From positions 992,001-1,056,000 of the forward strand of contig NZ_CP074149.1 in NCBI RefSeq assembly GCF_019968765.1: a stretch of DNA of 64,000 nucleotides, read 5' to 3'. Shown in pieces: positions 1 to 64,000 of the stretch. Within the stretch, counting starts at the first letter, position 1. Each line of letters starts with the position of its first letter. The notes below the pieces were generated by a model. It searched no databases. It was not told where the DNA came from and saw only the letters and a program-made list of their open reading frames with translations. The translations under genes were made by a program, and so were the position numbers. The DNA is from Enterobacter sp. JBIWA008. GTDB taxonomy: Bacteria; Pseudomonadota; Gammaproteobacteria; Enterobacterales; Enterobacteriaceae.

Positions 1-275
1 CTGGTGGCGCGGGTGGTCGCCGACTCTCTGGGAAATTTTTTGCAAGGACTCCCTACCAGCGAGACGCCCACCCCGCCAGCGGAATAACCTTCAACAGCCT
101 GCCGGGCGGTGAAGATTTTATTCTTCGTCCGGCGCTAGCCTTCCATATTGACCAGAAAGACCTTAACAGCGGTGCGGTAGACCTCTGCCGCATCGCGCTT
201 CTCAATGACTACCTCGACATGCGCGAGGATAACGACGCCCGGGTAGATAAATGGAGAGCGGCCAATGAGCGGTAA
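1..275 (+). CDS. Phage tail assembly chaperone, 3' part, with probable -1 frameshift extension (partial)
   Basis: The frame that opens at base 1 stops at 85-87, giving a short product. The -1 frame is open from the window edge to the stop at 273-275 and has no plausible start of its own, only an internal ATG in ctcgacatgcgc. This is the G/GT arrangement of long-tailed phages, in which a chaperone gene just upstream of the tape-measure gene makes a shorter and a frameshifted longer product that coat the tape measure during tail assembly. The slippery bases lie at 30-39, in the phase needed for a 0 to -1 shift. The stop overlaps the next gene's ATG at 265. The 5' end is outside the window, so the family is inferred from position and frame structure, not from sequence similarity. 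Confidence 0.6.
   Translation, partial: GGAGGRRLSGKFFARTPYQRDAHPASGITFNSLPGGEDFILRPALAFHIDQKDLNSGAVDLCRIALLNDYLDMREDNDARVDKWRAANER
30..39 (+). other. Slippery site for programmed -1 ribosomal frameshifting
   Basis: Two overlapping X XXY YYZ heptamers sit in phase with the zero frame: G GGA AAT (30-36, like the lambda G-GT site GGGAAAG) and A AAT TTT (33-39). A -1 slip here joins the frame ending at 87 to the frame ending at 275. The sequence and phase are seen directly; use of the site is inferred from the tail gene context. Confidence 0.6.
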
Positions 276-2346
276 CGCAGATACGATTAAAGACTTCCTT
301 GTTTCGCTGGGGTTCGATATCGATCAGGCTGGCGCTAATAAGTTTGAAGCAGTGCTGAAAGGCGTTACCGCGAATGTTCTGAAGGTCGGCGCGGTGGTGG
401 AAGGCGCAGCGCTGAGCATTGTTGGGTTTACCACCCAGATCGCGAATGGTCTGGATAAGATTTACTGGGCATCCCAACGGACGGGGGCCAGCGTCCAAGG
501 CATCAAAGCGCTGGGCTATGCCGCATCGCAAACCGGTGCCAGCGCCGAGTCGGCCATGTCCTCCCTTGAAGGACTGGCTGGTTTCATGCGTAGCAATCCG
601 GGGGCGGAGGGCTTCCTGAACCGTCTGGGCGTACAGACCCGCGATGTCAGCGGAAAGATGCGTGATACTGCCGCCATCTTTACTGGCGTTGGGCAAAAGC
701 TCAACAACATGCCGTATTACCGCGCGAAGCAATACGCGCAGATGCTCGGCATCGATGAAAACACGCTGATGGCGATGCGGCGCGGCATGAATGGCTTTAC
801 CGCCGATTACCAGTCTATGCTGCAAAAGACGGGGTTCAACGCTGATAAGGCAGCCGTTCAGTCCAACAAATTCATGACGTCCATGCGCGGGCTTACGTCG
901 CTGTTCGGCATTATGCGGGACAAGATCGGCTCAAACCTCGCTGGTGGTCTTGCTGGTTCGCTGGACAGCCTGCGGCGGCGCATCCTCGACAACTTCCCGA
1001 AGATTGAGGAAACGCTGACCAAAGTCATTAAAGGCGTGATCTGGCTTGCGAACGCATTCACACGAATGGCGTGGCGGGTGATTCAGGCCGCTGGTTCTGT
1101 CATTGAATGGTGGAAAAAGCTGGACGATGGCAGCAAAAAGTTCCTGATGACCATCGGCGCAATCCTCATCGCTTGGCGTTTGCTCAATGCTGCATTTCTG
1201 AAATCACCTATCGGCCTGATCACCACGCTGATTCTGGCGATCGGATTACTCTATGACGATTACCAGACGTGGAAAGAGGGCGGTAAAAGCCTGATTGACT
1301 GGTCTAAGTGGCAGCCAGAGATTGAGCAAGCAAAAAAGGTATTTAAATGGTTACGCGATAAGTTTCTGGAGCTCAAGGACAACCTGGGCGGCTGGAAAAA
1401 TACGCTCACCATCCTGTTTGGCTTTCTGGCCGGTGCGAAGCTGGTCTCCATGCTCACGGGTATCGGGCGACTTGTCGCCGGATTTATGGGGCTCGGTAAG
1501 GCAATCGGCGGTTCTATTGGTGGGCTGGGTAAGCTGGCGCAGGGGATCGCGCAGCTGGCAATCAAGAATCCCTGGTTGCTTATGTTCATTCCTGCCAACA
1601 ATACGCCGACCACCAGCGAAGAAATGGCATCGATTGGCGGTATAGGTAGCAATATCGTACCCGAAAGGCAGCAGGCATATGAGGCGCTGAGAAAGGAAAA
1701 CCCTGGCAAAGACTTTTTCACTGATGAGCAAATCCAGCGAAAAATTCAGGAGATGGGACTGGAGCCAGAGCAGCGAGCGCAGTCTGTTAAGCGACCTCAG
1801 GCGACAGCCCAGGGCAAGGTATTGCTCGACTGGATGGGGCCAATGTTCAATAAACTGGAGTCGCTTTATCAGCTGCCAGCTGGCCTGTTGAAAAGCGTGG
1901 CGATCACCGAGTCGGGTGGTAACCAGTTCGCCATGTCCGGCGCAGGCGCGAAAGGACTGTTTCAATTTATGGATGGCACGGCGCGCGACATGGGCCTGCG
2001 TGGGAATGATGTATTCGACCCGGAAAAGTCAGCTCAGGCAGCCGCTAAGTACCTCAGCCAGCTGTTGCGGCAGAACGGCGGAGACCTTAGCAAAGCACTG
2101 GCTTCATATAACTGGGGGATCGGCAACGTTCAGCGCTATGGCATGGGGCTGATGCCGCAGGAAACGCGCAACTACATTCCGAAAGTGATGAGCAATATGC
2201 CCACCAGCGCCCCGGTGATTCAGCAGGAAACGAATATTAACATCCACGGCGTTTCCGATCCGCGCGAGGCTGCCCGTTTGACTGTTGACCGTCAGAAGGG
2301 CGTGAATTCACAGTTAACCCAGCAACTCCCCGCAGGACCGAGATAA
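265..2346 (+). CDS. Phage tape-measure protein with C-terminal lytic transglycosylase domain
   Basis: This 693-residue protein sits directly after the tail assembly chaperone, the usual place for the tail-length ruler. The first 280 residues are alanine, glycine and lysine rich. Hydrophobic stretches near residues 290-330 and 375-440 fit the membrane-active part of tape-measure proteins. The C-terminal part (about residues 530-640) is an SLT-type lytic transglycosylase with ITESGGN (catalytic Glu about 549), the GAKGLFQFM stretch and ASYNWG motif typical of the lysozyme-like fold. It would be carried in the tail tube and cut peptidoglycan during DNA injection. It begins inside the preceding stop region and its stop (2344-2346) shares base 2346 with the next start. 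Confidence 0.85.
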   Translation: MSGNADTIKDFLVSLGFDIDQAGANKFEAVLKGVTANVLKVGAVVEGAALSIVGFTTQIANGLDKIYWASQRTGASVQGIKALGYAASQTGASAESAMSSLEGLAGFMRSNPGAEGFLNRLGVQTRDVSGKMRDTAAIFTGVGQKLNNMPYYRAKQYAQMLGIDENTLMAMRRGMNGFTADYQSMLQKTGFNADKAAVQSNKFMTSMRGLTSLFGIMRDKIGSNLAGGLAGSLDSLRRRILDNFPKIEETLTKVIKGVIWLANAFTRMAWRVIQAAGSVIEWWKKLDDGSKKFLMTIGAILIAWRLLNAAFLKSPIGLITTLILAIGLLYDDYQTWKEGGKSLIDWSKWQPEIEQAKKVFKWLRDKFLELKDNLGGWKNTLTILFGFLAGAKLVSMLTGIGRLVAGFMGLGKAIGGSIGGLGKLAQGIAQLAIKNPWLLMFIPANNTPTTSEEMASIGGIGSNIVPERQQAYEALRKENPGKDFFTDEQIQRKIQEMGLEPEQRAQSVKRPQATAQGKVLLDWMGPMFNKLESLYQLPAGLLKSVAITESGGNQFAMSGAGAKGLFQFMDGTARDMGLRGNDVFDPEKSAQAAAKYLSQLLRQNGGDLSKALASYNWGIGNVQRYGMGLMPQETRNYIPKVMSNMPTSAPVIQQETNINIHGVSDPREAARLTVDRQKGVNSQLTQQLPAGPR

Positions 2347-2948
2347 TGGATATTTTATCAGCGATTTTTCGCCAGCAATCCCGGCGAATTGGCCTGCTGA
2401 TCCCCAGCGTGGTCGTCTCCGAAAAGCATTCTGATGCGCTCGAAATTACTGAGCACCCGGTGGAGAAGCCAACAACTAACAGCGCGTCGGGCTTTATCGC
2501 CGATCATGCGTACAAGCGCCCCAGTGAAGTCACAATGGAATGCGGCTTCGCTGGTGGTGGTTCGTTGCTGGACTTCATTGATACATCGTCAATCGGCCTC
2601 AGTGCCGGACTGAGCCCCAAAGAGACCTATCAGCAACTGCTGGATCTCCAGTCCTCCCGAGTGCCGTTCGATGTGGTGACCGGAAAGCGGGTGTACAGCA
2701 ATATGCTGGTGCGAGCCATTGAGGTGACAACGGACAAAACCAGCGAGAACGTGCTGAACTGCACGCTTACCCTGCGCGAAGTGATCATGTCGCAAACGCA
2801 GAGCGTTAGCGTTGCTGATAAATCAGATATGCAGGATGGCGTCAGTACATCGGCAGTGCAGAATTCCGGGACGAAATCCACGACACCGCCAAATGAATCG
2901 CTTCTCAGCAGCATCGTCACAGGCGGTCAGCGCCTTGCCGGAGGGTGA
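2346..2948 (+). CDS. Phage tail protein, Dit-like baseplate component
   Basis: The product has 200 residues. Residues 1-140 resemble the Dit-like N-terminal domain seen in baseplate proteins of contractile phages, with a beta-rich core and the conserved feature of a tyrosine-containing YQQLLDLQ helix followed by a PFDVVTGKRVYSNM strand. The C-terminal 50 residues are Ser/Thr/Gln rich and probably flexible. It overlaps the tape-measure stop by one base (TAATG) and is followed closely by the plug gene, so translation is likely coupled. It probably forms part of the hub where the tail tube joins the baseplate. Assignment is by recognition of the family pattern and position; not verified by profile search. 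Confidence 0.6.
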   Translation: MDILSAIFRQQSRRIGLLIPSVVVSEKHSDALEITEHPVEKPTTNSASGFIADHAYKRPSEVTMECGFAGGGSLLDFIDTSSIGLSAGLSPKETYQQLLDLQSSRVPFDVVTGKRVYSNMLVRAIEVTTDKTSENVLNCTLTLREVIMSQTQSVSVADKSDMQDGVSTSAVQNSGTKSTTPPNESLLSSIVTGGQRLAGG

Positions 2949-2949
2949 T

Positions 2950-3255
2950 ATGCAGTTTAACGAAATACCGCTTTCTCCTGACAATCAGCAGTTCCGCGTC
3001 TTGCTGGGCAATACCACGTATACGCTAAGGATCATCTGGCGTGATGCGGCTGGCTGGATCATGGACGTGATGGATAGCGGCGGCGATGCGCTGCTCTCTG
3101 GCCTACCTCTACTGACCGGCGTGAACCTATTGCGACAATATCCACAGCTTGGCATTGATGGCGCGCTGGTGGTAGCGACCGATAAGGGAGCACCAGACGA
3201 GCCCACCAAAACCAACCTCGGCACATACAGCCACCTCATTTTCGTACAGGAGTAG
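2950..3255 (+). CDS. Baseplate plug-type protein (DUF6983-like)
   Basis: A compact 101-residue protein starts at the ATG at 2950, after a strong GGAGGG ribosome site; an in-frame upstream extension would lie inside the preceding gene and is not needed. Its pattern of beta strands with the RIIWRDAAGWIMDV stretch and a PQLGIDGALVV stretch resembles the small plug proteins that close the baseplate hub in cyanophage Pam3 and relatives. It sits between the Dit-like and hub genes, the expected place. Function is inferred from family resemblance and synteny. Confidence 0.55.
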   Translation: MQFNEIPLSPDNQQFRVLLGNTTYTLRIIWRDAAGWIMDVMDSGGDALLSGLPLLTGVNLLRQYPQLGIDGALVVATDKGAPDEPTKTNLGTYSHLIFVQE

Positions 3256-3257
3256 AA

Positions 3258-4325
3258 ATGTCTCTTAACTGGATGCGCCATTTTGAGCTGCAATTGTTGG
3301 ACCAGAACGGGCAGGGCGTTTCCCTGTCTGACTTTAAGGTCACGTTCCAGATCGAGTGGGCAGACACACGCTGGCCGCGCGTGGCGAACGTGAAAATTTA
3401 CAACCTTTCGACCGATACCACGAACAAGATACTGGGGCAGGAATTTGCCAAAATTCGCATCATTGCCGGATATGACGGTATAGCGCCGGATGTTGATGCG
3501 AGCCAGGTTGGTGTCGCCAGGGAGATTTCACCAGACCAGATAGGGCAGGTGAACGGTCAGAACTACGGCCTGATTTTTGACGGTGATATTCGCTTCACCG
3601 TCACCGGGAAGGACAACATTACGGATTCGTGGGTGTTGATTCAGGCCATTGGTGATCATGAAGCGTTCCTTTATGCGACTACCATCACCACGCTTGCAGC
3701 TGGTTATACCGTTGCGGATCTGCACCGGGCGACGATGCAGGATTTCAACGCGTTCGGCGTGACACAGGGCATTACCGGCGATTTTCCTGATACCGTGTTT
3801 CCTCGTGGCCGCGCGATTTACTCATCCACCCGTAACGTGATGGATAATATTGCTGCGCAGTGCAAAGCGACATGGCAGCTGGTGGATGGTCAGGTCCAGA
3901 TGGTGCCAGAGGATAAATATATTCACGAAGCCATTGTGTTGAATGCCGATACTGGCCTGATCGGTATGCCGCAACAGACGATGGGCGGCGGCGTAAACGT
4001 GCGGTGCCTGATAAACCCAAACATCCGCATTAATGGTCTTATCCAGCTCGATCAGGCTTCGGTGTACCGCGCCGCGCTCGGCAATAGCGAAATCGCTCAG
4101 TCGCCCGGGCGCATCACCGAAACAGAAGAGAACGGCAACCGTGTGTTGACCGGCACAACGTCACAAGCTGCCAGCATTGCGACAGATGGCGTTTATATCG
4201 TCAAAGCTATCGACTATACTGGCGACACCAGAGGTCAGGCGTGGTACATGGATTTGATGTGCTTTGCGCGTGGCGCTCGTGATCTGATTAGCCAGGCGAC
4301 TATAGCTCGTTCAGGAGGAGGTTGA
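3258..4325 (+). CDS. Phage baseplate hub protein
   Basis: The protein has 355 residues, starting 2 bases after the plug stop with GGAGTAGAA as ribosome site. It reads as a hub of the gp27/gp44 type: an N-terminal beta domain (about 1-110, WADTRWPRVANVKIYNLS), a central region with FDGDI and a dimer-like alpha/beta segment, and a C-terminal beta domain ending in Gly residues. The hub links the tail tube to the spike. In related tail operons the spike gene follows directly; here a 2.2-kb insertion separates them. Confidence 0.65.
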   Translation: MSLNWMRHFELQLLDQNGQGVSLSDFKVTFQIEWADTRWPRVANVKIYNLSTDTTNKILGQEFAKIRIIAGYDGIAPDVDASQVGVAREISPDQIGQVNGQNYGLIFDGDIRFTVTGKDNITDSWVLIQAIGDHEAFLYATTITTLAAGYTVADLHRATMQDFNAFGVTQGITGDFPDTVFPRGRAIYSSTRNVMDNIAAQCKATWQLVDGQVQMVPEDKYIHEAIVLNADTGLIGMPQQTMGGGVNVRCLINPNIRINGLIQLDQASVYRAALGNSEIAQSPGRITETEENGNRVLTGTTSQAASIATDGVYIVKAIDYTGDTRGQAWYMDLMCFARGARDLISQATIARSGGG

Positions 4326-5216
4326 GTGTATAAGAACATGAATGGACTTCGATACAGTGTGATTTTCCTGTCGGTGCTGCTCGTTTCTGGATGCGCAAAT
4401 GCAGGCTTCAATTCTGATAAGAATGTTAGTTACAAAAAACGCCCCGGGTGGCAGCCAATTTTAATCTTATCGGCAGACGATTGCCAAACATGGCAATCGA
4501 AAGGTAAGTCGCTTATCGACTGGAGTGGGGAATCTTGCGGTCCCGAAGGGTTGATTAAGGCGATTAATAAAAAACCAGAGATGATCCCTATTTTTTATGC
4601 TGCATATCATGAGTACGGTACCGGTGGCGTTGGGGCTATCGATGTAAGAGATAATTCCCCGCTAAATTACCTTAACTTTGAAAATAACTTAGCTAAAAAT
4701 CTTTCATCATTAACTGTAATATCAAAGATATATGATGACTACACCATTGACAGAAAACCAATGGGTCTTGCAGAGGTTTCACGTGAGGTTTTTGTTAAGA
4801 GGCTAAATGATTTTTCTTTGCAGCAGCCTGCTATCTATCAAAAGATGAATGATGTAGCGAAGGCCGATTATGAGAAAAGCAAAAAAGCACACAGCAACGA
4901 AAAACTTGGTGTGAACTACAAGACTACTTGTGGGCCTTATACGATAGACCTGTCGTCTGCTGATGGTTGGGCCAGAATTAATGGCGTGAAACCAGAGACG
5001 CAAAAAATTACTCCAATTGGTACTGGTGGCAGCACAAACCGTGAGCCGGATAACGTCAAAATGGAGTGGATGGTCGATACTGACCAACTTGGCCGGTGGG
5101 TAGGGCTCGAGTACATCAAGCGCAACGGCAAAGCCATTCTCAACGCTCAGTGGCTGCAAGCCAGCATGAATGCGCCGCGTCAATACGCAACATACGACTG
5201 CGTGAAGGTGAAGTAG
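4326..5216 (+). CDS. Putative lipoprotein of unknown function in prophage cargo block
   Basis: The predicted protein has 296 residues. The GTG at 4326 immediately follows the hub stop and a very strong AGGAGG site; an ATG at 4338 is the alternative. The N-terminus has a hydrophobic segment ending in LLVSGC, a good lipobox, so the mature protein would be anchored by lipid to a membrane facing the periplasm. The rest has no family I recognise; it contains several cysteines (DDCQTWQ, GESCGPEG, TTCGPYT, YDCVKVK) that could form disulphides. Base composition is more AT-rich than the flanking tail genes. A phage lipoprotein expressed by a lysogen could act in superinfection exclusion or host fitness, but nothing in the sequence proves that. 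Confidence 0.6.
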   Translation: MYKNMNGLRYSVIFLSVLLVSGCANAGFNSDKNVSYKKRPGWQPILILSADDCQTWQSKGKSLIDWSGESCGPEGLIKAINKKPEMIPIFYAAYHEYGTGGVGAIDVRDNSPLNYLNFENNLAKNLSSLTVISKIYDDYTIDRKPMGLAEVSREVFVKRLNDFSLQQPAIYQKMNDVAKADYEKSKKAHSNEKLGVNYKTTCGPYTIDLSSADGWARINGVKPETQKITPIGTGGSTNREPDNVKMEWMVDTDQLGRWVGLEYIKRNGKAILNAQWLQASMNAPRQYATYDCVKVK

Positions 5217-5353
5217 TACCAAAACCTTGATGCTTCGACTCAAATTGTGCTTTGTTTGTTTTCGTTTTTTAGTGTTAAGCATTACACTGCAGTTACTCTT
5301 TCGTGGTTACTTTTCGCTATTCGCAATTTCAACGCAGCAGGAATAACAATTAC

Positions 5354-6085
5354 ATGACACAAGCCCAGCTAAAATCTGGCGCTCTGATTGAGGAACTTAC
5401 ACCTTCACTGATCAAAGGTGAGCTTTTGATTAATGAAATGGATGTTCGCAGAATCATCAGGGAAGCCAAGAGGATTCCTGAGAGATATCAAGGACTCTCG
5501 ATTGAAGGACTGGCTAGGATTACCTTGGGTCAAATTGAGGATGGGTGCGAGCTTTGTGAAAGGGCTCTATCGTTGGCACCAAACGATCCTGTTTCATTAT
5601 GCAACTATACGATTGCGCTTCGTAACAAAGGTTTACATCTCAAACAAAACGAACTTTTGGCTGCAGCTGTTAATTCGCGCAATCCAAAAATTCTTTATGA
5701 CATCGTTGCGAATGCGACCTATTGGGCTGATATCAGAACCTTAAATAGGGCTTTGCCTATGCTTATTGCGATGAATTTGCCATCAAGTGTTGATCTTCAC
5801 GAAGGCTTAGACACCATCAAATATTATGAAAAACATGAGTGGAGGGTGGACGATATGACGTCTATCGGCAAACTTATGATGGCTATTTCAGACAAGCATA
5901 GGTTACGTCTTGCTGCTTCACAAATGCTAGATATTAACTCTGAACTTAATGCGTTAGTCATTGAAGTAAAAACAGAAGATCCAGTTTTTATATCCATGCT
6001 GAATGATGAGTTGACCAATGAAATTTTGGCTGCTGGTTTAGCAAACTCTGAGTGCGTTGGATATTTTGAAGCAGGAGACTTCTGA
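5354..6085 (+). CDS. TPR-like protein paired with a HEPN-like protein
   Basis: The predicted product has 243 residues, taking the ATG at 5354; an open extension to 5303 lacks a ribosome site. About residues 40-110 read as one or two tetratricopeptide-like repeats (GLARITLGQIEDGCELCERA, ALSLAPNDPVSLCNYTIALR), a helical protein-binding scaffold. The rest is helical with no family I recognise. Its stop overlaps the start of the HEPN-like gene (TGATG at 6083-6087), so the two are translationally coupled and probably act together, for instance as regulator or antitoxin and effector. AT content is higher than in the tail genes on either side, which suggests separate acquisition. Confidence 0.6.
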   Translation: MTQAQLKSGALIEELTPSLIKGELLINEMDVRRIIREAKRIPERYQGLSIEGLARITLGQIEDGCELCERALSLAPNDPVSLCNYTIALRNKGLHLKQNELLAAAVNSRNPKILYDIVANATYWADIRTLNRALPMLIAMNLPSSVDLHEGLDTIKYYEKHEWRVDDMTSIGKLMMAISDKHRLRLAASQMLDINSELNALVIEVKTEDPVFISMLNDELTNEILAAGLANSECVGYFEAGDF

Positions 6086-6513
6086 TGCCAGTTTTGCATA
6101 CCTGTTTTTTAGAGATAGCGAAAGATTCGCTAGAAAGAAACGGGGAGTTATGGACGCGCAATGCAATTAGTCGGGCATACTATGGCTTGTATCATTCTGC
6201 ATTAAGAATGACGGACAACATGACACCTCAGTACAGCAAGGATGGCGAAAAATTGCCAGGTGGCTCACACATGCGTTTTTATTTAGCCTGCTGTAGTGGG
6301 GAAGCTGCAACCATCAAAAATCTTGATGTCCAGAAGGTAATGAAAATTGGCGTTAAACTCAAAATGCTTCACGCCCAAAGAGTGAGCGCAGATTATAAAC
6401 TTGATAGAAAAATCAATAGAATAACTGCATTAAGCACGCTAAATGATGTTGAAGAAGCCAATGCAATAATTGACGATCTACTAGGTAGCAATGAAAGTTC
6501 TCTAATTGCCTAA
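6085..6513 (+). CDS. HEPN-like domain protein (possible RNase effector)
   Basis: The product is 142 residues and mostly helical. Residues 25-40 read RNAISRAYYGLYHSA, matching the SRAYYAxxHAA signature of HEPN domains, and contain an R-x6-H arrangement (Arg30, His37) of the type that forms the catalytic site of HEPN ribonucleases. HEPN proteins are common effectors of toxin-antitoxin, abortive infection and CRISPR-linked systems. The start codon overlaps the stop of the TPR-like gene and a strong terminator follows at 6532, so the pair is a closed unit inside the tail operon. RNase activity is inference; a non-catalytic HEPN role is possible. Confidence 0.6.
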   Translation: MPVLHTCFLEIAKDSLERNGELWTRNAISRAYYGLYHSALRMTDNMTPQYSKDGEKLPGGSHMRFYLACCSGEAATIKNLDVQKVMKIGVKLKMLHAQRVSADYKLDRKINRITALSTLNDVEEANAIIDDLLGSNESSLIA

Positions 6514-6531
6514 TCATTTATCTAATCACTT

Positions 6532-6556
6532 AACCCGCCTCCGAGCGGGTTTTTTT
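6532..6556 (+). terminator. Rho-independent terminator after cargo block
   Basis: The inverted repeat AACCCGC / GCGGGTT (6532-6538 and 6545-6551) with a 6-base loop is followed by a run of T (6550-6556). It closes the cargo genes 12 bases before the spike gene start, so in the lysogen it would insulate cargo transcription from the late genes. Confidence 0.85.
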
Positions 6557-6567
6557 ATGGGTTTTTT

Positions 6568-7308
6568 ATGCCAATTCCAACTCAATCACAGATCGGCGGC
6601 GAGCAGCAGACCGCGCAGGCCATTGCCGATTCGGTGTCTACCCAGATGCGCGTAGCGATGCCCGGCATCATTCAGTCGTTCGATCCTGATACTGTTACCT
6701 GCACCGTAGAGGTGGCGCTTCGCGGTATTGTTGGCGATGGCTCCACCGAATTAAAACCACTGGTGGATGTGCCGGTTATCTTCCCGCGTGGCGGAGGTTG
6801 CACGCTGACCTTTCCGGTTAAAGAAGGCGACGAGTGCCTGCTGATCTTTGCCGACCGTTGCATCGATTTCTGGTGGCAGAGCGGCGGCGTTCAGGAGACC
6901 GTCGACCCGCGCCAGCATGACTTATCTGACGCATTCGCCATCGTTGGCCCGCAGTCACAAGCACAGAAAATCAGCGGTATCAGTACCAGCGCCGCGCAGC
7001 TGAGAACCGATGATGGTGCGGCGTTTGTAGAAGTCGCCGCAGGACATAACATCACAATTAAAACACCGGGCCAGCTTACAGCTACGGCTGAAGGTGGAAC
7101 GACAATCACATCCCCGACTATCACGCTGAACGGCAACGTAACGATTAATGGCAACTTGTCTCAGGGAATGGGCGAAAGCGGCGGTACTGCGACGATGCTT
7201 GGTCCGGTGACGGTAACGAATGACGTAACAGCTTCTGGTATCAGTGTCGCCACGCATAAACATGGCGGAGTACAGACTGGCGGGGGAACTACCGGAGGAC
7301 CGCAATAA
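6568..7308 (+). CDS. Phage baseplate spike protein (Gp138 N-terminal domain type)
   Basis: The product has 246 residues. The N-terminal half (about 25-120) has the OB-fold pattern of the Gp138/gpV spike family (MPGIIQSFDPDTVTCTVEV, PLVDVPVIFPRGGG, GDECLLIFADR). The C-terminal half is a repetitive beta region (GQLTATAEGG, TITSPTITLNGNVTINGNL) expected to form a trimeric beta-helix, ending in THKHGG, a His pattern often seen at spike tips that bind metal. It pierces the outer membrane during tail contraction. The start has no obvious Shine-Dalgarno sequence because the cargo terminator lies just upstream; the gene overlaps the next by one base. Confidence 0.75.
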   Translation: MPIPTQSQIGGEQQTAQAIADSVSTQMRVAMPGIIQSFDPDTVTCTVEVALRGIVGDGSTELKPLVDVPVIFPRGGGCTLTFPVKEGDECLLIFADRCIDFWWQSGGVQETVDPRQHDLSDAFAIVGPQSQAQKISGISTSAAQLRTDDGAAFVEVAAGHNITIKTPGQLTATAEGGTTITSPTITLNGNVTINGNLSQGMGESGGTATMLGPVTVTNDVTASGISVATHKHGGVQTGGGTTGGPQ

Positions 7309-7661
7309 TGCGATACCGTCGCGAAGATGCTGAAGGTGATTACACTTTCGGCCAGGGTGACGATACTTTCCTTATCGACAGTCCGGAATGTGTCGCTCAG
7401 GCAGTAAAAACCCGTTTCGAGCTGTGGCGCGGTCAGTGGTTTCTCGACCTGACGGAAGGCACGCCGTATGTTCAGTCGGTGCTTGGGAAACAACGATCTG
7501 ACGTCTACATCCTGGCTATACGCGAACGCATACAGGGCACGCCTGGCGTTCTGTCGATTCTTTCCTTCGATACCAATTATGATGGCACCAGCCGTCGCGT
7601 CACTTTCACTTCCTCCATTGACACAATCTACGGTCAGACAACTGTAACAAGCGAGGCATAA
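7308..7661 (+). CDS. Baseplate wedge protein, gp25/GpW-like
   Basis: The product has 117 residues and overlaps the spike stop by one base. It begins MRYRREDAEGDYTFGQGDDTFL and carries the AVKTRFELWRGQWFLD stretch, typical of the small gp25/GpW-like wedge proteins encoded just before baseplate J. It would join the hub to the wedge and start sheath assembly. The neighbour order (spike, this gene, baseplate J, DUF2612-like) supports the call. Confidence 0.6.
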   Translation: MRYRREDAEGDYTFGQGDDTFLIDSPECVAQAVKTRFELWRGQWFLDLTEGTPYVQSVLGKQRSDVYILAIRERIQGTPGVLSILSFDTNYDGTSRRVTFTSSIDTIYGQTTVTSEA

Positions 7662-8861
7662 ATGGCTTTGAACCTCGACACGCTGGGGCTATCGGCAACG
7701 GTAACCGCCCAGGGGATTAGTGCGCCTGATTACCAGACAATCCTCGATACACTGACCAGCTATTTCAGGCAGATTTACGGTAGTGATGCCTACCTCGAAC
7801 CAGACAGCAAAGACGGGCAGATGGTCGCGCTCGTGGCTCTTGCCGTGCATGACGCTAACAATACCGCTATCGAGATCTACAACTCTTTTTCACCGACGAC
7901 AGCGCAGGCCGCAGCGCTTAGCAGCAATGTGAAAATTAACGGGATCACGCGAAAGGTAGCGACAAACTCTACTGCTGACCTTCTGTTAACCGGTACGGCG
8001 GGCACGACTATCACGAATGGCTCTGCACGGGATAAAAACGGCATTATCTGGAATTTTCCCGCAAGCGTATCGATCGGCGTTGACGGCACTGTGCTGGTGA
8101 CGGCCACATGTGCGAATAGCGGTTCTGTCGCGGCGCTGGCCGGGTCGATTACCACTATCAACACGCCGACCCGTGGATGGGCATCGGTAACCAACCCTGC
8201 GGCGGCCACCGTAGGCGCACCGGCTGAAACCGACGCAGAGCTGCGCATCAGGCAGGGGCAAAGCGTAGCGCTACCATCCCTCACACCGTTTGAAGGTGTC
8301 GACGGTGCGATCGCCAACGTTGCAGGCGTGACACGTCATAAACTCTACGAGAATGATACTGGTTCCACCGACAGCAACGGGCTACCGCCTCATTCCATTT
8401 CCGCCATCGTTGATGGAGGTGATGTTACCGAGATAGCCCAGACAATCCGGGGAAACAAAGGGCAGGGAACAGCCACCTACGGGACAACATCTGTCACGGT
8501 GCCGGACACCTACGGTAACCCACACGTGATCAGCTTTTCTAGGTCTACTGATGTGCCAATTTATGGACATATCACCCTGAAGGCATTCACCGGCTACACG
8601 TCGCAAATTGGCGTACAGATTCAGCAGGCCGTCGCGGATTACATCAACGGGCTGACGATCGGCGACGATGTGCTGCTGAGCAGGATTTATTCTCCGGCGA
8701 ACCTCGGTGTGGTGAGTGGTGGCAACGCGCGCTACTACGACATACAGGAGCTGCTGATTGGCAAATCAGCCGGTAGCGTGGCGGCGGCAAACATCATCAT
8801 CGCCTACAACGAATCTGCGTCGTGTAAGCCTGAAAACATTGTTCTAACGGTGACGTCATGA
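7662..8861 (+). CDS. Baseplate J-like protein
   Basis: The product has 399 residues, beginning with the next base after the preceding stop. It shows the features of the baseplate J family: an N-terminal helical segment (YQTILDTLTSYFRQIYG), a central beta domain, the ETDAELRIRQGQSVALPS region and FEGVDGAIANVAGVT around residue 210. It forms the wedges of the contractile-tail baseplate. It overlaps the next gene by four bases (ATGA). Confidence 0.8.
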   Translation: MALNLDTLGLSATVTAQGISAPDYQTILDTLTSYFRQIYGSDAYLEPDSKDGQMVALVALAVHDANNTAIEIYNSFSPTTAQAAALSSNVKINGITRKVATNSTADLLLTGTAGTTITNGSARDKNGIIWNFPASVSIGVDGTVLVTATCANSGSVAALAGSITTINTPTRGWASVTNPAAATVGAPAETDAELRIRQGQSVALPSLTPFEGVDGAIANVAGVTRHKLYENDTGSTDSNGLPPHSISAIVDGGDVTEIAQTIRGNKGQGTATYGTTSVTVPDTYGNPHVISFSRSTDVPIYGHITLKAFTGYTSQIGVQIQQAVADYINGLTIGDDVLLSRIYSPANLGVVSGGNARYYDIQELLIGKSAGSVAAANIIIAYNESASCKPENIVLTVTS

Positions 8862-9538
8862 GCAAGTACACGGACCTAATCACCAACTATCACGCCACTA
8901 AGCCCAGATTCTTTGATCACGTCGACCTGAGCACGCGGCCACTGATTGATATCACTGGTGCCACCCGGGGGCTGGTAAGCGCATTCGATATTGATACCGC
9001 TGTCGGTGTCCAGCTCGATACGCTCGGCCTCTGGATTGGTCGCAGTCGAATCGTCAGCCAGCCTATAAGCGGCGTTTATTTCAGCTGGGACACCGACGGG
9101 CTCGGGTATGACCAGGGTGTATGGCAAGGCCCGTATGATCCAGATGCAGGCTATACCACGCTGAGCGACGAAACCTACCGCATCGTTCTTAAGGCGAAAA
9201 TCGCTATCAATAACTGGGACGGTCGGAATGACTCGTTACCTCCCATCCTTGACGCTGCGACCGCAGGCTCTGGCCTGAAGATGCAAATCGTCGACAACCA
9301 GGACATGACGATCTCGGTCTGGGTTTTTCCCGAGACTGATATTTCTGATGTGTCTCTCGAACTGATCGCCGCTATCAAGCAGGGCTATCTCACCGTTAAA
9401 GCTGCTGGCGTATGGGCCGGTGATGTTGAAACGCCCTCGGTAGAAGCACCATCCGAGGGTTCTAAATTCTTTGGGTTTGATATGGATAACGAATACATCG
9501 GCGGTTTCGATGTTGGAGCATGGGGGACAATACTCTAA
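8858..9538 (+). CDS. Phage tail protein, DUF2612-like
   Basis: The product has 226 residues and overlaps baseplate J by four bases. The pattern (TDLITNYHATKPRFFDHV, QLDTLGLWIGRSR, VYFSWDTDGLGYDQGVW, KAKIAINNWDG) matches the DUF2612 tail proteins encoded between baseplate J and the tail fibre. It probably connects wedge to fibre, like gpI of P2. Its TAA overlaps the fibre ATG (TAATG at 9536-9540). Confidence 0.65.
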   Translation: MSKYTDLITNYHATKPRFFDHVDLSTRPLIDITGATRGLVSAFDIDTAVGVQLDTLGLWIGRSRIVSQPISGVYFSWDTDGLGYDQGVWQGPYDPDAGYTTLSDETYRIVLKAKIAINNWDGRNDSLPPILDAATAGSGLKMQIVDNQDMTISVWVFPETDISDVSLELIAAIKQGYLTVKAAGVWAGDVETPSVEAPSEGSKFFGFDMDNEYIGGFDVGAWGTIL

Positions 9539-10452
9539 TGGCAACAAATAATTTTAAAGCGTTCGCGCTTGATCCTAACGCTAACGTCACCTCACAGGCT
9601 GACTGGGAATCACTTCCCGCTCTGCTCTCAGGATTCACGGCGGGCAAAGCATCCAGTGCACAGGTAAACAAAGCAATTCGTCAGGCCAGTTTTATCGCTG
9701 CCGCGATTGCTCAGTATGTGGTAAACAAAACGAATCAGGATGTCCTGGATAACGGGAATATTAACGGATTTATTAATCAATTTATCGCTGCACTTGCAGA
9801 AAGCCCCAACTTTACCGGCGTGCCAACAGTACCAGATACTCATACAGGTAATTACGGTGAGCAAGCTGCAAACACAAAATTTGTTCGTGATGTGGTGAAT
9901 GAGCTAATTGATAATGCTCCATCCGGACTTAATACATTAAGAGAACTGGCAGCAGCAATTAATAATGACCCTTCGTTTTATTTATCTGTTAATAATGCTA
10001 TATCAGGGAAATTAGCAAAAAGCCAGAACGGTGCTGATATACCTGATGCAGCAACATTCAGAGCGAATATCGGTGTGAAGTCTGCGGGCGTGCGCGATGT
10101 AGGAACTGGGGCGAATCAGATACCAGATATGTCATCATTTGGGATATCCACATCAGCGAACGGATGGTGCAAACTACCGAATGGTCTAATTATTCAATGG
10201 GGAAGAGGAGGGCCGTTAACCCCCGCATCTCCAGATAACTCCGTCAGCTTTAATATTTCGTTCCCGAATGAATGCTTATTCATCACCGAGCACGACCTCA
10301 ATAATGCCGCAACCATGACCATGGTTCAGTTAGGATATGTAACCACAACTGGTTTTTCGGCATATAACCTTGGTCAACTGAACCGGAGCGCTCCTTCAGG
10401 GTTGCAACCTGTTATCTCAGCATATGTACAATGGATCGCAATAGGATATTGA
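9538..10452 (+). CDS. Phage tail fibre protein
   Basis: The product has 304 residues from the ATG at 9538, preceded by a GGGGGA ribosome site. The N-terminal part (about 1-85) is the anchoring domain for the baseplate. The middle holds PDTHTGNYGEQAANTKFVRDVV, a repeat form common in P2-like and lambdoid tail fibres, and the C-terminal 120 residues are a probable receptor-binding beta domain containing NGLIIQWGRG. It is short for a fibre, so host range may lie in the last 100 residues. The fibre assembly gene follows one base after the stop. Confidence 0.8.
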   Translation: MATNNFKAFALDPNANVTSQADWESLPALLSGFTAGKASSAQVNKAIRQASFIAAAIAQYVVNKTNQDVLDNGNINGFINQFIAALAESPNFTGVPTVPDTHTGNYGEQAANTKFVRDVVNELIDNAPSGLNTLRELAAAINNDPSFYLSVNNAISGKLAKSQNGADIPDAATFRANIGVKSAGVRDVGTGANQIPDMSSFGISTSANGWCKLPNGLIIQWGRGGPLTPASPDNSVSFNISFPNECLFITEHDLNNAATMTMVQLGYVTTTGFSAYNLGQLNRSAPSGLQPVISAYVQWIAIGY

Positions 10453-10453
10453 A

Positions 10454-10885
10454 ATGGGAAATTACTTTTATAGTGCAAAGAAAAACGCGTTTTACCCTGT
10501 GTCTCTGGAGGATGCCTATCGCGCGGCAAACTCCTGGCCTGAGGATGGCGTAGAGGTTGATGATTCTGTTTATCTTGAATACTCAGCAACGCCGCCTGAG
10601 GGTAAGGTTAGGGTGGCAAAAGACGGAGTGCCGTCGTGGGCTGATATTCCACCGCCAACGCATGAAGAACTAGTTGCCTCTGCCAATACTGAAAAACAAA
10701 AGAGGATTGATCAGGCTAACGACTATATGAACAGTAAGCAGTGGCCAGGGAAGGCAGCAATGGGGCGACTGAAAGATACCGAAAAAACGCAGTACAACGC
10801 GTGGCTTGATTATCTGGATGAACTGGAAACGGTTGATACTTCTACCGCTCCTGATATCAAATGGCCTACGCCACCAGCGGCTTAG
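10454..10885 (+). CDS. Tail fibre assembly chaperone (Tfa family)
   Basis: The product has 143 residues and is placed immediately after the fibre gene. It begins with MGNYFYSAKKNAFYPVSL, has the KVRVAKDGVPSWADIPPPTHEEL pattern and ends with the RLKDTEKTQYNAWLDYLDELETVDTSTAPDIKWPTPP block that is characteristic of Caudovirales fibre assembly proteins. It helps fold the fibre tip and stays bound in some phages. It is the last phage gene before the attachment core. Confidence 0.85.
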   Translation: MGNYFYSAKKNAFYPVSLEDAYRAANSWPEDGVEVDDSVYLEYSATPPEGKVRVAKDGVPSWADIPPPTHEELVASANTEKQKRIDQANDYMNSKQWPGKAAMGRLKDTEKTQYNAWLDYLDELETVDTSTAPDIKWPTPPAA

Positions 10886-11023
10886 TCTCATTTTGGCGAT
10901 GTGCCAGATTTGTGTCATACATGGTAAATCGCCTTTCTCTTTCTTACATCATGTGCCATTGAGTTGCCTGATGTGAATGCGGCAATGTGTATGTAAAACA
11001 GTTAGTTAAATGTGATTCTGCTA

Positions 11024-11069
11024 ATTCGTAATGCGAAGGTCGTAGGTTCGACTCCTATTATCGGCACCA
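11024..11069 (+). other. P22-type attachment core: 46-bp 3' end of tRNA-Thr (thrW)
   Basis: These 46 bases match, as I remember it, the 3' half of thrW and the P22 attachment core: anticodon arm CGCATTCGTAATGCG-like start, T arm GGTTCGACTCC and the acceptor end ATCGGCACCA. The 5' half of the tRNA is absent, so this is a duplicated attachment site and not a tRNA gene. It lies between the phage fibre genes on the left and an integrase on the right, which points towards it, as expected where two elements using the same site sit in tandem. Confidence 0.8.
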
Positions 11070-11083
11070 GTCATATCAAGTAG

Positions 11084-11877
11084 TTACGCATCATTCGTAC
11101 CTTCCTTATTTTCACTATGGGACAAATTTGGGACAGAAGACCCAAAAATAGAGTCTATTTGCCGTGCATGCTCAGTCAGGTGGTTAGGTGCAAGGTGAGC
11201 ATATCGACGAACCATTTCGATTGATTCCCAGCCGCCCATTTCCTGCAAAACAGAAATCGGAACTCCAGCCTGAACAAGCCAACTTGCCCATGTGTGTCTC
11301 AGGTCATGAAAACGGAAGTCTTCAATTCCTGCTCGTTTTAATGCAGCCCTCCATGCGGTGTTAGCGTCGTAGCGCATCTTTCTCACTACAGGTGATTTAG
11401 TTCCATCTGGTTTTGTGCTGCTTTCCTTGTAAACAAACACCCACTTGTGGTGATTGCCGATTTGCTTTTTCAACACCCGGCAAGCAGTATCATTCAGTGC
11501 CACGCCAATGGCCTGATTCGACTTGCTCTGCTCAGGGTGAATCCATGCAACCTTTCTCTGCATGTCTATCTGCTGCCATTCCAGATTGATGATGTTCGAG
11601 CGTCTTAAGCCAGTAGAAAGCGCAAACTCTACGACTGACTTAAGCGGCTCCGGACATTCATCAATCAACCTTCTCGCCTCGTGAGGTTCAAGCCATCTGA
11701 TACGCTTGTTCTTAGGCTGAGGCACTTTGACGATCGGAGCCTTATCCAGCATCTTCCATTCACGTTCAGCGGCCCTGAGAAGCGCCTTAATGAATGAAAG
11801 GTGAGTTGCTTTTGTGGCTACCGCTGCAGGCTTTGGTTTGTATACTGGAGGAAGCTTTCTTTTCTTGCGACATGCCT
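11084..11877 (-). pseudogene. P22-type tyrosine integrase, 5' end lost at IS element
   Basis: The remaining frame encodes about 264 residues and continues open into the IS left end at 11877; intact relatives have about 380, so the N-terminal DNA-binding arm is missing. The catalytic domain is complete: TGLRRSN with the first Arg, [10 protein letters not shown] with His and Arg, GGWES, and [10 protein letters not shown] with the tyrosine nucleophile. It lies 14 bases from the attachment core and reads towards it, as in P22-like elements. An internal ATG at 11752 could at most give a 222-residue fragment. The element is probably unable to excise by its own integrase. Confidence 0.85.
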
Positions 11878-11895
11878 TGAATCGCCACGGATAAT

Positions 11896-12764
11896 CTAGA
11901 CACTTCCGAGCCGTTGATAATACTGGTTTTCATATTCTGTCGGTGACATCTGATTGCTCGAACCATGCCGACGCTTACTGTTATAAAACATTTCGATGTA
12001 ACCAAAAATATCGCTGCGGGCTTCTTCCCGCGTTCCGTATATCTTTTTCTTTATCCGTTCGCGTTTCAGCAACTGGAAAAAGCTTTCTGCAACCGCATTA
12101 TCGTGACAGTTACCGCGACGGCTCATGCTCCCCTCCAGGCCGTGTAATTTCAGGAACGACTGACACTCATGGCTTGTTTACTGACTGCCCTGGTCCGAGT
12201 GAACCAGCACCTGTTTTTGGGGATTACGCCGCCATACAGCCATCAGCAGTGCGTTCAGGACAATGTCCTTTGTCATCCGGGATTGCATTGACCAGCCGAT
12301 AATTTTGCGTGAGAACAGATCAACAACCACGGCAAGATACAGCCAGCCCTCGTGGGTCCTGATGTAGGTTATGTCCGTTACCCAACGCTCATCCGGAGCA
12401 TCCGGATTGAACTGTCGCTGGAGCCTGTTGGGCGATACGATACTGGCCTCGCCTTTACGTGCCGCGGACTCCGGTATCCGACCTGAGCCTTTATCCCGAC
12501 ACGTTTCATCAGTCGCCAGACTCTGTTCACTCCGCACTGTTGCCCGCTGTCCCGCAGATCCAGATGGATTTTGCGATAACCATAGACGCATCCCGATTCC
12601 AGCCAGAACTGTTTAATCTGTCCTGTCAGTCTCAGGTCTGCCTGATGGCGTTGTGAATGCGGCTGCTGAAGCCAGGCGTAAAAACCACTGGGATGAACAT
12701 CCAGCACCCGACAGAGCAGGCGAACAGGCCAGCAACAGGTGTTGTCACGGATAAAGGCGTACCT
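11896..12764 (-). pseudogene. IS3-family transposase orfB (DDE), frameshifted and with internal stop
   Basis: Three pieces make up the DDE catalytic part. The first frame (12378-12707) runs through GVNRVWRLMKRVGIKAQVGYRSPR and then goes out of frame. The second (12178-12591) has ARKGEASIV, WVTDITYI with the first Asp and VHSDQGSQ with the second, then a TAA stop at 12178-12180 where relatives have Tyr. The third (11896-12126) has DNAVAESFFQLLK with the catalytic Glu. The two lesions make this copy inactive in cis. Confidence 0.8.
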
Positions 12765-13042
12765 CAGTCGGACAGCTTTGCGAAGTACGCCGCGGCTTTT
12801 TTTAATATGTCCCGTTCGTCGGTAACCCGCTTCAGCTCTTTCTGGAGACGGCGGATCTCGGCCTGAGCATCTGACTGTTCTTTATTAGTGGATGAGTCCG
12901 GACCGTACTTCTTTATCCAGGCGTAAAGGCTGTGGGTAGTGATATCGAGACGTGTTGCAACGCTGGCAACAGAATAACCGCGATCAACAACCTGTTTGAC
13001 TGCTTCAATTTTAAACTCTTCGGGATAACGCTTACCGCTCAT
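12764..13042 (-). CDS. IS3-family transposase orfA
   Basis: The product has 92 residues from the ATG at 13042; a GTG at 13048 is an alternative. It is a helix-turn-helix protein of the IS3 type: KRYPEEFKIEAVKQVVDRGYSVASVATRLD then HSLYAWIKKYG, followed by a leucine-zipper-like coiled coil (AEIRRLQKELKRVTDERDILKKAAAYF). It appears intact. Normally a -1 frameshift fuses it to orfB, but orfB is broken here. Confidence 0.85.
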   Translation of the reverse strand: MSGKRYPEEFKIEAVKQVVDRGYSVASVATRLDITTHSLYAWIKKYGPDSSTNKEQSDAQAEIRRLQKELKRVTDERDILKKAAAYFAKLSD

Positions 13043-13181
13043 GGGCACCTCTCTTTAAGCCATCTTAAATGACTCTTAGATGTCTGTTAAACCCGTGGCG
13101 ATTCACATTTCCGCACGTCTTGAGCTGTAATCGAATTCATGAATATCACTATATTAAGCGGCCGCTGTGGTGGAGATAAGA

Positions 13182-13210
13182 TTGCGGGCGGGTATGGAAA
13201 GAGTTATAAA
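13182..13210 (+). promoter_or_regulatory. Probable sigma-70 promoter of the RT operon
   Basis: TTGCGG at 13182-13187 and TATAAA at 13205-13210 are separated by exactly 17 bases. Transcription would start near 13217, upstream of the GAGGG ribosome site at 13231-13235 and the ATG at 13241. The promoter lies inside the longer open reading frame that begins at 13139, which argues for the shorter start. Confidence 0.6.
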
Positions 13211-13240
13211 AGCTTAGAGGATAGTTTAGCGAGGGATATC

Positions 13241-14518
13241 ATGAACCGGCAGCCGTTTACTTCATCAGCACTTAAACGAAACTTAAGTGAAAGTGAGAAG
13301 GCTTATTATTTCAAAAAAAATAATTCCGCTGAGTTAGAATTGCTAATTAGTGATGCCGTTTTAATTGCTAATGAGAATTTTCGTTCTGGTGTTAGTGTAA
13401 AGAAACTAAACATTAAAGGACGTTGCGTTTACACTGCTTCATGTTTGAAAGAAAAAATAATACTTAGACATTGTAACGCAAATCTAAAATGTATTGAATC
13501 ACTTCTTCCCAAGCAAAGAAATACAATAATTAATGAGTTGAAAATTTATTTGAAAGAAGGCACTCCATTCAAAATATATCGTTTGGATATAAAATCCTTC
13601 TTTGAGTCAATTGATCTGCCACAACTTTTTCAATGCTTACATAATGAAACACGTCTGTCTAGACATACAAAAAATTTGTTAGAATGGTATCTTAAGTCGT
13701 GTGAGAGAATCCACTCTTCAAAAGGATTGCCTAGAGGGTTGGAAATTAGCCCTATGTTATCAGAATTGTACTTGGCACAATTTGATAATAGTGTTCATAG
13801 GCACCCAGATGTATTTTATTACTCAAGATTTGTAGATGATATGGTGATCGTTTCAAGTGGTTATGAATGTGAAGCGTCCTTTATGAATTTCATACAAGAT
13901 TTATTACCTAAGGGATTGTCATTAAATAAAAATAAGTTGAAAGTTTCTCCGTGTATACCAAAGAGAAGTAAAGGTATTAATAGGCAGAATAAATTGCTTC
14001 ATGAATTTGATTTTCTTGGGTACTCATTTTCCATAATAGACACCCCTCTGAATAAAGATGGTGAGATTAATAGCTGTTATAGAAAGGTAATTGTGAATTT
14101 ATCTAAGTCTCGCCTGAAGAAGATTAAAAATAGAATAGCTAGATCTTTTTACTCTTATCATATCAATGGTGATTTTAAATTACTTTTAGATAGAATTTCT
14201 TTTTTGACAAGCAATAGGGATTTAAATAGAAAAATAAAATCTTCAAGCTCTTTGGAGAAAAGTAAGATAAGCACTGGCATCTATTACAGTAATTCGAGAT
14301 TAGATGCTGACTCTATATCCCTAAAACAATTAGATGACTTTTTGCTGTATTGTGTAAAAACTAATACTGGGCGTTTGAACAGCATTATAAAAAAACCTTT
14401 TAATTTGAAGCAAAAAAAAGAATTGCTAAGAAATAGTTTTAGAAAAGGCTTTTTAAATAGAGTATACAGAAAGTATAACTTTAAGCGCTATACTGAGATT
14501 ACAAAAATATGGCTATAA
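13241..14518 (+). CDS. drt3a: Reverse transcriptase Drt3a-like (UG3 type), DRT type 3 defence system
   Basis: The product has 425 residues from the ATG at 13241, which has GAGGG five bases upstream; an open extension to 13139 lacks a ribosome site and covers the promoter. It is a group II/retron-like reverse transcriptase fold: RLDIKSFFESID (motif A, Asp116), GLPRGLEISPMLSELYLAQFD (motif B) and FVDD at 197-200 with both catalytic Asp, then KLKVSPCIP and FLGYSF. About 29% GC contrasts with the host. It overlaps the next RT gene by 10 bases. Two unlike RTs in one operon is the layout of DRT type 3 (UG3 plus UG8), an anti-phage system. As I recall published work, Drt3a copies an ACACAC template in the system's RNA into poly(GT). 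The UG class was not verified by profile search. Confidence 0.75.
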   Translation: MNRQPFTSSALKRNLSESEKAYYFKKNNSAELELLISDAVLIANENFRSGVSVKKLNIKGRCVYTASCLKEKIILRHCNANLKCIESLLPKQRNTIINELKIYLKEGTPFKIYRLDIKSFFESIDLPQLFQCLHNETRLSRHTKNLLEWYLKSCERIHSSKGLPRGLEISPMLSELYLAQFDNSVHRHPDVFYYSRFVDDMVIVSSGYECEASFMNFIQDLLPKGLSLNKNKLKVSPCIPKRSKGINRQNKLLHEFDFLGYSFSIIDTPLNKDGEINSCYRKVIVNLSKSRLKKIKNRIARSFYSYHINGDFKLLLDRISFLTSNRDLNRKIKSSSSLEKSKISTGIYYSNSRLDADSISLKQLDDFLLYCVKTNTGRLNSIIKKPFNLKQKKELLRNSFRKGFLNRVYRKYNFKRYTEITKIWL

Positions 14519-16527
14519 AGAAAAACATTAAACTCGATAAGAAAGATTATCTCAGGGCTTTACTATGTGATACACAGCCGGGTGATTGTCCAATTATTTT
14601 TTCAAATGATGGGCTATATATAAACTTAACCGAGCATGATAGAGTCAGTAATGACTCATCAAGTTACACTCCTGTTTCTTCTTTCTTAAAAAAAATAATT
14701 AACCCTGGTTTAGACTCTTCTATTGGTGTCGAAAAGCAAGCCCAAGCAAAGAAAAAACAAAGCTCTCCGTTTGGCTATTGCATAGTGAAAGATGCCTTTA
14801 GCCAAAGACATCTTTCTTTAGTTCACCCTAGATCTCAAATTAATTATTCGGAATTTTACAAAACTTACTCATCCGTTATCACACTAAATACATTGAAAAG
14901 TAATTTTTCAATTCGTTATCCCCGTAAAGTAGCTAACTCTTTCTTTTTGTATGAGAATTCTGCATCAGAAAAATACAAAGGAGAGGATATCGAAACCACA
15001 AAAGATGAGTTAATGAGGAAATATTCATCCTCTTATTTTACTTATGGTGGGTTCAACAGGATATATAAACTATTTCAAAGTAAAATGTTTATTGGTCTTG
15101 AGAAGAGATTCTCATTTATGTGGATGTTGGATGTATCGCATTGTTTTGACAGCATATATACACATTCTATTTCTTGGGCGTTAAAAAATAAATCATTTAT
15201 CAAAAAGCATGTTGCACACAGCAATCAGTTTGGTCAAGAATTAGATAAGCTAATGCAGCGTAGCAATAATAATGAAACAAATGGGATACCTATTGGTTCA
15301 GAATTTAGTAGGGTTTTTGCAGAATTAATATTTCAGAGAATTGATTGTAATATTGAGTCATGCCTTCTGAGTGAACATGGATGGGTTAATAATAAAGATT
15401 ATGCTATATTGAGATATGTAGATGATTTTATTGTTTTTTGCAATAGTGAATCAAGCGCCGAAATTATTACAAAAATCATTAATGTTAAGTTAAATGAATA
15501 CAATCTTCAGTTGAATGTAAATAAACTTAAGAAGTATTCTAGACCATTTTGTACTAGCAAGACAGGTTTGATTATCAAAGTTAATGAATTAATTCGTAAC
15601 CTAGAGATTAAGTTGTATGAAAAAAATGATGGTGGCTTCACATTAAATAAAATAAGAAGTAAGCATGACTTAAAAATATATGTAATTAATCATGTCAAGT
15701 CTATATGCATTGAAAATAAAGTATCTTATGCTGATGTTTCTTCATATATAATATCTTCTCTTTCTAAAAGACTAATATCAATGATTGATATGTTACAAAC
15801 CCAAAAAAATGAAGGGGATTTAGAAGTAACAAAAAGAATTAAGGACTTGATTTTCACAGTAACCGATATAATGTTATTCTTCTTCAGTGTTAACCCAACT
15901 GTTTCATCATCTTATAAATTATCAAAGACGATGTTTGTTGTTAATAACTATTTGAATGATATCTCTAGTGACTATAGTAGTATTTTTATGACTTCTATAG
16001 TGAATACTGCTGAAACCATTAATTTTGGTGAGAATGATAATGGTTTATTTATTGATGATTTCATTTCAATTGAAAAAGTTAATTTGATTTTAGCTGCTAC
16101 TTTTTTTGGGGATAATTACCTCGTGAGTGCCGATTTTTTTCATGGGATTGTACATAAAAAGAAATTAGATTACTTTACTATAATCTCCTTGTTATTCTAT
16201 TTTAGAAATAGGAGATCATTCCAGGAATTGAAATGCATAATAGAGAATAAAATAAAAGAGCTATTAAGCCATAATATTGATTTACTACAATCATCGGAAA
16301 AAGCGCATTTATTTTTAGATGTTTTGTCATGTCCATTTGTCTCAATAGAGACAAGACGATTTTTATATAGAAAGTATCTTAAAAACTTTGAGCCAACACT
16401 TAACAGAAGTCACCAGGAAATTGAGAATGATTTGCAGTCACTTCTCCAAACATATTGGTTTGTCAAGTGGGATGAGTTAGATATTGTGAAAATGATCGAG
16501 AAAAAAGAATTGAAAGAAAGCTATTAA
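14509..16527 (+). CDS. drt3b: Reverse transcriptase Drt3b-like (UG8 type), DRT type 3 defence system
   Basis: The product has 672 residues, starting inside the end of the first RT gene with no separate promoter visible. The N-terminal RT domain shows SFMWMLDVSHCFDSIYTHS (motif A, Asp208), NGIPIGSEFSRVFAELIFQRID (motif B) and LRYVDDFIVF (YVDD, 303-306). About 300 C-terminal residues form a long helical region with no family I recognise outside this group. The position after a 425-residue RT and the size fit Drt3b. In the reported system, as I recall it, Drt3b makes the complementary poly(AC) strand without a nucleic acid template, and the two RTs and the RNA form one complex. Very AT-rich, like the first gene. 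Class is by architecture, not by profile. Confidence 0.75.
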   Translation: MAIKKNIKLDKKDYLRALLCDTQPGDCPIIFSNDGLYINLTEHDRVSNDSSSYTPVSSFLKKIINPGLDSSIGVEKQAQAKKKQSSPFGYCIVKDAFSQRHLSLVHPRSQINYSEFYKTYSSVITLNTLKSNFSIRYPRKVANSFFLYENSASEKYKGEDIETTKDELMRKYSSSYFTYGGFNRIYKLFQSKMFIGLEKRFSFMWMLDVSHCFDSIYTHSISWALKNKSFIKKHVAHSNQFGQELDKLMQRSNNNETNGIPIGSEFSRVFAELIFQRIDCNIESCLLSEHGWVNNKDYAILRYVDDFIVFCNSESSAEIITKIINVKLNEYNLQLNVNKLKKYSRPFCTSKTGLIIKVNELIRNLEIKLYEKNDGGFTLNKIRSKHDLKIYVINHVKSICIENKVSYADVSSYIISSLSKRLISMIDMLQTQKNEGDLEVTKRIKDLIFTVTDIMLFFFSVNPTVSSSYKLSKTMFVVNNYLNDISSDYSSIFMTSIVNTAETINFGENDNGLFIDDFISIEKVNLILAATFFGDNYLVSADFFHGIVHKKKLDYFTIISLLFYFRNRRSFQELKCIIENKIKELLSHNIDLLQSSEKAHLFLDVLSCPFVSIETRRFLYRKYLKNFEPTLNRSHQEIENDLQSLLQTYWFVKWDELDIVKMIEKKELKESY

Positions 16528-16544
16528 TTTGATAGAAAAGAATA

Positions 16545-16789
16545 GTGGTCAGTTTCAAAATACTTACGTCATCGTTGTCGATATAATTTATATTGACAAT
16601 GAAGGCGATTTCGCTGGAGCTGAAATCGGCTTGAACGCTTAGACTCAAGCTAAAAAAACTGCTTGAGACCAAAGCCTAATTTATTAGCCTTTGGATTTTC
16701 AGAATCAGTTGAGAGTAATTACTGGCTGTTTATTGCTTAACCAATACAGTTAGTGGTGCTTACACACCTGATGTTGAGAAACTGACCAC
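16545..16789 (+). ncRNA. Candidate DRT3 non-coding RNA with ACACAC template
   Basis: GTGGTCAGTTTC at 16545-16556 and GAAACTGACCAC at 16778-16789 are a perfect 12-bp inverted repeat closing a 245-base region that starts 17 bases after drt3b. Inside are four hairpins: 16572-16585 with 16589-16602 (14 pairs, two G-U), 16606-16612 with 16622-16628, 16644-16650 with 16661-16667, and 16669-16680 with 16683-16694 (one C-C mismatch). ACACAC occurs at 16762-16767, 10 bases before the closing arm. A weak promoter (TTGAAA 16510, TAGAAA 16533, spacing 17) would start at about the first base of the closing stem. The fold is read from the sequence; identity as the DRT3 RNA is inferred from position and the ACACAC tract. 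Confidence 0.7.
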
Positions 16790-16983
16790 ACCCATACTAC
16801 CTGTTGTTTGCCTTAAAAACTGTACACGACTGAATACGAATCATCATCTGGGGGCATGTGTGGGGGCATTTGGGGTGTGTTCCTAAAAATTATCTATTTT
16901 TTTCATGCGGTTATGCTATCGTTCCACTCCTATTATCACCCAATAAACAACATTTATTCCTTTTCAAAGAGACTAATTGCGAC
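16790..16983. other. Right end of island: G-rich repeats and no gene
   Basis: I see no gene here. The stretch contains TGGGGGCAT twice, 12 bases apart (16849 and 16861), a form often seen near integrase attachment regions of enterobacterial islands, then an AT-rich run and the degenerate attachment core at 16921. It ends at the stop of the chloramphenicol acetyltransferase gene. Confidence 0.5.
16921..16940 (+). other. Degenerate thrW attachment core (island right end)
   Basis: GTTCCACTCCTATTATC here matches GTTCGACTCCTATTATC of the core at 11048-11064 in 16 of 17 bases, and a shortened acceptor end (ACC) follows. It has the same orientation. Together the two copies bracket the integrase, IS and RT genes (about 5.9 kb). 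The remaining 5' half of the core is not recognisable, so this is a remnant or a core-only copy. Confidence 0.5.
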
Positions 16984-17661
16984 TCAGCGATAACTTTCTT
17001 CCGACTGCTCCGATAAACCATCACACATCTCCTGCAACTCATTAAACATCCTTGCCACATGGAAACCATCGCACACAGAATGATGGACCTGCACCGCGAG
17101 CGGCAGCAGCACTTTTCCATCCTGATCGTAGTATTTTCCAAAGGTGAACATAGGCGAAAAGAAGTTCTTCATATGAGCAATATTCATCGTAAAGTTGGTA
17201 AACGTTACCCAGGGAATCGATGATACGAAAAAGACATTTTCCCGCGATGCTTCCTTCGGCCAGTAAGACAGGTTATTGCCATAGCGGGCAACATCTTCTG
17301 CATACGTGTTCTGGAAGTGATGAATATTACCGTCGAAGTGGCTCCACAGTGACGAAAAGGTCTCCGTTTCAGGATGGAAAATGGTATAGCTTGGATGAAT
17401 TTCATTCCAGATGACAAGCTCATTGTCCTTCATGGCCATACGGAATTCCTGATGCCGATTCATGATTTTAGACAGGAGGGAAATAATCGTCGGGTAAAAC
17501 TTCCAGCCGACCACTTTGATATGTTTTCGCAGTGCGGTGATGTCGATCAGAACCGTTTGGTTAATTGTACACTCAGCAAATGACTGGAATACCTCAAAAT
17601 GCTCTTTCCTGGCCCAACGAGATAAATCAACAGGCGTATAGGCCGGGGCTGTTTTTTTCAT
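16984..17661 (-). CDS. catA: Type A chloramphenicol O-acetyltransferase
   Basis: The product has 225 residues from the ATG at 17661 (AAGG seven bases upstream); a seven-residue longer start exists. It transfers acetyl from acetyl-CoA to the 3-hydroxyl of chloramphenicol and works as a cytosolic trimer. The family signature HHSVCDGFH lies near residues 193-201, with the catalytic His at about 194 and the structural Asp at about 198; [17 protein letters not shown] and FTFGKYY are also typical. The length fits the 213-225 range of type A enzymes. It sits alone at the island boundary and is not flanked by IS elements or integron sites. Its subtype is not clear from the sequence, and a chromosomal, intrinsic copy is likely. 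Confidence 0.85.
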
Positions 17662-17724
17662 TTTATAACCTTTGATTATCAATTACCTAAAGGATTAAGG
17701 GCCAGAAAAAGCTGCATAGTCATT

Positions 17725-19656
17725 TCAACCGTATCTAATCTTCCTGTCAATCTCAGCCTGTGGTTTTCCGAACAGATATCCCTGCACGAGATCGCAGCCA
17801 AGCGCCTGAAGACGTTCAAGCTGCGCTTCGGTTTCAACGCCTTCTGCAATGACGCTCATATTGAGGCTCTTCGCCATACCGGTAATCAATTTAACGATAT
17901 TAAGCGCATCGTCTTGCGTGGATATCGGATTCACAAAGGATTTGTCTATTTTAATTTTATCAAAGTTAAGTTCACTCAGCCTGGAGAGCGAAGAATACCC
18001 CGTCCCGAAATCATCGATGGAAATTTTTACACCCAGCGAACGAAGCTTTTTAAGAATAGTGATCGGCATATTGCTGTCACTGAAGAGCGAAGACTCTGTC
18101 ACCTCCAGCTCGAGTCGACTGGCCGGTAGCCCCGTCTCTTTCAGGATAGTCTGCACCATCGTGGTAAATGATTTATTACCCAACTGAATAGGTGAGACGT
18201 TTACCGAGATCCTCGCCGGAACCGCCCAGGAAACCGCTTCCCGGCAGGCAAGCTCAAGCACGGTTTTGCCGATCTGATTGATCATCCCCGTTTTTTCAGC
18301 GACTGAAATAAAGTAATCAGGTGACAGTATCCCCTTCACCGGGTGTATCCAGCGAATCAGCGCTTCATAGCCGTAAATTTCACTGCTGAATGAATCGACA
18401 ATTGGCTGGTAATAAACAACGAATTCGCGGTTATCGATCGCCAGTGCCATATCATGTTCAAGGGTTCTGCTTTCCTGTAACTTTTGCAGCATCCATTGAC
18501 GGAAAACTTTTATCTGCTGTGAGCCCTCTTTTTTGGCTTCGTAGAGCGCCAGATCGGCAAATTTATAAAGATAATCAGAGCGTCGTTCATTATCAGATAA
18601 AACGATACCCACACAGGTGGCAATTTTTATCAGCTGGTTATTAATCGTATAGGGCTGACTGATTTGATCGCTGATTTCTTTAGCGCGGGAAACGGCCGCG
18701 TTTTCGGTTAATCCGCTGGAAAGAAGGGCGAATTCGTCTCCGCCTAAACGGTAAAATGTATCAGTGGCGCTACTCATTGAGGTGAGGCGTCTGGATACCT
18801 GATTTAACAGCAAATCTCCGGCATCGTGGCCATAGGTATCGTTGACCTCTTTGAACCGGTCTAAATCAAATAACATCACCGTGACGGGGATGTGGTTTTT
18901 ATCTGCCAGAAGATTAATTTTGTTGAGATCGTCCCAGAAGAACAGGCGGTTTTTCATACCAGTAAGGGAATCATGATAAACATCATATTCCAGCTTGGCA
19001 TTCTGAATTTGCAGCGTTTCTTTTGATATCTGAAGTTCATCAGCAAGGCTTTTAACCTGCATGTGTGCTTTTAGAATGTTTTTATTCTGGTAGATCATTA
19101 AGAAACCAAGGATGAAACTTAATATCACCAGGAGTAGCGAAAGTGCCGAATAAATATAATAAAGAATCTGGATTTTTTTATTAGATTCATTAACTGTATT
19201 AATGTCTTTTGTTAATGCTGTTGCTGAAAGCTGGCTCAGCGGCGCATCAAGCTCATGCATATTTTTCAGGTATGCCTGTAACTCTGGGTGGCTCATTTTT
19301 TCAAGATGGCTGTCCAGATAGGTTAGTATTTTCTCTAAGCGTGAAGCGAGCTCTTGATGCGTTTTATCGCTGTCAATATAGCGACCTAAATCTCCCCCCT
19401 TCATTAAATCGCCCTGGCTGAGCATAATTTCAAGACGCATGCGGACCTGGTCTATCGTAACGTCATCGGTATCGGTTGCGTATAGACCAATCCATGATTC
19501 AAAACGGTAATACTCTGATACCAGTTGTGCCACGGACCAGGACTCAGTGTATTGAGTCAGTTTTTGCAATTCCTGCTGACGATCGTAAACAAGGAATGCA
19601 ATATATCCTGTCGTGATAAAAAGAGAAAAAATGATACCAACCAGTATCCTGTTCAT
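17725..19656 (-). CDS. Membrane GGDEF-EAL protein (c-di-GMP turnover)
   Basis: The protein has 643 residues. Two membrane segments (about 5-25 and 165-190) frame a periplasmic helical sensor of about 140 residues. A GGDEF domain follows (intact GGDEF at 305-309, FDLDRFKEVNDTYGH upstream) and then an EAL domain (EAL at 431-433, DDFGTGYSSLSRL, EGVETEAQ). Both catalytic signatures are intact, so it could make or degrade cyclic di-GMP. AGGAGAAC precedes the ATG. It follows the periplasmic molybdopterin-fold gene by 18 bases on the same strand, and the two are likely one operon in which the periplasmic partner feeds a signal to the sensor domain. Confidence 0.85.
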   Translation of the reverse strand: MNRILVGIIFSLFITTGYIAFLVYDRQQELQKLTQYTESWSVAQLVSEYYRFESWIGLYATDTDDVTIDQVRMRLEIMLSQGDLMKGGDLGRYIDSDKTHQELASRLEKILTYLDSHLEKMSHPELQAYLKNMHELDAPLSQLSATALTKDINTVNESNKKIQILYYIYSALSLLLVILSFILGFLMIYQNKNILKAHMQVKSLADELQISKETLQIQNAKLEYDVYHDSLTGMKNRLFFWDDLNKINLLADKNHIPVTVMLFDLDRFKEVNDTYGHDAGDLLLNQVSRRLTSMSSATDTFYRLGGDEFALLSSGLTENAAVSRAKEISDQISQPYTINNQLIKIATCVGIVLSDNERRSDYLYKFADLALYEAKKEGSQQIKVFRQWMLQKLQESRTLEHDMALAIDNREFVVYYQPIVDSFSSEIYGYEALIRWIHPVKGILSPDYFISVAEKTGMINQIGKTVLELACREAVSWAVPARISVNVSPIQLGNKSFTTMVQTILKETGLPASRLELEVTESSLFSDSNMPITILKKLRSLGVKISIDDFGTGYSSLSRLSELNFDKIKIDKSFVNPISTQDDALNIVKLITGMAKSLNMSVIAEGVETEAQLERLQALGCDLVQGYLFGKPQAEIDRKIRYG

Positions 19657-19674
19657 TATGTTCTCCTGAACGAC

Positions 19675-20169
19675 TTACTCAATCTTCATTTTGCTAACCT
19701 GCCATGCTGATCGCGAGTAATAAATCTGATTATTCAACTCAGGAAGACTGTCATAGGGGTATACAATGAACGATGGGCCTTTATCGCGGATGCGCATATA
19801 TTCGCCATTTACCTTTAAGGCAAGTATGGCGTTGTATTTTTTAAAGTCGCTGAGAGGGATCACGGTAGAGTAATCATTGAGCGCAATAACATTCACGTTC
19901 GCACCTTTTGCCCCCACATAATCCATGAGTTTGCTCATTGGGACACCCTCAAACTTCGTACGACCGTTATACCAGGGTGAGGTCGTCTCGAAACTCACCA
20001 TGCCCAGTTTTTCAAGGCTGGCGAGATCAAACACTGCTTTTCCATTTTCATTGGTATTTTCTATATTACCGTAAATCGTTAAAATGGGTTTACCAACTGG
20101 TTTTGGCAGGTCGCCAGCCCAGGTTACACTTTGTACCAGACAGCATAACAGCAGTAGGGTTAATCGCAT
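19675..20169 (-). CDS. Periplasmic molybdopterin-oxidoreductase-fold protein
   Basis: The product has 164 residues from the ATG at 20169, which has GGAGGT just upstream; the GTG at 20181 would put that site inside the gene. A signal peptide (RLTLLLLCCLVQSVTWAGD) is clear. The rest resembles the oxidoreductase molybdopterin-binding domain (PF00174): PILTIYGNI, GVPMSKLMDYVGAKG, NVIALNDYSTVIPL and GPSFIVYPYD. It is much shorter than sulfite oxidase-type enzymes and lacks their Cys ligand region as far as I can see, so it probably binds a ligand or partner and does not catalyse. It is the first gene of a pair with the GGDEF-EAL protein. Confidence 0.65.
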   Translation of the reverse strand: MRLTLLLLCCLVQSVTWAGDLPKPVGKPILTIYGNIENTNENGKAVFDLASLEKLGMVSFETTSPWYNGRTKFEGVPMSKLMDYVGAKGANVNVIALNDYSTVIPLSDFKKYNAILALKVNGEYMRIRDKGPSFIVYPYDSLPELNNQIYYSRSAWQVSKMKIE

Positions 20170-20826
20170 TTTGACCTCCACCTTTTTAACAGAAGTATAA
20201 GAATTATAATTTAGATATCACACGAGTTGATATATTTTGTTGAGTAGCAAGGGTTTTTATGTCTTTTATTGATTAAGTTCATAAAAATCAAACTGTTACT
20301 CTTGCTTCGTGATGCGGTGTCCGACCGCGGAGTGCGGATTGATTTTTTTGAGATAAGTAAAAGGAACAATTATAAATTTCTTTTGTTTAAAAAATGTTCG
20401 TTTTGCATTGGCTTCCGGAAAGAACACTTAGGTAAGTTGTGTCTGAGAAGACAATACCGGTTCAAAACGTGTGTCAGGTTCTAAAAGAGGTTTGTTCTAC
20501 ATCCGAACATTGCAAAGCCACAGCTTTTATTCTGGGGGCGTTTTCATTTATCAGGTATCAGGATTACCTCAATAAACGTTAAGCCCCCTGCAAAGGCGCT
20601 TTGGCGGCGTACTGTCTGTTTTTTACAGGTGTTGCCGTAGCAAAAATCCTGCACTATCCAGTTAAAAAGTTAAAGAAAGCGCTATTGCGGAATCAATAGC
20701 GTCTTATTCCGGTTTTTGCGCCTGCGGCAGACGCTGCACATGGAGCAGAGAAGGAGGGTATGCTCCTATCTGTTATGAAAATGAAGTCACGGATGAGATG
20801 ATCGGGCATTGGCGTGAAAATAATAG
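20170..20826. other. Intergenic region, 657 bp, no convincing gene
   Basis: The left part is the AT-rich promoter region of the operon on the minus strand. An 8-bp inverted repeat CGCTATTG / CAATAGCG (20680-20687, 20694-20701) followed by TCTTATTCCGGTTTTT looks like a terminator for the plus strand. Just before the cyclase gene, the plus-strand frame ending at the TAA at 20828 reads YAPICYENEVTDEM and IGHWRENNS, which looks like the tail of a lost gene; it has no start. The 71-residue frame at 20269-20484 has no ribosome site and is not credible. Confidence 0.4.
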
Positions 20827-22611
20827 CTAACCCGCCTCCAGCATCCCAAAACTCACAATCCGCGCCCGGCCAAGCTCTTTTGCCCGGTATAACGCCACAT
20901 CCGCAGCGCGCAGCAGGTTGTCGGTCTGGGCATGTTGTGGGTAACTGGCAATCCCAATCGACACGTCCACTGGCCCAATCTCGGTAAGTCCGTAGCGAAG
21001 CGACAGCTCATGCACACCGTTGTAAATCGTCTGCGCGCAGGCGTGCGCCTCTGCTTCATTAGCGCCGGGAAGCAAAACCAGAAACTCTTCCCCCCCGTAG
21101 CGGAATGCCAGTCCGTTGTCGTGTGCGGCACGCTGAACAATTGACGCCACGCTTTTAATCACCCGATCGCCCGCTTCATGGCCGAAGCGGTCATTGATGC
21201 TCTTGAAGTGATCGATGTCGATCATCATGCAGCTTAACGGCTCGCCGGTGCGCATCGCCTGTGCCGTTTGGGTTTGCAGGGTATTTTCCAGATGATGACG
21301 ATTACGCAGGCCCGTGAGCGGGTCGAACAAGGCTTTTTCCAGCAACGCGTCGCGCAGCCGTTGGTTGGCCAGCGCCAACCCGAGCGCCTCGGCCATCAGT
21401 TCCAGATACGCGCGGGAAGGGGCATTATCCGCCGTAATATTCTGGAAGGAGAGCAGGCCAATGGCCTCGCCCTGGGCGATAAGCGGCACGCACAGGGAAC
21501 TTTCCGCCTGTGATGCCGGAAGATGATAGCAGGCGATATCCGGCTCACCGTTTACCGGCGGGTGGCTCTGCCCGCGGCGCACGGCCCAGCACTCATCCGG
21601 ATGGAAGCGCGTCTCTTCACCAACCGGTGAAAGCCATTGCGCGACGCAGCGCATCTGCCACGGATCGCGGTCAAGGACGTAAAGTCGGCCCGCAATCCCC
21701 GGCGCGATATTAGGCGCAAACAGCTCCGCCACGTTAATCACATCGTTAAAGTTCTCACACCCCTGCAGCCGCTGGGTCATGCGCGCCAGCAGCTCGCGGA
21801 TGGCCCAGTCGGCATCGCGCTCTCTTTCCAGACGCTGTCGCGCAAGGCCGTTTTCACGGAAGATGCGGATGGCCTGGGCCATATCGCCAATTTCATCAAT
21901 CTGGTTGAAATTGGGCGTTTCAACCGCGTAATCCTGCGATGCCAGACGGTGTACCACGTCGCTCAGGCGCACCACGGGGCGCAGCACGCGGCGCTTCAAT
22001 ATAAAGCCGAGAACAAACAAGAACAGCAGGGCGGTCAGGCCGACCATAAGCTCAGAGGCCGTACGCAGCGCTTTCGATTTTTTTGTCGCCTCCTGAACGG
22101 AGACGATGACGCGCCTGTCGAGTATCTGGCGGAAGTGATCGATCTGGTTTTGTGCGCGCTCAAGCTCCTGCTCATAGGGCGCACCGTAGAGTAGCGCAAC
22201 GGCCTGCGCATCTTCTCCCTGCGCCGCGCTCGTTAGTGCCATCTGCTGCTCGTCCTGCAGTTCATCAATGATTTTTATGCCTTCGCGCAGCAGGGACAGC
22301 TCATCATCCGATGCACCGTTGTCCCGTAGCTTTTCAAGCCGGAGTTCAAAGCGCTTCAGGTTGTTCTCTGACTGGCTATATTCCTTCAACGTTTGCGGAT
22401 CTTTTTTGATAACGTAGAGGCGTGCTAAATTCGACTGCACCCAGGCATCGGTTTCGATATCTTCCGTAAGCTCATCAAAACGCTGGCGTTGTTCAACGGC
22501 CTGACGTTCAGCAGTGTCAGCACTTGACGCCATCAGCATGATGACGCCTGAGGCGATGGTCAGGCAGACTGTGGCACCATAGGCCCAGTTTGTTATCGTC
22601 GCGATTCGCAC
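20827..22611 (-). CDS. HAMP-GAF-GGDEF diguanylate cyclase
   Basis: The protein has 594 residues with a GTG start preceded by AAGGA. Two membrane segments (about 10-30 and 190-210) enclose a helical periplasmic domain. Next come a HAMP linker (RRVLRPVVRLSDVV), a GAF-like domain (about 280-425; SSLCVPLIAQGEAIGLLSFQN) and a C-terminal GGDEF domain with GGEEF at 506-510 and DIDHFKSINDRFGHEAGD. It should make c-di-GMP in response to a signal read by the periplasmic and GAF modules. No second gene follows it. It is not one of the K-12 cyclases that I recognise. Confidence 0.85.
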   Translation of the reverse strand: MRIATITNWAYGATVCLTIASGVIMLMASSADTAERQAVEQRQRFDELTEDIETDAWVQSNLARLYVIKKDPQTLKEYSQSENNLKRFELRLEKLRDNGASDDELSLLREGIKIIDELQDEQQMALTSAAQGEDAQAVALLYGAPYEQELERAQNQIDHFRQILDRRVIVSVQEATKKSKALRTASELMVGLTALLFLFVLGFILKRRVLRPVVRLSDVVHRLASQDYAVETPNFNQIDEIGDMAQAIRIFRENGLARQRLERERDADWAIRELLARMTQRLQGCENFNDVINVAELFAPNIAPGIAGRLYVLDRDPWQMRCVAQWLSPVGEETRFHPDECWAVRRGQSHPPVNGEPDIACYHLPASQAESSLCVPLIAQGEAIGLLSFQNITADNAPSRAYLELMAEALGLALANQRLRDALLEKALFDPLTGLRNRHHLENTLQTQTAQAMRTGEPLSCMMIDIDHFKSINDRFGHEAGDRVIKSVASIVQRAAHDNGLAFRYGGEEFLVLLPGANEAEAHACAQTIYNGVHELSLRYGLTEIGPVDVSIGIASYPQHAQTDNLLRAADVALYRAKELGRARIVSFGMLEAG

Positions 22612-22680
22612 CAGATGATCCTTTTACGACATGAGTAGGATGGCGTTCTTCAAATTATAGAAAACGTCTGATTTAAGGCG

Positions 22681-22704
22681 AAAAAAAGGCGGCACGGCGC
22701 CGCC
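22681..22704 (-). terminator. Rho-independent terminator of the AI-2E transporter gene
   Basis: GGCGGC / GCCGCC (22688-22704) with a small loop is followed on the minus strand by seven T (22681-22687). It sits between the transporter stop at 22730 and the cyclase start at 22611. Confidence 0.85.
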
Positions 22705-22729
22705 TGGTGTGGTCTTTATCGTCACATCC

Positions 22730-23839
22730 TCACAATTCTGGAGGGTTTTTTCCTTCTTCGATGAAATCCGCGTCCAGCTCTTCGGCGTTACCTGCATGAT
22801 CTCGCCCTGAAAAGAGGTTCCAGCAGGCGATAAACAGCGCGGCGATGAGCGGCCCAATCACAAAGCCGTTAATGCCGTACAGCTCCATGCCGCCAAGGGT
22901 GGAGATCAAAATCAGGTAGTCCGGCATTTTGGTGTCTTTCCCCACCAGCAGCGGGCGCAGGATGTTGTCCACCAGCCCGACGATAATCACGAAGAAGCCG
23001 ACAATAAACAGCCCTTGCCAAAGCTGATGGGTGGCGAACAGGAAGATGGCGGCGGGCACCCAGACAATCGCCGAGCCGATGGCGGGTACCAGCGAGAGGA
23101 AGGCCATCAACGCGCCCCAGAGCACGCTGCCGTCAATACCGGCAATAGCAAACGCAATCCCGCCGAGTATGCCCTGAACCACCGCCACCGCCGCCGTTCC
23201 TTTTACCGTGGCTCGCGATACGCCGACGAATTTGGCGAACAGGTGCTGCTTGGCGAAATCAGACAGCGGCAGGGAGTCGAGGATCTGGCGCACCAGATAC
23301 GGGCCGTCTTTCAGCAGGAAGAACAGCAGATAAAGCATGATGCCGAAGCTAATCGCAAATCCAAACGTTCCCTTACCAATCAGAAACGCGCTGCCGGCGA
23401 GATATTGCCCGCCCTGCAGGGCGACATCAGAGAGTTTTTTCTGGATCTGCGCCGCGTTGGTCAGGTTGTGATCCGCGAGGAAGCCGCTGGCCCAGTCAGG
23501 CAGATGGTTAAAGATGCTCGCCACCACTTCCGGGAACTGGGTGTTGTTCTCCTGGAGCTTCGTGTAAACCACGTTCAGCTCAATGGCGAGCGAGGAGAGG
23601 ATCACCATCAGCGGAATAAAAACGATCAGGCAGATAATGCCAATGGTCAACAGCGAGGCCAGCCCGTTGCGATCCCCCAGCGCGGCGCGCAGCCTGTTTT
23701 TTACCGGGTTGAAGATGACGGTCAGAATAGCGGCCCACAGTATCGCGGAGAAGTAGGGCGACAGCACGTCGAAGAAGGCCCAGGTCACAAGGGCAAGAAT
23801 AAAGATAAAGAAACCTTTGGTCAGTCCGTTAAAGCGCAT
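22730..23839 (-). CDS. ydiK: AI-2E family transporter, YdiK-like
   Basis: The product has 369 residues, close to the 370 of E. coli YdiK. It has about eight membrane segments and the pattern of the AI-2E transporter family (PF01594): an N-terminal hairpin, FNPVKNRLRAAL, GILGGIAFAIAGIDGSVLWG, LSLVPAIGSAIVWVPA and the conserved LVDNILRPLLVGK, then GGMELYGINGFVIGPLIAAL. Substrate is unknown; family members export small molecules or cations. The gene is alone on the minus strand and has its own terminator. In K-12 ydiK is elsewhere, so the name rests on sequence pattern and length. Confidence 0.65.
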   Translation of the reverse strand: MRFNGLTKGFFIFILALVTWAFFDVLSPYFSAILWAAILTVIFNPVKNRLRAALGDRNGLASLLTIGIICLIVFIPLMVILSSLAIELNVVYTKLQENNTQFPEVVASIFNHLPDWASGFLADHNLTNAAQIQKKLSDVALQGGQYLAGSAFLIGKGTFGFAISFGIMLYLLFFLLKDGPYLVRQILDSLPLSDFAKQHLFAKFVGVSRATVKGTAAVAVVQGILGGIAFAIAGIDGSVLWGALMAFLSLVPAIGSAIVWVPAAIFLFATHQLWQGLFIVGFFVIIVGLVDNILRPLLVGKDTKMPDYLILISTLGGMELYGINGFVIGPLIAALFIACWNLFSGRDHAGNAEELDADFIEEGKNPPEL

Positions 23840-24146
23840 CAGTCAGTCCTGGTTACTAATAAACTGTCTCGACTATAGAACTGATTGTGAGAATTACCAA
23901 CCTTGCGCCGGGTGGCGGGCAGTGTTGCGGTATGAATCCACGCTTTACGGATACCACTTTCGACTGACCGAAGTTCGCCTCTTCCTGCACCATGCTGTCA
24001 GTATCTGCTTGCGGAGGTGCTTATGGCCTGGCGTCCGATTCTCTATGTGATCCTCACCACCCACCCCAGACTTAGCGCGAGGCGTGCCCGTTTGCGTCTG
24101 GTCATCTAGCTTTTTATTAACAATCGCGGTATAACACACCTTCTTT
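23840..24146. other. Intergenic region upstream of mmuP
   Basis: This is the divergent control region between the YdiK-like gene and mmuP. It holds a partial REP-like GCCGGGTGGC tract near 23911, a candidate small open frame at 24023-24109 and, at the right, the mmuP promoter region with TATAAC at 24130-24135. No other structure is visible. Confidence 0.5.
24023..24109 (+). CDS. Candidate 28-residue small protein
   Basis: An ATG at 24023 follows GGAGG by five bases and opens a frame of 28 codons ending in TAG. The product starts with a hydrophobic stretch (MAWRPILYVIL) and ends in an Arg-rich tail (SARRARLRLVI). The layout resembles small membrane peptides or leader peptides. It lies upstream of mmuP. 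Only the ribosome site and the frame support it; chance is a real alternative. Confidence 0.3.
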   Translation: MAWRPILYVILTTHPRLSARRARLRLVI

Positions 24147-24170
24147 GGATGTTTAGATGTCCATACGTAT
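24147..24170 (+). promoter_or_regulatory. Three tandem MetJ boxes upstream of mmuPM
   Basis: Three adjoining 8-mers GGATGTTT, AGATGTCC and ATACGTAT match the met box AGACGTCT at 5, 6 and 6 positions and are exactly in the 8-bp register that MetJ needs. They end 10 bases before the mmuP ATG at 24181, where bound MetJ with S-adenosylmethionine would block the promoter. MetJ control of mmuPM is established in E. coli. Confidence 0.6.
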
Positions 24171-24180
24171 AGAAGGTAAT

Positions 24181-25581
24181 ATGCAAACACAACAAGAAAA
24201 TGGGCAGCTTAAGCGCACCATGAAAACACGCCACCTGGTTATGCTCTCGCTGGGCGGCGTGATTGGGACAGGGTTATTCTTCAATACCGGCTACATCATT
24301 TCAACGACCGGGGCGGCGGGCACGCTGCTGGCGTACCTGATAGGCGCGCTGGTGGTCTGGCTGGTGATGCAGTGTCTGGGCGAACTTTCCGTGGCGATGC
24401 CGGAAACCGGCGCGTTCCACGTCTATGCCGCCCGCTATCTTGGCCCGGCGACGGGCTACACCGTAGCGTGGCTCTACTGGCTTACCTGGACGGTGGCGCT
24501 CGGCTCAAGCTTTACCGCCGCCGGCTTCTGCATGCAGTACTGGTTCCCGCAGGTGCCCGTCTGGGCGTGGTGCGTGGTCTTCTGCGTGGTGATTTTTGGC
24601 CTCAACGTCATCTCGACGCGCTTCTTTGCTGAAGGCGAATTCTGGTTCTCCCTGGTCAAAGTCATCACTATCATCGCCTTTATTATTCTTGGCGGGGCGG
24701 CGGTCTTTGGCTTTATCCCGATGCAGGATGGTTCACCTGCGCCGGGCTTAAGCAACATCACTGCCGAAGGCTGGTTCCCGCACGGCGGTCTGCCGATCCT
24801 GATGACCATGGTGGCGGTGAACTTTGCCTTCTCGGGGACCGAGCTCATCGGTATTGCGGCGGGGGAAACGGAAAATCCGCACAAGGTGATTCCGGTCGCT
24901 ATCCGCACCACTATTGCGCGCCTCATTATCTTCTTTATCGGTACCGTATTCGTGCTGGCGGCGCTAATCCCGATGCAGCAGGCAGGCGTGGAAAAAAGCC
25001 CGTTCGTGCTGGTGTTTGAAAAGGTCGGTATTCCTTACGCGGCAGATATCGTTAACTTCGTGATCCTGACGGCGATCCTCTCGGCGGCGAACTCGGGCCT
25101 GTACGCCTCCGGGCGCATGCTGTGGTCGCTTTCGAATGAGAAAACGCTGCCGCGCTGCTTTGCCCGCGTAAACAAAAACGGCGTGCCGCTGACGGCGCTC
25201 TCGGTTTCTATGCTCGGCGGCGTGCTGGCGCTGTTTTCAAGCGTCGTGGCGCCGGACACGGTGTTTGTCGCGCTCTCGGCGATTTCCGGTTTTGCGGTAG
25301 TGGCGGTGTGGATCAGCATCTGCGCGTCGCACTTCGTTTTCCGTCGCCGCCATCTGCAGTCCGGCCAGCCGCTTTCTGCGCTGCAGTATCGTGCCCCCTG
25401 GTATCCGCTGGTGCCGGTGCTCGGTTTTATCCTCTGCGTGGTGGCCTGTGTCGGCCTGTGGTTTGACCCAAGCCAGCGCATTGCCCTTTATTGCGGGCTT
25501 CCGTTTGTCGCTCTGTGTTATGGTGCGTACTACCTGACCCGAAATATGACATCGCAGGAGCCTGAACATGTCGCAGAATAA
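24181..25581 (+). CDS. mmuP: S-methylmethionine permease
   Basis: The product has 466 residues, starting at the ATG at 24181 with AGAAGG four bases upstream; the earlier ATG at 24157 lies in the MetJ boxes. It is a 12-segment amino acid permease of the APC superfamily: [13 protein letters not shown] in the first segment, [27 protein letters not shown] and [19 protein letters not shown]. It imports S-methylmethionine at the inner membrane. It overlaps mmuM by 14 bases, and the two salvage methionine from the plant compound S-methylmethionine. Position before tauABCD matches E. coli. Confidence 0.9.
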
Positions 25582-26500
25582 CCCGCTTACCGCCATCCTT
25601 GAAAAACAGCCGTTTGTGGTGCTGGATGGCGCGATGGCGACGGAGCTGGAAGCGCGCGGCTGTAACCTGGCAGACAGCCTCTGGTCAGCCAAAGTGCTGG
25701 TGGAAAACCCGGAACTCATCCGTGAAGTGCATCTCGATTACTATCGCGCGGGCGCGCAGGTGGCGATCACCGCCAGCTATCAGGCCACGCCTGCGGGCTT
25801 TGCGGCGCGCGGCCTGGACGAAGCGCAGTCCCGCGCGCTGATCGGTAAAAGCGTGGAGCTGGCGCGTAAGGCGCGCGAAGCGTATCTGGCTGAAAATCCG
25901 CATGCGGGCACGCTGCTGGTGGCGGGATCCGTTGGGCCGTATGGTGCATATCTGGCGGATGGCTCAGAGTATCGAGGCGACTACGTACGCAGTGCGGAGG
26001 AATTCACCACCTTCCATCGTCCGCGCGTGGAAGCGCTGCTGGATGCGGGCGCTGACCTGCTGGCCTGCGAAACGCTGCCCTCGTTTGCCGAAATTAAGGC
26101 GCTGGCGGCGCTGCTGTCTGAATATCCCCGCGCCCGGGCGTGGTTCTCCTTTACCTTGCGGGACAGCGAACACCTGAGCGACGGTACGCCGCTGCGTGAC
26201 GTGGTCAGCGTGCTGGAAAACTCTCCCCACATCGTCGCGCTGGGCATTAACTGTATCGCCCTGGAAAATACCACGGCGGCGCTGAAGCATCTGCAAAGCC
26301 TGACGTCGCTGCCGCTGGTGGTTTACCCGAACTCGGGCGAGCATTATGACGCGGTAACCAAAACCTGGCACCACCACGGCGAAGCGTGCGAGACGCTGGC
26401 GGGGTATCTTCCGCAGTGGCAGGCTGCCGGGGCGAAGCTGATTGGCGGATGCTGTCGCACCACGCCGAAAGACATTGCTGAGCTGAACGCACAGCGCTGA
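25568..26500 (+). CDS. mmuM: Homocysteine S-methyltransferase
   Basis: The product has 310 residues, the same as E. coli MmuM. It moves a methyl group from S-methylmethionine to homocysteine and yields two methionines in the cytosol. The zinc-binding cysteines are present: one in GINC and the pair in GGCCRTTP near the C-terminus, with [12 protein letters not shown] at the N-terminus and ACETLPSF in the middle. It is the second gene of an operon with mmuP. Confidence 0.9.
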
Positions 26501-26507
26501 GTGCTTT

Positions 26508-26535
26508 GCCGGGTGGCGGCTACGCCTACCCGGCC
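26508..26535. repeat. REP-type palindromic repeat
   Basis: GCCGGGTGGCGGC / CCTACCCGGCC form an imperfect palindrome of the bacterial REP type just after mmuM. Similar units occur at 30165, 31989 and 52518 in this window. Confidence 0.7.
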
Positions 26536-26562
26536 TACATCTGAGGTTTCGTGCGGCCTGAT

Positions 26563-26598
26563 GCCCTCACCCTGACCCTCTTCCACGGGGAGAGGGAA
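26563..26598. repeat. GAGGG/CCCTC dispersed repeat, copy 1
   Basis: GCCCTCACCCTGACCCTC followed by a GGGGAGAGGG arm is the reverse complement of the repeat at 54513-54566. It lies between mmuM and tauA and can fold as a hairpin. Confidence 0.6.
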
Positions 26599-26649
26599 AA
26601 AACGAACCGCACAAAATTCGCTATCCTTTCCCGCTTTTTATCTAAAAAC

Positions 26650-26668
26650 GAATCGTTATGAGCGATTC
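26650..26668. promoter_or_regulatory. Palindrome in the tau promoter region
   Basis: GAATCG (26650-26655) and CGATTC (26663-26668) form a perfect 6-bp inverted repeat with a 7-base spacer, about 70 bases upstream of tauA. In E. coli the tau operon needs Cbl, and this spacing fits a LysR-type site. The assignment to Cbl or CysB is inference. Confidence 0.35.
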
Positions 26669-26738
26669 ATTTTTATTCCTTTATCAAAATTCCCTCGCCG
26701 GAAATACTGCCCTCATAACAACAAGGGGAGCAGGCACT

Positions 26739-27701
26739 ATGGCAATTTCATCGCGAATCACACTTCTCGGCGCACTGGCGCTGTGGGCATTTCAGGCGCA
26801 GGCGGTGGACGTCACCGTCGCGTATCAAACCTCTGCGGAACCGGCGAAAGTCGCGCAGGCGGACAACACCTTTGCCAAAGAGAGCGGCGCGAAAGTCGAC
26901 TGGCGCAAGTTCGACAGCGGGGCGTCCGTCGTGCGTGCGCTAGCCTCGGGCGACGTGCAGATCGGCAATATCGGATCCAGCCCGCTGGCGGTTGCGGCGA
27001 GCCAGCAGGTGCCGATTGAGGTGTTCCTGCTCGCCTCCCAGCTCGGTAACTCTGAAGCGCTGGTGGTGAAGAAAAACATCACCAAACCGGAAGATCTGAT
27101 CGGCAAACGCATCGCCGTGCCGTTTATCTCCACCACCCACTACAGCCTGCTGGCGGCGCTGAAACACTGGGGCATCAAGCCGGGTCAGGTACAAATTATC
27201 AACCTCCAGCCGCCGGCGATTATCGCCGCCTGGCAGCGTGGGGATATTGACGGGGCTTACGTCTGGGCTCCGGCCGTGAACGAACTGGAAAAAGACGGCA
27301 CCGTGCTGACTGACTCCGAAAAAGTGGGCCAGTGGGGCGCGCCAACCCTCGACGTGTGGGTAGTGCGCAAAGACTTTGCCGAGAAACATCCTGAGGTGGT
27401 GAAAGCCTTCGCAAAAAGCGCGATTGACGCCCAGCAGCCGTACATCAGCAATCCGGATGAATGGCTGAAGCAGCCTGCCAACCTGGAAAAACTCTCCCGC
27501 CTGAGCGGCGTGCCGGAAGCGGACGTACCGGGGCTGGTGAAAGGCAATACCTATCTGACGCCCGCGCAGCAGGTGCAGCAGCTGACCGGGCCGGTGAACA
27601 AAGCGATTGTAGATACCGCCACCTTCCTGAAAGAGCAGGGCAAAGTGCCCGCGGTGGCGGCGGATTACAGCCAGTACGTGACCGATCGTTTTGTGAAATA
27701 A
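26739..27701 (+). CDS. tauA: Taurine ABC transporter, periplasmic binding protein
   Basis: The product has 320 residues from the ATG at 26739, preceded by GGGGAG; the open frame further upstream has no ribosome site. A signal peptide ([22 protein letters not shown]) is followed by the sulfonate-binding protein fold ([56 protein letters not shown]). It captures taurine for TauBC. First gene of tauABCD, 10 bases before tauB. Confidence 0.95.
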
Positions 27702-27711
27702 GGAGTCCGCC

Positions 27712-28479
27712 ATGCTGAATATTACGAACCTGTACGCCGATTACGGTGGTAAACCCGCGCTGGAGGACATCAACCTGACGCTGGACAGCGGTGAACTGCT
27801 GGTGGTGCTGGGCCCGTCAGGGTGCGGAAAAACCACGCTGCTGAATCTGATCGCCGGGTTTGTCCCTTATCAGCATGGCGCTATTCAACTGGAAGGCAAA
27901 AAAGTGGAAGGCCCGGGCGCAGAGCGCGGCGTGGTCTTCCAGAACGAAGGGTTGCTGCCCTGGCGAAACGTGCAGGAAAACGTGGCGTTTGGGCTACAGC
28001 TTGCGGGCATCAACCGCGAACAGCGGCTGGAGACGGCGCGGGCGATGCTGAAAAAAGTGGGGCTGGAAGGGGCGGAAAAACGCTTTATCTGGCAGCTTTC
28101 CGGCGGCCAGCGCCAGCGCGTAGGTATTGCCCGCGCGCTGGCAGCGAATCCGCAGCTGTTGCTGCTGGACGAGCCGTTCGGGGCGCTGGATGCCTTCACC
28201 CGCGAGCAGATGCAAACCCTGCTGCTGCGCCTGTGGCATGAGACGGGCAAGCAGGTGCTGTTGATTACCCACGATATCGAAGAGGCGGTATTTATGGCGA
28301 CGGAGCTGGTGCTGCTCTCGCCGGGGCCGGGCCGCGTGCTGGAGCGTTTGCCGCTGGATTTCGCCCGCCGCTACGTCGCGGGGGAACCCGTGCGCAGCAT
28401 CAAATCCGATCCGCTGTTTATCGAACAGCGTGAATACGTCTTAAGCCGCGTGTTTGAACAGCGGGAGGCTTTCTCATGA
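27712..28479 (+). CDS. tauB: Taurine ABC transporter ATPase
   Basis: The product has 255 residues and contains GPSGCGKTT (Walker A), [15 protein letters not shown] (ABC signature), [12 protein letters not shown] (Walker B) and a switch His in [11 protein letters not shown]. It drives taurine import with TauC. It starts 10 bases after tauA and overlaps tauC by four bases. Confidence 0.95.
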
Positions 28480-29303
28480 GCATCATCTTCAGTGAAAAAA
28501 CGCGCCGCACGCGTCTGGCGCTGCGCTGGCCTTTCTCGCGTCAAATCACGTTGAGCGTCGGTACGCTGCTGGTGCTGCTGGCGGTGTGGTGGGCTGTGGC
28601 TGCCCAGCAGTGGGTCAGCCCGCTGTTTCTGCCGCCGCCGGGACAGGTGCTGGCCAAACTCATTACCATCGCCGGGCCGCAGGGCTTTATGGACGCCACG
28701 CTCTGGCAACATCTTGGGGCAAGCCTGACGCGTATTCTGGTGGCGCTGCTGGCGGCGGTAATTATCGGGATACCGGTCGGGATCGCGATGGGCTTAAGCC
28801 CGACGGTGCGCGGTATTCTCGACCCGCTGATTGAGCTTTACCGCCCGGTGCCACCGCTGGCCTATCTTCCGCTGATGGTGATCTGGTTCGGCATCGGTGA
28901 AACGTCAAAAATCCTGTTGATTTATCTGGCGATTTTCGCCCCGGTTGCCATGTCGGCGCTGGCGGGGGTGAAGAGCGCCCAGCAGGTGCGGATCCGCGCG
29001 GCGCAGTCGCTGGGCGCCAGCCGCACGCAGGTGCTGCTGTTCGTGATTTTACCGGGCGCGCTGCCGGAGATTTTAACCGGACTGCGCATCGGCCTCGGCG
29101 TAGGCTGGTCAACGCTGGTGGCGGCAGAGCTGATTGCAGCCACGCGCGGCCTTGGGTTTATGGTGCAGTCGGCGGGAGAGTTCCTGGCGACTGACGTGGT
29201 GCTGGCAGGGATCGCGGTGATCGCCGCGATCGCCTTCGGATTAGAACTGGGGCTGCGCGCGCTACAGCGCCGCCTGACGCCCTGGCATGGAGAAATACAA
29301 TGA
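28476..29303 (+). CDS. tauC: Taurine ABC transporter permease
   Basis: The product has 275 residues and about six membrane segments, with the EAA loop ([25 protein letters not shown]) that docks on TauB. It is coupled by 4-base overlaps to tauB and tauD. Confidence 0.95.
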
Positions 29304-30148
29304 GTGAACGTCTGACCATTACCCCGCTGGGGCCGTACATTGGCGCGCAGGTGTCGGGCCTGGATGTGACCCGTCCGCTGAGCGATAATCAGTTCGAGCA
29401 GCTGTACCACGCGGTGCTGCGCCATCAGGTCGTTTTCCTGCGCGAACAGGCAATCACCCCGCAGCAGCAGCGCGCGCTGGCCCTCCGCTTTGGCGATCTG
29501 CATATCCACCCCGTCTACCCGCATGCGGAGGGGGTGGAGGAGATTATCGTTCTGGACACCCACAACGATAACCCGCCGGATAACGACAACTGGCACACCG
29601 ACGTGACCTTTATCGAGACGCCGCCCGCCGGGGCCATTCTGGCGGCGAAGCTGCTGCCGGAAACCGGGGGCGATACGCTGTGGACCAGCGGGATTGCGGC
29701 GTATGAGGCGCTCTCCGCGCCGTTCCGGACGCTGCTGAGCGGGCTGCGGGCGGAGCATGACTTCAAGAAATCGTTCCAGGAGTACAAGTACCGCAGAAGT
29801 GAAGAGGAACACCAGCGCTGGCAGGAAGCGGTTGCGAAACATCCTCCATTGCTGCACCCGGTTGTGCGGACCCATCCGGTTACGGGCAAGCAGGCGCTGT
29901 TCGTGAACGAAGGCTTCACGACGCGCATTGTGGATGTGTCTGAGAAAGAGAGCGAGGCGCTGTTAGGTTTCCTGTTCGCGCATATCACTAAGCCGGAGTT
30001 TCAGGTGCGCTGGCGCTGGCAGGAGAACGACCTGGCGATCTGGGATAACCGCGTAACGCAGCACTATGCCAATGCGGACTATCTTCCGCAGCGCCGGATT
30101 ATGCAGCGGGCGACGATTTTGGGGGATAAGCCGTTCTTTCGTCCTTGA
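29300..30148 (+). CDS. tauD: Taurine dioxygenase
   Basis: The product has 282 residues and is an Fe(II) and 2-oxoglutarate dioxygenase that converts taurine to sulfite and aminoacetaldehyde, supplying sulfur under starvation. The facial triad is visible as NWHTDVTF (His, Asp) and the later His in [10 protein letters not shown], with the 2-oxoglutarate Arg in RRIMQRATI. It is the last gene of tauABCD. Confidence 0.95.
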
Positions 30149-30164
30149 CCCCGCCGCACCCTTA

Positions 30165-30194
30165 GGCCGGGTGGCGGCTACGCCTTACCCGGCT
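30165..30194. repeat. REP-type palindromic repeat between convergent genes
   Basis: GCCGGGTGGCGGC and TACCCGGC form an imperfect palindrome between the stops of tauD and the acyltransferase gene. It may act as a bidirectional end structure. Confidence 0.7.
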
Positions 30195-30200
30195 GCACAT

Positions 30201-31901
30201 TTAAAGGTGCGCCTCAATATACCGCTGATAGCGGTTCGCCTTCAGGTAACACAAATCCACCAGCACCAGCCCGTCGACGCAGTTGTTGAATGCCGGGTCG
30301 CTGCCAAAATCAATAAACTGCACGCCGCCGGGCTCGCACAGCTCGGAATATTGCTTGTAGAGCGGCGGAATGCCGCAGCCAAGATTGCCGAGCAGGGATT
30401 TCAGCTTCGTCAGATCGTCCACGTAATCCACGCCGCCAAACTGCGCGAGCACGTCCGGCAGTGATGCGGGATACGGCTGACGTGACGCGGCTAGCGGATG
30501 CGTCGCCGGGAACCACAGGCGGTAAAATGCCACCAGCAGATCCCGCGCGGCAGGCGGTAAGCCGCCGGAAATGGAGACCGGGCCAAACAGGTAGCGATAG
30601 TTCGGATAACGCGCCAGGTAAGCCCCAATGCCGGACCATAAATAGTCCAGGCCGCGGCGTCCCCAGTAGCGCGGCTGAATAAAGCTGCGCCCCAGCTCAA
30701 TGCCGTGCTCCAGCACATCCTGCATTTTGTCGTCGTAGTGGAACAGGCTATAGCTGTACAACCCTTCCAGACCTCGACGTTCAACCTGGCTGGCGGTGGG
30801 CATAAAGCGGTACGCGCCGACGATCTCCAGATCTTCATCATCCCAGAGGATCAGGTGCATATAATCATCATCGTAGCAGTCGGTGTCCCGGCGCTTGCCG
30901 CTCCCTTCTTCCACCGCGCGAAAGGCAATCTCGCGCAGGCGGCCCAGCTCGCGCAGCAGAGGGGCGTCTTCCTGACCGTTGCGCTGCCACAGGTAGATGG
31001 TTTTACCGTCGCTGGTATTGCCCAGACACTCGGCCTGCGCCAGCGCGCGTTTCAGGGTGGCCCGGTCTTCCGGACGGGCAATGGCGCACTGGGTTTTAAA
31101 GACGCCAGGCACTCCCTTGCCAAGACGCATCACGTGCTGACGGCACTGCTCGGCCATCTCACGCGACGAAAGGGTGGCGCTATGCCAGTGATGCCAGGCA
31201 ATCTGCTGGCCGATTTTAATCGGCAGCTGGCTATGGCGGCGGCGGAACATCTGCTGCATGAGTAACAGCATCGACAGCGTCGGGGAGACCAGCGTGCTGG
31301 CATAAAAGAGCAGGCTGTTATGCGCCTGAATATGCACCGGCAGCAGCGGGGCGCGCAGCTTGCTGGCGAGTTTGATAAAGCCAGAGTGCCACTTTTTGTC
31401 GCGAATGCCTTTGCGCGTGGGGCGGGAAACTTCTCCGGCCGGGAAGAAGATCAGCACGCCCGCGTTTTGCAGATGCTGCTCCATCTGCACCAGCGACGAT
31501 TTCGCCGTCCTGCCGCCCATATTGTCCACCGGAATAAACAGCGAGCTGAGGGGCTCAAGGTGAGTTAGCATCCGGTTGGTCACGACTTTAACATCGCGAC
31601 GCACGCGGGAGACGGCGTACATCAGCGCCAGCCCGTCCAGCGTACCCGTAGGGTGGTTAGCAATAATGACCAGCGGGCCATGTTCGGGGATTTGTTCAAG
31701 ATCGCGGGCAGAAACGGTGCAGAGAATATCAAGGTGTTCCAGAATTTGCTCCACCATATCCAGCCCTTTCAGGTGGAGGTGTGCTGCTGCAAATTGCTGA
31801 AATTCGTCTTCGTAAAACAGTCTTTTTAACAGACTTTTTTGCCAGGGGGCAGGCCTCGCCTGAGGCCAAAGATCGTCGAGAACGCTATCGAGGCTAAACA
31901 T
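30201..31901 (-). CDS. OlsF-like fused acyltransferase (ornithine lipid type)
   Basis: The product has 566 residues. The N-terminal half (about 60-290) is a PlsC-type acyltransferase with NHPTGTLDG (the NHx4D motif) and FFPAGEVSRP. The C-terminal half (about 300-560) has the pattern of OlsB-type GNAT acyltransferases: LREIAFRAVEEGSGKRRDTD, DEDLEIVGAYRFM, LGRSFIQPRYWGRRGLDYLW and SGGLPPAARDLLV. This fusion is the layout of OlsF of Serratia, which makes ornithine lipid from ornithine and two acyl groups. A good AGGAGG site precedes the ATG. K-12 does not have it at this site, between tauD and hemB. Activity is inferred; a lysophospholipid acyltransferase role is the alternative. Confidence 0.7.
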   Translation of the reverse strand: MFSLDSVLDDLWPQARPAPWQKSLLKRLFYEDEFQQFAAAHLHLKGLDMVEQILEHLDILCTVSARDLEQIPEHGPLVIIANHPTGTLDGLALMYAVSRVRRDVKVVTNRMLTHLEPLSSLFIPVDNMGGRTAKSSLVQMEQHLQNAGVLIFFPAGEVSRPTRKGIRDKKWHSGFIKLASKLRAPLLPVHIQAHNSLLFYASTLVSPTLSMLLLMQQMFRRRHSQLPIKIGQQIAWHHWHSATLSSREMAEQCRQHVMRLGKGVPGVFKTQCAIARPEDRATLKRALAQAECLGNTSDGKTIYLWQRNGQEDAPLLRELGRLREIAFRAVEEGSGKRRDTDCYDDDYMHLILWDDEDLEIVGAYRFMPTASQVERRGLEGLYSYSLFHYDDKMQDVLEHGIELGRSFIQPRYWGRRGLDYLWSGIGAYLARYPNYRYLFGPVSISGGLPPAARDLLVAFYRLWFPATHPLAASRQPYPASLPDVLAQFGGVDYVDDLTKLKSLLGNLGCGIPPLYKQYSELCEPGGVQFIDFGSDPAFNNCVDGLVLVDLCYLKANRYQRYIEAHL

Positions 31902-31988
31902 GGTTACTCCTCCTGCCGTCTTGCGAAGACAGTAGAAGGAGCAGATGTCGGTTGTATTGCAGTTTGGTGAAGATTAGCGCAGAGAACA

Positions 31989-32018
31989 GGCCGGGTAATG
32001 CGAAGACGCCACCCGGCG
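31989..32018. repeat. REP-type palindromic repeat
   Basis: GGCCGGGTAATGCG and CGCCACCCGGC flank a short loop between the acyltransferase start and the hemB stop (32029). It probably lies in the hemB 3' untranslated region. Confidence 0.6.
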
Positions 32019-32028
32019 CTAAAGCGGA

Positions 32029-33003
32029 TTAACGCAGAATTTTCTTCTCGGCCAGATCCAGCGCGAAGTAGCTGAAGATCAGATCCGCGCCTGCGCGTTT
32101 GATGGCGCCGAGGCTTTCCAGGATCACTTTCTCTTCGTCAATGGCACCCGCCAGCGCGGCGAATTTGATCATCGCGTATTCGCCGCTGACCTGGTAAGCG
32201 CCCAGCGGCAGCTCGGTGCGCTCGCGGATGTCGCGCAGAATATCAAGGTACGCGCCCGCTGGTTTCACCATCAGGCAGTCTGCGCCCTGAGCTTCATCCA
32301 GCAGGGATTCGCGAATCGCTTCCCGACGGTTCAGCGGGTTCATCTGATAGGTTTTACGATCGCCCTTCAGCGCTGTACCGGCCGCTTCACGGAACGGGCC
32401 GTAGAAGGAGGAGGCAAATTTGGTGGAGTAGGACATGATGGCGGTGTCGGTGAAGCCCGCCGCGTCCAGCGCCTGACGAATCGCCTGAACCTGTCCGTCC
32501 ATTGCGGCAGAGGGCGCGATGAAGTCCGCACCCGCAGCGGCAGCCACGACCGCCTGTTTGCCGAGGTTCAGCAGGGTGGCATCGTTATCCACGCCATGAT
32601 CGCACAGCACGCCGCAATGGCCGTGAGAGGTGTATTCGCAGAAGCAGGTGTCTGACATGACGACCATTTCCGGCACGGTCTCTTTGCAGATGCGGGACAT
32701 GCGGGCGACGAGACCATCTTCTTTCCAGGCGTCACTGCCGGTGGCGTCGGTATGGTGAGAGATGCCGAAGGTCATCACCGAGCGGATCCCCGCGTTGGCG
32801 ATGCGTTCAATCTCACGTGCCAGATATTTCTCCGGAATGCGCATTACGCCCGGCATGGCTTCGATGGCTTTGTAGTCATCGATCTCTTCTTCGACAAAAA
32901 TCGGCAACACCAGATCGTTTAAGGTCAGGGTTGTCTCTTCAAACATAGCGCGCAGTGCAGGTGACTTGCGCAGGCGGCGTGGGCGTGCAATTAAATCGGT
33001 CAT
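32029..33003 (-). CDS. hemB: Delta-aminolevulinic acid dehydratase (porphobilinogen synthase)
   Basis: The product has 324 residues from the ATG at 33003, the same length as E. coli HemB; the upstream ATG would add 15 residues. It condenses two 5-aminolevulinate molecules to porphobilinogen in haem synthesis. The zinc cluster [18 protein letters not shown] and the Schiff-base lysines in [13 protein letters not shown] and [11 protein letters not shown] are intact. Confidence 0.95.
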
Positions 33004-33457
33004 GGTATGCCTGATGTTTGTGGAACAAAGAGGGCTAGTGTACATCAAAGTTAAGAGGGGTGTTTTACTAAAGTGGGCATTTTGCTTTTACGAAATGCGG
33101 AGGGTGAGTTTGCCTGTCATCAATAATATTTAATGCAGATAAGAATATCACTGAGAGGAGAATGAGATATTTGCGTTATTTCTATATGGGAATGAATATA
33201 TCATTAAAAATGATTTATTATTTTTAATGGTATTTTCCCGATTGGTTTGGTCTTGCATTAACGTTTTGTTTTTATAATGTTTATTATATGGCGCCTTATA
33301 TTTTTTGGGCCTGGATGTGTTTTTTGTCTGAATACGGACTTAATGGAAACATTCATTGAACCTTTTCGAAATGAAACTGCATAATTCCCTCCGCAATTAA
33401 ATATTGCAAATTCATTGATGGACAAACTTGCTTACGTCCCTGAGGAGGGATGATCCA
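33004..33457. other. AT-rich divergent control region between hemB and autotransporter gene
   Basis: This is the divergent promoter region. It is very AT-rich, with TATAAT at 33273-33278 and GCGCC near 33292, and it probably contains promoters for both directions, with silencing by H-NS-type proteins likely from the composition. I could not fit a single convincing -35/-10 pair with normal spacing. Confidence 0.4.
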
Positions 33458-36232
33458 ATGCAAACATGGAAAAAGAAACTGGTTGTATCTCAACTTGCAT
33501 TAGCCTGCACCCTGGCTATCGCTTCTCAGGCCAATGCGAAGGATATTTCCGGTACGACATATAATACCTTTGGATACGATAATACAGCATCCTCTCCCTG
33601 GTATTATGGTTATGCCGACTGGGGTTACTCAGATGCCATCCACGATGGTGATATTTATCCCGTGATTAATAAAGCCACTGTGAATGGTGTTATTTCTACG
33701 TATTATCTCGATGATGGCATCAATGGTCGGGCGAATGCGTTGAGCATTTCCAACAGTACCATTAATGGCATGATCACTTCTGAATGTATGACCACCTCGT
33801 GTGCTGATGGTATAGATACCGACGGCACGACCCATTCTCAGTACGATCGTTTTAGCCTGACCGTAGATAACTCAACGATCAACGATACCTATGAACATTA
33901 CGCTTATGATGTCGTAAATGGTCAGAGTACAGAGACGCATTATCTGGACACCTATGCTTTGGGTAACGCGATTACCCTGGATGTTGAATCGGATATCGTT
34001 ATCCAGAATAATTCTCACGTCGCGGGGATTACCCTGACGCAGGGGTATCAGGAGCTGGATAATACCCCATACGACGGCGTTGAAGGCGTAGCCAACAGCA
34101 GTAAAGTCTTTACCGATACGCTACTTGTGAAAGATTCGGTACTGACTTCCGGTGCGTACAGTGATTTAGGTACCAGCGGATTCTACGGTCAAAGCGCGAA
34201 GCCGAGCGATTATGGTGAAACCAACGTGACAGCGGCAGATGATGCGGCGCTGATTGTGGCAGCCAGCGCGTCTGATAACGCGATGCAGACCACTGCCACG
34301 TTCGATCACTCCACCGTTACTGGTGACATTCTGTTCTCCAGCACCTTCGACAATAACTTCTACCCGAACGGCGATCCAGCAACCGATACCACCGACGATG
34401 GCATCTATAACCCCACCACCAACGGCTGGGATGGCACCGATAAGCTGGATGTTACTCTCACCAACGGCAGCAAATGGGTCGGCGCAGCGCAGTCCAGCGT
34501 TGAGGCTATTGGCACGGCGCAGATGTATGGCCAGGGCTACAGCAACGTAGACTGGAGCACTCTGTCTCCTAACAGCATTTGGCCGGATTCCACCTTTGAC
34601 AGCAATGGGCATGTTGCGGGCGAAGCGGTGTATCAGAGTGGTCTGTTTAACATCGTGCTGGATAACGGCTCCGAGTGGGATACCCGTAAGGTGTCTAACA
34701 TCGACACGCTGACCGTAAACAACCATTCTCAGGTCAATGTTGAAAACTCTGGCCTGCTGGCGGATACCATCACCCTGACCAATGCTTCATCAATGAATAT
34801 TGGGGACAGCGGTGGCGTGGCAACCGACCACCTGTATCTGGACAGCTATAGCCGTGCGGCACTGACGGAAGAAACGGCCGAACTGTATGCCAACACCATC
34901 ACCGTGGATAACGGTGCAGAGCTGGCGCTGGGGCTGGGCCAGGTTGATACGCACAATATGGTACTGACCGATGGCGGTGTGCTGAACGTTGCCAGCCGTG
35001 ATTACGTGCTGAACAGCGATCTGAACAACGCCCGCTATATCACTAACGATAAGCACAGCGCTGATTATGACTACGGCGTAGTGGGTATTAACTCTGACGG
35101 CCATCTGGCGGTGAACGGTGACGTCGCCGGTAACTACCAGGTCCGTATCGATGACGCGACTGGGGCAGGTTCCGTTGCTGATTACAAAAATAAAGAGATT
35201 ATCCGCATCTATGACAATAACGCGGATACCACAGCCAGCTTTACTGCTGCAAACAGAGCCGATTTAGGGGCCTATACATACCAGGCGCAGCAGCAGGGTG
35301 ACGCCGTTGTCCTCCAGCAGAAAGCGCTGACCGACTACGCGAATATGGCGCTGAGCATTCCTTCTGCCAATACCAATATCTGGAATCTGCAGCAGGATAC
35401 CGTAGGCACGCGTCTGACCAACAGCCGCCACGGCCTGGCGGATAAAGGCGGGGCGTGGGTGAGCTACTTCGGCGGCAACTTCGACGGTGACAATGGCGTT
35501 ATCAGCTACGATCAGGACGTGAGCGGTATTATGGTGGGTCTGGATACCCAGATCGACGGTAATAACGCGAAGTGGATCGTCGGTGGTGCGGCAGGTTTCG
35601 CGAAGGGTGATATCAGCGATCGTACCGGTCAGGTCGATCAGGATAGCCAGACAGCGATGATCTACGCGTCAGCGAAGTTCATGAACGATCTGTTCCTTGA
35701 CAGTTCCCTGAGCTACACCCGCTTCAACAGCGATCTCTCCGCTAACATGAGCAACGGTCAGTATGTTGACGGCAATACTACCAGTGACGCTGTTGGTTTT
35801 GGGCTGAAGCTGGGCTATGACTGGAAACCAAACCTCTCTGGCTACGTCACGCCATATGCAGCCGTATCTGGACTGTTCCAGTCTGGTGATGATTATCGTC
35901 TGAGCAATGACATGCGCATGGATGGGCAATCTTACGATAGCCTGCGTTATGAACTCGGTGTTGATGCGGGTTACACCTTCAGCTACGGCGGCGATCAGGC
36001 TCTGACCCCTTACTTCAAACTGGCCTACGTCTATGACGACGCCGATAACAATGCCGATATTAACGGCGACAGCATTGATAACGGCGTGAAAGGTTCAGCT
36101 GTTCGTGTTGGGCTGGGCACCCAGTTCAGCTTCACGAAGAACTTCAGCGCTTACACTGATGCCACTTATCTGGGCGGCGGTGACGTTGACCAGAACTGGG
36201 GCGCAAATCTGGGTGTGAAATATAGCTGGTAA
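33458..36232 (+). CDS. Large autotransporter adhesin (type Va)
   Basis: The product has 924 residues from the ATG at 33458 with GAGGAGG nine bases upstream; the annotated open frame starts 10 codons earlier without such a site. A signal peptide (MQTWKKKLVVSQLALACTLAIASQANA) leads into a long beta-helical passenger (about 30-640) rich in Asn, Asp and Ser repeats, with SNSTINGMIT, NSTINDTY and NGSKWVGAAQSS. The C-terminal 270 residues are an autotransporter barrel (RLTNSRHGLADKGGAWVSYFG, KLGYDWKPNLSGYVTPY) ending in VKYSW, with the terminal Trp or Phe-type signal for BAM. Position beside hemB equals the yaiT pseudogene of K-12, here intact. Confidence 0.85.
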   Translation: MQTWKKKLVVSQLALACTLAIASQANAKDISGTTYNTFGYDNTASSPWYYGYADWGYSDAIHDGDIYPVINKATVNGVISTYYLDDGINGRANALSISNSTINGMITSECMTTSCADGIDTDGTTHSQYDRFSLTVDNSTINDTYEHYAYDVVNGQSTETHYLDTYALGNAITLDVESDIVIQNNSHVAGITLTQGYQELDNTPYDGVEGVANSSKVFTDTLLVKDSVLTSGAYSDLGTSGFYGQSAKPSDYGETNVTAADDAALIVAASASDNAMQTTATFDHSTVTGDILFSSTFDNNFYPNGDPATDTTDDGIYNPTTNGWDGTDKLDVTLTNGSKWVGAAQSSVEAIGTAQMYGQGYSNVDWSTLSPNSIWPDSTFDSNGHVAGEAVYQSGLFNIVLDNGSEWDTRKVSNIDTLTVNNHSQVNVENSGLLADTITLTNASSMNIGDSGGVATDHLYLDSYSRAALTEETAELYANTITVDNGAELALGLGQVDTHNMVLTDGGVLNVASRDYVLNSDLNNARYITNDKHSADYDYGVVGINSDGHLAVNGDVAGNYQVRIDDATGAGSVADYKNKEIIRIYDNNADTTASFTAANRADLGAYTYQAQQQGDAVVLQQKALTDYANMALSIPSANTNIWNLQQDTVGTRLTNSRHGLADKGGAWVSYFGGNFDGDNGVISYDQDVSGIMVGLDTQIDGNNAKWIVGGAAGFAKGDISDRTGQVDQDSQTAMIYASAKFMNDLFLDSSLSYTRFNSDLSANMSNGQYVDGNTTSDAVGFGLKLGYDWKPNLSGYVTPYAAVSGLFQSGDDYRLSNDMRMDGQSYDSLRYELGVDAGYTFSYGGDQALTPYFKLAYVYDDADNNADINGDSIDNGVKGSAVRVGLGTQFSFTKNFSAYTDATYLGGGDVDQNWGANLGVKYSW

Positions 36233-36237
36233 TATAT

Positions 36238-36268
36238 AAAAGCGAGGGAGGGGTTACCTCCCCGCTTT
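36238..36268 (+). terminator. Terminator-like hairpin after the autotransporter
   Basis: AAAGCG...GGGAGG and CCTCCC...CGCTTT pair across a small loop. The following T run is short (TTTCT), so termination may be partial. Confidence 0.6.
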
Positions 36269-36325
36269 CTACAAAAGTAATAAAAATAATATTGAACCGA
36301 CAAATACGGATGCCTTGAGGTCTGC

Positions 36326-36949
36326 ATGAACGTTAATGCGAAACCGCTTTCTGAATTACGCCGGCTCGAACAGTGTTTAATATCGGCCAGTACCCCTTTT
36401 ACATGTACGCCCCAACAATTAATTACGTCAGACGAATGGAATGAGCCTCGTACGATCGTATTACAAACCGGTGTTATTGAGGTCTATCGTTCCTCTGATG
36501 AGCTGCTGGTTGGGATTGCGACTGCTCCTTTTATTTTCGGTCTGTCTACGGTGATGATTCGTCACTCTCAGGAATACAGGGTGGTTGCTAAAACGGCCTG
36601 TACCGGTTTTTATTTGCCTACGGAAACTACCCGTCAACTCATCCAACAGAATTCCCTCTGGAAAGAGGCCTTCTGCTGGTTATCATGGATAAACTACATT
36701 CTTGAAAAACGCGATATGCAGCTGGTTGGCAATAACTCCTATCACCAGATCCGCGCGATGCTGTTAAATATGGCCGAGTGGGATGAAACGCTGCGTTCAA
36801 AAATCGGTGTGATGAATCATATTCAGCAAAGCACACGCATTTCACGTTCTGTTGTTGCCGAAGTTCTGGCCGCCCTGCGACAGGGAAACTATATCAATAT
36901 GAGCCGGGGCAAGCTGGTCAGCATCAACCGCTTGCCCACGGAATATTAA
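36326..36949 (+). CDS. iprA: Winged-helix regulator IprA (YaiV)
   Basis: The product has 207 residues. It resembles the CRP/FNR-type fold without a cofactor pocket I can see: an N-terminal cupin-like part (TIVLQTGVIEVYRSSDELLVG) and a C-terminal winged helix (IGVMNHIQQSTRISRSVVAEVLAALRQGNYINMSRGKLV). It is the E. coli yaiV gene, whose product affects hydrogen peroxide resistance. The neighbours, with ampH just after in convergent orientation (stops 3 bases apart), match E. coli. Confidence 0.8.
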   Translation: MNVNAKPLSELRRLEQCLISASTPFTCTPQQLITSDEWNEPRTIVLQTGVIEVYRSSDELLVGIATAPFIFGLSTVMIRHSQEYRVVAKTACTGFYLPTETTRQLIQQNSLWKEAFCWLSWINYILEKRDMQLVGNNSYHQIRAMLLNMAEWDETLRSKIGVMNHIQQSTRISRSVVAEVLAALRQGNYINMSRGKLVSINRLPTEY

Positions 36950-36951
36950 TA

Positions 36952-38112
36952 TCAGTTAGACGCGGTGAGCACCTGGGCTTTATTGGCGCTCAGTTCCGCC
37001 ACTAAGTTATTAATTCCGTCACTCATATTGACGAAACGCGTATGCGGGGAGCGGGTGACCACTACAAACGCGCCGACGTTTGACTGCGGGATCATGGCCA
37101 TATAGGTGATGAATCCACCGCCGCCACCGGTTTTTTGAATAATACCCGGACGGCCATTTTTGGGGGCCATATAGACCCAGCCCATACCGAGCGCATCGGC
37201 TTTACCCGGCACGTCCATCCCGATGACGCGGTGCAGCTGAGTACGCTGATAAATCAGGGTTTGCATACGATCGGCCTGGCTGCTGCGGGCGTAGAAATCC
37301 GAGGAAAGGAACTGCTGCATCCAGCGCATCATGTCGCCGGGCGTGGAGTAAACCCCGCCGCTGCCCACGGCCGCCAGCGTGTTGTTACAGGGGCTGGCGC
37401 CTTTCTCGGCCACCATCAGGCGACGGCACTGATCCGGGGACGGGGTAAAGGTGGTGTCTTTCATACCCAGCGGGCGGGTTATCTGCTCTTCAAACAGCTG
37501 CGTGTAAGGTTTGCCAGCCGCCGTTGAAAGGGCATCCGCCAGCAGGTCAAAGGCGAGGTTTGAATATGAGGCCTGCGAACCCGGTGCCGCCTTCAGCGTG
37601 GCGGTACTCAGGTAGCTCCAGCGCTGCTCGCGCGTTGGCCAGACAAATACGTCACGGTGCGCCGCTCCGCCTGGCTGCTCACGCGGCAGGGCGCTGGTGT
37701 GGGTGGCAAGGTTCACAAGCCGGATCGGCGTACCCTGATATGTTGGAACCCGGGAGCCTGGAGGCGCATATTTGCTGAGCGGGTCGTCGAGTTTCACCAC
37801 GCCCTGGTCGAGCAGTTTCACCAGCATTTCGCTGGTCATCAGCTTGGTTAAGGACGCGATGCGGATAACGGAATCCAGCTGCGGGTGAACGTTATTACCC
37901 GGGCGCGTTTCGCCAAAGCTGCGGAACACACGCTGGTTGCCATCGATGACGACCATCGCCATCCCGGTCGCGCCGCTGCCGTAATAAATAAGGTTCGCGT
38001 AGCGATCGGCAATATCAGAAGCTAAAACGGGGGCCGTCAGCGGTTGGGCTGCCTGGGCGGTAGAAAAGCTCACCGCACACAGCGCGGCAAAAGAGAGCAG
38101 ACAACGTTTCAA
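36952..38112 (-). CDS. ampH: AmpH, beta-lactam-binding peptidoglycan hydrolase
   Basis: The product has 386 residues with TTG as the start at 38112, which gives MKRCLLSFAALCAVSFSTAQA as signal peptide; E. coli AmpH has 385. The longer open frame begins far upstream with no ribosome site. It is a class C beta-lactamase-like DD-carboxy/endopeptidase of the periplasm: SLTK (SxxK), YSN (YxN) in ASYSNLAF and KTG in IQKTGGGGGF are all present. It helps recycle peptidoglycan and lacks strong beta-lactamase activity. Confidence 0.9.
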   Translation of the reverse strand: MKRCLLSFAALCAVSFSTAQAAQPLTAPVLASDIADRYANLIYYGSGATGMAMVVIDGNQRVFRSFGETRPGNNVHPQLDSVIRIASLTKLMTSEMLVKLLDQGVVKLDDPLSKYAPPGSRVPTYQGTPIRLVNLATHTSALPREQPGGAAHRDVFVWPTREQRWSYLSTATLKAAPGSQASYSNLAFDLLADALSTAAGKPYTQLFEEQITRPLGMKDTTFTPSPDQCRRLMVAEKGASPCNNTLAAVGSGGVYSTPGDMMRWMQQFLSSDFYARSSQADRMQTLIYQRTQLHRVIGMDVPGKADALGMGWVYMAPKNGRPGIIQKTGGGGGFITYMAMIPQSNVGAFVVVTRSPHTRFVNMSDGINNLVAELSANKAQVLTASN

Positions 38113-38315
38113 CGAAGAGCATCCATGAAGTGAATGAGGAAAGTAATGGGTATTTATACTACTAAACGGTACCGCGCAATGTCCCGAATTGCATAACGAT
38201 AGTGAAAAAACGTAACCATGGGTAAATATGAACAATTTACTTGCGAGCCATCTCCCATTTTGTGACATCGGGCTTATGATAGGTACCTGTGTCACTCAAT
38301 CTTACGGAGAACGGT

Positions 38316-38849
38316 ATGTCTGAGAAGCGTGTGGTTATGGTTGTCGATATGCAGAACGGGGTGTTTGAAACCCCCCGTCATCAGCGCGAAAAGTGTGTCT
38401 CTCTGATCAACCAGCTTACGCAGGCAGCCGACAAGGTGATTTTTATTCAGCATACCGAGCCCGGGGGCCTGGAAGAGGGAAGTGAGGGGTTTGCGCTACT
38501 GTCTGAACTCCATCAGCCAGCCGACGCGCTTTACGTCACCAAAACCGCCTGTGATGCCTTCTATAACACCGCGCTTGAGGCGCTGCTGCGGGAGCAGGGC
38601 ATTCGCGAGTTTGTCATCTGCGGCTGCGCCACCGATTACTGCGTCGATGCGACAATCAAGAACGGCGTTAGCCGGGGTTATCACATCATCGTGGCGGAAG
38701 ATGCTCATACTACCGCCAATCGCCCGGCGGCAGATGCGCAGATCCTGATTAACCACCACAACGACGTCTGGCGTAACTTCATCGCGCCGGCGAATCCTCT
38801 CGCAGTGAAACGCACCGAAACAATTCTCGAAAACTGGAAAGCGAACTAA
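38316..38849 (+). CDS. Cysteine hydrolase of the isochorismatase family
   Basis: The product has 177 residues from the ATG at 38316 (GGAGAA upstream). It is an isochorismatase-like hydrolase: VVDMQNGVFE near the N-terminus (catalytic Asp), the KTACDAF lysine and the cysteine in ICGCATDYCVDATIKNG. Substrates of the family include nicotinamide, isochorismate and ureas, and no substrate can be assigned here. It lies alone between ampH and sbmA, with a strong terminator. Confidence 0.75.
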   Translation: MSEKRVVMVVDMQNGVFETPRHQREKCVSLINQLTQAADKVIFIQHTEPGGLEEGSEGFALLSELHQPADALYVTKTACDAFYNTALEALLREQGIREFVICGCATDYCVDATIKNGVSRGYHIIVAEDAHTTANRPAADAQILINHHNDVWRNFIAPANPLAVKRTETILENWKAN

Positions 38850-38876
38850 TAATCAACCCTCGGGTCTGACCTTTTT

Positions 38877-38909
38877 GCCCGGGCCTGGAGGCTGGCCCGG
38901 GCAGGTTTT
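38877..38909 (+). terminator. Rho-independent terminator of the cysteine hydrolase gene
   Basis: GCCCGGGCC (38877-38885) and GGCCCGGGC (38894-38902) form a 9-bp perfect stem followed by AGG and five T (38905 on). It ends the gene before sbmA at 38965. Confidence 0.9.
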
Positions 38910-38964
38910 TCCTGTGGTAACGTGTTGTGCACAGCAACAGCCATAACAACAAGAAGGAAGCATT

Positions 38965-40185
38965 ATGTTTAAGTCTTTTTTCCCAAAGCCGGGGCCTTTT
39001 TTCCTGTCGGCATTTATTTGGGCACTGATCGCTGTCATTTTCTGGCAGGCGGGCGGCGGCGCATGGCTGACGCGCATCACGGGGGCGACAGGCGAGGTGC
39101 CGATTAGCGCGGCGCGCTTCTGGTCGCTCAGCTATCTGCTGTTTTACGCCTACTACATGGTGTGCGTTGGGCTGTTTGCGCTGTTCTGGTTTATGTATTC
39201 TCCGCACCGCTGGCAGTACTGGTCGATCCTCGGCACATCGCTGATTATTTTTGTCACCTGGTTCCTCGTGGAAGTGGGCGTGGCGGTGAACGCCTGGTAT
39301 GCGCCGTTCTACGATCTGATCCAGACCGCGCTGAGTTCGCCGCATAAGGTGACCATCAACCAGTTCTACCATGAAGTCGGGATTTTCCTCGGTATCGCCC
39401 TTATTGCGGTGATCATCGGCGTGATGAACAACTTCTTCGTCAGCCACTACGTTTTCCGCTGGCGTACCGCGATGAACGAACATTATATGGCGCACTGGCA
39501 GCACCTGCGCCATATCGAAGGTGCCGCGCAGCGTGTGCAGGAAGACACCATGCGTTTTGCCTCCACCCTTGAAGACATGGGCGTAAGCTTTATCAACGCC
39601 ATCATGACGCTGATTGCCTTCCTGCCCGTGCTGGTAACGCTCTCGGCGCATGTGCCGGACCTGCCGATTGTCGGCCATCTCCCGTATGGTCTGGTGATTG
39701 CCGCGATCGTCTGGTCGCTGATGGGTACGGGCCTGCTGGCGGTGGTGGGGATCAAACTGCCGGGTCTGGAGTTTAAAAATCAACGCGTGGAAGCCGCTTA
39801 CCGTAAAGAGCTGGTTTATGGTGAAGATGATGCCGACCGCGCCTCGCCACCGACCGTCCGCGAGCTGTTTGGCGCCGTACGTCGTAACTACTTCCGACTC
39901 TACTTCCACTATATGTATTTCAACATTGCCCGTATTTTGTATCTGCAGGTGGACAATGTTTTCGGTTTGTTCCTGCTGTTCCCGTCGATTGTTGCGGGTA
40001 CGATTACGCTCGGTCTGATGACGCAGATCACCAACGTTTTCGGTCAGGTTCGTGGGTCGTTCCAGTACCTGATCAGCTCCTGGACCACGCTGGTGGAGCT
40101 GATGTCCATCTACAAACGTCTGCGCAGTTTTGAACGTGAGCTGGACGATCGTGACCTGCAGGAAGTTACCAACACATTTAGCTAA
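38965..40185 (+). CDS. sbmA: Peptide antibiotic transporter SbmA
   Basis: The product has 406 residues, the E. coli length. It is an inner-membrane, proton-driven importer related to ABC transporter membrane domains that takes up microcins B17 and J25, bleomycin and proline-rich peptides. It has eight or so membrane segments with [20 protein letters not shown] at the start and the [15 protein letters not shown] tail. GAAGGAAG precedes the ATG, and yaiW follows after 14 bases. Confidence 0.95.
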
Positions 40186-40199
40186 TACAGGGAGTTGCT

Positions 40200-41297
40200 A
40201 TGCCTTTTGCCGTACCGCGCGCGTTACCGTTGTCCTTGCTGGCCGCTCTTGTGCTGGCAGGCTGTGCCGAACAAGGGGCCGCTCCGCTCAAAAAGGGGGA
40301 GAAGCCCGTCGATGTGGCGAGCGTTGTGCGGCAGAAAATGCCCGCCAGCGTGAAGGATCGCAATGCGTGGGCAGATGCGCTGGCAAAAACCTTTGAAAGC
40401 CAAAAGATCGCGCCGACCGAGGAGAATATCTGCTCGGTGCTGGCGGTGGCACAGCAGGAGTCGATGTACCAGTCAGACCCGGTGGTGCCGGGTCTGAACA
40501 AAATTGCCTGGAAAGAGATCGACCGCCGCGCGGAATCTATGCATATCCCGGTATTCCTCGTGCATACCGCGCTTAAAATCACCTCGCCGAACGGCAAAAG
40601 CTACAGCGAGCGGCTGGATGCGGTGAAAACCGAAAAACAGCTTAGCGCCATCTTTGATGATTTCATCAGTATGGTCCCGATGGGGCAGAAGCTGTTTGGC
40701 TCACTGAATCCGGTCCACACCGGTGGTCCGATGCAGGTGAGCATTGCGTTCGCGGAGAAGCATACCGACGGCTACCCCTGGAAAATCGACGGTACGGTGC
40801 GTCAGGAGGTCTTCTCCCTGCGCGGTGGGCTGTGGTTCGGCACGTATCATCTGCTGAACTATCCGGCGAACTACAATGAGCCGCTGTACCGCTTTGCCGA
40901 CTTTAACGCGGGCTGGTATGCCAGCCGTAATGCGGCATTCCAGAGTGCGGTCAGCCGAGCAAGCGGCGTTAAGCTCGCGCTGGACGGCGATCTCATCGCT
41001 TACGGCAGCAGCGAGGCGGGAAGCACCGAGCTGGCCGTACGGAAATTATCGACCACGCTTGGCTTGAGCAACAGCGACATTCGCCGTCAGCTTGAGAAAG
41101 GCGATAGCCTGGCCTTTGAGAAAACGGATCTGTACAAGAAGGTGTTTGCGCTTGCAGAGCAGAAAAGCGGGAAAACGTTACCGAGGGCTATCCTGCCGGG
41201 GATCCAGCTGGAAAGCCCGAAGATCACGCGTAACCTGACCACCGCATGGTTCGCAAAACGCGTGGACGAACGCCGGGCTCGCTGTATGGGGCTTTAA
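40200..41297 (+). CDS. yaiW: Outer membrane lipoprotein YaiW
   Basis: The product has 365 residues with a lipoprotein signal ending in LVLAGC, so it is lipidated and likely in the outer membrane. It is co-transcribed with sbmA, and in E. coli it influences SbmA-linked peptide uptake. Its C-terminal end overlaps that of yaiY, encoded on the other strand, by four bases. Confidence 0.9.
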
Positions 41298-41593
41298 CGG
41301 CGGCGGCGAAAACGCAACACTAACGCCACAACGCCCAGAATCATACATCCCGCGAGGAAGGGGATCAGGCCGAACAGGGTGCTGACACCAAAGCCAATCT
41401 CAACTCGCGGGCGTCCGTTATCCTGTACCTGCATCAGGTGTTCATAAACGCCAGGCGCATGGACCAGCATATTGAGCAGCTGCGAGCCGGCCCAGAAGCA
41501 GAACAGGACAAACAGGGCATACGCGATATTACCCGCCGTGGAGGTTTTTGGTTTGCCGCCAAAAATCGGTTTCGACAATGTAAAGTCAGCCAT
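41294..41593 (-). CDS. yaiY: Inner membrane protein YaiY
   Basis: The product has 99 residues from the ATG at 41593 ([13 protein letters not shown]), matching E. coli YaiY in size and place. It has two membrane segments ([18 protein letters not shown] and [20 protein letters not shown]) and a basic C-terminus. Function is unknown. It converges with yaiW and overlaps its stop. Confidence 0.85.
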
Positions 41594-41842
41594 GTTGACC
41601 TCCCGTGGTATCACTCTGTATTAATACGCGTCTTACGGGGTGAGTTTGACAGGTCATCGCATTTGTCAATATCAGAATCGTGGTAATTTACGCGCCGGAA
41701 TCCTCCTGGATTGTCGATTTCTGCAGCACATCACAATTCCATCACTTAAGTGAAATTGCGTCGCGTTTCAGAATTTCCGTATCTGCCACAGACCTGGCCG
41801 AAAAACTGTGAGAGGATGTCTTTTTTTCCTGCCGGAGTTGTT

Positions 41843-42079
41843 ATGAAGCTCACGTCCAAACTACGCCGTGACTGGCACTACTACGCCTTTGCTATCGGGC
41901 TGATCTTTATTCTTAACGGTGTCGTGGGCCTGCTGGGGTTTGAAGCAAAAGGGTGGCAAACGTATGCCGTCGGGCTGGTGACCTGGGTGATAAGTTTCTG
42001 GCTGGCGGGGCTGATTATCCGCCGCCGTCCCGAAGAGACGACAGCGGATGAGGCAGAGTCGGCGAAGCGCGCCGATTAA
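41843..42079 (+). CDS. yaiZ: Inner membrane protein YaiZ
   Basis: The product has 78 residues from the ATG at 41843 with GGAG upstream; the open extension has no ribosome site. It has two membrane segments ([22 protein letters not shown] and [19 protein letters not shown]). It overlaps ddlA on the opposite strand by four bases. Function unknown. Confidence 0.85.
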
Positions 42080-43176
42080 CCGTTTACGGAACTTTTAAGC
42101 GCGCTGTCGGCGGCGTGACGCTCCAGCGCCAGTTCGATCAGGCGGGTGATTAATTCCGGGTAGCTCAGGCCGCTCGCCTGCCACAGCTTCGGATACATGC
42201 TGATGTTAGTGAACCCCGGCAGCGTGTTGATTTCATTGATCACCACTTCGTTTTCCGGCGTCAGGAACACATCCACGCGCGCCATGCCGCAGCAGCCGAG
42301 CGTCTGATAAGCGCGAATGGCGATCGCCCGGATCTTATCGTTAATCGCCGGATCGATATCCGCAGGAACGACAACCTGCGCGCCTTTATCATCAATGTAT
42401 TTGGTGTCGTACGAGTAGAAGTCGCTGTTTAAGACCACTTCGCCGCAGGTGCTCGCCTGTGGAAAATCGTTGCCCAGCACGGCGCACTCAATTTCACGAC
42501 CTTTGATACCCTGCTCAACCACCACTTTATGGTCGAACTCAAACGCCAGGCGAACGGCCTGCGTGAACTCAGCTTCGCTGGTGACTTTGCTGACGCCCAC
42601 GGAGGAGCCCTGGTTTGCTGGCTTCACAAACAGCGGCAGACCCAGCTCTCCGCTGATTTGCGCGAAGGTGTGTTTGTCGCGGTTGGCGCGGGTGAGCGTA
42701 ACGAACGGGGCAATATTCAGTCCGGCATCGCGCAGCAGGCGTTTGGTGACGTCTTTGTCCATGCATGCGGCAGAGCCGAGTACGTCCGAGCCGACGAACG
42801 GCAGGTTGGCCATGCGCAGCATGCCCTGCAGGGAACCATCTTCACCGAGGGTGCCGTGAACAATCGGGAAGACGACGTCGATCTGGGCGAGAGCCTGAGC
42901 ATTGCCGGCGTCGATGAGCTGTCCCTTCACGACGCCGGGTACGGTGGCGACGCTAATTTCCGAAGGATTAAGGGCGATTTGTGCCGGATCGTGAGCATTC
43001 AGCAGATACTGGCTGGCATCGTTAACGTGCCACTGGCCCTGTTTATCAATGCCCAGCAGCACCACGTCGAAACGGCTTTTATCGATCGCGTCAACGATAT
43101 TTTTGGCCGATTGCAATGACACTTCGTGCTCCGCTGATTTTCCCCCAAAGACAATACCTACGCGCTGCTTAGCCAT
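42076..43176 (-). CDS. ddlA: D-alanine--D-alanine ligase A
   Basis: The product has 366 residues from the ATG at 43176 (GAGAGTGAG upstream), close to the 364 of E. coli DdlA. It joins two D-alanines with ATP in peptidoglycan synthesis. It has the ATP-grasp fold: [48 protein letters not shown] and [17 protein letters not shown]. Convergent with yaiZ. Confidence 0.95.
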
Positions 43177-43279
43177 CTCACTCTCTTCCAGTCTGACGAA
43201 AAGCCAATAACATACCACGATGCCCGGCGGGTTTCGCGGCCTTCTGCCATAATGTTTTGGGGAATGTTGAGGGGGGAGA

Positions 43280-43963
43280 GTGAAAGGAAAAACGCTGCTG
43301 ACCGTTTTCATCATTGTGGCCGTTGCAACGGTGGGTTACCGCTGGTTGCCGCCTTACTACAACCCTTTCATGCCGCTGACGCTTGACGACCCGCCGGGCC
43401 TAATCATCCAGTATAAGCTCCGGCGCTTAACCCCCGAGGCGTGCGCGAGCCTGCTTTCGCAGGCTAACCAAAGAGATCTCATCCGCACCCAGCCGGTGGC
43501 GGACAGCGGCGGCGCGTGTCCGCTTAACAACGTCGTGCGCGTGCGTGACTTTGGCCCGGTCGGCCTGAACAGCAGTTTCCTTGCCAGCTGTCCCCTGGCC
43601 CTCAGCTCAGCGCTGTTTATCAGCCAGCAGGCCCGGCCGCTGACAAAACGCTATACGGGCAGCGACCTGGCTCGCATCGATCATCTCGGCAGCTTTGCCT
43701 GCCGCAATATTTATCACCGCCCTGACGCGCGACGCAGTGAACATGCCACGGCGGAGGCGCTGGATATCGCAGCTTTTCGTCTGGCGAACGGGGAACGCGT
43801 CGCGGTACTGAACGGCTGGAAGGCGGCAACAACGCAGCCATGGCTGAAGGCAATGCTGGCGGCAAGCTGCGGCTACTACGGAAACGGCCTGGGGCCGGAG
43901 TATAACGCGGCGCATGCCAACCATTTTCATCTGGGAATGCGCGGTTTCGGCCTCTGCCGATGA
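43280..43963 (+). CDS. Extensin-like C-terminal domain protein
   Basis: The product has 227 residues with a GTG start after a G-rich AGGGGGG tract. One N-terminal membrane segment ([18 protein letters not shown]) anchors it, and the rest is the extensin-like domain (PF06904): [30 protein letters not shown], then [19 protein letters not shown] with a peptidase-like His-Asp pattern and NHFHLGM near the C-terminus. That pattern resembles metallo carboxypeptidases of the D-Ala-D-Ala type and suggests a cell-wall role. It lies between ddlA and an exporter gene, absent from K-12 at this place. Confidence 0.65.
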
Positions 43964-44131
43964 AGCACAATATTCCGCCAGAAAATGGATAAATTGTGAC
44001 TTATTTCACAAATATGATGACTGGGAAGATAAAACACCAAAGTCAGTCAGGGCGCATCTCTGGTGCGACGTCAAAACACGTAACTTGCTAATCTGTAGGC
44101 GAATTCGCCTAAAAATGAAGACTATTTCGTT

Positions 44132-45346
44132 ATGGAATCCTGGAAAGTTAATCTTATCTCGGTCTGGTTCGGTTGTTTCTTTACCGGATTGGCCATCAGC
44201 CAGATTTTGCCGTTCCTGCCGCTGTACGTGTCGCAGCTGGGGGTGACCTCGCATGAAGCGCTTTCCATGTGGTCCGGCCTGACGTTTAGCGTCACGTTTC
44301 TGGTCTCCGCCATTGTGTCACCGATGTGGGGCAGCCTGGCTGATCGGAAAGGCCGTAAACTGATGCTGCTGCGTGCCTCGCTCGGGATGGCGATTGCCAT
44401 TCTGCTGCAGGCCTTCGCAACCAACGTCTGGCAGCTGTTTTTCCTGCGGGCGGTGATGGGGTTGACGTCCGGGTATATTCCAAACGCCATGGCGCTGGTT
44501 GCCTCTCAGGTGCCGCGCGAGCGTAGCGGCTGGGCGCTGAGTACGCTCTCCACGGCGCAGATAAGCGGCGTCATCGGCGGTCCGCTGCTGGGCGGTTTTC
44601 TGGCGGACCACGTCGGGCTTCGCGCCGTATTTATCATCACCGCGATCCTGCTGGTGGTCAGCTTCCTGGTCACGCTCTTTCTTATCAAAGAGGGGGGGCG
44701 CCCGGTTATCGGTAAATCTGAACGCCTGAGCGGCAAGGCCGTCTTCGCCTCGCTGCCCTATCCGGGACTGATGATCAGCCTGTTTGTGACCACCATGGTT
44801 ATCCAGCTCTGCAACGGTTCGGTCGGGCCGATTCTGGCGCTGTTTATCAAGTCGATGGAGCCGGAGAGCACGAATATCGCTTTTCTGAGCGGCATGATTG
44901 CCGCCGTGCCGGGCGTTTCTGCCCTGATCTCCGCGCCGCGTCTGGGGAAACTGGGTGACAGGATCGGCACGGCGCGCATCCTGATGGCGACGCTGATCTT
45001 TGCGGTCGTTCTTTTCTTCGCGATGTCGTTTGTCACCTCTCCACTTCAGCTTGGCGTATTGCGATTTCTTCTCGGGTTTGCTGATGGCGCAATGTTGCCT
45101 GCGGTACAGACCCTGCTGGTTAAATATTCCAGCGATCAGGTGACGGGGCGAATCTTTGGATATAACCAGTCATTTATGTATCTGGGGAATGTTGCCGGTC
45201 CGCTTATTGGCGCATCCGTTTCCGCAATGGCCGGTTTTCGTTGGGTATTTGCGGCTACGGCGATTGTTGTTTTAATCAATATTATCCAGCTGGCTATTGC
45301 GCTGCGACGGCGCAGACAAATGGCGGAGGCCAAATCGGCGAGATAA
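44132..45346 (+). CDS. MFS multidrug exporter, MdtG-like
   Basis: The product has 404 residues and 12 membrane segments of the drug:H+ antiporter-1 type. It resembles MdtG (408 residues): [38 protein letters not shown] in the A-loop, [18 protein letters not shown] and [16 protein letters not shown]. As mdtG is elsewhere in Enterobacteriaceae, this is a paralogue. No good ribosome site is visible before the ATG. A strong terminator follows at 45381. The substrate is unknown. Confidence 0.75.
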
Positions 45347-45380
45347 CGCTTTCGCAGATGTATTATATATTCTTATGGTA

Positions 45381-45416
45381 GCCGCATTTTTATATAACAA
45401 AATGCGGCGTCTTTTT
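45381..45416 (+). terminator. Rho-independent terminator of the MFS gene
   Basis: GCCGCATTTT (45381-45390) and AAAATGCGGC (45399-45408) form a 10-bp perfect stem followed by a T run (45412-45416). Confidence 0.9.
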
Positions 45417-45556
45417 ATAGAAAAACGTTTCGCTCACGGCGCTACCTCTTTATTTTCGTTCCTGTATCACTTTTGCATACCATAATTAATTTCTTCTCTT
45501 TGCAATAGGGATTCAGAATGCTAACTTCAGATAAAACTGAAAAAGGAACTGGCACG

Positions 45557-45817
45557 ATGAAAAACCTCATTGCTGAATTGCTGGTCAAGCTGGCACAAAA
45601 GGAAGAAGAGTCAAAAGAGCTGGTGGCCCAGGTCGAAGCGCTGGAAATTGTGGTCACCGCGCTGCTGCGACAAATGGCGAAAACCGATCAGCAGGCGTTG
45701 ATTGAGAGCGTGGAAGGCGCGCTGGAGAGCGTCAGGCCTGAATCGCAGGTACCGGTTGAGGATGCGGAGATGCTCCACCAGTACGTAAAGAAGCTGTTAA
45801 GGCATCCGCGCAGCTAA
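45557..45817 (+). CDS. iraP: Anti-adaptor IraP (stabilises RpoS)
   Basis: The product has 86 residues from the ATG at 45557 (AAGGAA upstream), the length of E. coli IraP. It binds the RssB adaptor under phosphate starvation and stops RpoS degradation by ClpXP. A coiled coil ([22 protein letters not shown]) is visible. The gene lies upstream of phoA, as in E. coli. Confidence 0.9.
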
Positions 45818-45838
45818 ACCGTCACAGGACGTAACGAC

Positions 45839-45872
45839 GTGTCATAGAATTGTCATGCAGGATGCCTATAGT
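45839..45872 (+). promoter_or_regulatory. Pho box and -10 of phoA
   Basis: GTGTCATAGAATTGTCAT at 45839-45856 is a pair of TGTCA repeats 11 bases apart, matching the Pho box CTGTCATAWAWCTGTCAY at most positions. TATAGT at 45867-45872 stands 10 bases further on, the usual distance to the -10 for PhoB activation. The phoA start codon follows at 45917. Confidence 0.85.
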
Positions 45873-45916
45873 CGCTCTGTTTTTATTTTTATGTATTTGT
45901 ACATGGAGAAAATAAA

Positions 45917-47332
45917 TTGAAACAGAGCGCACTTTTCATTGCATTACTTCCCCTGTTAATTACCCCTGCCATTTATGCTGATACGACGCAAACCAGCGTG
46001 CTGGATAATCGTGCGGCAAAAGGCGATATCACCCAGCCTGGCGGCGCGCGCCGTTTATCAGAAGATCAAACTGCCGCTATTCGCGCTTCGCTAAATGATA
46101 AGCCGGCGAAAAATATTATTCTGCTGATTGGCGATGGAATGGGGGATTCCGAAATCACGGCGGCGCGAAATTATGCCGAGGGCGCGGGCGGCTTTTTTAA
46201 AGGCATCGATGCATTACCGCTGACCGGACAATATACCCACTACGCGCTGGATAAAAAAACCGGTAAACCGGATTACGTAACGGACTCCGCGGCCTCGGCC
46301 ACGGCGTGGTCCACCGGCGTGAAAACCTATAACGGTGCGCTGGGCGTGGATATTCACGAAAAAGATCATCAAACCCTTCTGGAGATGGCAAAAGCGGCGG
46401 GCCTGGCGACCGGCAACGTCTCCACCGCTGAACTTCAGGATGCGACGCCTGCGGCGCTGGTGGCTCACGTGACCTCGCGTAAATGCTACGGCCCGTCAGT
46501 GACCAGCGAAAAATGCCCCACGAACGCGCTGGAAAAAGGCGGCAAAGGATCGATTACGGAACAGCTGCTGAACGCACGTCCTGACGTGACCCTGGGCGGC
46601 GGCGCGAAAACCTTCGCGGAAACCGCGACGGCGGGCGATTGGCAGGGCAAAACGCTGCGCGAGCAGGCGCAGGCTCGCGGCTATCAGCTGGTGAGTGACG
46701 CAAATTCTCTGGCGGCGATAACCGAGGCGAACCAGGACAAACCGCTGCTGGGGCTGTTCTCTGACGGCAATATGCCCGTGCGCTGGGAAGGACCAAAAGC
46801 CTCATATCATGGCAATATCGATAAACCAGCCGTAACCTGTACCCCGAACCCGAAACGCACGGACAGCGTGCCGACGCTGGCGGCGATGACCGATAAAGCA
46901 ATCTCTCTGCTGAGCAAGAGCGAAAAAGGGTTCTTCCTGCAGGTAGAAGGCGCGTCGATAGATAAGCAAGATCATGCGGCGAATCCGTGCGGTCAGATTG
47001 GCGAAACCGTCGATCTGGACGAAGCGGTGCAGAAGGCGCTTGAGTTTGCGAAAAAAGACGGCAACACCCTGGTGATCGTCACCGCGGACCATGCGCATGC
47101 CAGCCAGATCGTTCCGCCAGATACCAAAGCCCCGGGCCTGACGCAGGCGCTGAACACCAAAGATGGCGCCGTCATGGTGATGAGCTACGGCAACTCTGAA
47201 GAAGAGTCCATGGAGCACACGGGCACCCAGCTGCGTATTGCGGCCTACGGTCCGCATGCGGCAAACGTGGTAGGCCTGACCGATCAAACGGATCTGTTCT
47301 ATACCATGAAGGCGGCGCTGGGCCTTAAATAA
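45917..47332 (+). CDS. phoA: Alkaline phosphatase PhoA
   Basis: The product has 471 residues with a TTG start (TGGAGAA upstream). A signal peptide ([21 protein letters not shown]) sends it to the periplasm, where it hydrolyses phosphomonoesters as a dimer with zinc and magnesium. GDGMGDSE, the nucleophile region [12 protein letters not shown] and [10 protein letters not shown] are present. It belongs to the Pho regulon, with a Pho box upstream. Confidence 0.95.
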
Positions 47333-47421
47333 TAAAACCCCGGCGGAAATCACATCTGCAGGGTGGTTTTTTTCCTGTCACGAACCAGACTTACAGGGAA
47401 TGTTCACAAAAGGATGGTGCA

Positions 47422-47742
47422 ATGAAAACAACATTACTGGTTACTCTGCTCTCCGGCCTGTTCCTGGTCGCATCGGCAAACGCGGAAGAGAAAACGTTAA
47501 CGCCGCAACAGCAGCGTATGACCACCTGTAATCAACAGGCGACGTCTCAGAGTCTGAAGGGGGATGCTCGTAAGACCTACATGAGCGATTGCCTCAAAAA
47601 CGGCGCCGCGAAGCCGGCTGAAAAAAGCCTGACGCCTCAGCAGCAAAAGATGCGCGAGTGTAATGCCAAGGCAACCGAACAGTCCCTGAAAGGGGATGAC
47701 CGCAGCAAGTTCATGAGTGCCTGTCTGAAGAAAAAAGTGTAG
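47422..47742 (+). CDS. psiF: Phosphate starvation-inducible protein PsiF
   Basis: The product has 106 residues with a signal peptide (MKTTLLVTLLSGLFLVASANA). It has two copies of the Pfam PsiF repeat (TPQQQRMTTCNQQA and TPQQQKMRECNAKA), each with a paired cysteine pattern. It follows phoA and is probably transcribed with it. The function is unknown. Confidence 0.95.
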   Translation: MKTTLLVTLLSGLFLVASANAEEKTLTPQQQRMTTCNQQATSQSLKGDARKTYMSDCLKNGAAKPAEKSLTPQQQKMRECNAKATEQSLKGDDRSKFMSACLKKKV

Positions 47743-47748
47743 TTCTAA

Positions 47749-47776
47749 CGGGTGAGCGGCTCAGGCGGCTCACCCG
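47749..47776. promoter_or_regulatory. Palindrome CGGGTGAGC/GCTCACCCG: candidate CsgD site or psiF terminator
   Basis: CGGGTGAGC (47749-47757) and GCTCACCCG (47768-47776) are a perfect 9-bp inverted repeat. Each arm matches the reported CsgD motif CGGGKGAGNKA at the first nine or so positions. The palindrome lies about 45-70 bases upstream of the dgcC start of transcription inferred from the -10 at 47809. A simple terminator of psiF is also possible, but no T run follows. Confidence 0.45.
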
Positions 47777-47807
47777 AAATTTCATACTTTCCCCGCAGAC
47801 CCCCTCT

Positions 47808-47843
47808 CTATAATTTGGGAAAATGTTTCAGAATATTCCCAAA
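47808..47843 (+). promoter_or_regulatory. dgcC -10 element and overlapping TTTGGGAA/TTCCCAAA palindrome
   Basis: CTATAAT at 47808-47814 is a strong -10 with the C before it favoured by sigma S. No good -35 is seen, as expected for a promoter helped by CsgD. TTTGGGAA (47814-47821) and TTCCCAAA (47836-47843) form a perfect inverted repeat across the predicted transcription start (about 47821), so it is more likely an operator-like DNA site than an RNA hairpin. Confidence 0.5.
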
Positions 47844-47844
47844 A

Positions 47845-48948
47845 ATGATGAATGATGAAACGTATTACAACAAAAAGCGCATTCGGGAAGAGTGGAATCT
47901 AACCCTTTCTCAGGATGACCCTCACCGCGCCGGCATTCAGTTTGCACGGAGAGTTCGGCTGGCGCGCGCCGTGGGGCTGGCAGCGATGTTTTTCCCGGTT
48001 GCAGGGATGCTGGTCACCCATTTTTTACCCGGTGGCTGGTGGCTTTTACTGGTGGGGTGGGCGTTCGTCTGGCCCCATTTAGCCTGGCAGTTATCCTGCC
48101 GTGCCGCGTCACCTCATCAGCAGGAAATTTTCAATCTTAAAATCGATGCCATTATTGCCGGGCTCTGGATCGGCCTCATGGGGATGAGCGCGTTACCCAC
48201 GGCAGCGCTGGTGATGATGGTAGGGATGAATATGATGGGCTCCGGGGGCTGTCGTCTGTTTATCCCGGGGATCCTGTTGACCTTGCTTTCCGCGCTGGTG
48301 ACGCTGCCGCTTGTCGGGAGCGTGGTCGTCTTCAATCCCGACCTCGTGGAATGGGGCTTAACCCTTCCCGTGCTCGTGCTTTATCCCATGCTGTTTGCCT
48401 GGCTCAGTCACCGCACCGCCGTCAGGCTTGCAGAGCACAAGCAGCGGCTGGAAATGATGAGCACCCGTGACGGTATGACCGGTGTCTTTAACCGTCGGCA
48501 CTGGGAAATGCTGCTGCGAAATGAATTTGAGCACTGTCGGCGCGACCACAGCACCGCAACGATATTACTGATTGATATCGACCACTTTAAAAATATCAAC
48601 GATACGTGGGGGCACGCTGTGGGAGATGAGGCGATCGTTGCCATTACGCGCCAGCTCCAGCGGGCGGTACGGTCAGGCGATGCGATCGGCCGGTTTGGCG
48701 GGGATGAGTTTGCGGTGATTATGTCGCAGACCGCGGCGGAAAGCGCCATCGCCGTGATGTCGCGGCTGCATGAGCGGCTGGAAAACCTGACGTTACCGTG
48801 CGCGCCAAAAGAAGCGCTGCGCATCAGCGTAGGCGTTGCCCCCTGGGGGCCGCAGTTTGAACATTATCGGGAATGGCTAAAGGCGGCTGACGTGGCGCTG
48901 TACAGGGCGAAAAATGCCGGGCGCAGCCGCACCGAAGTGGCCGCCTGA
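47845..48948 (+). CDS. dgcC: Diguanylate cyclase DgcC (AdrA)
   Basis: The product has 367 residues from the ATG at 47845 (MMNDETYY), similar to E. coli DgcC with 371; the open frame starts 31 codons earlier. It has six or so N-terminal membrane segments (MASE2 type), then a GGDEF domain with GGDEF at 285-289 and IDIDHFKNINDTWGHAVGD. It makes c-di-GMP that turns on cellulose synthesis. An out-of-frame ATG at 47823 opens a 10-codon peptide (MFQNIPKNDE) that overlaps the dgcC start and stops at 47853, a possible leader. Confidence 0.9.
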   Translation: MMNDETYYNKKRIREEWNLTLSQDDPHRAGIQFARRVRLARAVGLAAMFFPVAGMLVTHFLPGGWWLLLVGWAFVWPHLAWQLSCRAASPHQQEIFNLKIDAIIAGLWIGLMGMSALPTAALVMMVGMNMMGSGGCRLFIPGILLTLLSALVTLPLVGSVVVFNPDLVEWGLTLPVLVLYPMLFAWLSHRTAVRLAEHKQRLEMMSTRDGMTGVFNRRHWEMLLRNEFEHCRRDHSTATILLIDIDHFKNINDTWGHAVGDEAIVAITRQLQRAVRSGDAIGRFGGDEFAVIMSQTAAESAIAVMSRLHERLENLTLPCAPKEALRISVGVAPWGPQFEHYREWLKAADVALYRAKNAGRSRTEVAA

Positions 48949-48964
48949 CGCCCGACTGAAAGGA

Positions 48965-49774
48965 TCAGGATTTACTCAGCTTCTCTGATTTTTCCATGCA
49001 TTTTGCCATCGCCTCAATGACGGCAGAGCGGAACCCGCGCTCTTCCAGCACCCGCACCGCTTCGATGGTGGTACCGCCCGGGGAGCAGACCATATCTTTC
49101 AGTTCACCCGGGTGTTTACCGGTCTCCAGCACCATTTTGGCGGAGCCCATGACGGCCTGCGCGGCGAACTTATACGCCTGGGCGCGCGGCATTCCGCCAA
49201 GAACGGCGGCATCGGCCATCGCTTCTAAAAACATGAAGACATACGCAGGCGCAGAACCACTGACGCCGACCACCGGATGGATCATCGATTCGGCAATCAC
49301 TTCTGCTTCACCGAAGCAGCGGAAAATGTTCAGCACGTCGGCCACTTCTTCTGTGGTCACCAGCGCGTTAGGCGTGACGGAGGTCATGCCCGCGTTAACC
49401 AGCGAGGGGGTATTGGGCATCGCGCGGACGATTTTACGATCGTGACCCAGCGCGCGCGCCAGCTGATCGAGCGTGACGCCTGCGGCAATCGACACGACCA
49501 GCGTCTCTTTATTCAGGCTGGAGGTGATATCGCTCAGCACTTTGATCATGATGTTCGGCTTGACGGCGCCAAAGACGATATCGGCTACCTGGGCCACTTC
49601 CTGCGCGATTTCGGCGGCGTTGATCCCGTATTGATCGCGCAGCGCGGCGACCTTGTCCGGTGACGGGGTATAGACCCAAATCTGACCCGGCAGCACCTGC
49701 CCGCTGGCGATCAGGCCGCCCAGGATGGCTTTGCCCATGTTACCGCAGCCGATAAACCCGATTTTCTTGTCCAT
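48965..49774 (-). CDS. proC: Pyrroline-5-carboxylate reductase
   Basis: The product has 269 residues from the ATG at 49774, the E. coli length; a GTG one codon earlier is an alternative. It reduces pyrroline-5-carboxylate to proline with NADPH. A Rossmann motif (GFIGCGNMGKAI), AAGVTLDQL and the proline-binding SPGGTTIEAVRVLEE are present. Convergent with dgcC. Confidence 0.95.
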   Translation of the reverse strand: MDKKIGFIGCGNMGKAILGGLIASGQVLPGQIWVYTPSPDKVAALRDQYGINAAEIAQEVAQVADIVFGAVKPNIMIKVLSDITSSLNKETLVVSIAAGVTLDQLARALGHDRKIVRAMPNTPSLVNAGMTSVTPNALVTTEEVADVLNIFRCFGEAEVIAESMIHPVVGVSGSAPAYVFMFLEAMADAAVLGGMPRAQAYKFAAQAVMGSAKMVLETGKHPGELKDMVCSPGGTTIEAVRVLEERGFRSAVIEAMAKCMEKSEKLSKS

Positions 49775-49871
49775 CACGATTCTCCGTCATTATGCGTTGT
49801 TTTCTCTGATTGATAGCTTAACAACGAAATGCAGGCGACAATAGTCGGCAGAGTTATTATGGGGAGACAAT

Positions 49872-50330
49872 ATGGCGATTTGGGTTGATGCGGACGCGTG
49901 TCCGAATGTGATTAAAGAGATTTTATTTCGCGCCGCAGAGCGCGTTCAGATGCCGCTGACGCTGGTGGCTAACCAGAATATTCGCGTACCGCCTTCGCGG
50001 TTCATCCGCTCTTTGCGCGTACCGGCCGGGTTCGACGTGGCGGATAACGAAATTGTTCGCCTGTGCAGCGCGGAGGATCTGGTGATCACGGCGGATATCC
50101 CGCTGGCTGCCGAAGTGCTGGAGAAAGGGGCGGCGGCGCTCAATCCGCGCGGTGAGCGTTATTCGCCTTCGACCATTCGGGAAAAGCTCACAATGCGCGA
50201 TTTTATGGATACGATGCGGGCCAGCGGCGTGCAGACCGGTGGGCCAGACAGTTTAACTCAGCGTGACCGCCAGCAGTTTGCCGCAGAGCTGGATAAATGG
50301 CTGCTGGAAGTGAAGCGCCGTACGGCGTAA
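49872..50330 (+). CDS. yaiI: YaiI, UPF0178 family
   Basis: The product has 152 residues, the E. coli length. The UPF0178 pattern begins [15 protein letters not shown] and includes [23 protein letters not shown] and [16 protein letters not shown]; it resembles PIN-like nuclease folds with conserved acidic residues. Function unknown. The stop codon is inside a Fur-like box. Confidence 0.9.
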
Positions 50331-50344
50331 TGATAATCATTGTC
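50326..50344. promoter_or_regulatory. Fur-box-like sequence upstream of aroL
   Basis: CGTAATGATAATCATTGTC matches the 19-bp Fur consensus GATAATGATAATCATTATC at 16 of 19 positions, including the central 14 bases. It overlaps the yaiI stop and is 130 bases before the aroL start codon. Confidence 0.6.
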
Positions 50345-50418
50345 AAATATGGTACAGTATGGCGGTAACAGGGTTGTCATCCCGTACCGCTTTGCAGTAA
50401 AGTAAACGCAACATCTTC

Positions 50419-50436
50419 TGCAATTATTTCTTTACA
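50419..50436 (+). promoter_or_regulatory. TyrR box upstream of aroL
   Basis: TGCAAT-N6-TTTACA matches the TyrR box TGTAAAN6TTTACA at the invariant G and C and ten of twelve half-site positions. It lies 38 bases before the aroL ATG. Upstream, TTGTCA (50374) and TAAAGT (50398) at an 18-base spacing may be the promoter. TyrR control of aroL is established in E. coli. Confidence 0.65.
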
Positions 50437-50474
50437 CTCTTCGGCCATCCGGCATCAAGGGGAAACACCTGGTT

Positions 50475-50999
50475 ATGACCCAACCCATCTTTTTAGTTGG
50501 CCCCCGCGGCTGTGGGAAAACCACCGTTGGCCTGGAGCTGGCGCGCGCCTGTCAACGCCATTTTATTGATACTGACCACTGGCTGCAGACGCTGGCCGGA
50601 CAGACCATTGCGGAAATTGTTGAGAAAGAGGGCTGGGACAGCTTTCGCAGCCGCGAAACGGCCGCGCTGGAAGCGGTGACGGCACCCGATGCTGTGATTG
50701 CCACTGGCGGCGGGATTATTCTGGCGGAATATAACCGCCGCTTTATGCGCGAAAAAGGGATTGTGATTTACCTCTGTGCACCGGTGGCTGCCCTGGTTGG
50801 CCGTCTGGAAGCGTTTCCGGAAGAGGGGCAACGCCCTGCGCTGACCTCCAGACCGCTCAGCGAAGAGGTGAGCGAAGTGCTGGCGGAGCGCGATGCGTTA
50901 TATCGCGAAGCGGCTCATCACGTGGTGGATGCCTCAGCCTCTCCCGAAGACGTTGTGATTCAGATTATTACCGCCCTGCGTTTGGCTTGTGCCAGCTAA
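50475..50999 (+). CDS. aroL: Shikimate kinase II
   Basis: The product has 174 residues, the E. coli length. It phosphorylates shikimate with ATP in chorismate synthesis. The Walker A loop (GPRGCGKTT), [26 protein letters not shown] and the LID region around [10 protein letters not shown] are seen. It is followed by yaiA after 44 bases, as in E. coli. Confidence 0.95.
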
Positions 51000-51043
51000 C
51001 CGGCGTCTATACTTATAGCTCAGACATAAAAAAAGGATGAGCT

Positions 51044-51235
51044 ATGCCAACCAGACCTCCCTATCCGCGTGAAGCGCGCATTGTTACCGTAGAAAAAGGC
51101 CAGGGCGATCGCACCGTGACCTGGTATCAACTGCGTGCCGATCACCCCAAACCCGACTCGCTGATTAGCGAACACGAAACCGAGCAGGAAGCGCTGGATG
51201 CCAAACGGCGCTACGAAGATCCCGATAAGTCGTGA
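51044..51235 (+). CDS. yaiA: YaiA small protein
   Basis: The product has 63 residues, starting after AAAGGATGAGCT. It has the sequence pattern of E. coli YaiA, the middle gene of the aroL-yaiA-aroM cluster. It ends in [10 protein letters not shown]. Function is unknown. The next gene is 237 bases away. Confidence 0.9.
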
Positions 51236-51472
51236 GTTAATTCCTGAATGGCCTAATACCGTGCGCACATCACACTTTTTACTCATCGTTAATGTTAAGC
51301 AAGAGTTAATATTTAGTTATTACAGGTAGCTTCGAAATGGGCAGGCGATCTTTACATTTCGGTGTGCGGATCACCTGCTACGCTTGGTGCTGTTTTGTTG
51401 AAAAAATGAACGGTACAGCGTAGTGAGCCTGTGCCTGTGTGAAAGTTTTGGTAGTAACGGAAGGCGATGAAG

Positions 51473-52150
51473 ATGAAGGCGACGTTGGCGATCCTCACCA
51501 TTGGTGTGGTGCCTGTAAGCGAAGTATTACCGCTCTTAACCGAGCATGTATCTGAACAACAGATCACGCATCTTAGCCTGCTGGGTAAGATAAGCCGGGA
51601 AGAGGTCATGGAAGACTACGCTGTCGAGGCGGGGGAGGATCCCCTGGCGACGTTATTAAGTGACGGTAAACTGGCACATGTATCCCGCCAGAAAGTCGAG
51701 CGCGCGCTTCAGGGAGTGATAGAAGTGCTCGATAATCAAGGCTATGACGTTATTTTGCTCATGAGTACCGCACCCATCAAAGGATTCGTCGCACGTAATG
51801 CGATTTTGCTGGAGCCGATGCGGATCATTCCGCCGCTGGTGGCCTCGATTGTTGACGGGCACCAGGTAGGGGTAATTGTGCCCATTGAAGAACTTATGGA
51901 TAACCAGGAGGCAAAATGGCAGGTGCTTGAAAAAATGCCGCTGTATGCTCTTGCAAATCCGTTCTGGGACAGTGAGGCAAAACTCATTGCGGCCGGTAAG
52001 GAGTTACTGGAACGAGGGGCAGATGTGTTAATTCTCGACTGCCTGGGGTTCCATCAACATCATCGTGATTTGCTGCAAAAAGCCCTAGATGTGCCCGTGC
52101 TGTTATCCAACGTTCTGATGGCTCGCCTGGCTTCGGAACTTCTCATGTAA
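51473..52150 (+). CDS. aroM: AroM family protein
   Basis: The product has 225 residues from the ATG at 51473 (GGAAGG eight bases upstream), the E. coli length. It resembles the Asp/Glu/hydantoin racemase superfamily, with [14 protein letters not shown] and [19 protein letters not shown]. Its activity is unknown. In E. coli it is a member of the TyrR-linked aroL cluster. Confidence 0.9.
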
Positions 52151-52510
<360 letters not shown>

Positions 52511-52517
52511 AAAATAA

Positions 52518-52546
52518 GCCGGGTGGCGCTCACGCTTGCCCGGCCT
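52518..52546. repeat. REP-type palindromic repeat
   Basis: GCCGGGTGGCGCTCACG and TTGCCCGGCCTGC form an imperfect palindrome between ppnP and rdgC, whose genes converge here. Confidence 0.75.
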
Positions 52547-52559
52547 GCGTTTTCTTGAC

Positions 52560-53474
52560 TTATCTCTGCGCTTCGCCGCCGAGACCTTCCACCAGATTCT
52601 GAATCAACGCGGCCAGCTCGCCGGTCATGAGGATGAAGTCCGCGTCAAAGCGCTGGGCGTAATCTTCCCTGTCGATATCTTCGTTCTGATCGCGCAGCTC
52701 GTCGCAGAACTTCAGACGCTTAACGGAGCCGTCGTCGCACATCACAAACTGAATGCGCTGCTGCCAGTCGAGCGCCAGTTTGGTCACCACTTTGCCTGCT
52801 TCAATGTGCACGGCGATTTCGTCGCTCACCAGATCCTGCTTTTTCGCGCGGATGACGCCGCCATCTTCAAGCAGGGCTTTCAGCTCGGCCTCATCAAGGA
52901 TCTGGAAACCCTGTGCCGCAGCACCGCTGCGTACCCATTCGGTCAGCGTCAGCTCGATCGGCGTTTCAAGCGCCAGCGGAACCACCGGTAAAGAACCGAT
53001 GCTTTTGCGCAGCAGGGCCAGCGTATCTTCCGCTTTTTTGGCGCTGGCGCAGTCCACCATGATCAGCCCGTTGACGGTATCGATCCACATCATGGTCTGG
53101 CTGAAGCGGCTAAACGCGCGCGGCAGCAGGGAGTGCAACACTTCGTCTTTCAGGGAATCTTTTTCAGTCTTTTTCAGCTTGCGGCCCTGTTCGGCTTCAA
53201 GCTTGAAAATTTTCGCTTCGAGCGCCTGCTTCACCACCGGCGTGGGCAGGATTTTCTCTTCTTTACGGGCGCAAACGATGATTTGACCCGTGCTGCTTGC
53301 GTGGGTCAGGGCATCGCTTTGTGAACCCATTGGCGGAACCCAACCGGTTTTCGCCATATCCTGGCTACCGCAAGGGGAAAAGGTATAAGCGGCTAACTGT
53401 TTTTCCATCTCTTCTGCACGCAGCGAAACGTCGCGGCTGAGACGGTAAACCATCAAATTTTTGAACCACAGCAT
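52560..53474 (-). CDS. rdgC: Recombination-associated protein RdgC
   Basis: The product has 304 residues from the ATG at 53474 ([13 protein letters not shown]), one more than E. coli RdgC. It forms a ring dimer that binds duplex DNA and limits RecA filament use. The sequence has the RdgC core ([42 protein letters not shown]). Divergent from mak. Confidence 0.95.
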
Positions 53475-53597
53475 GATAATTTCCACGGCCTTGTCGTTAA
53501 ATCAGCGGGCATGATAACGAATTGTCGCATCGCTTGCATTGCTAATCGGGAAGCGTGCTTCTACTCTGTTGATAATCAAAATAATGAGGAGAGTCTT

Positions 53598-54503
53598 GTG
53601 CGTATTGGGATCGATTTGGGCGGCACCAAAACAGAAGTCATCGCACTGAGCGAGCAGGGGGAGCAGCTTTTCCGTCATCGTCTGCCCACGCCGCGCGACG
53701 ATTATCACCAGACTATCGAGACGATTGCCAGCCTGGTTGAGATGGCAGAGCAGGCGACAGGACAGACCGGCAGCGTCGGGATGGGCATTCCTGGGTCAAT
53801 TTCTCCTTATACCGGAGTGGTGAAAAACGCCAACTCCACCTGGCTCAACGGCCAGCCCTTTGATAAAGATTTGAGCGTGCGTCTGCAGCGCGAGGTGCGT
53901 CTGGCGAATGACGCGAACTGTCTGGCGGTATCAGAGGCCATCGACGGTGCGGCGGCAGGAGCTCAGACCGTTTTTGCTGTCATCATCGGTACCGGCTGCG
54001 GGGCCGGTGTAGCGTTCGGCGGGCGCGCTCATATCGGCGGTAACGGTACGGCGGGCGAGTGGGGACATAACCCGCTGCCGTGGATGGATGAAGACGAGCT
54101 TAAATATCGTGCTGAAGTGCCGTGCTACTGCGGAAAGCAGGGCTGTATTGAGACGTTTATCTCCGGCACCGGTTTTGCGACTGACTACCACCGCTTGAGC
54201 GGCCAGCCGCTCAAGGGCAACGAAATCATGCGTCTGGTCGAAGAACAGGATCCGGTCGCCGGGCTAGCCCTTAGCCGCTACGAAATGCGGCTGGCGAAAT
54301 CCCTGGCGCACGTGGTGAATATTCTCGATCCGGACGTGATTGTGCTCGGCGGCGGCATGAGCAACGTCGACCGGCTGTATGCCACGGTACCGAACCTTGT
54401 CAAACAGTGGGTCTTCGGCGGCGAATGCGAAACCCCGATCCGCAAAGCTGTCCACGGTGACTCCAGCGGCGTGCGCGGCGCGGCGTGGCTGTGGCCGGAA
54501 TAA
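53598..54503 (+). CDS. mak: Fructokinase Mak (ROK family)
   Basis: The product has 301 residues with a GTG start at 53598 (GAGGAGAG upstream), close to the 302 of E. coli. It phosphorylates fructose and mannose. It shows [10 protein letters not shown] (ATP loop), [22 protein letters not shown] and the zinc motif [10 protein letters not shown]. In E. coli araJ follows; here only a repeat and sbcC follow. Confidence 0.95.
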
Positions 54504-54512
54504 ACGTTTATT

Positions 54513-54566
54513 CCCTCTCCCTTTGGGAGAGGGCCAGGGAGAGGGCCAGGGTGAGGGCACCAGACC
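54513..54566. repeat. GAGGG/CCCTC dispersed repeat, copy 2, with 12-bp tandem unit
   Basis: CCCTCTCCC (54513-54521) and GGGAGAGGG (54525-54533) pair as a hairpin, and GGGAGAGGGCCA occurs twice in tandem. The sequence is the same family as the copy at 26563, in reverse orientation. It lies at the place of araJ in E. coli and may end mak and sbcC transcription. Confidence 0.65.
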
Positions 54567-54581
54567 GCACCATCCTCCCAT

Positions 54582-57500
54582 TTATTCCACCGCAAACACC
54601 TTATCCAGCCTGCTATACCCCAGCCCGTTAATTTTCTTCACCTTGATCTGCACCGGAATGCGCTCTTTCATCGCCTCAACGTGGCTGATTACGCCGATGG
54701 TTTTCCCGGTGGCGTTCAGCGCGTCGAGCGCATCGAGCGCGGTGTCCAGCGTTTCGCTGTCGAGCGTGCCGAATCCTTCATCCAGGAACAGCGAATCGAT
54801 TCGCGTTTTGTGACTCACCAGGTCGGAAAGTGCCAGCGCCAGCGCCAGGCTGACGAGGAAGCTTTCGCCGCCAGAGAGCGTACGGGTATCGCGCACGGCA
54901 TCGGCCTGCCAGGTATCGACCACCTCCAGCTCCAGTGCGTCACTGACTTTACGCTGGAGCAGATAGCGCCCGTGTAGGCGATTAAGCTGCTGGTTAGCCA
55001 GCCAGACCAGATTATCCAGCGTCAGACCCTGGGCGAATTTGCGGAACCTGTCGCCGGTGCTGGAGCCGATCAGCACATTCAGGTGCCCCCAGTCCTCGGT
55101 CAGACGTGAGGCCTCGTCAATTTGCAGCATCAGCGCCAGCTGATGCTGGCGGTTATCGCTGTCCTGCTTAAGCTGCTGGCGGATCTCCCCCTGATGGGTG
55201 GTGTTGTCACGAAGTTGCTGCGCCAGCTGCTGTAGCTGTGCCTGCAGGGTTTGCGCGTCGGCTTCCAGCCCTTCCGGTCGCTGGCTCTGGTGGGCCTGCA
55301 GCTGCTGTTCAGCCTGCCCGCAGAGCGCTATTGCCTGCTGAAGCTGGCTCTCCAGCACCTGCTTGCGTTGCTCAAGACGGCGGATGGTCTCCTCATCCAG
55401 CAGCGCGGCGAGAAAGTCCTCCCGATCGGCGAAGCAGCTGGCCGCCAGGGCGGTGGCAAATTGCGTTGTGGCGTGCTGTAACCGCTCGCTTTCCAGACTT
55501 TCCTGTTGCTGCAGGGTGGCAAGCTGGCTCTGCAGCGACAGGCATTCGTCATGGATCTCTCGCCAGTTCTCAGGAATGGCCGGTTCAGCCTCAGTGTCAT
55601 CGGTTGCCGGAAGCGTGTCGAGCAGAGGTTTAAGGGTGTTAATGCGCTCCTGAATCGCCGCATGCTGCGTCTGTTTTTCCTGCCACAGGTTGAATTCCGC
55701 TTCCCGGGCGTGCAGCCAGACGGCTTCTGAGCCCTCTTCAGGGACATTCAGTGATAGTGCGAGCAGGGAGTTTTCCAGCGCCTGCCGCGTAGCCGACAGC
55801 TGTTGCTGATACTGTCGCTCCTGCACTTCCTGCTCGTTCAGCTGGTTTTGCAGGGTCAGACGCTGGCTCAGCTGATAAAGCTGGCGCTCGTACTGTTCCT
55901 GCTCGTTCATCCACGTGGTGATATCTTCCTGAATATTCAATGAGATGTTCAGGGTGGTGCAGATCTCCAGCCACTCTTTAGTGAGCGCTTGCTCTTCCTC
56001 AGAAAGCGTCTTTGCTTCGTCTGTTTCTCGCTGGATCTGCTGCGTCAGGGCATTGACCTGTCCCAGTACCAACAGACCTTCTTCTTTAAGCGCGGCGACC
56101 TCTTTTTCCAGCGCATCCCGGCGTCGCTGGTTTTCGGTGAGTTCAAGCGCCTGATACGTATCAACGGCGGGATGTTCACTGGAACCGCACAGCGGGCAGG
56201 GTTTACCCGCCTCAAGCTGCGAACGGTAGTTTTCCAGCTTTTTGATCGTCGCTTCGCTTTCGCACAATGCTTTCAGATCGACATAGTGCTGGTTTTTTTC
56301 TTTGTACTGCTGGCGGCGCAGCGTCAGCGTTTCATTGAGTATTACCTGCTCGGCCTGAGCTTTTTGCCGGGTATCCGCGTTCTGCTGCAGCCGTTTTTGC
56401 AGGGGCTGATAGCGGGCATGAAGTGACGTCAGGCGCTGACGGAAAGGGCGTGACCTGGACTGTTGCTCCAGTGCCGCTGCCACGTCATCCGCCGTCAGCG
56501 TCAGGGCATTTTCCGGCATGTCGGCGAGCTTCTGACGTGATTCAGCAATACGTGCTGCAAGCGTGGCGATCTGATGTTTATCGCGATTCAACTGTGTGAA
56601 ATGGGCGCGCCAGCCAGCAATCTCCTGGCCCCACAACCGGTAACGTTCATGCGCCGTCAGCCATGTTGCCTGGGTTGTCAGATCGGTCTGCAGTTGTTGA
56701 TGGGTACGCAGTGCCGTAAGCCGGATGCGCGAGCGCTGCGCGGTTTTGGCCTGTAAGCGAGTATTTACTTCGACAATGCGCAGCTTTGTCTGCCCGAGGC
56801 GCGTGGTCTGCTCTTGCTGACTATCCCACAGAGGACGAAGCTGGGTGGCGGGCTGCGCAAGCTGGAGCTTTGCCAGCTCAGGCGCGGCCTCCTTCAGGGA
56901 GTGCTGCGCCTGCTGTTGCAAGAACATTACGCGCTGTTGCTCGCGAATAAGTTCATCGTTGCGCGTCAGCCACTGAAAATCTCGCTGTTGGTTCTGCTGC
57001 TGAGTCAGCAGGGTTTTCTCTTCGTCAGTAAGTGCCTGCAAACTCTGCTGTAACTGCTGTTGTTGCGCTTCGCTCAGTAGCACAACGCCTGCGGCCTGCG
57101 CCTCGCACATCTCAAGCGCGTTACGGGCGGCCTTATGTTTCTCGAATACCATCGCTGAAATCTGGCCGTAGATCTCCGTACCGGTCAGCTCCTCCAGCAG
57201 CTCGGCGCGATCGCCCGGTTTTGCATTGAGGAAGGCGGCAAACTGCCCCTGCGAGAGCAGCATGGAGCGGGTAAAGCGACCATAGTCCAGCCCGGTGAGC
57301 GCGGCGGTTTGCTCGAGTTTATCCGTCACTTTGTCGGCCAGGATTTTGCCATCTTCGCAGCGCGCCAGCTCCACGCGCGGCGCCTGCAGGTTCCCGTCAG
57401 GCTGGTTGCGCGCGCGGTTCTGGCTCCAGAACGCGCGGTAGGCAGTGCCTTTTACCTCGAATTCCACTTCCGCCAGGCACTCGGCGGTGTCGCGCGTCAT

Positions 57501-57713
57501 CAGGTCGTTTTGCGCCTGGGAGACCTTCTGCAGTCGCGGCGTTTCGTGATAAAGCGCCAGACAGATAGCGTCAAGCAGGGTGGTTTTACCGGCCCCGGTC
57601 GCGCCGGTGATGGCAAACAGCCCGTTGCTGGCAAACGGCTCAGCGGTAAAATCAATTTTCCACTCGCCCTTGAGGGAGTTGAGGTTTTTCAGACGCAGGC
57701 TCAAAATTTTCAT
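54582..57713 (-). CDS. sbcC: Exonuclease subunit SbcC
   Basis: The product has 1043 residues, near the 1048 of E. coli. It is a SMC/Rad50-type ATPase that with SbcD cuts hairpin and protein-blocked DNA ends. Walker A ([14 protein letters not shown]) is near residue 40. Two long coiled coils flank the zinc hook [10 protein letters not shown] near residue 500. The signature [18 protein letters not shown] and Walker [13 protein letters not shown] are near the C-terminus. It overlaps sbcD by four bases. Confidence 0.95.
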
Positions 57714-58915
57714 GCGTTCTCTTCCTCATCAGCGAGCGCGTGCAGAGTATGAAGGAACAGCTCGTTAAGCCTTGCGCGCGTTGTGTCGTCAATCTCTTCC
57801 TGCGACAGACGGCGTTCAAATACCTCTTCCACCTTCAGTTCGCTGAGCGTTTCACGCTGCGCACCCAGCAGAATTTTCTCGCGCTGTTCGCGGCTGCGGC
57901 GTACCAGTAAGACCTCGACGGGAAGCGCTTCCGTCAGCGCCTGGATTTTACGCTGCATATCATGCAGATAGTCATCGGTCGTGATTTCGATATCCAGCCA
58001 GATGGGGGGATTTTGCTGGACGTCGCGCCATTGCTCCAGCTGGGCGGTAATGGCCGCCAGATCGCCCTTCAGCACCGCCAGCGGTTGGGTGACGGGGACC
58101 TCCATCGACTCAACGGCGCTGAGTTTGCCCTCGCTAAAGCTCACCAGATGAACACATTTGGCTTTGCCGGTCTCATCAAAACTGAGCGCAATGGGCGAGC
58201 CGCAGTAGCGAATGTGCTCGCAACCGCCAATGACCTGTGCCCGGTGAATATGTCCGAGTGCGATATAATCCGCTGGCGGGAAATTTTGTGCCGGGAAGGC
58301 ATCCAGCGTGCCAATATAGATGTCACGTACCGCGTCACTTTTACTGGCACCGACGGTGGTGAGGTGGCCGGTGGCAATCACCGGAATGGCTTGCTCGCCG
58401 CGCAGGGAGCAGGCATCGGTATATTGTTGGTGATAATAGTCAGTGATGCTCTGCAGCAGATGCTGCTGTTTTTCTCCGCCGGACATCCCCGCCTGGCTCT
58501 GCACGATATCACGCGGGCGCAGGAAGGGAACCGGGCACAGTACCGCCCCAGGTGTACCGTCACGTTTTTTCAGGATCTGCGGAGCATGTCCGGCACTGGC
58601 CACCACGGTAGTGTTAAGGAAGGCCAGGATGTCGCGGGATTCATTCAGCATTGCGACGGAATCATGGTTACCGGCGACAATCACCAGATGACAGCCGGTT
58701 TGCTGCAGATTTACCACGAAGCGGTTGTAGAGCTCACGCGCATAGCTTGGCGGCGAACCGGTGTCGAAAATATCACCCGCCACAATAATCGCGTCCACCT
58801 CGTGCGTCCGGGCCGTTTCCAGCAGCCAGTTCAGGAACGCTTCATGTTCAGCCGCACGGCTTTTGCTGTAAAAATTTTGACCCAGATGCCAGTCCGAGGT
58901 GTGAAGTATTCGCAT
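57710..58915 (-). CDS. sbcD: Exonuclease subunit SbcD
   Basis: The product has 401 residues. It is the Mre11-type nuclease partner of SbcC, with the metal motifs [27 protein letters not shown] and LGHIHRAQ all present. It is the first gene of the sbcDC operon, divergent from phoB. Confidence 0.95.
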
Positions 58916-59018
58916 AGCTGATCCGTGGCAAAAAAGAGAAAGCAGGATTATAAACGTTCAGAGACGGGAAAATAACCGCTGTAATAAAACAACCGTTTGC
59001 CCGTTATCGTGGTACTGT

Positions 59019-59049
59019 TTTTCATAAATCTGTCATAAATCTGACGCAT
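59019..59049 (+). promoter_or_regulatory. Pho boxes of phoBR
   Basis: TTCATAAATCTGTCATAAAT and CTGACGCAT give three TCA-type repeats in an 11-bp register (TTTTCATAAAT, CTGTCATAAAT, CTGACGCAT), about 55-85 bases upstream of the phoB ATG at 59103. This matches the autoregulatory PhoB site known in E. coli. Confidence 0.85.
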
Positions 59050-59102
59050 AATGACGCCGCATTACAAACTTGTAACTTAAATAAGATAAGACAGGGCAAA
59101 GT

Positions 59103-59792
59103 ATGGCGAGACGTATTCTGGTCGTAGAAGATGAAGCTCCAATTCGTGAAATGGTGTGCTTCGTGCTCGAGCAAAACGGCTTCCAGCCGGTTGAAGCGGA
59201 GGATTATGACAGCGCGGTGAACCAGCTGAATGAACCCTGGCCCGATCTGATCCTGCTGGACTGGATGTTGCCTGGCGGCTCCGGACTGCAGTTTATCAAA
59301 CACCTGAAGCGTGAAGCGCTGACCCGCGACATCCCGGTTGTGATGCTTACGGCGCGCGGAGAAGAGGAGGATCGCGTGCGCGGTCTGGAGACCGGCGCGG
59401 ACGATTACATTACCAAACCATTCTCCCCCAAAGAGCTGGTGGCCCGCATTAAAGCCGTGATGCGCCGTATTTCGCCGATGGCGGTGGAAGAGGTGATTGA
59501 GATGCAGGGCCTCAGCCTTGACCCCACCTCACACCGCGTGATGACCGGTGAAAATCCTCTCGACATGGGGCCTACCGAATTTAAACTCCTGCACTTCTTT
59601 ATGACCCACCCGGAGCGCGTTTACAGCCGCGAGCAGTTGCTGAATAACGTCTGGGGAACTAACGTGTATGTCGAAGACCGGACGGTTGACGTACATATTC
59701 GCCGCCTGCGTAAAGCACTGGAACTGAGCGGCCACGATCGTATGGTGCAGACGGTCCGCGGCACGGGTTATCGTTTTTCTACCCGTTTCTGA
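59103..59792 (+). CDS. phoB: Response regulator PhoB
   Basis: The product has 229 residues. It is an OmpR-type regulator of phosphate starvation: the receiver has [10 protein letters not shown], the phosphorylated Asp in [11 protein letters not shown] (about 54), Thr and Lys in MLTAR and [10 protein letters not shown]; the C-terminal winged helix ends [12 protein letters not shown]. phoR follows after 21 bases. Confidence 0.95.
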
Positions 59793-59813
59793 ACAATGAC
59801 AGGAGTGTGACGC

Positions 59814-61109
59814 GTGCTGGAACGTCTGTCATGGAAAAGGCTCGTCTTTGAACTGATCTTATGCTGTATTCCGGCCTTCCTACTGGGGGCCTTTCTTGGA
59901 CACCTGCCGTGGTTTCTGCTGGCGTCGGTCACCGGGCTGCTGATTTGGCATTTCTGGAACCTGCTGCGTCTCTCCTGGTGGCTGTGGGTTGACCGAAGTA
60001 TGACGCCGCCGCCGGGAAGCGGCAGCTGGGAGCCGCTGCTCTACGGTCTGCATCAGATGCAGATGCGTAATAAAAAGCGACGCCGCGAGCTGGGAAGCCT
60101 GATTAAGCGTTTTCGCAGCGGTGCTGAGTCACTGCCGGATGCCGTTATTCTTACGACCGAAGAAGGGACGATCTTCTGGTGTAATGGCCTTGCTCAACAG
60201 CTGCTGGGCCTGCGCTGGCCCGACGACAATGGCCAGAATATCCTCAACCTTTTGCGTTATCCCGAGTTCACGCTGTACCTGAAAAAGCGTGATTTTACCC
60301 GCCCGCACAATCTGAAGCTCAATAATGGTCGCCATCTGGAGATCCGCGTAATGCCCTACAGCGATAAGCAGTGGCTGATGGTGGCGCGCGATGTCACCCA
60401 GATGCACCAGCTGGAAGGGGCACGTCGCAACTTCTTCGCCAACGTCAGCCACGAACTGCGTACCCCGTTGACCGTGCTGCAGGGCTACCTGGAGATGATG
60501 CAGGAGCAAACGCTGGAAGGTGCGCCGCGTGAAAAAGCGCTGCACACCATGCGGGAGCAAACGCACCGGATGGAAGGCCTGGTGAAGCAGCTTTTGACCC
60601 TCTCGAAGATTGAAGCGGCGCCAACGCTCGCGCTGAATGACACCATTGATGTCCCGATGATGCTGCGGGTTGTGGAGCGTGAAGCGCAGACGTTAAGCCA
60701 CAAAAAGCATCACCTGACCTTTGACGTCGACAACACGCTGAAGGTGCTGGGTAGTGAAGATGAGCTGCGTAGCGCCATTTCCAACCTGGTGTACAACGCG
60801 GTGAATCATACGCCGGAAGGGACGGATATCGTGGTGCGCTGGCACCATACCCTAACGGGGGCCGAGTTTAGCGTTGAGGACAACGGGCCGGGGATCGCGC
60901 CGGAACATATTCCGCGTCTGACCGAGCGCTTCTACCGCGTGGATAAAGCGCGATCGCGGCAGACGGGCGGAAGCGGCCTGGGGCTGGCAATTGTGAAACA
61001 TGCGTTGAATCACCACGAAAGCCGTCTCGATATTCAGAGTACCCTGGGTAAAGGTACCCGTTTCAGCTTCGTGATCCCGGAACGATTAATTGCCAAAAAG
61101 ATCGCCTGA
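59814..61109 (+). CDS. phoR: Phosphate sensor kinase PhoR
   Basis: The product has 431 residues with a GTG start (AGGAG eight bases upstream), the E. coli length. Two membrane segments are near the N-terminus. A PAS domain (about 90-200), the phosphorylated His in [13 protein letters not shown] and the N, G1 and G2 boxes ([27 protein letters not shown]) follow. It phosphorylates PhoB when phosphate is scarce. A terminator follows. Confidence 0.95.
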
Positions 61110-61135
61110 CGGCAGGCGTGTCATTTTACCTTTCC

Positions 61136-61165
61136 ACGGGTCAGCATCTGCTGGCCCGTTTGCTT
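61136..61165 (+). terminator. Terminator after phoBR
   Basis: ACGGGTCAGCA and TGCTGGCCCGT (61136-61159) form an 11-bp stem with one T-G pair and a very short loop, followed by TTGCTTTG. The T run is modest. Confidence 0.7.
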
Positions 61166-61518
61166 TGCAGTCAAGCGAAACGCGGATGAATTTTATACGG
61201 TTGTCTCTTTTTTGTTCGCATGATTAGCCATGGGTTTTTCTTATAAATAGCGTATTGTGCTGGTACGTTTTTTCATGCTGGCATATTGTTCTGGTTTTGC
61301 GATCCCACCTTGCCTTTAAACGTTATAAGCGTTTAAATTGCGCCCCAGATACTGTCAGACCGACTGTATTTGCGTGGTAAATCGAAAAACTATTCTTCTC
61401 CACGCCTGGACGGGAGCATTTCCCGCTGAAATTGAGCAAATTTTCGGCTGTATCGTCCCGTCAGGGATATCGAAAATCTCAACGTTTTCAACACCACATC
61501 CACAGGCAGTAAGGTTTT
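61166..61518. other. Region upstream of brnQ, no gene seen
   Basis: The region of 353 bases holds AT-rich runs and a TTATAAATAG stretch near 61240 that may be the brnQ promoter, plus AACGTTATAAGCGTT near 61320. The 68-residue open frame at 61338-61544 overlaps the brnQ start and lacks coding character. Confidence 0.4.
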
Positions 61519-62838
61519 ATGACCCATCACTTAAAATCGCGTGACATCATCGCGCTGGGCTTTATGACATTTGCGCTGTTCGTTGGCGCAGGCAACATCA
61601 TTTTCCCTCCAATGGTTGGCTTACAGGCGGGAGAACACGTCTGGACCGCCGCGTTTGGTTTCCTGATTACTGCCGTAGGTCTGCCGGTTCTGACCGTCAT
61701 CGCGCTGGCGAAAGTCGGCGGCGGTGTGGATAGCCTCAGCACCCCGATTGGTAAAGTGGCGGGCGTTCTGCTGGCAACCGTCTGCTATCTTGCCGTTGGT
61801 CCGCTGTTTGCGACCCCGCGTACGGCAACCGTGTCCTTCGAAGTGGGTATTGCTCCCCTGACCGGTGACGGTGCGATGCCGCTGTTTATCTACAGCCTGA
61901 TTTACTTCGCGATCGTGATTCTGGTTTCCCTCTATCCGGGTAAGCTGCTGGATACCGTGGGTAACTTCCTGGCTCCGCTGAAAATTGTGGCGCTTATTGT
62001 TCTGGCTGTAGCTGCCGTCGTGTGGCCCGCTGGCCCGATTAGCGACGCGATGGACGCCTATAAAAACGCCGCATTCTCTAACGGCTTTGTGAACGGCTAT
62101 CTGACGATGGATACGCTGGGCGCTATGGTATTTGGTATCGTTATCGTTAACGCCGCGCGCTCCCGCGGTGTGACCGAAGCGCGTCTGCTGACACGCTATA
62201 CCATCTGGGCTGGTCTGATGGCCGGTGTGGGGCTGACGCTGCTGTATCTGGCGCTGTTCCGCCTGGGCTCCGACAGCGCCATGCTGGTCGATCAGAACGC
62301 CAACGGTGCGGCTATCCTGCACGCCTACGTTCAGCACACCTTCGGCGGTGCGGGGAGTATGCTGCTGGCGTCGCTCATCTTCCTGGCCTGTCTGGTAACC
62401 GCGGTTGGCCTGACCTGCGCCTGCGCAGAGTTTTTTGCACAGTATCTGCCGCTCTCTTACCGCACGCTGGTGTTTATCCTCGGCATCTTCTCCATGGCGG
62501 TGTCCAACCTCGGTTTGAGTCACCTGATTCAGGTCTCTATTCCGGTGCTGACGGCGATTTACCCGCCGTGTATCGTGCTGGTGGTGCTGAGCTTTACTCG
62601 CCCGTGGTGGAACAACTCTTCACGAATTATTGCGCCAGCCATGTTTATCAGCCTGATTTTTGGTATCCTTGACGGGATTAAAGCATCAGCTTTCGCACAC
62701 ATACTGCCAGCATGGACACAGCGTCTGCCGCTGTCCGAGCAGGGGCTGGCCTGGCTGATGCCTACCGTTGTTGCACTGGTTCTGGCCATTATCTGGGACC
62801 GTGCTGCAGGGCGTCAGGTTGCATCGAACGCTCATTAA
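61519..62838 (+). CDS. brnQ: Branched-chain amino acid transporter BrnQ
   Basis: The product has 439 residues, the E. coli length, with AAGG upstream of the ATG. It is a 12-segment LIVCS symporter for leucine, isoleucine and valine in the inner membrane. The N-terminal signature [21 protein letters not shown] is intact. proY follows after a strong terminator, as in E. coli. Confidence 0.95.
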
Positions 62839-62860
62839 TCAACGGCAACAAACTGTTTAA

Positions 62861-62889
62861 CCACGGGGCTTAAGGCCCCGTGGTTTTTT
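62861..62889 (+). terminator. Rho-independent terminator of brnQ
   Basis: CCACGGGGC (62861-62869) and GCCCCGTGG (62875-62883) form a 9-bp perfect stem, followed by TTTTTT. Confidence 0.95.
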
Positions 62890-62919
62890 GTTTTTTTCGT
62901 GTTGAATGGCAAGATTTAA

Positions 62920-64000
62920 ATGGAAAGCACTAACAAACTTAAACGTGGATTGAGCACGCGCCACATCCGCTTTATGGCGCTGGGCTCTGCTATCGGCACC
63001 GGTCTTTTTTATGGCTCGGCAGATGCCATCAAAATGGCCGGTCCCAGCGTTCTGCTTGCGTACATCATCGGCGGCGTGGCGGCGTATATCATCATGCGCG
63101 CCCTTGGCGAAATGTCGGTTCACAACCCGTCCGCCAGCTCATTCTCCCGCTACGCGCAGGAAAACCTTGGCCCGCTGGCCGGGTTTATCACCGGCTGGAC
63201 CTACTGCTTTGAAATCCTGATTGTGGCGATTGCCGACGTGACGGCGTTTGGCATCTATATGGGCGTCTGGTTCCCGGCGGTGCCGCACTGGATTTGGGTG
63301 CTGAGCGTTGTGCTGATCATTTGCGCCGTCAACCTGATGAGCGTGAAGGTGTTCGGCGAGCTGGAGTTCTGGTTCTCCTTCTTCAAGGTCGCGACCATCA
63401 TCATCATGATCGTGGCCGGTTTCGGCATCATCATCTGGGGAATCGGCAACGGCGGGCAGCCGACCGGTATCCATAACCTCTGGAGCAACGGTGGCTTCTT
63501 CAGCAACGGCTGGCTCGGGATGGTCATGTCGCTGCAGATGGTGATGTTCGCCTACGGCGGCATTGAGATTATCGGTATCACCGCCGGGGAAGCAAAAGAT
63601 CCGGAGAAGTCCATTCCGCGCGCCATCAACTCGGTGCCGATGCGTATTCTGGTGTTCTACGTGGGTACGCTGTTCGTGATTATGTCCATCTACCCATGGA
63701 ATCAGGTGGGTACCAACGGTAGCCCGTTTGTTCTGACCTTCCAGCATATGGGGATTGCTTTTGCGGCCAGCATTCTTAACTTTGTGGTGCTGACCGCGTC
63801 GCTTTCCGCGATCAACAGTGACGTCTTTGGCGTGGGCCGTATGCTGCACGGCATGGCGGAGCAGGGCAGCGCGCCGAAGGTGTTCGCCAAAACCTCACGC
63901 CGCGGCACGCCGTGGGTGACCGTCGTGGTGATGACCGTGGCGCTGCTGTTCTCGGTTTATCTGAACTACATCATGCCGGAGAACGTCTTCCTGGTGATCG
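62920..64000 (+). CDS. proY: Proline-specific permease ProY (partial, runs off window)
   Basis: The first 360 residues are present from the ATG at 62920 (weak AAGA site); the full length is about 457. It is a 12-segment APC-type permease: [48 protein letters not shown] and [21 protein letters not shown] are as in E. coli ProY. It lies after brnQ, as in E. coli. Confidence 0.9.

Follow-up and report, generated by a model that had tools for sequence, protein, structure and literature searches.

Positions 13241-16789 of the window, the whole 64,000-nucleotide stretch of Enterobacter sp. JBIWA008 DNA that was analysed, very probably hold, judging from sequence, a complete DRT3 locus, consisting of the reverse transcriptase genes drt3a and drt3b and a conserved, predicted non-coding RNA (ncRNA) with an ACACAC template. 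The locus is predicted to provide defence through double-stranded (dTdG)n/(dCdA)n DNA. This kind of system is already known, its mechanism having been published in 2026, and the locus adds another DRT3. The mechanism that an earlier note on this DNA described, in which alternating GT/AC DNA is made by one RNA-templated reverse transcriptase and one working without a nucleic acid template, is in print (PMC13174585). DRT3 is already known as a case where a DNA sequence is dictated by a protein instead of a nucleic acid.

Reverse transcriptase genes

The two reverse transcriptases noticed earlier are encoded on the + strand by open reading frames at 13241-14518 (drt3a, 425 amino acids) and 14509-16527 (drt3b, 672 amino acids). 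As expected of DRT3, drt3a lies immediately 5' of drt3b, with an overlap of 10 nucleotides, and the motifs named in the earlier note were found where it had placed them, FVDD at residues 197-200 of the first product and YVDD at residues 303-306 of the second. Each protein has a single Pfam match, RVT_1. Profile comparison against the UG3 and UG8 families, set beforehand as the test that could refute the assignment, placed the first product with Drt3a, a UG3-type enzyme (PADLOC, E 9.7e-131; NCBIfam equivalog NF041747, 359.9 bits against a cut-off of 200), and the second with Drt3b, a UG8-type enzyme (PADLOC, E 8.2e-207; NCBIfam equivalog NF041748, 621.1 bits against a cut-off of 350). The start codon of drt3a at 13241 is also the RefSeq start of the same gene in E. 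coli relatives.

Among solved DRT3 chains, the first product aligns near full-length with PDB 9z6y_A (1e-54), and the second matches 9z6y_H (1.8e-114) and 26cz_A. The entries 9z6y and 9z6z are taken here, as a probable guess, to be the DRT3 system of Deng et al. (2026), and 26cz_A appears to follow the residue numbering of EcoDRT3b once 108 is subtracted. The locus resembles EcoDRT3 in the order of Drt3a, Drt3b and downstream ncRNA, in the ACACAC template, and in having the protein-primer tyrosine, the R241 equivalent and YVDD (Wang et al., 2026, PMC13174585). By alignment, Y672, R268, D208 and D305 of the present Drt3b correspond to the C-terminal priming tyrosine (Y666), R241 and the catalytic aspartates, respectively. 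The Drt3b chains align near full-length (E 2.1e-77) and differ at the adenine gate, which is Asp26 here and Glu22 in EcoDRT3. With the E. coli DRT3 of Deng et al. (2026, Science), for which a 6:6:6 complex is reported and which is probably that of 9z6y, both proteins likewise align near full-length; its Drt3b ends in a tyrosine, and position 26 is Glu instead of Asp. The D26 codon (14584-14586, + strand) aligns with E22 of EcoDRT3b (26cz, minus a 108-residue tag) and with E26 of the 9z6y chain. The gate is acidic as in both solved enzymes, in the Asp form and not as Glu, and it is the sole difference from them among the active-site residues compared.

Predicted ncRNA and AC template

A structured RNA is predicted 3' of drt3b. 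The region at 16541-16795, described earlier as folded and non-coding, folds at -95.2 kcal/mol (z -10.1), a value that none of 200 shuffled sequences reached. Delimited by its closing stem, the predicted ncRNA spans 16545-16789 on the + strand, the end at 16789 given in the earlier note being exactly that of the closing stem, and DNA similarity to three divergent relatives in E. coli stops at 16792. No Rfam match at gathering thresholds was obtained anywhere in the window. The closing stem, P1, pairs a 5' arm (16545-16556) with a 3' arm (16778-16789) over 12 pairs, six of which have changes on both sides across nine sequences. No two-sided change was detected in helix 2 of the counted structure, and one was detected in helix 3. 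Covariation is claimed for the closing stem only; for the fold as a whole, the RNAalifold covariation term on alignment A2 was +0.6 kcal/mol and gave no net support. A 15-ncRNA alignment (A3) contained too many gaps for counting pairs and was set aside. When the own arms of P1 were compared with swapped arms, leaving out 34 loci with the template at most 60 nucleotides from the gene, 41 of 73 loci fell in the best 5% and 32 fell outside it, including L235, a near relative of the window, for which 15 of 68 swaps were as good.

The putative template for Drt3a, 5'-ACACAC-3' at 16762-16767 (+ strand), is predicted to lie in an internal loop between two helices. In the minimum-energy fold, a predicted stem-loop at 16713-16761 (+ strand) has its 3' strand ending right at the 5' side of the template. 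The template is drawn in the internal loop when it is held open, at a cost of 2.3 kcal/mol, and its middle bases are partly paired in the free ensemble. For a wider comparison, 107 loci were taken from 114 with a Drt3b frame above 600 amino acids and 340 bits, seven having been dropped for identical last 300 residues; some near-identical loci remain in this set, where L004, from the window's own genome, represents the window. An AC repeat of at least 6 nucleotides occurs downstream of drt3b in 106 of the 107 loci, compared with 4% of control windows (115 of 2,675). Loci whose Drt3b frame is short, split or distant, nine in number, were considered separately: such a repeat follows the frame in L239, L122, L065, L060 and L196, L051 has ACACA only, and no AC repeat was found downstream in L010 and L029 (partial genes) or in L143 (matched over profile positions 80-476 only). 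ACACAC is also present in L001, L002 and L003, whose split frames place them outside the 107. A search of viral contigs with the 15-mer around the template returned 79 stretches, four of which are known Drt3b loci by contig name (L001, L002, L003 and L110); the remainder are probably chance matches.

Genomic surroundings

The locus is strongly AT-rich, as had been stated earlier, with a GC content of 0.295 at 14001-16000 and 0.389 at 16001-18000, the remaining 30 of the 32 bins ranging from 0.438 to 0.628. The accompanying claim of an island between two thrW copies did not hold, as the intact tRNA lies about 45 kb to the left and the second copy of its 3' end is also to the left of DRT3. The intact tRNA-Thr(CGT) gene was located in the same genome at G000:C1:959639-959714, and the one further exact copy of the thrW 3' end at 11045-11069 of the window. 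No copy was found to the right of DRT3 within the window at up to three mismatches, ARAGORN reported no tRNA in the window, and direct repeats of at least 22 nucleotides in positions 1-36000 included no att pair around DRT3. The 43-kb stretch bracketed by the two thrW copies is likely a prophage and not the DRT3 locus; its last 11 kb, inside the window, look like phage tail genes.

Among the closest known parallels are DRT3 loci of E. coli P4-like satellites at thrW (e.g., NZ_CP052877.1 and NZ_CP138407.1), with 88-90% DNA identity, the Asp gate and the same ncRNA; in E. coli strain C21, DRT3 is inserted beside tRNA-Thr next to proA. In those satellites DRT3 is surrounded by an integrase (C21), a TOPRIM/DUF927 protein, ogr/Delta and, in some, Psu, whereas here only an integrase and an insertion sequence lie between DRT3 and the thrW copy, behind the likely prophage. 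The insertion sequence, an IS3-family element at 11878-13105 that has inverted ends of 13 bp and lacks a matching 3-bp target duplication, ends 135 bp 5' of drt3a and adjoins the integrase, which has 222 amino acids and appears shortened.

These features lend some weight to the reading that the locus is DRT3 by sequence and is silent or decaying, an insertion sequence with unlike flanks having replaced the original upstream region, as does the lack of any sigma-70-like promoter found on the + strand at 13040-13260, before drt3a. This reading is considered unlikely. The same promoter scan was equally empty before the genes of an E. coli relative, neither reading frame is interrupted, and the locus retains its template and closing stem. 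Moreover, the segment between the insertion sequence and the start codon (13106-13240, + strand) aligns as a drt3a leader common to relatives, including E. coli loci, with similarity beginning at 13108 in L234, L236 and L002 and at 13146-13198 in L233, L235, L001 and L003. A protein cluster at 99% identity (P0002), with 12 member sequences and 224 contigs given among the matches listed, also argues against decay.

Proposed mechanism

At the locus itself both genes are present, as are the residues for catalysis, priming and gating, the template and a closing stem that covaries. A complete DRT3 system working as the solved E. coli one does would proceed as follows. Repeated copying of ACACAC (16762-16767) by Drt3a would yield (dTdG)n, and the helices on either side may set the limits of the template. 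For the other strand, Drt3b would prime synthesis from its C-terminal Tyr672 and add dC and dA in alternation with no nucleic acid as template, selecting dC through Arg268 and dA through Asp26, which replaces Glu in this clade. Annealing of (dTdG)n with (dCdA)n would follow, and RecBCD would hold the duplex low until blocked by a phage, whereupon cell growth would stop and the phage be lost. Searches of the window's own genome for RecBCD inhibitors that might trigger DRT3 found neither lambda Gam (PF06064) nor Anti-RecBCD_p2 (PF11043).

The adenine gate

The gate residue (E22) has been reported to admit dATP and to be Asp in a substantial fraction of homologues, and an E22D variant of EcoDRT3b retained (CA)n synthesis in part only (PMC13174585). 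As E22D lowered this synthesis, Asp at the gate is not neutral in the EcoDRT3b background. The AF2 model is poor in this region, with residues 1-22 below pLDDT 50 and a block mean of 59 at residues 21-30, and the solved DRT3 chains are absent among the fold-search matches listed, an absence not counted as evidence. No test of a natural Asp-gate enzyme was found in the DRT3 literature consulted.

Across 335 Drt3b rows, the gate is Asp in 162, Glu in 171, His in one and a gap in one. This set combines the 107 loci with the 228 proteins longer than 600 amino acids out of 240, which were the best 120 of 2,110 and the best 120 of 1,869 matches; 332 of the rows are distinct, and the proteins partly coincide with those of the loci. 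The Asp label requires seven changes over the 335 rows, at least six being forced by starred FastTree branches, and five over the 107 rows, at least four on starred branches; these numbers could shrink, since the trees are quick IQ-TREE and FastTree ones in which long branches meet. Among the 107 loci, 23 have the Asp gate, and the AC template is kept in them. A gate that has changed repeatedly beside an unchanged RNA template suggests a single (CA)n product common to the Asp and Glu forms.

A Drt3b with Asp at the gate might instead make a looser or different product, such as dC-rich DNA, the strands then pairing poorly and the system acting otherwise. The lowered synthesis by E22D would favour such a product, as would position 264, near the dC switch, which is Pro in 167 of 171 Glu proteins and another residue in 143 of 162 Asp proteins of the 335-row set. 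Tested on independent pairs, the association between the gate and position 264 lacked significance (median p 0.25), and the repeated gate switches speak for a shared product, as does the kept template, which would lose its point if Drt3b made no complementary strand. A different product is held to be improbable, slightly more so than a silent locus.

Returning to the shared (CA)n product, a tentative proposal, given somewhat less than even credence, is that Glu and Asp (and His in one locus) at the adenine gate are synonyms in a degenerate protein code. The need for two complementary strands from two unrelated templating modes would pin the product to (CA)n/(TG)n, each gate having a re-tuned pocket (P264 to Ser/Ala, and residue 25). 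The locus is part of a large clade that differs at one of the two positions governing specificity and shares the RNA template, and such loci are natural test cases. Strict (CA)n synthesis by Asp-gate enzymes as well would mean that synonyms are tolerated in the protein template and that the product required of the protein partner can be read from the RNA template; otherwise the gate model would need revision.

Other reverse transcriptase groups

Models of Drt4, AbiK and group II introns also match the two proteins, more weakly. The idea that both enzymes are of a different kind (Drt4/AbiK-like, retron or group II intron) and are paired by chance is refuted at curated cut-offs and carries almost no probability. 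Drt4 reaches 113.5 bits where 450 are required, and the group II intron reverse transcriptase/maturase (TIGR04416) reaches 73.3 bits for Drt3a and 44.2 for Drt3b where 300 are required, whereas both DRT3 models exceed their cut-offs; in addition, the reverse transcriptase pair and the ncRNA co-occur. Among 5,426 E. coli genomes, 22 match the locus and 22 match the ncRNA region.

Reverse Transcriptase Genes and Published Mechanism

Two reverse transcriptase genes occupy the forward strand, drt3a (13241-14518, 425 aa, catalytic motif FVDD) and drt3b (14509-16527, 672 aa), and they overlap by 10 nt, as the earlier note had described. Its assignment of the pair to UG3 and UG8 has likewise been upheld, the first product being recognized as Drt3a by the curated profile NF041747 (359.9 bits, cut-off 200) and the second as Drt3b by NF041748 (621.1 bits, cut-off 350), with PADLOC in agreement on both. 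The closest solved chains are 9z6y_A, named Drt3a (E 1e-54), and 9z6y_H, named Drt3b (E 1.8e-114); a second solved relative of Drt3b, 26cz_A, bears only the entry name RNA-directed DNA polymerase with a SUMO tag. The drt3a start at 13241 is favored over 13139 because RefSeq annotations of E. coli relatives begin the gene at that codon. Judged by its sequence, the locus is a complete DRT3 system of a known kind, with an aspartate gate.

In the published E. coli system, EcoDRT3, Drt3a copies ACACAC into poly-(dTdG) and Drt3b produces poly-(dCdA) without a nucleic-acid template, using Y666 as primer (PMC13174585; see also the review PMC13314766), which matches the GT/AC product of one RNA-templated and one untemplated enzyme that the earlier note had named for this locus. 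In EcoDRT3b, E22 serves as the dA gate and R241 as the dC switch; the two strands anneal, with RecBCD holding their levels low, lambda Gam acts as the trigger, and loss of GreA weakens the defense (PMC13174585). Residues R71, D182, F187, R241, D278, and Y666 of EcoDRT3b correspond to the identical letters R100, D208, F213, R268, D305, and Y672 in the window, whereas the gate differs, E22 aligning with D26.

The Gate Residue and the Template Across Homologs

Drt3b loci were gathered from viral contigs, GTDB genomes, other genomes, E. coli genomes, and plasmids. Among 107 distinct full-length loci, the gate is Glu in 83, Asp in 23, and His in one. Adding 228 proteins kept from the best-listed matches of two database searches gave 335 rows, with Glu in 171, Asp in 162, His in one, and one gap, a ratio which does not represent natural frequency because both searches were seeded with Asp-gate enzymes. 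D208, F213, R268, and D305 are conserved in all 335 rows, and the priming tyrosine in 332. The Asp label requires five changes (at least four forced by starred branches) when the 107 loci are placed on a quick mixture-model tree, and seven (at least six forced) on a FastTree of the 335 rows. Proline at position 264 occurs in 19 of the 162 Asp-gate enzymes against 167 of the 171 Glu-gate enzymes, an association not significant on independent pairs in this set; its rarity beside Asp would fit a re-tuned pocket. The Drt3a motif FVDD was found in 34 of 105 Drt3a proteins compared (YVDD in 67) and is commoner beside Asp-gate (19/23) than Glu-gate Drt3b (14/81), for which shared ancestry may be the explanation.

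In 106 of the 107 loci, among them all 23 Asp-gate loci and the His-gate locus, an AC repeat 6 nt or longer lies within 260 nt after drt3b; the exception (L190) has CACAC (5 nt), 83 nt downstream of the first base of the drt3b stop codon. Controls gave 3/107 on the antisense strand, 115/2,675 in windows elsewhere in the same loci, and 175/2,140 after letter shuffling. Judged by record title, the loci include members of Pseudomonadota and Bacteroidota as well as a Synechococcus, a Treponema, a Verrucomicrobia, and a Gemmatimonadota genome. The published covariance model covers 41 systems according to its legend and 32 according to the methods (PMC13174585); no wider count was found in the available portion of that paper or by literature search. 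The most economical interpretation is that either gate, Asp or Glu, would give the same strand, since that strand's complement is still specified by the partner RNA; counting against it, EcoDRT3b E22D is only partially active (PMC13174585). The wider comparison raises a testable question: can different residues act as synonyms when a protein templates DNA? The sole His gate among the 335 rows belongs to Moraxella caprae DSM 19149 (L044; gate region TQPYHMPII), where the repeat following drt3b is CACACACAC, the AC template being kept with a third gate residue.

The Predicted Non-Coding RNA

The folded region which the earlier note had placed after the genes was borne out, with 255 nt from 16541 folding at -95.2 kcal/mol (z -10.1, equaled by 0/200 shuffles). 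A 12-bp stem (16545-16556 with 16778-16789, forward strand) closes the predicted fold, and the template ACACAC (16762-16767, forward strand) is predicted to lie between a stem-loop ending at 16761 and a helix starting at 16768. Four of its six bases show partial pairing in the free ensemble (probability of being unpaired 0.35-0.63), but keeping all six open would cost only 2.3 kcal/mol in the predicted fold. Across nine sequences, two-sided changes occur at 6 of the 12 closing pairs and 98.1% of cells pair. In a test that swapped arms between unlike loci, the 3' arm paired better with its own 5' arm than in 95% or more of the swaps for 41 of the 73 loci. The DNA match of the region stops at 16792 in three divergent E. 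coli relatives, which suggests a 3' boundary nearby. Within the RNA, CTCAAGC (16644-16650) can pair with GCTTGA upstream (16629-16634) or GCTTGAG downstream (16661-16667), giving two mutually exclusive hairpins.

Genomic Setting and Relatives

The tRNA-Thr gene thrW lies at 959639-959714 of the genome's own contig (G000:C1). Its 3' end is duplicated at 11045-11069, the right-hand limit of a 43-kb stretch in which the final 11 kb resemble phage tail genes. The exact 20-mer of this 3' end occurs twice in the genome, and the part of the window to the right of DRT3 yielded no additional copy; both copies lie left of DRT3, so that the proposed island between them did not hold. The DNA following the two copies is similar (11024-11599 against G000:C1:959669-960244, or L241:1475-2050; 70.4% over 582 columns), as if two elements lay in tandem at thrW. 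In the window, this shared DNA corresponds to the 3' portion of the integrase gene.

Rightward from the second copy follow the integrase (11084-11752, reverse strand, 222 aa), which looks shortened, an element (11878-13105) that is IS3-like by its domains, DRT3, a catA-type gene, and a GGDEF-EAL gene whose protein has its best named relative in E. mori (92% identity), which makes Enterobacter the likely host. The element has identical 13-bp inverted ends (TGAATCGCCACGG) but no matching target duplication, its 3-bp flanks being unlike, which suggests a deletion or rearrangement beside it. Its second transposase frame is seemingly scattered over several frames. The catA-type gene (16984-17682, reverse strand), directly beyond the RNA, is a predicted acetyltransferase from its profile (NF000491, type A chloramphenicol acetyltransferase family; 277.8 bits, cut-off 270).

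The same DRT3 was detected in 22 of 5,426 E. coli genomes. In the four opened, it is preceded by satellite genes that we label P4-like from gene names, and adjoins a LysR-domain fragment and paoD. In E. coli C21 the satellite begins at the tRNA-Thr beside proA, and therefore thrW fits as the address of DRT3. A Drt3b 93% identical to that of the window is encoded on IMG/VR contig 3300042922_001299 (L300/L002), close to phage-like genes and to a copy of the thrW 3' end; ACACAC is present there and both reverse transcriptase genes are split over frames, which could be decay or sequencing error.
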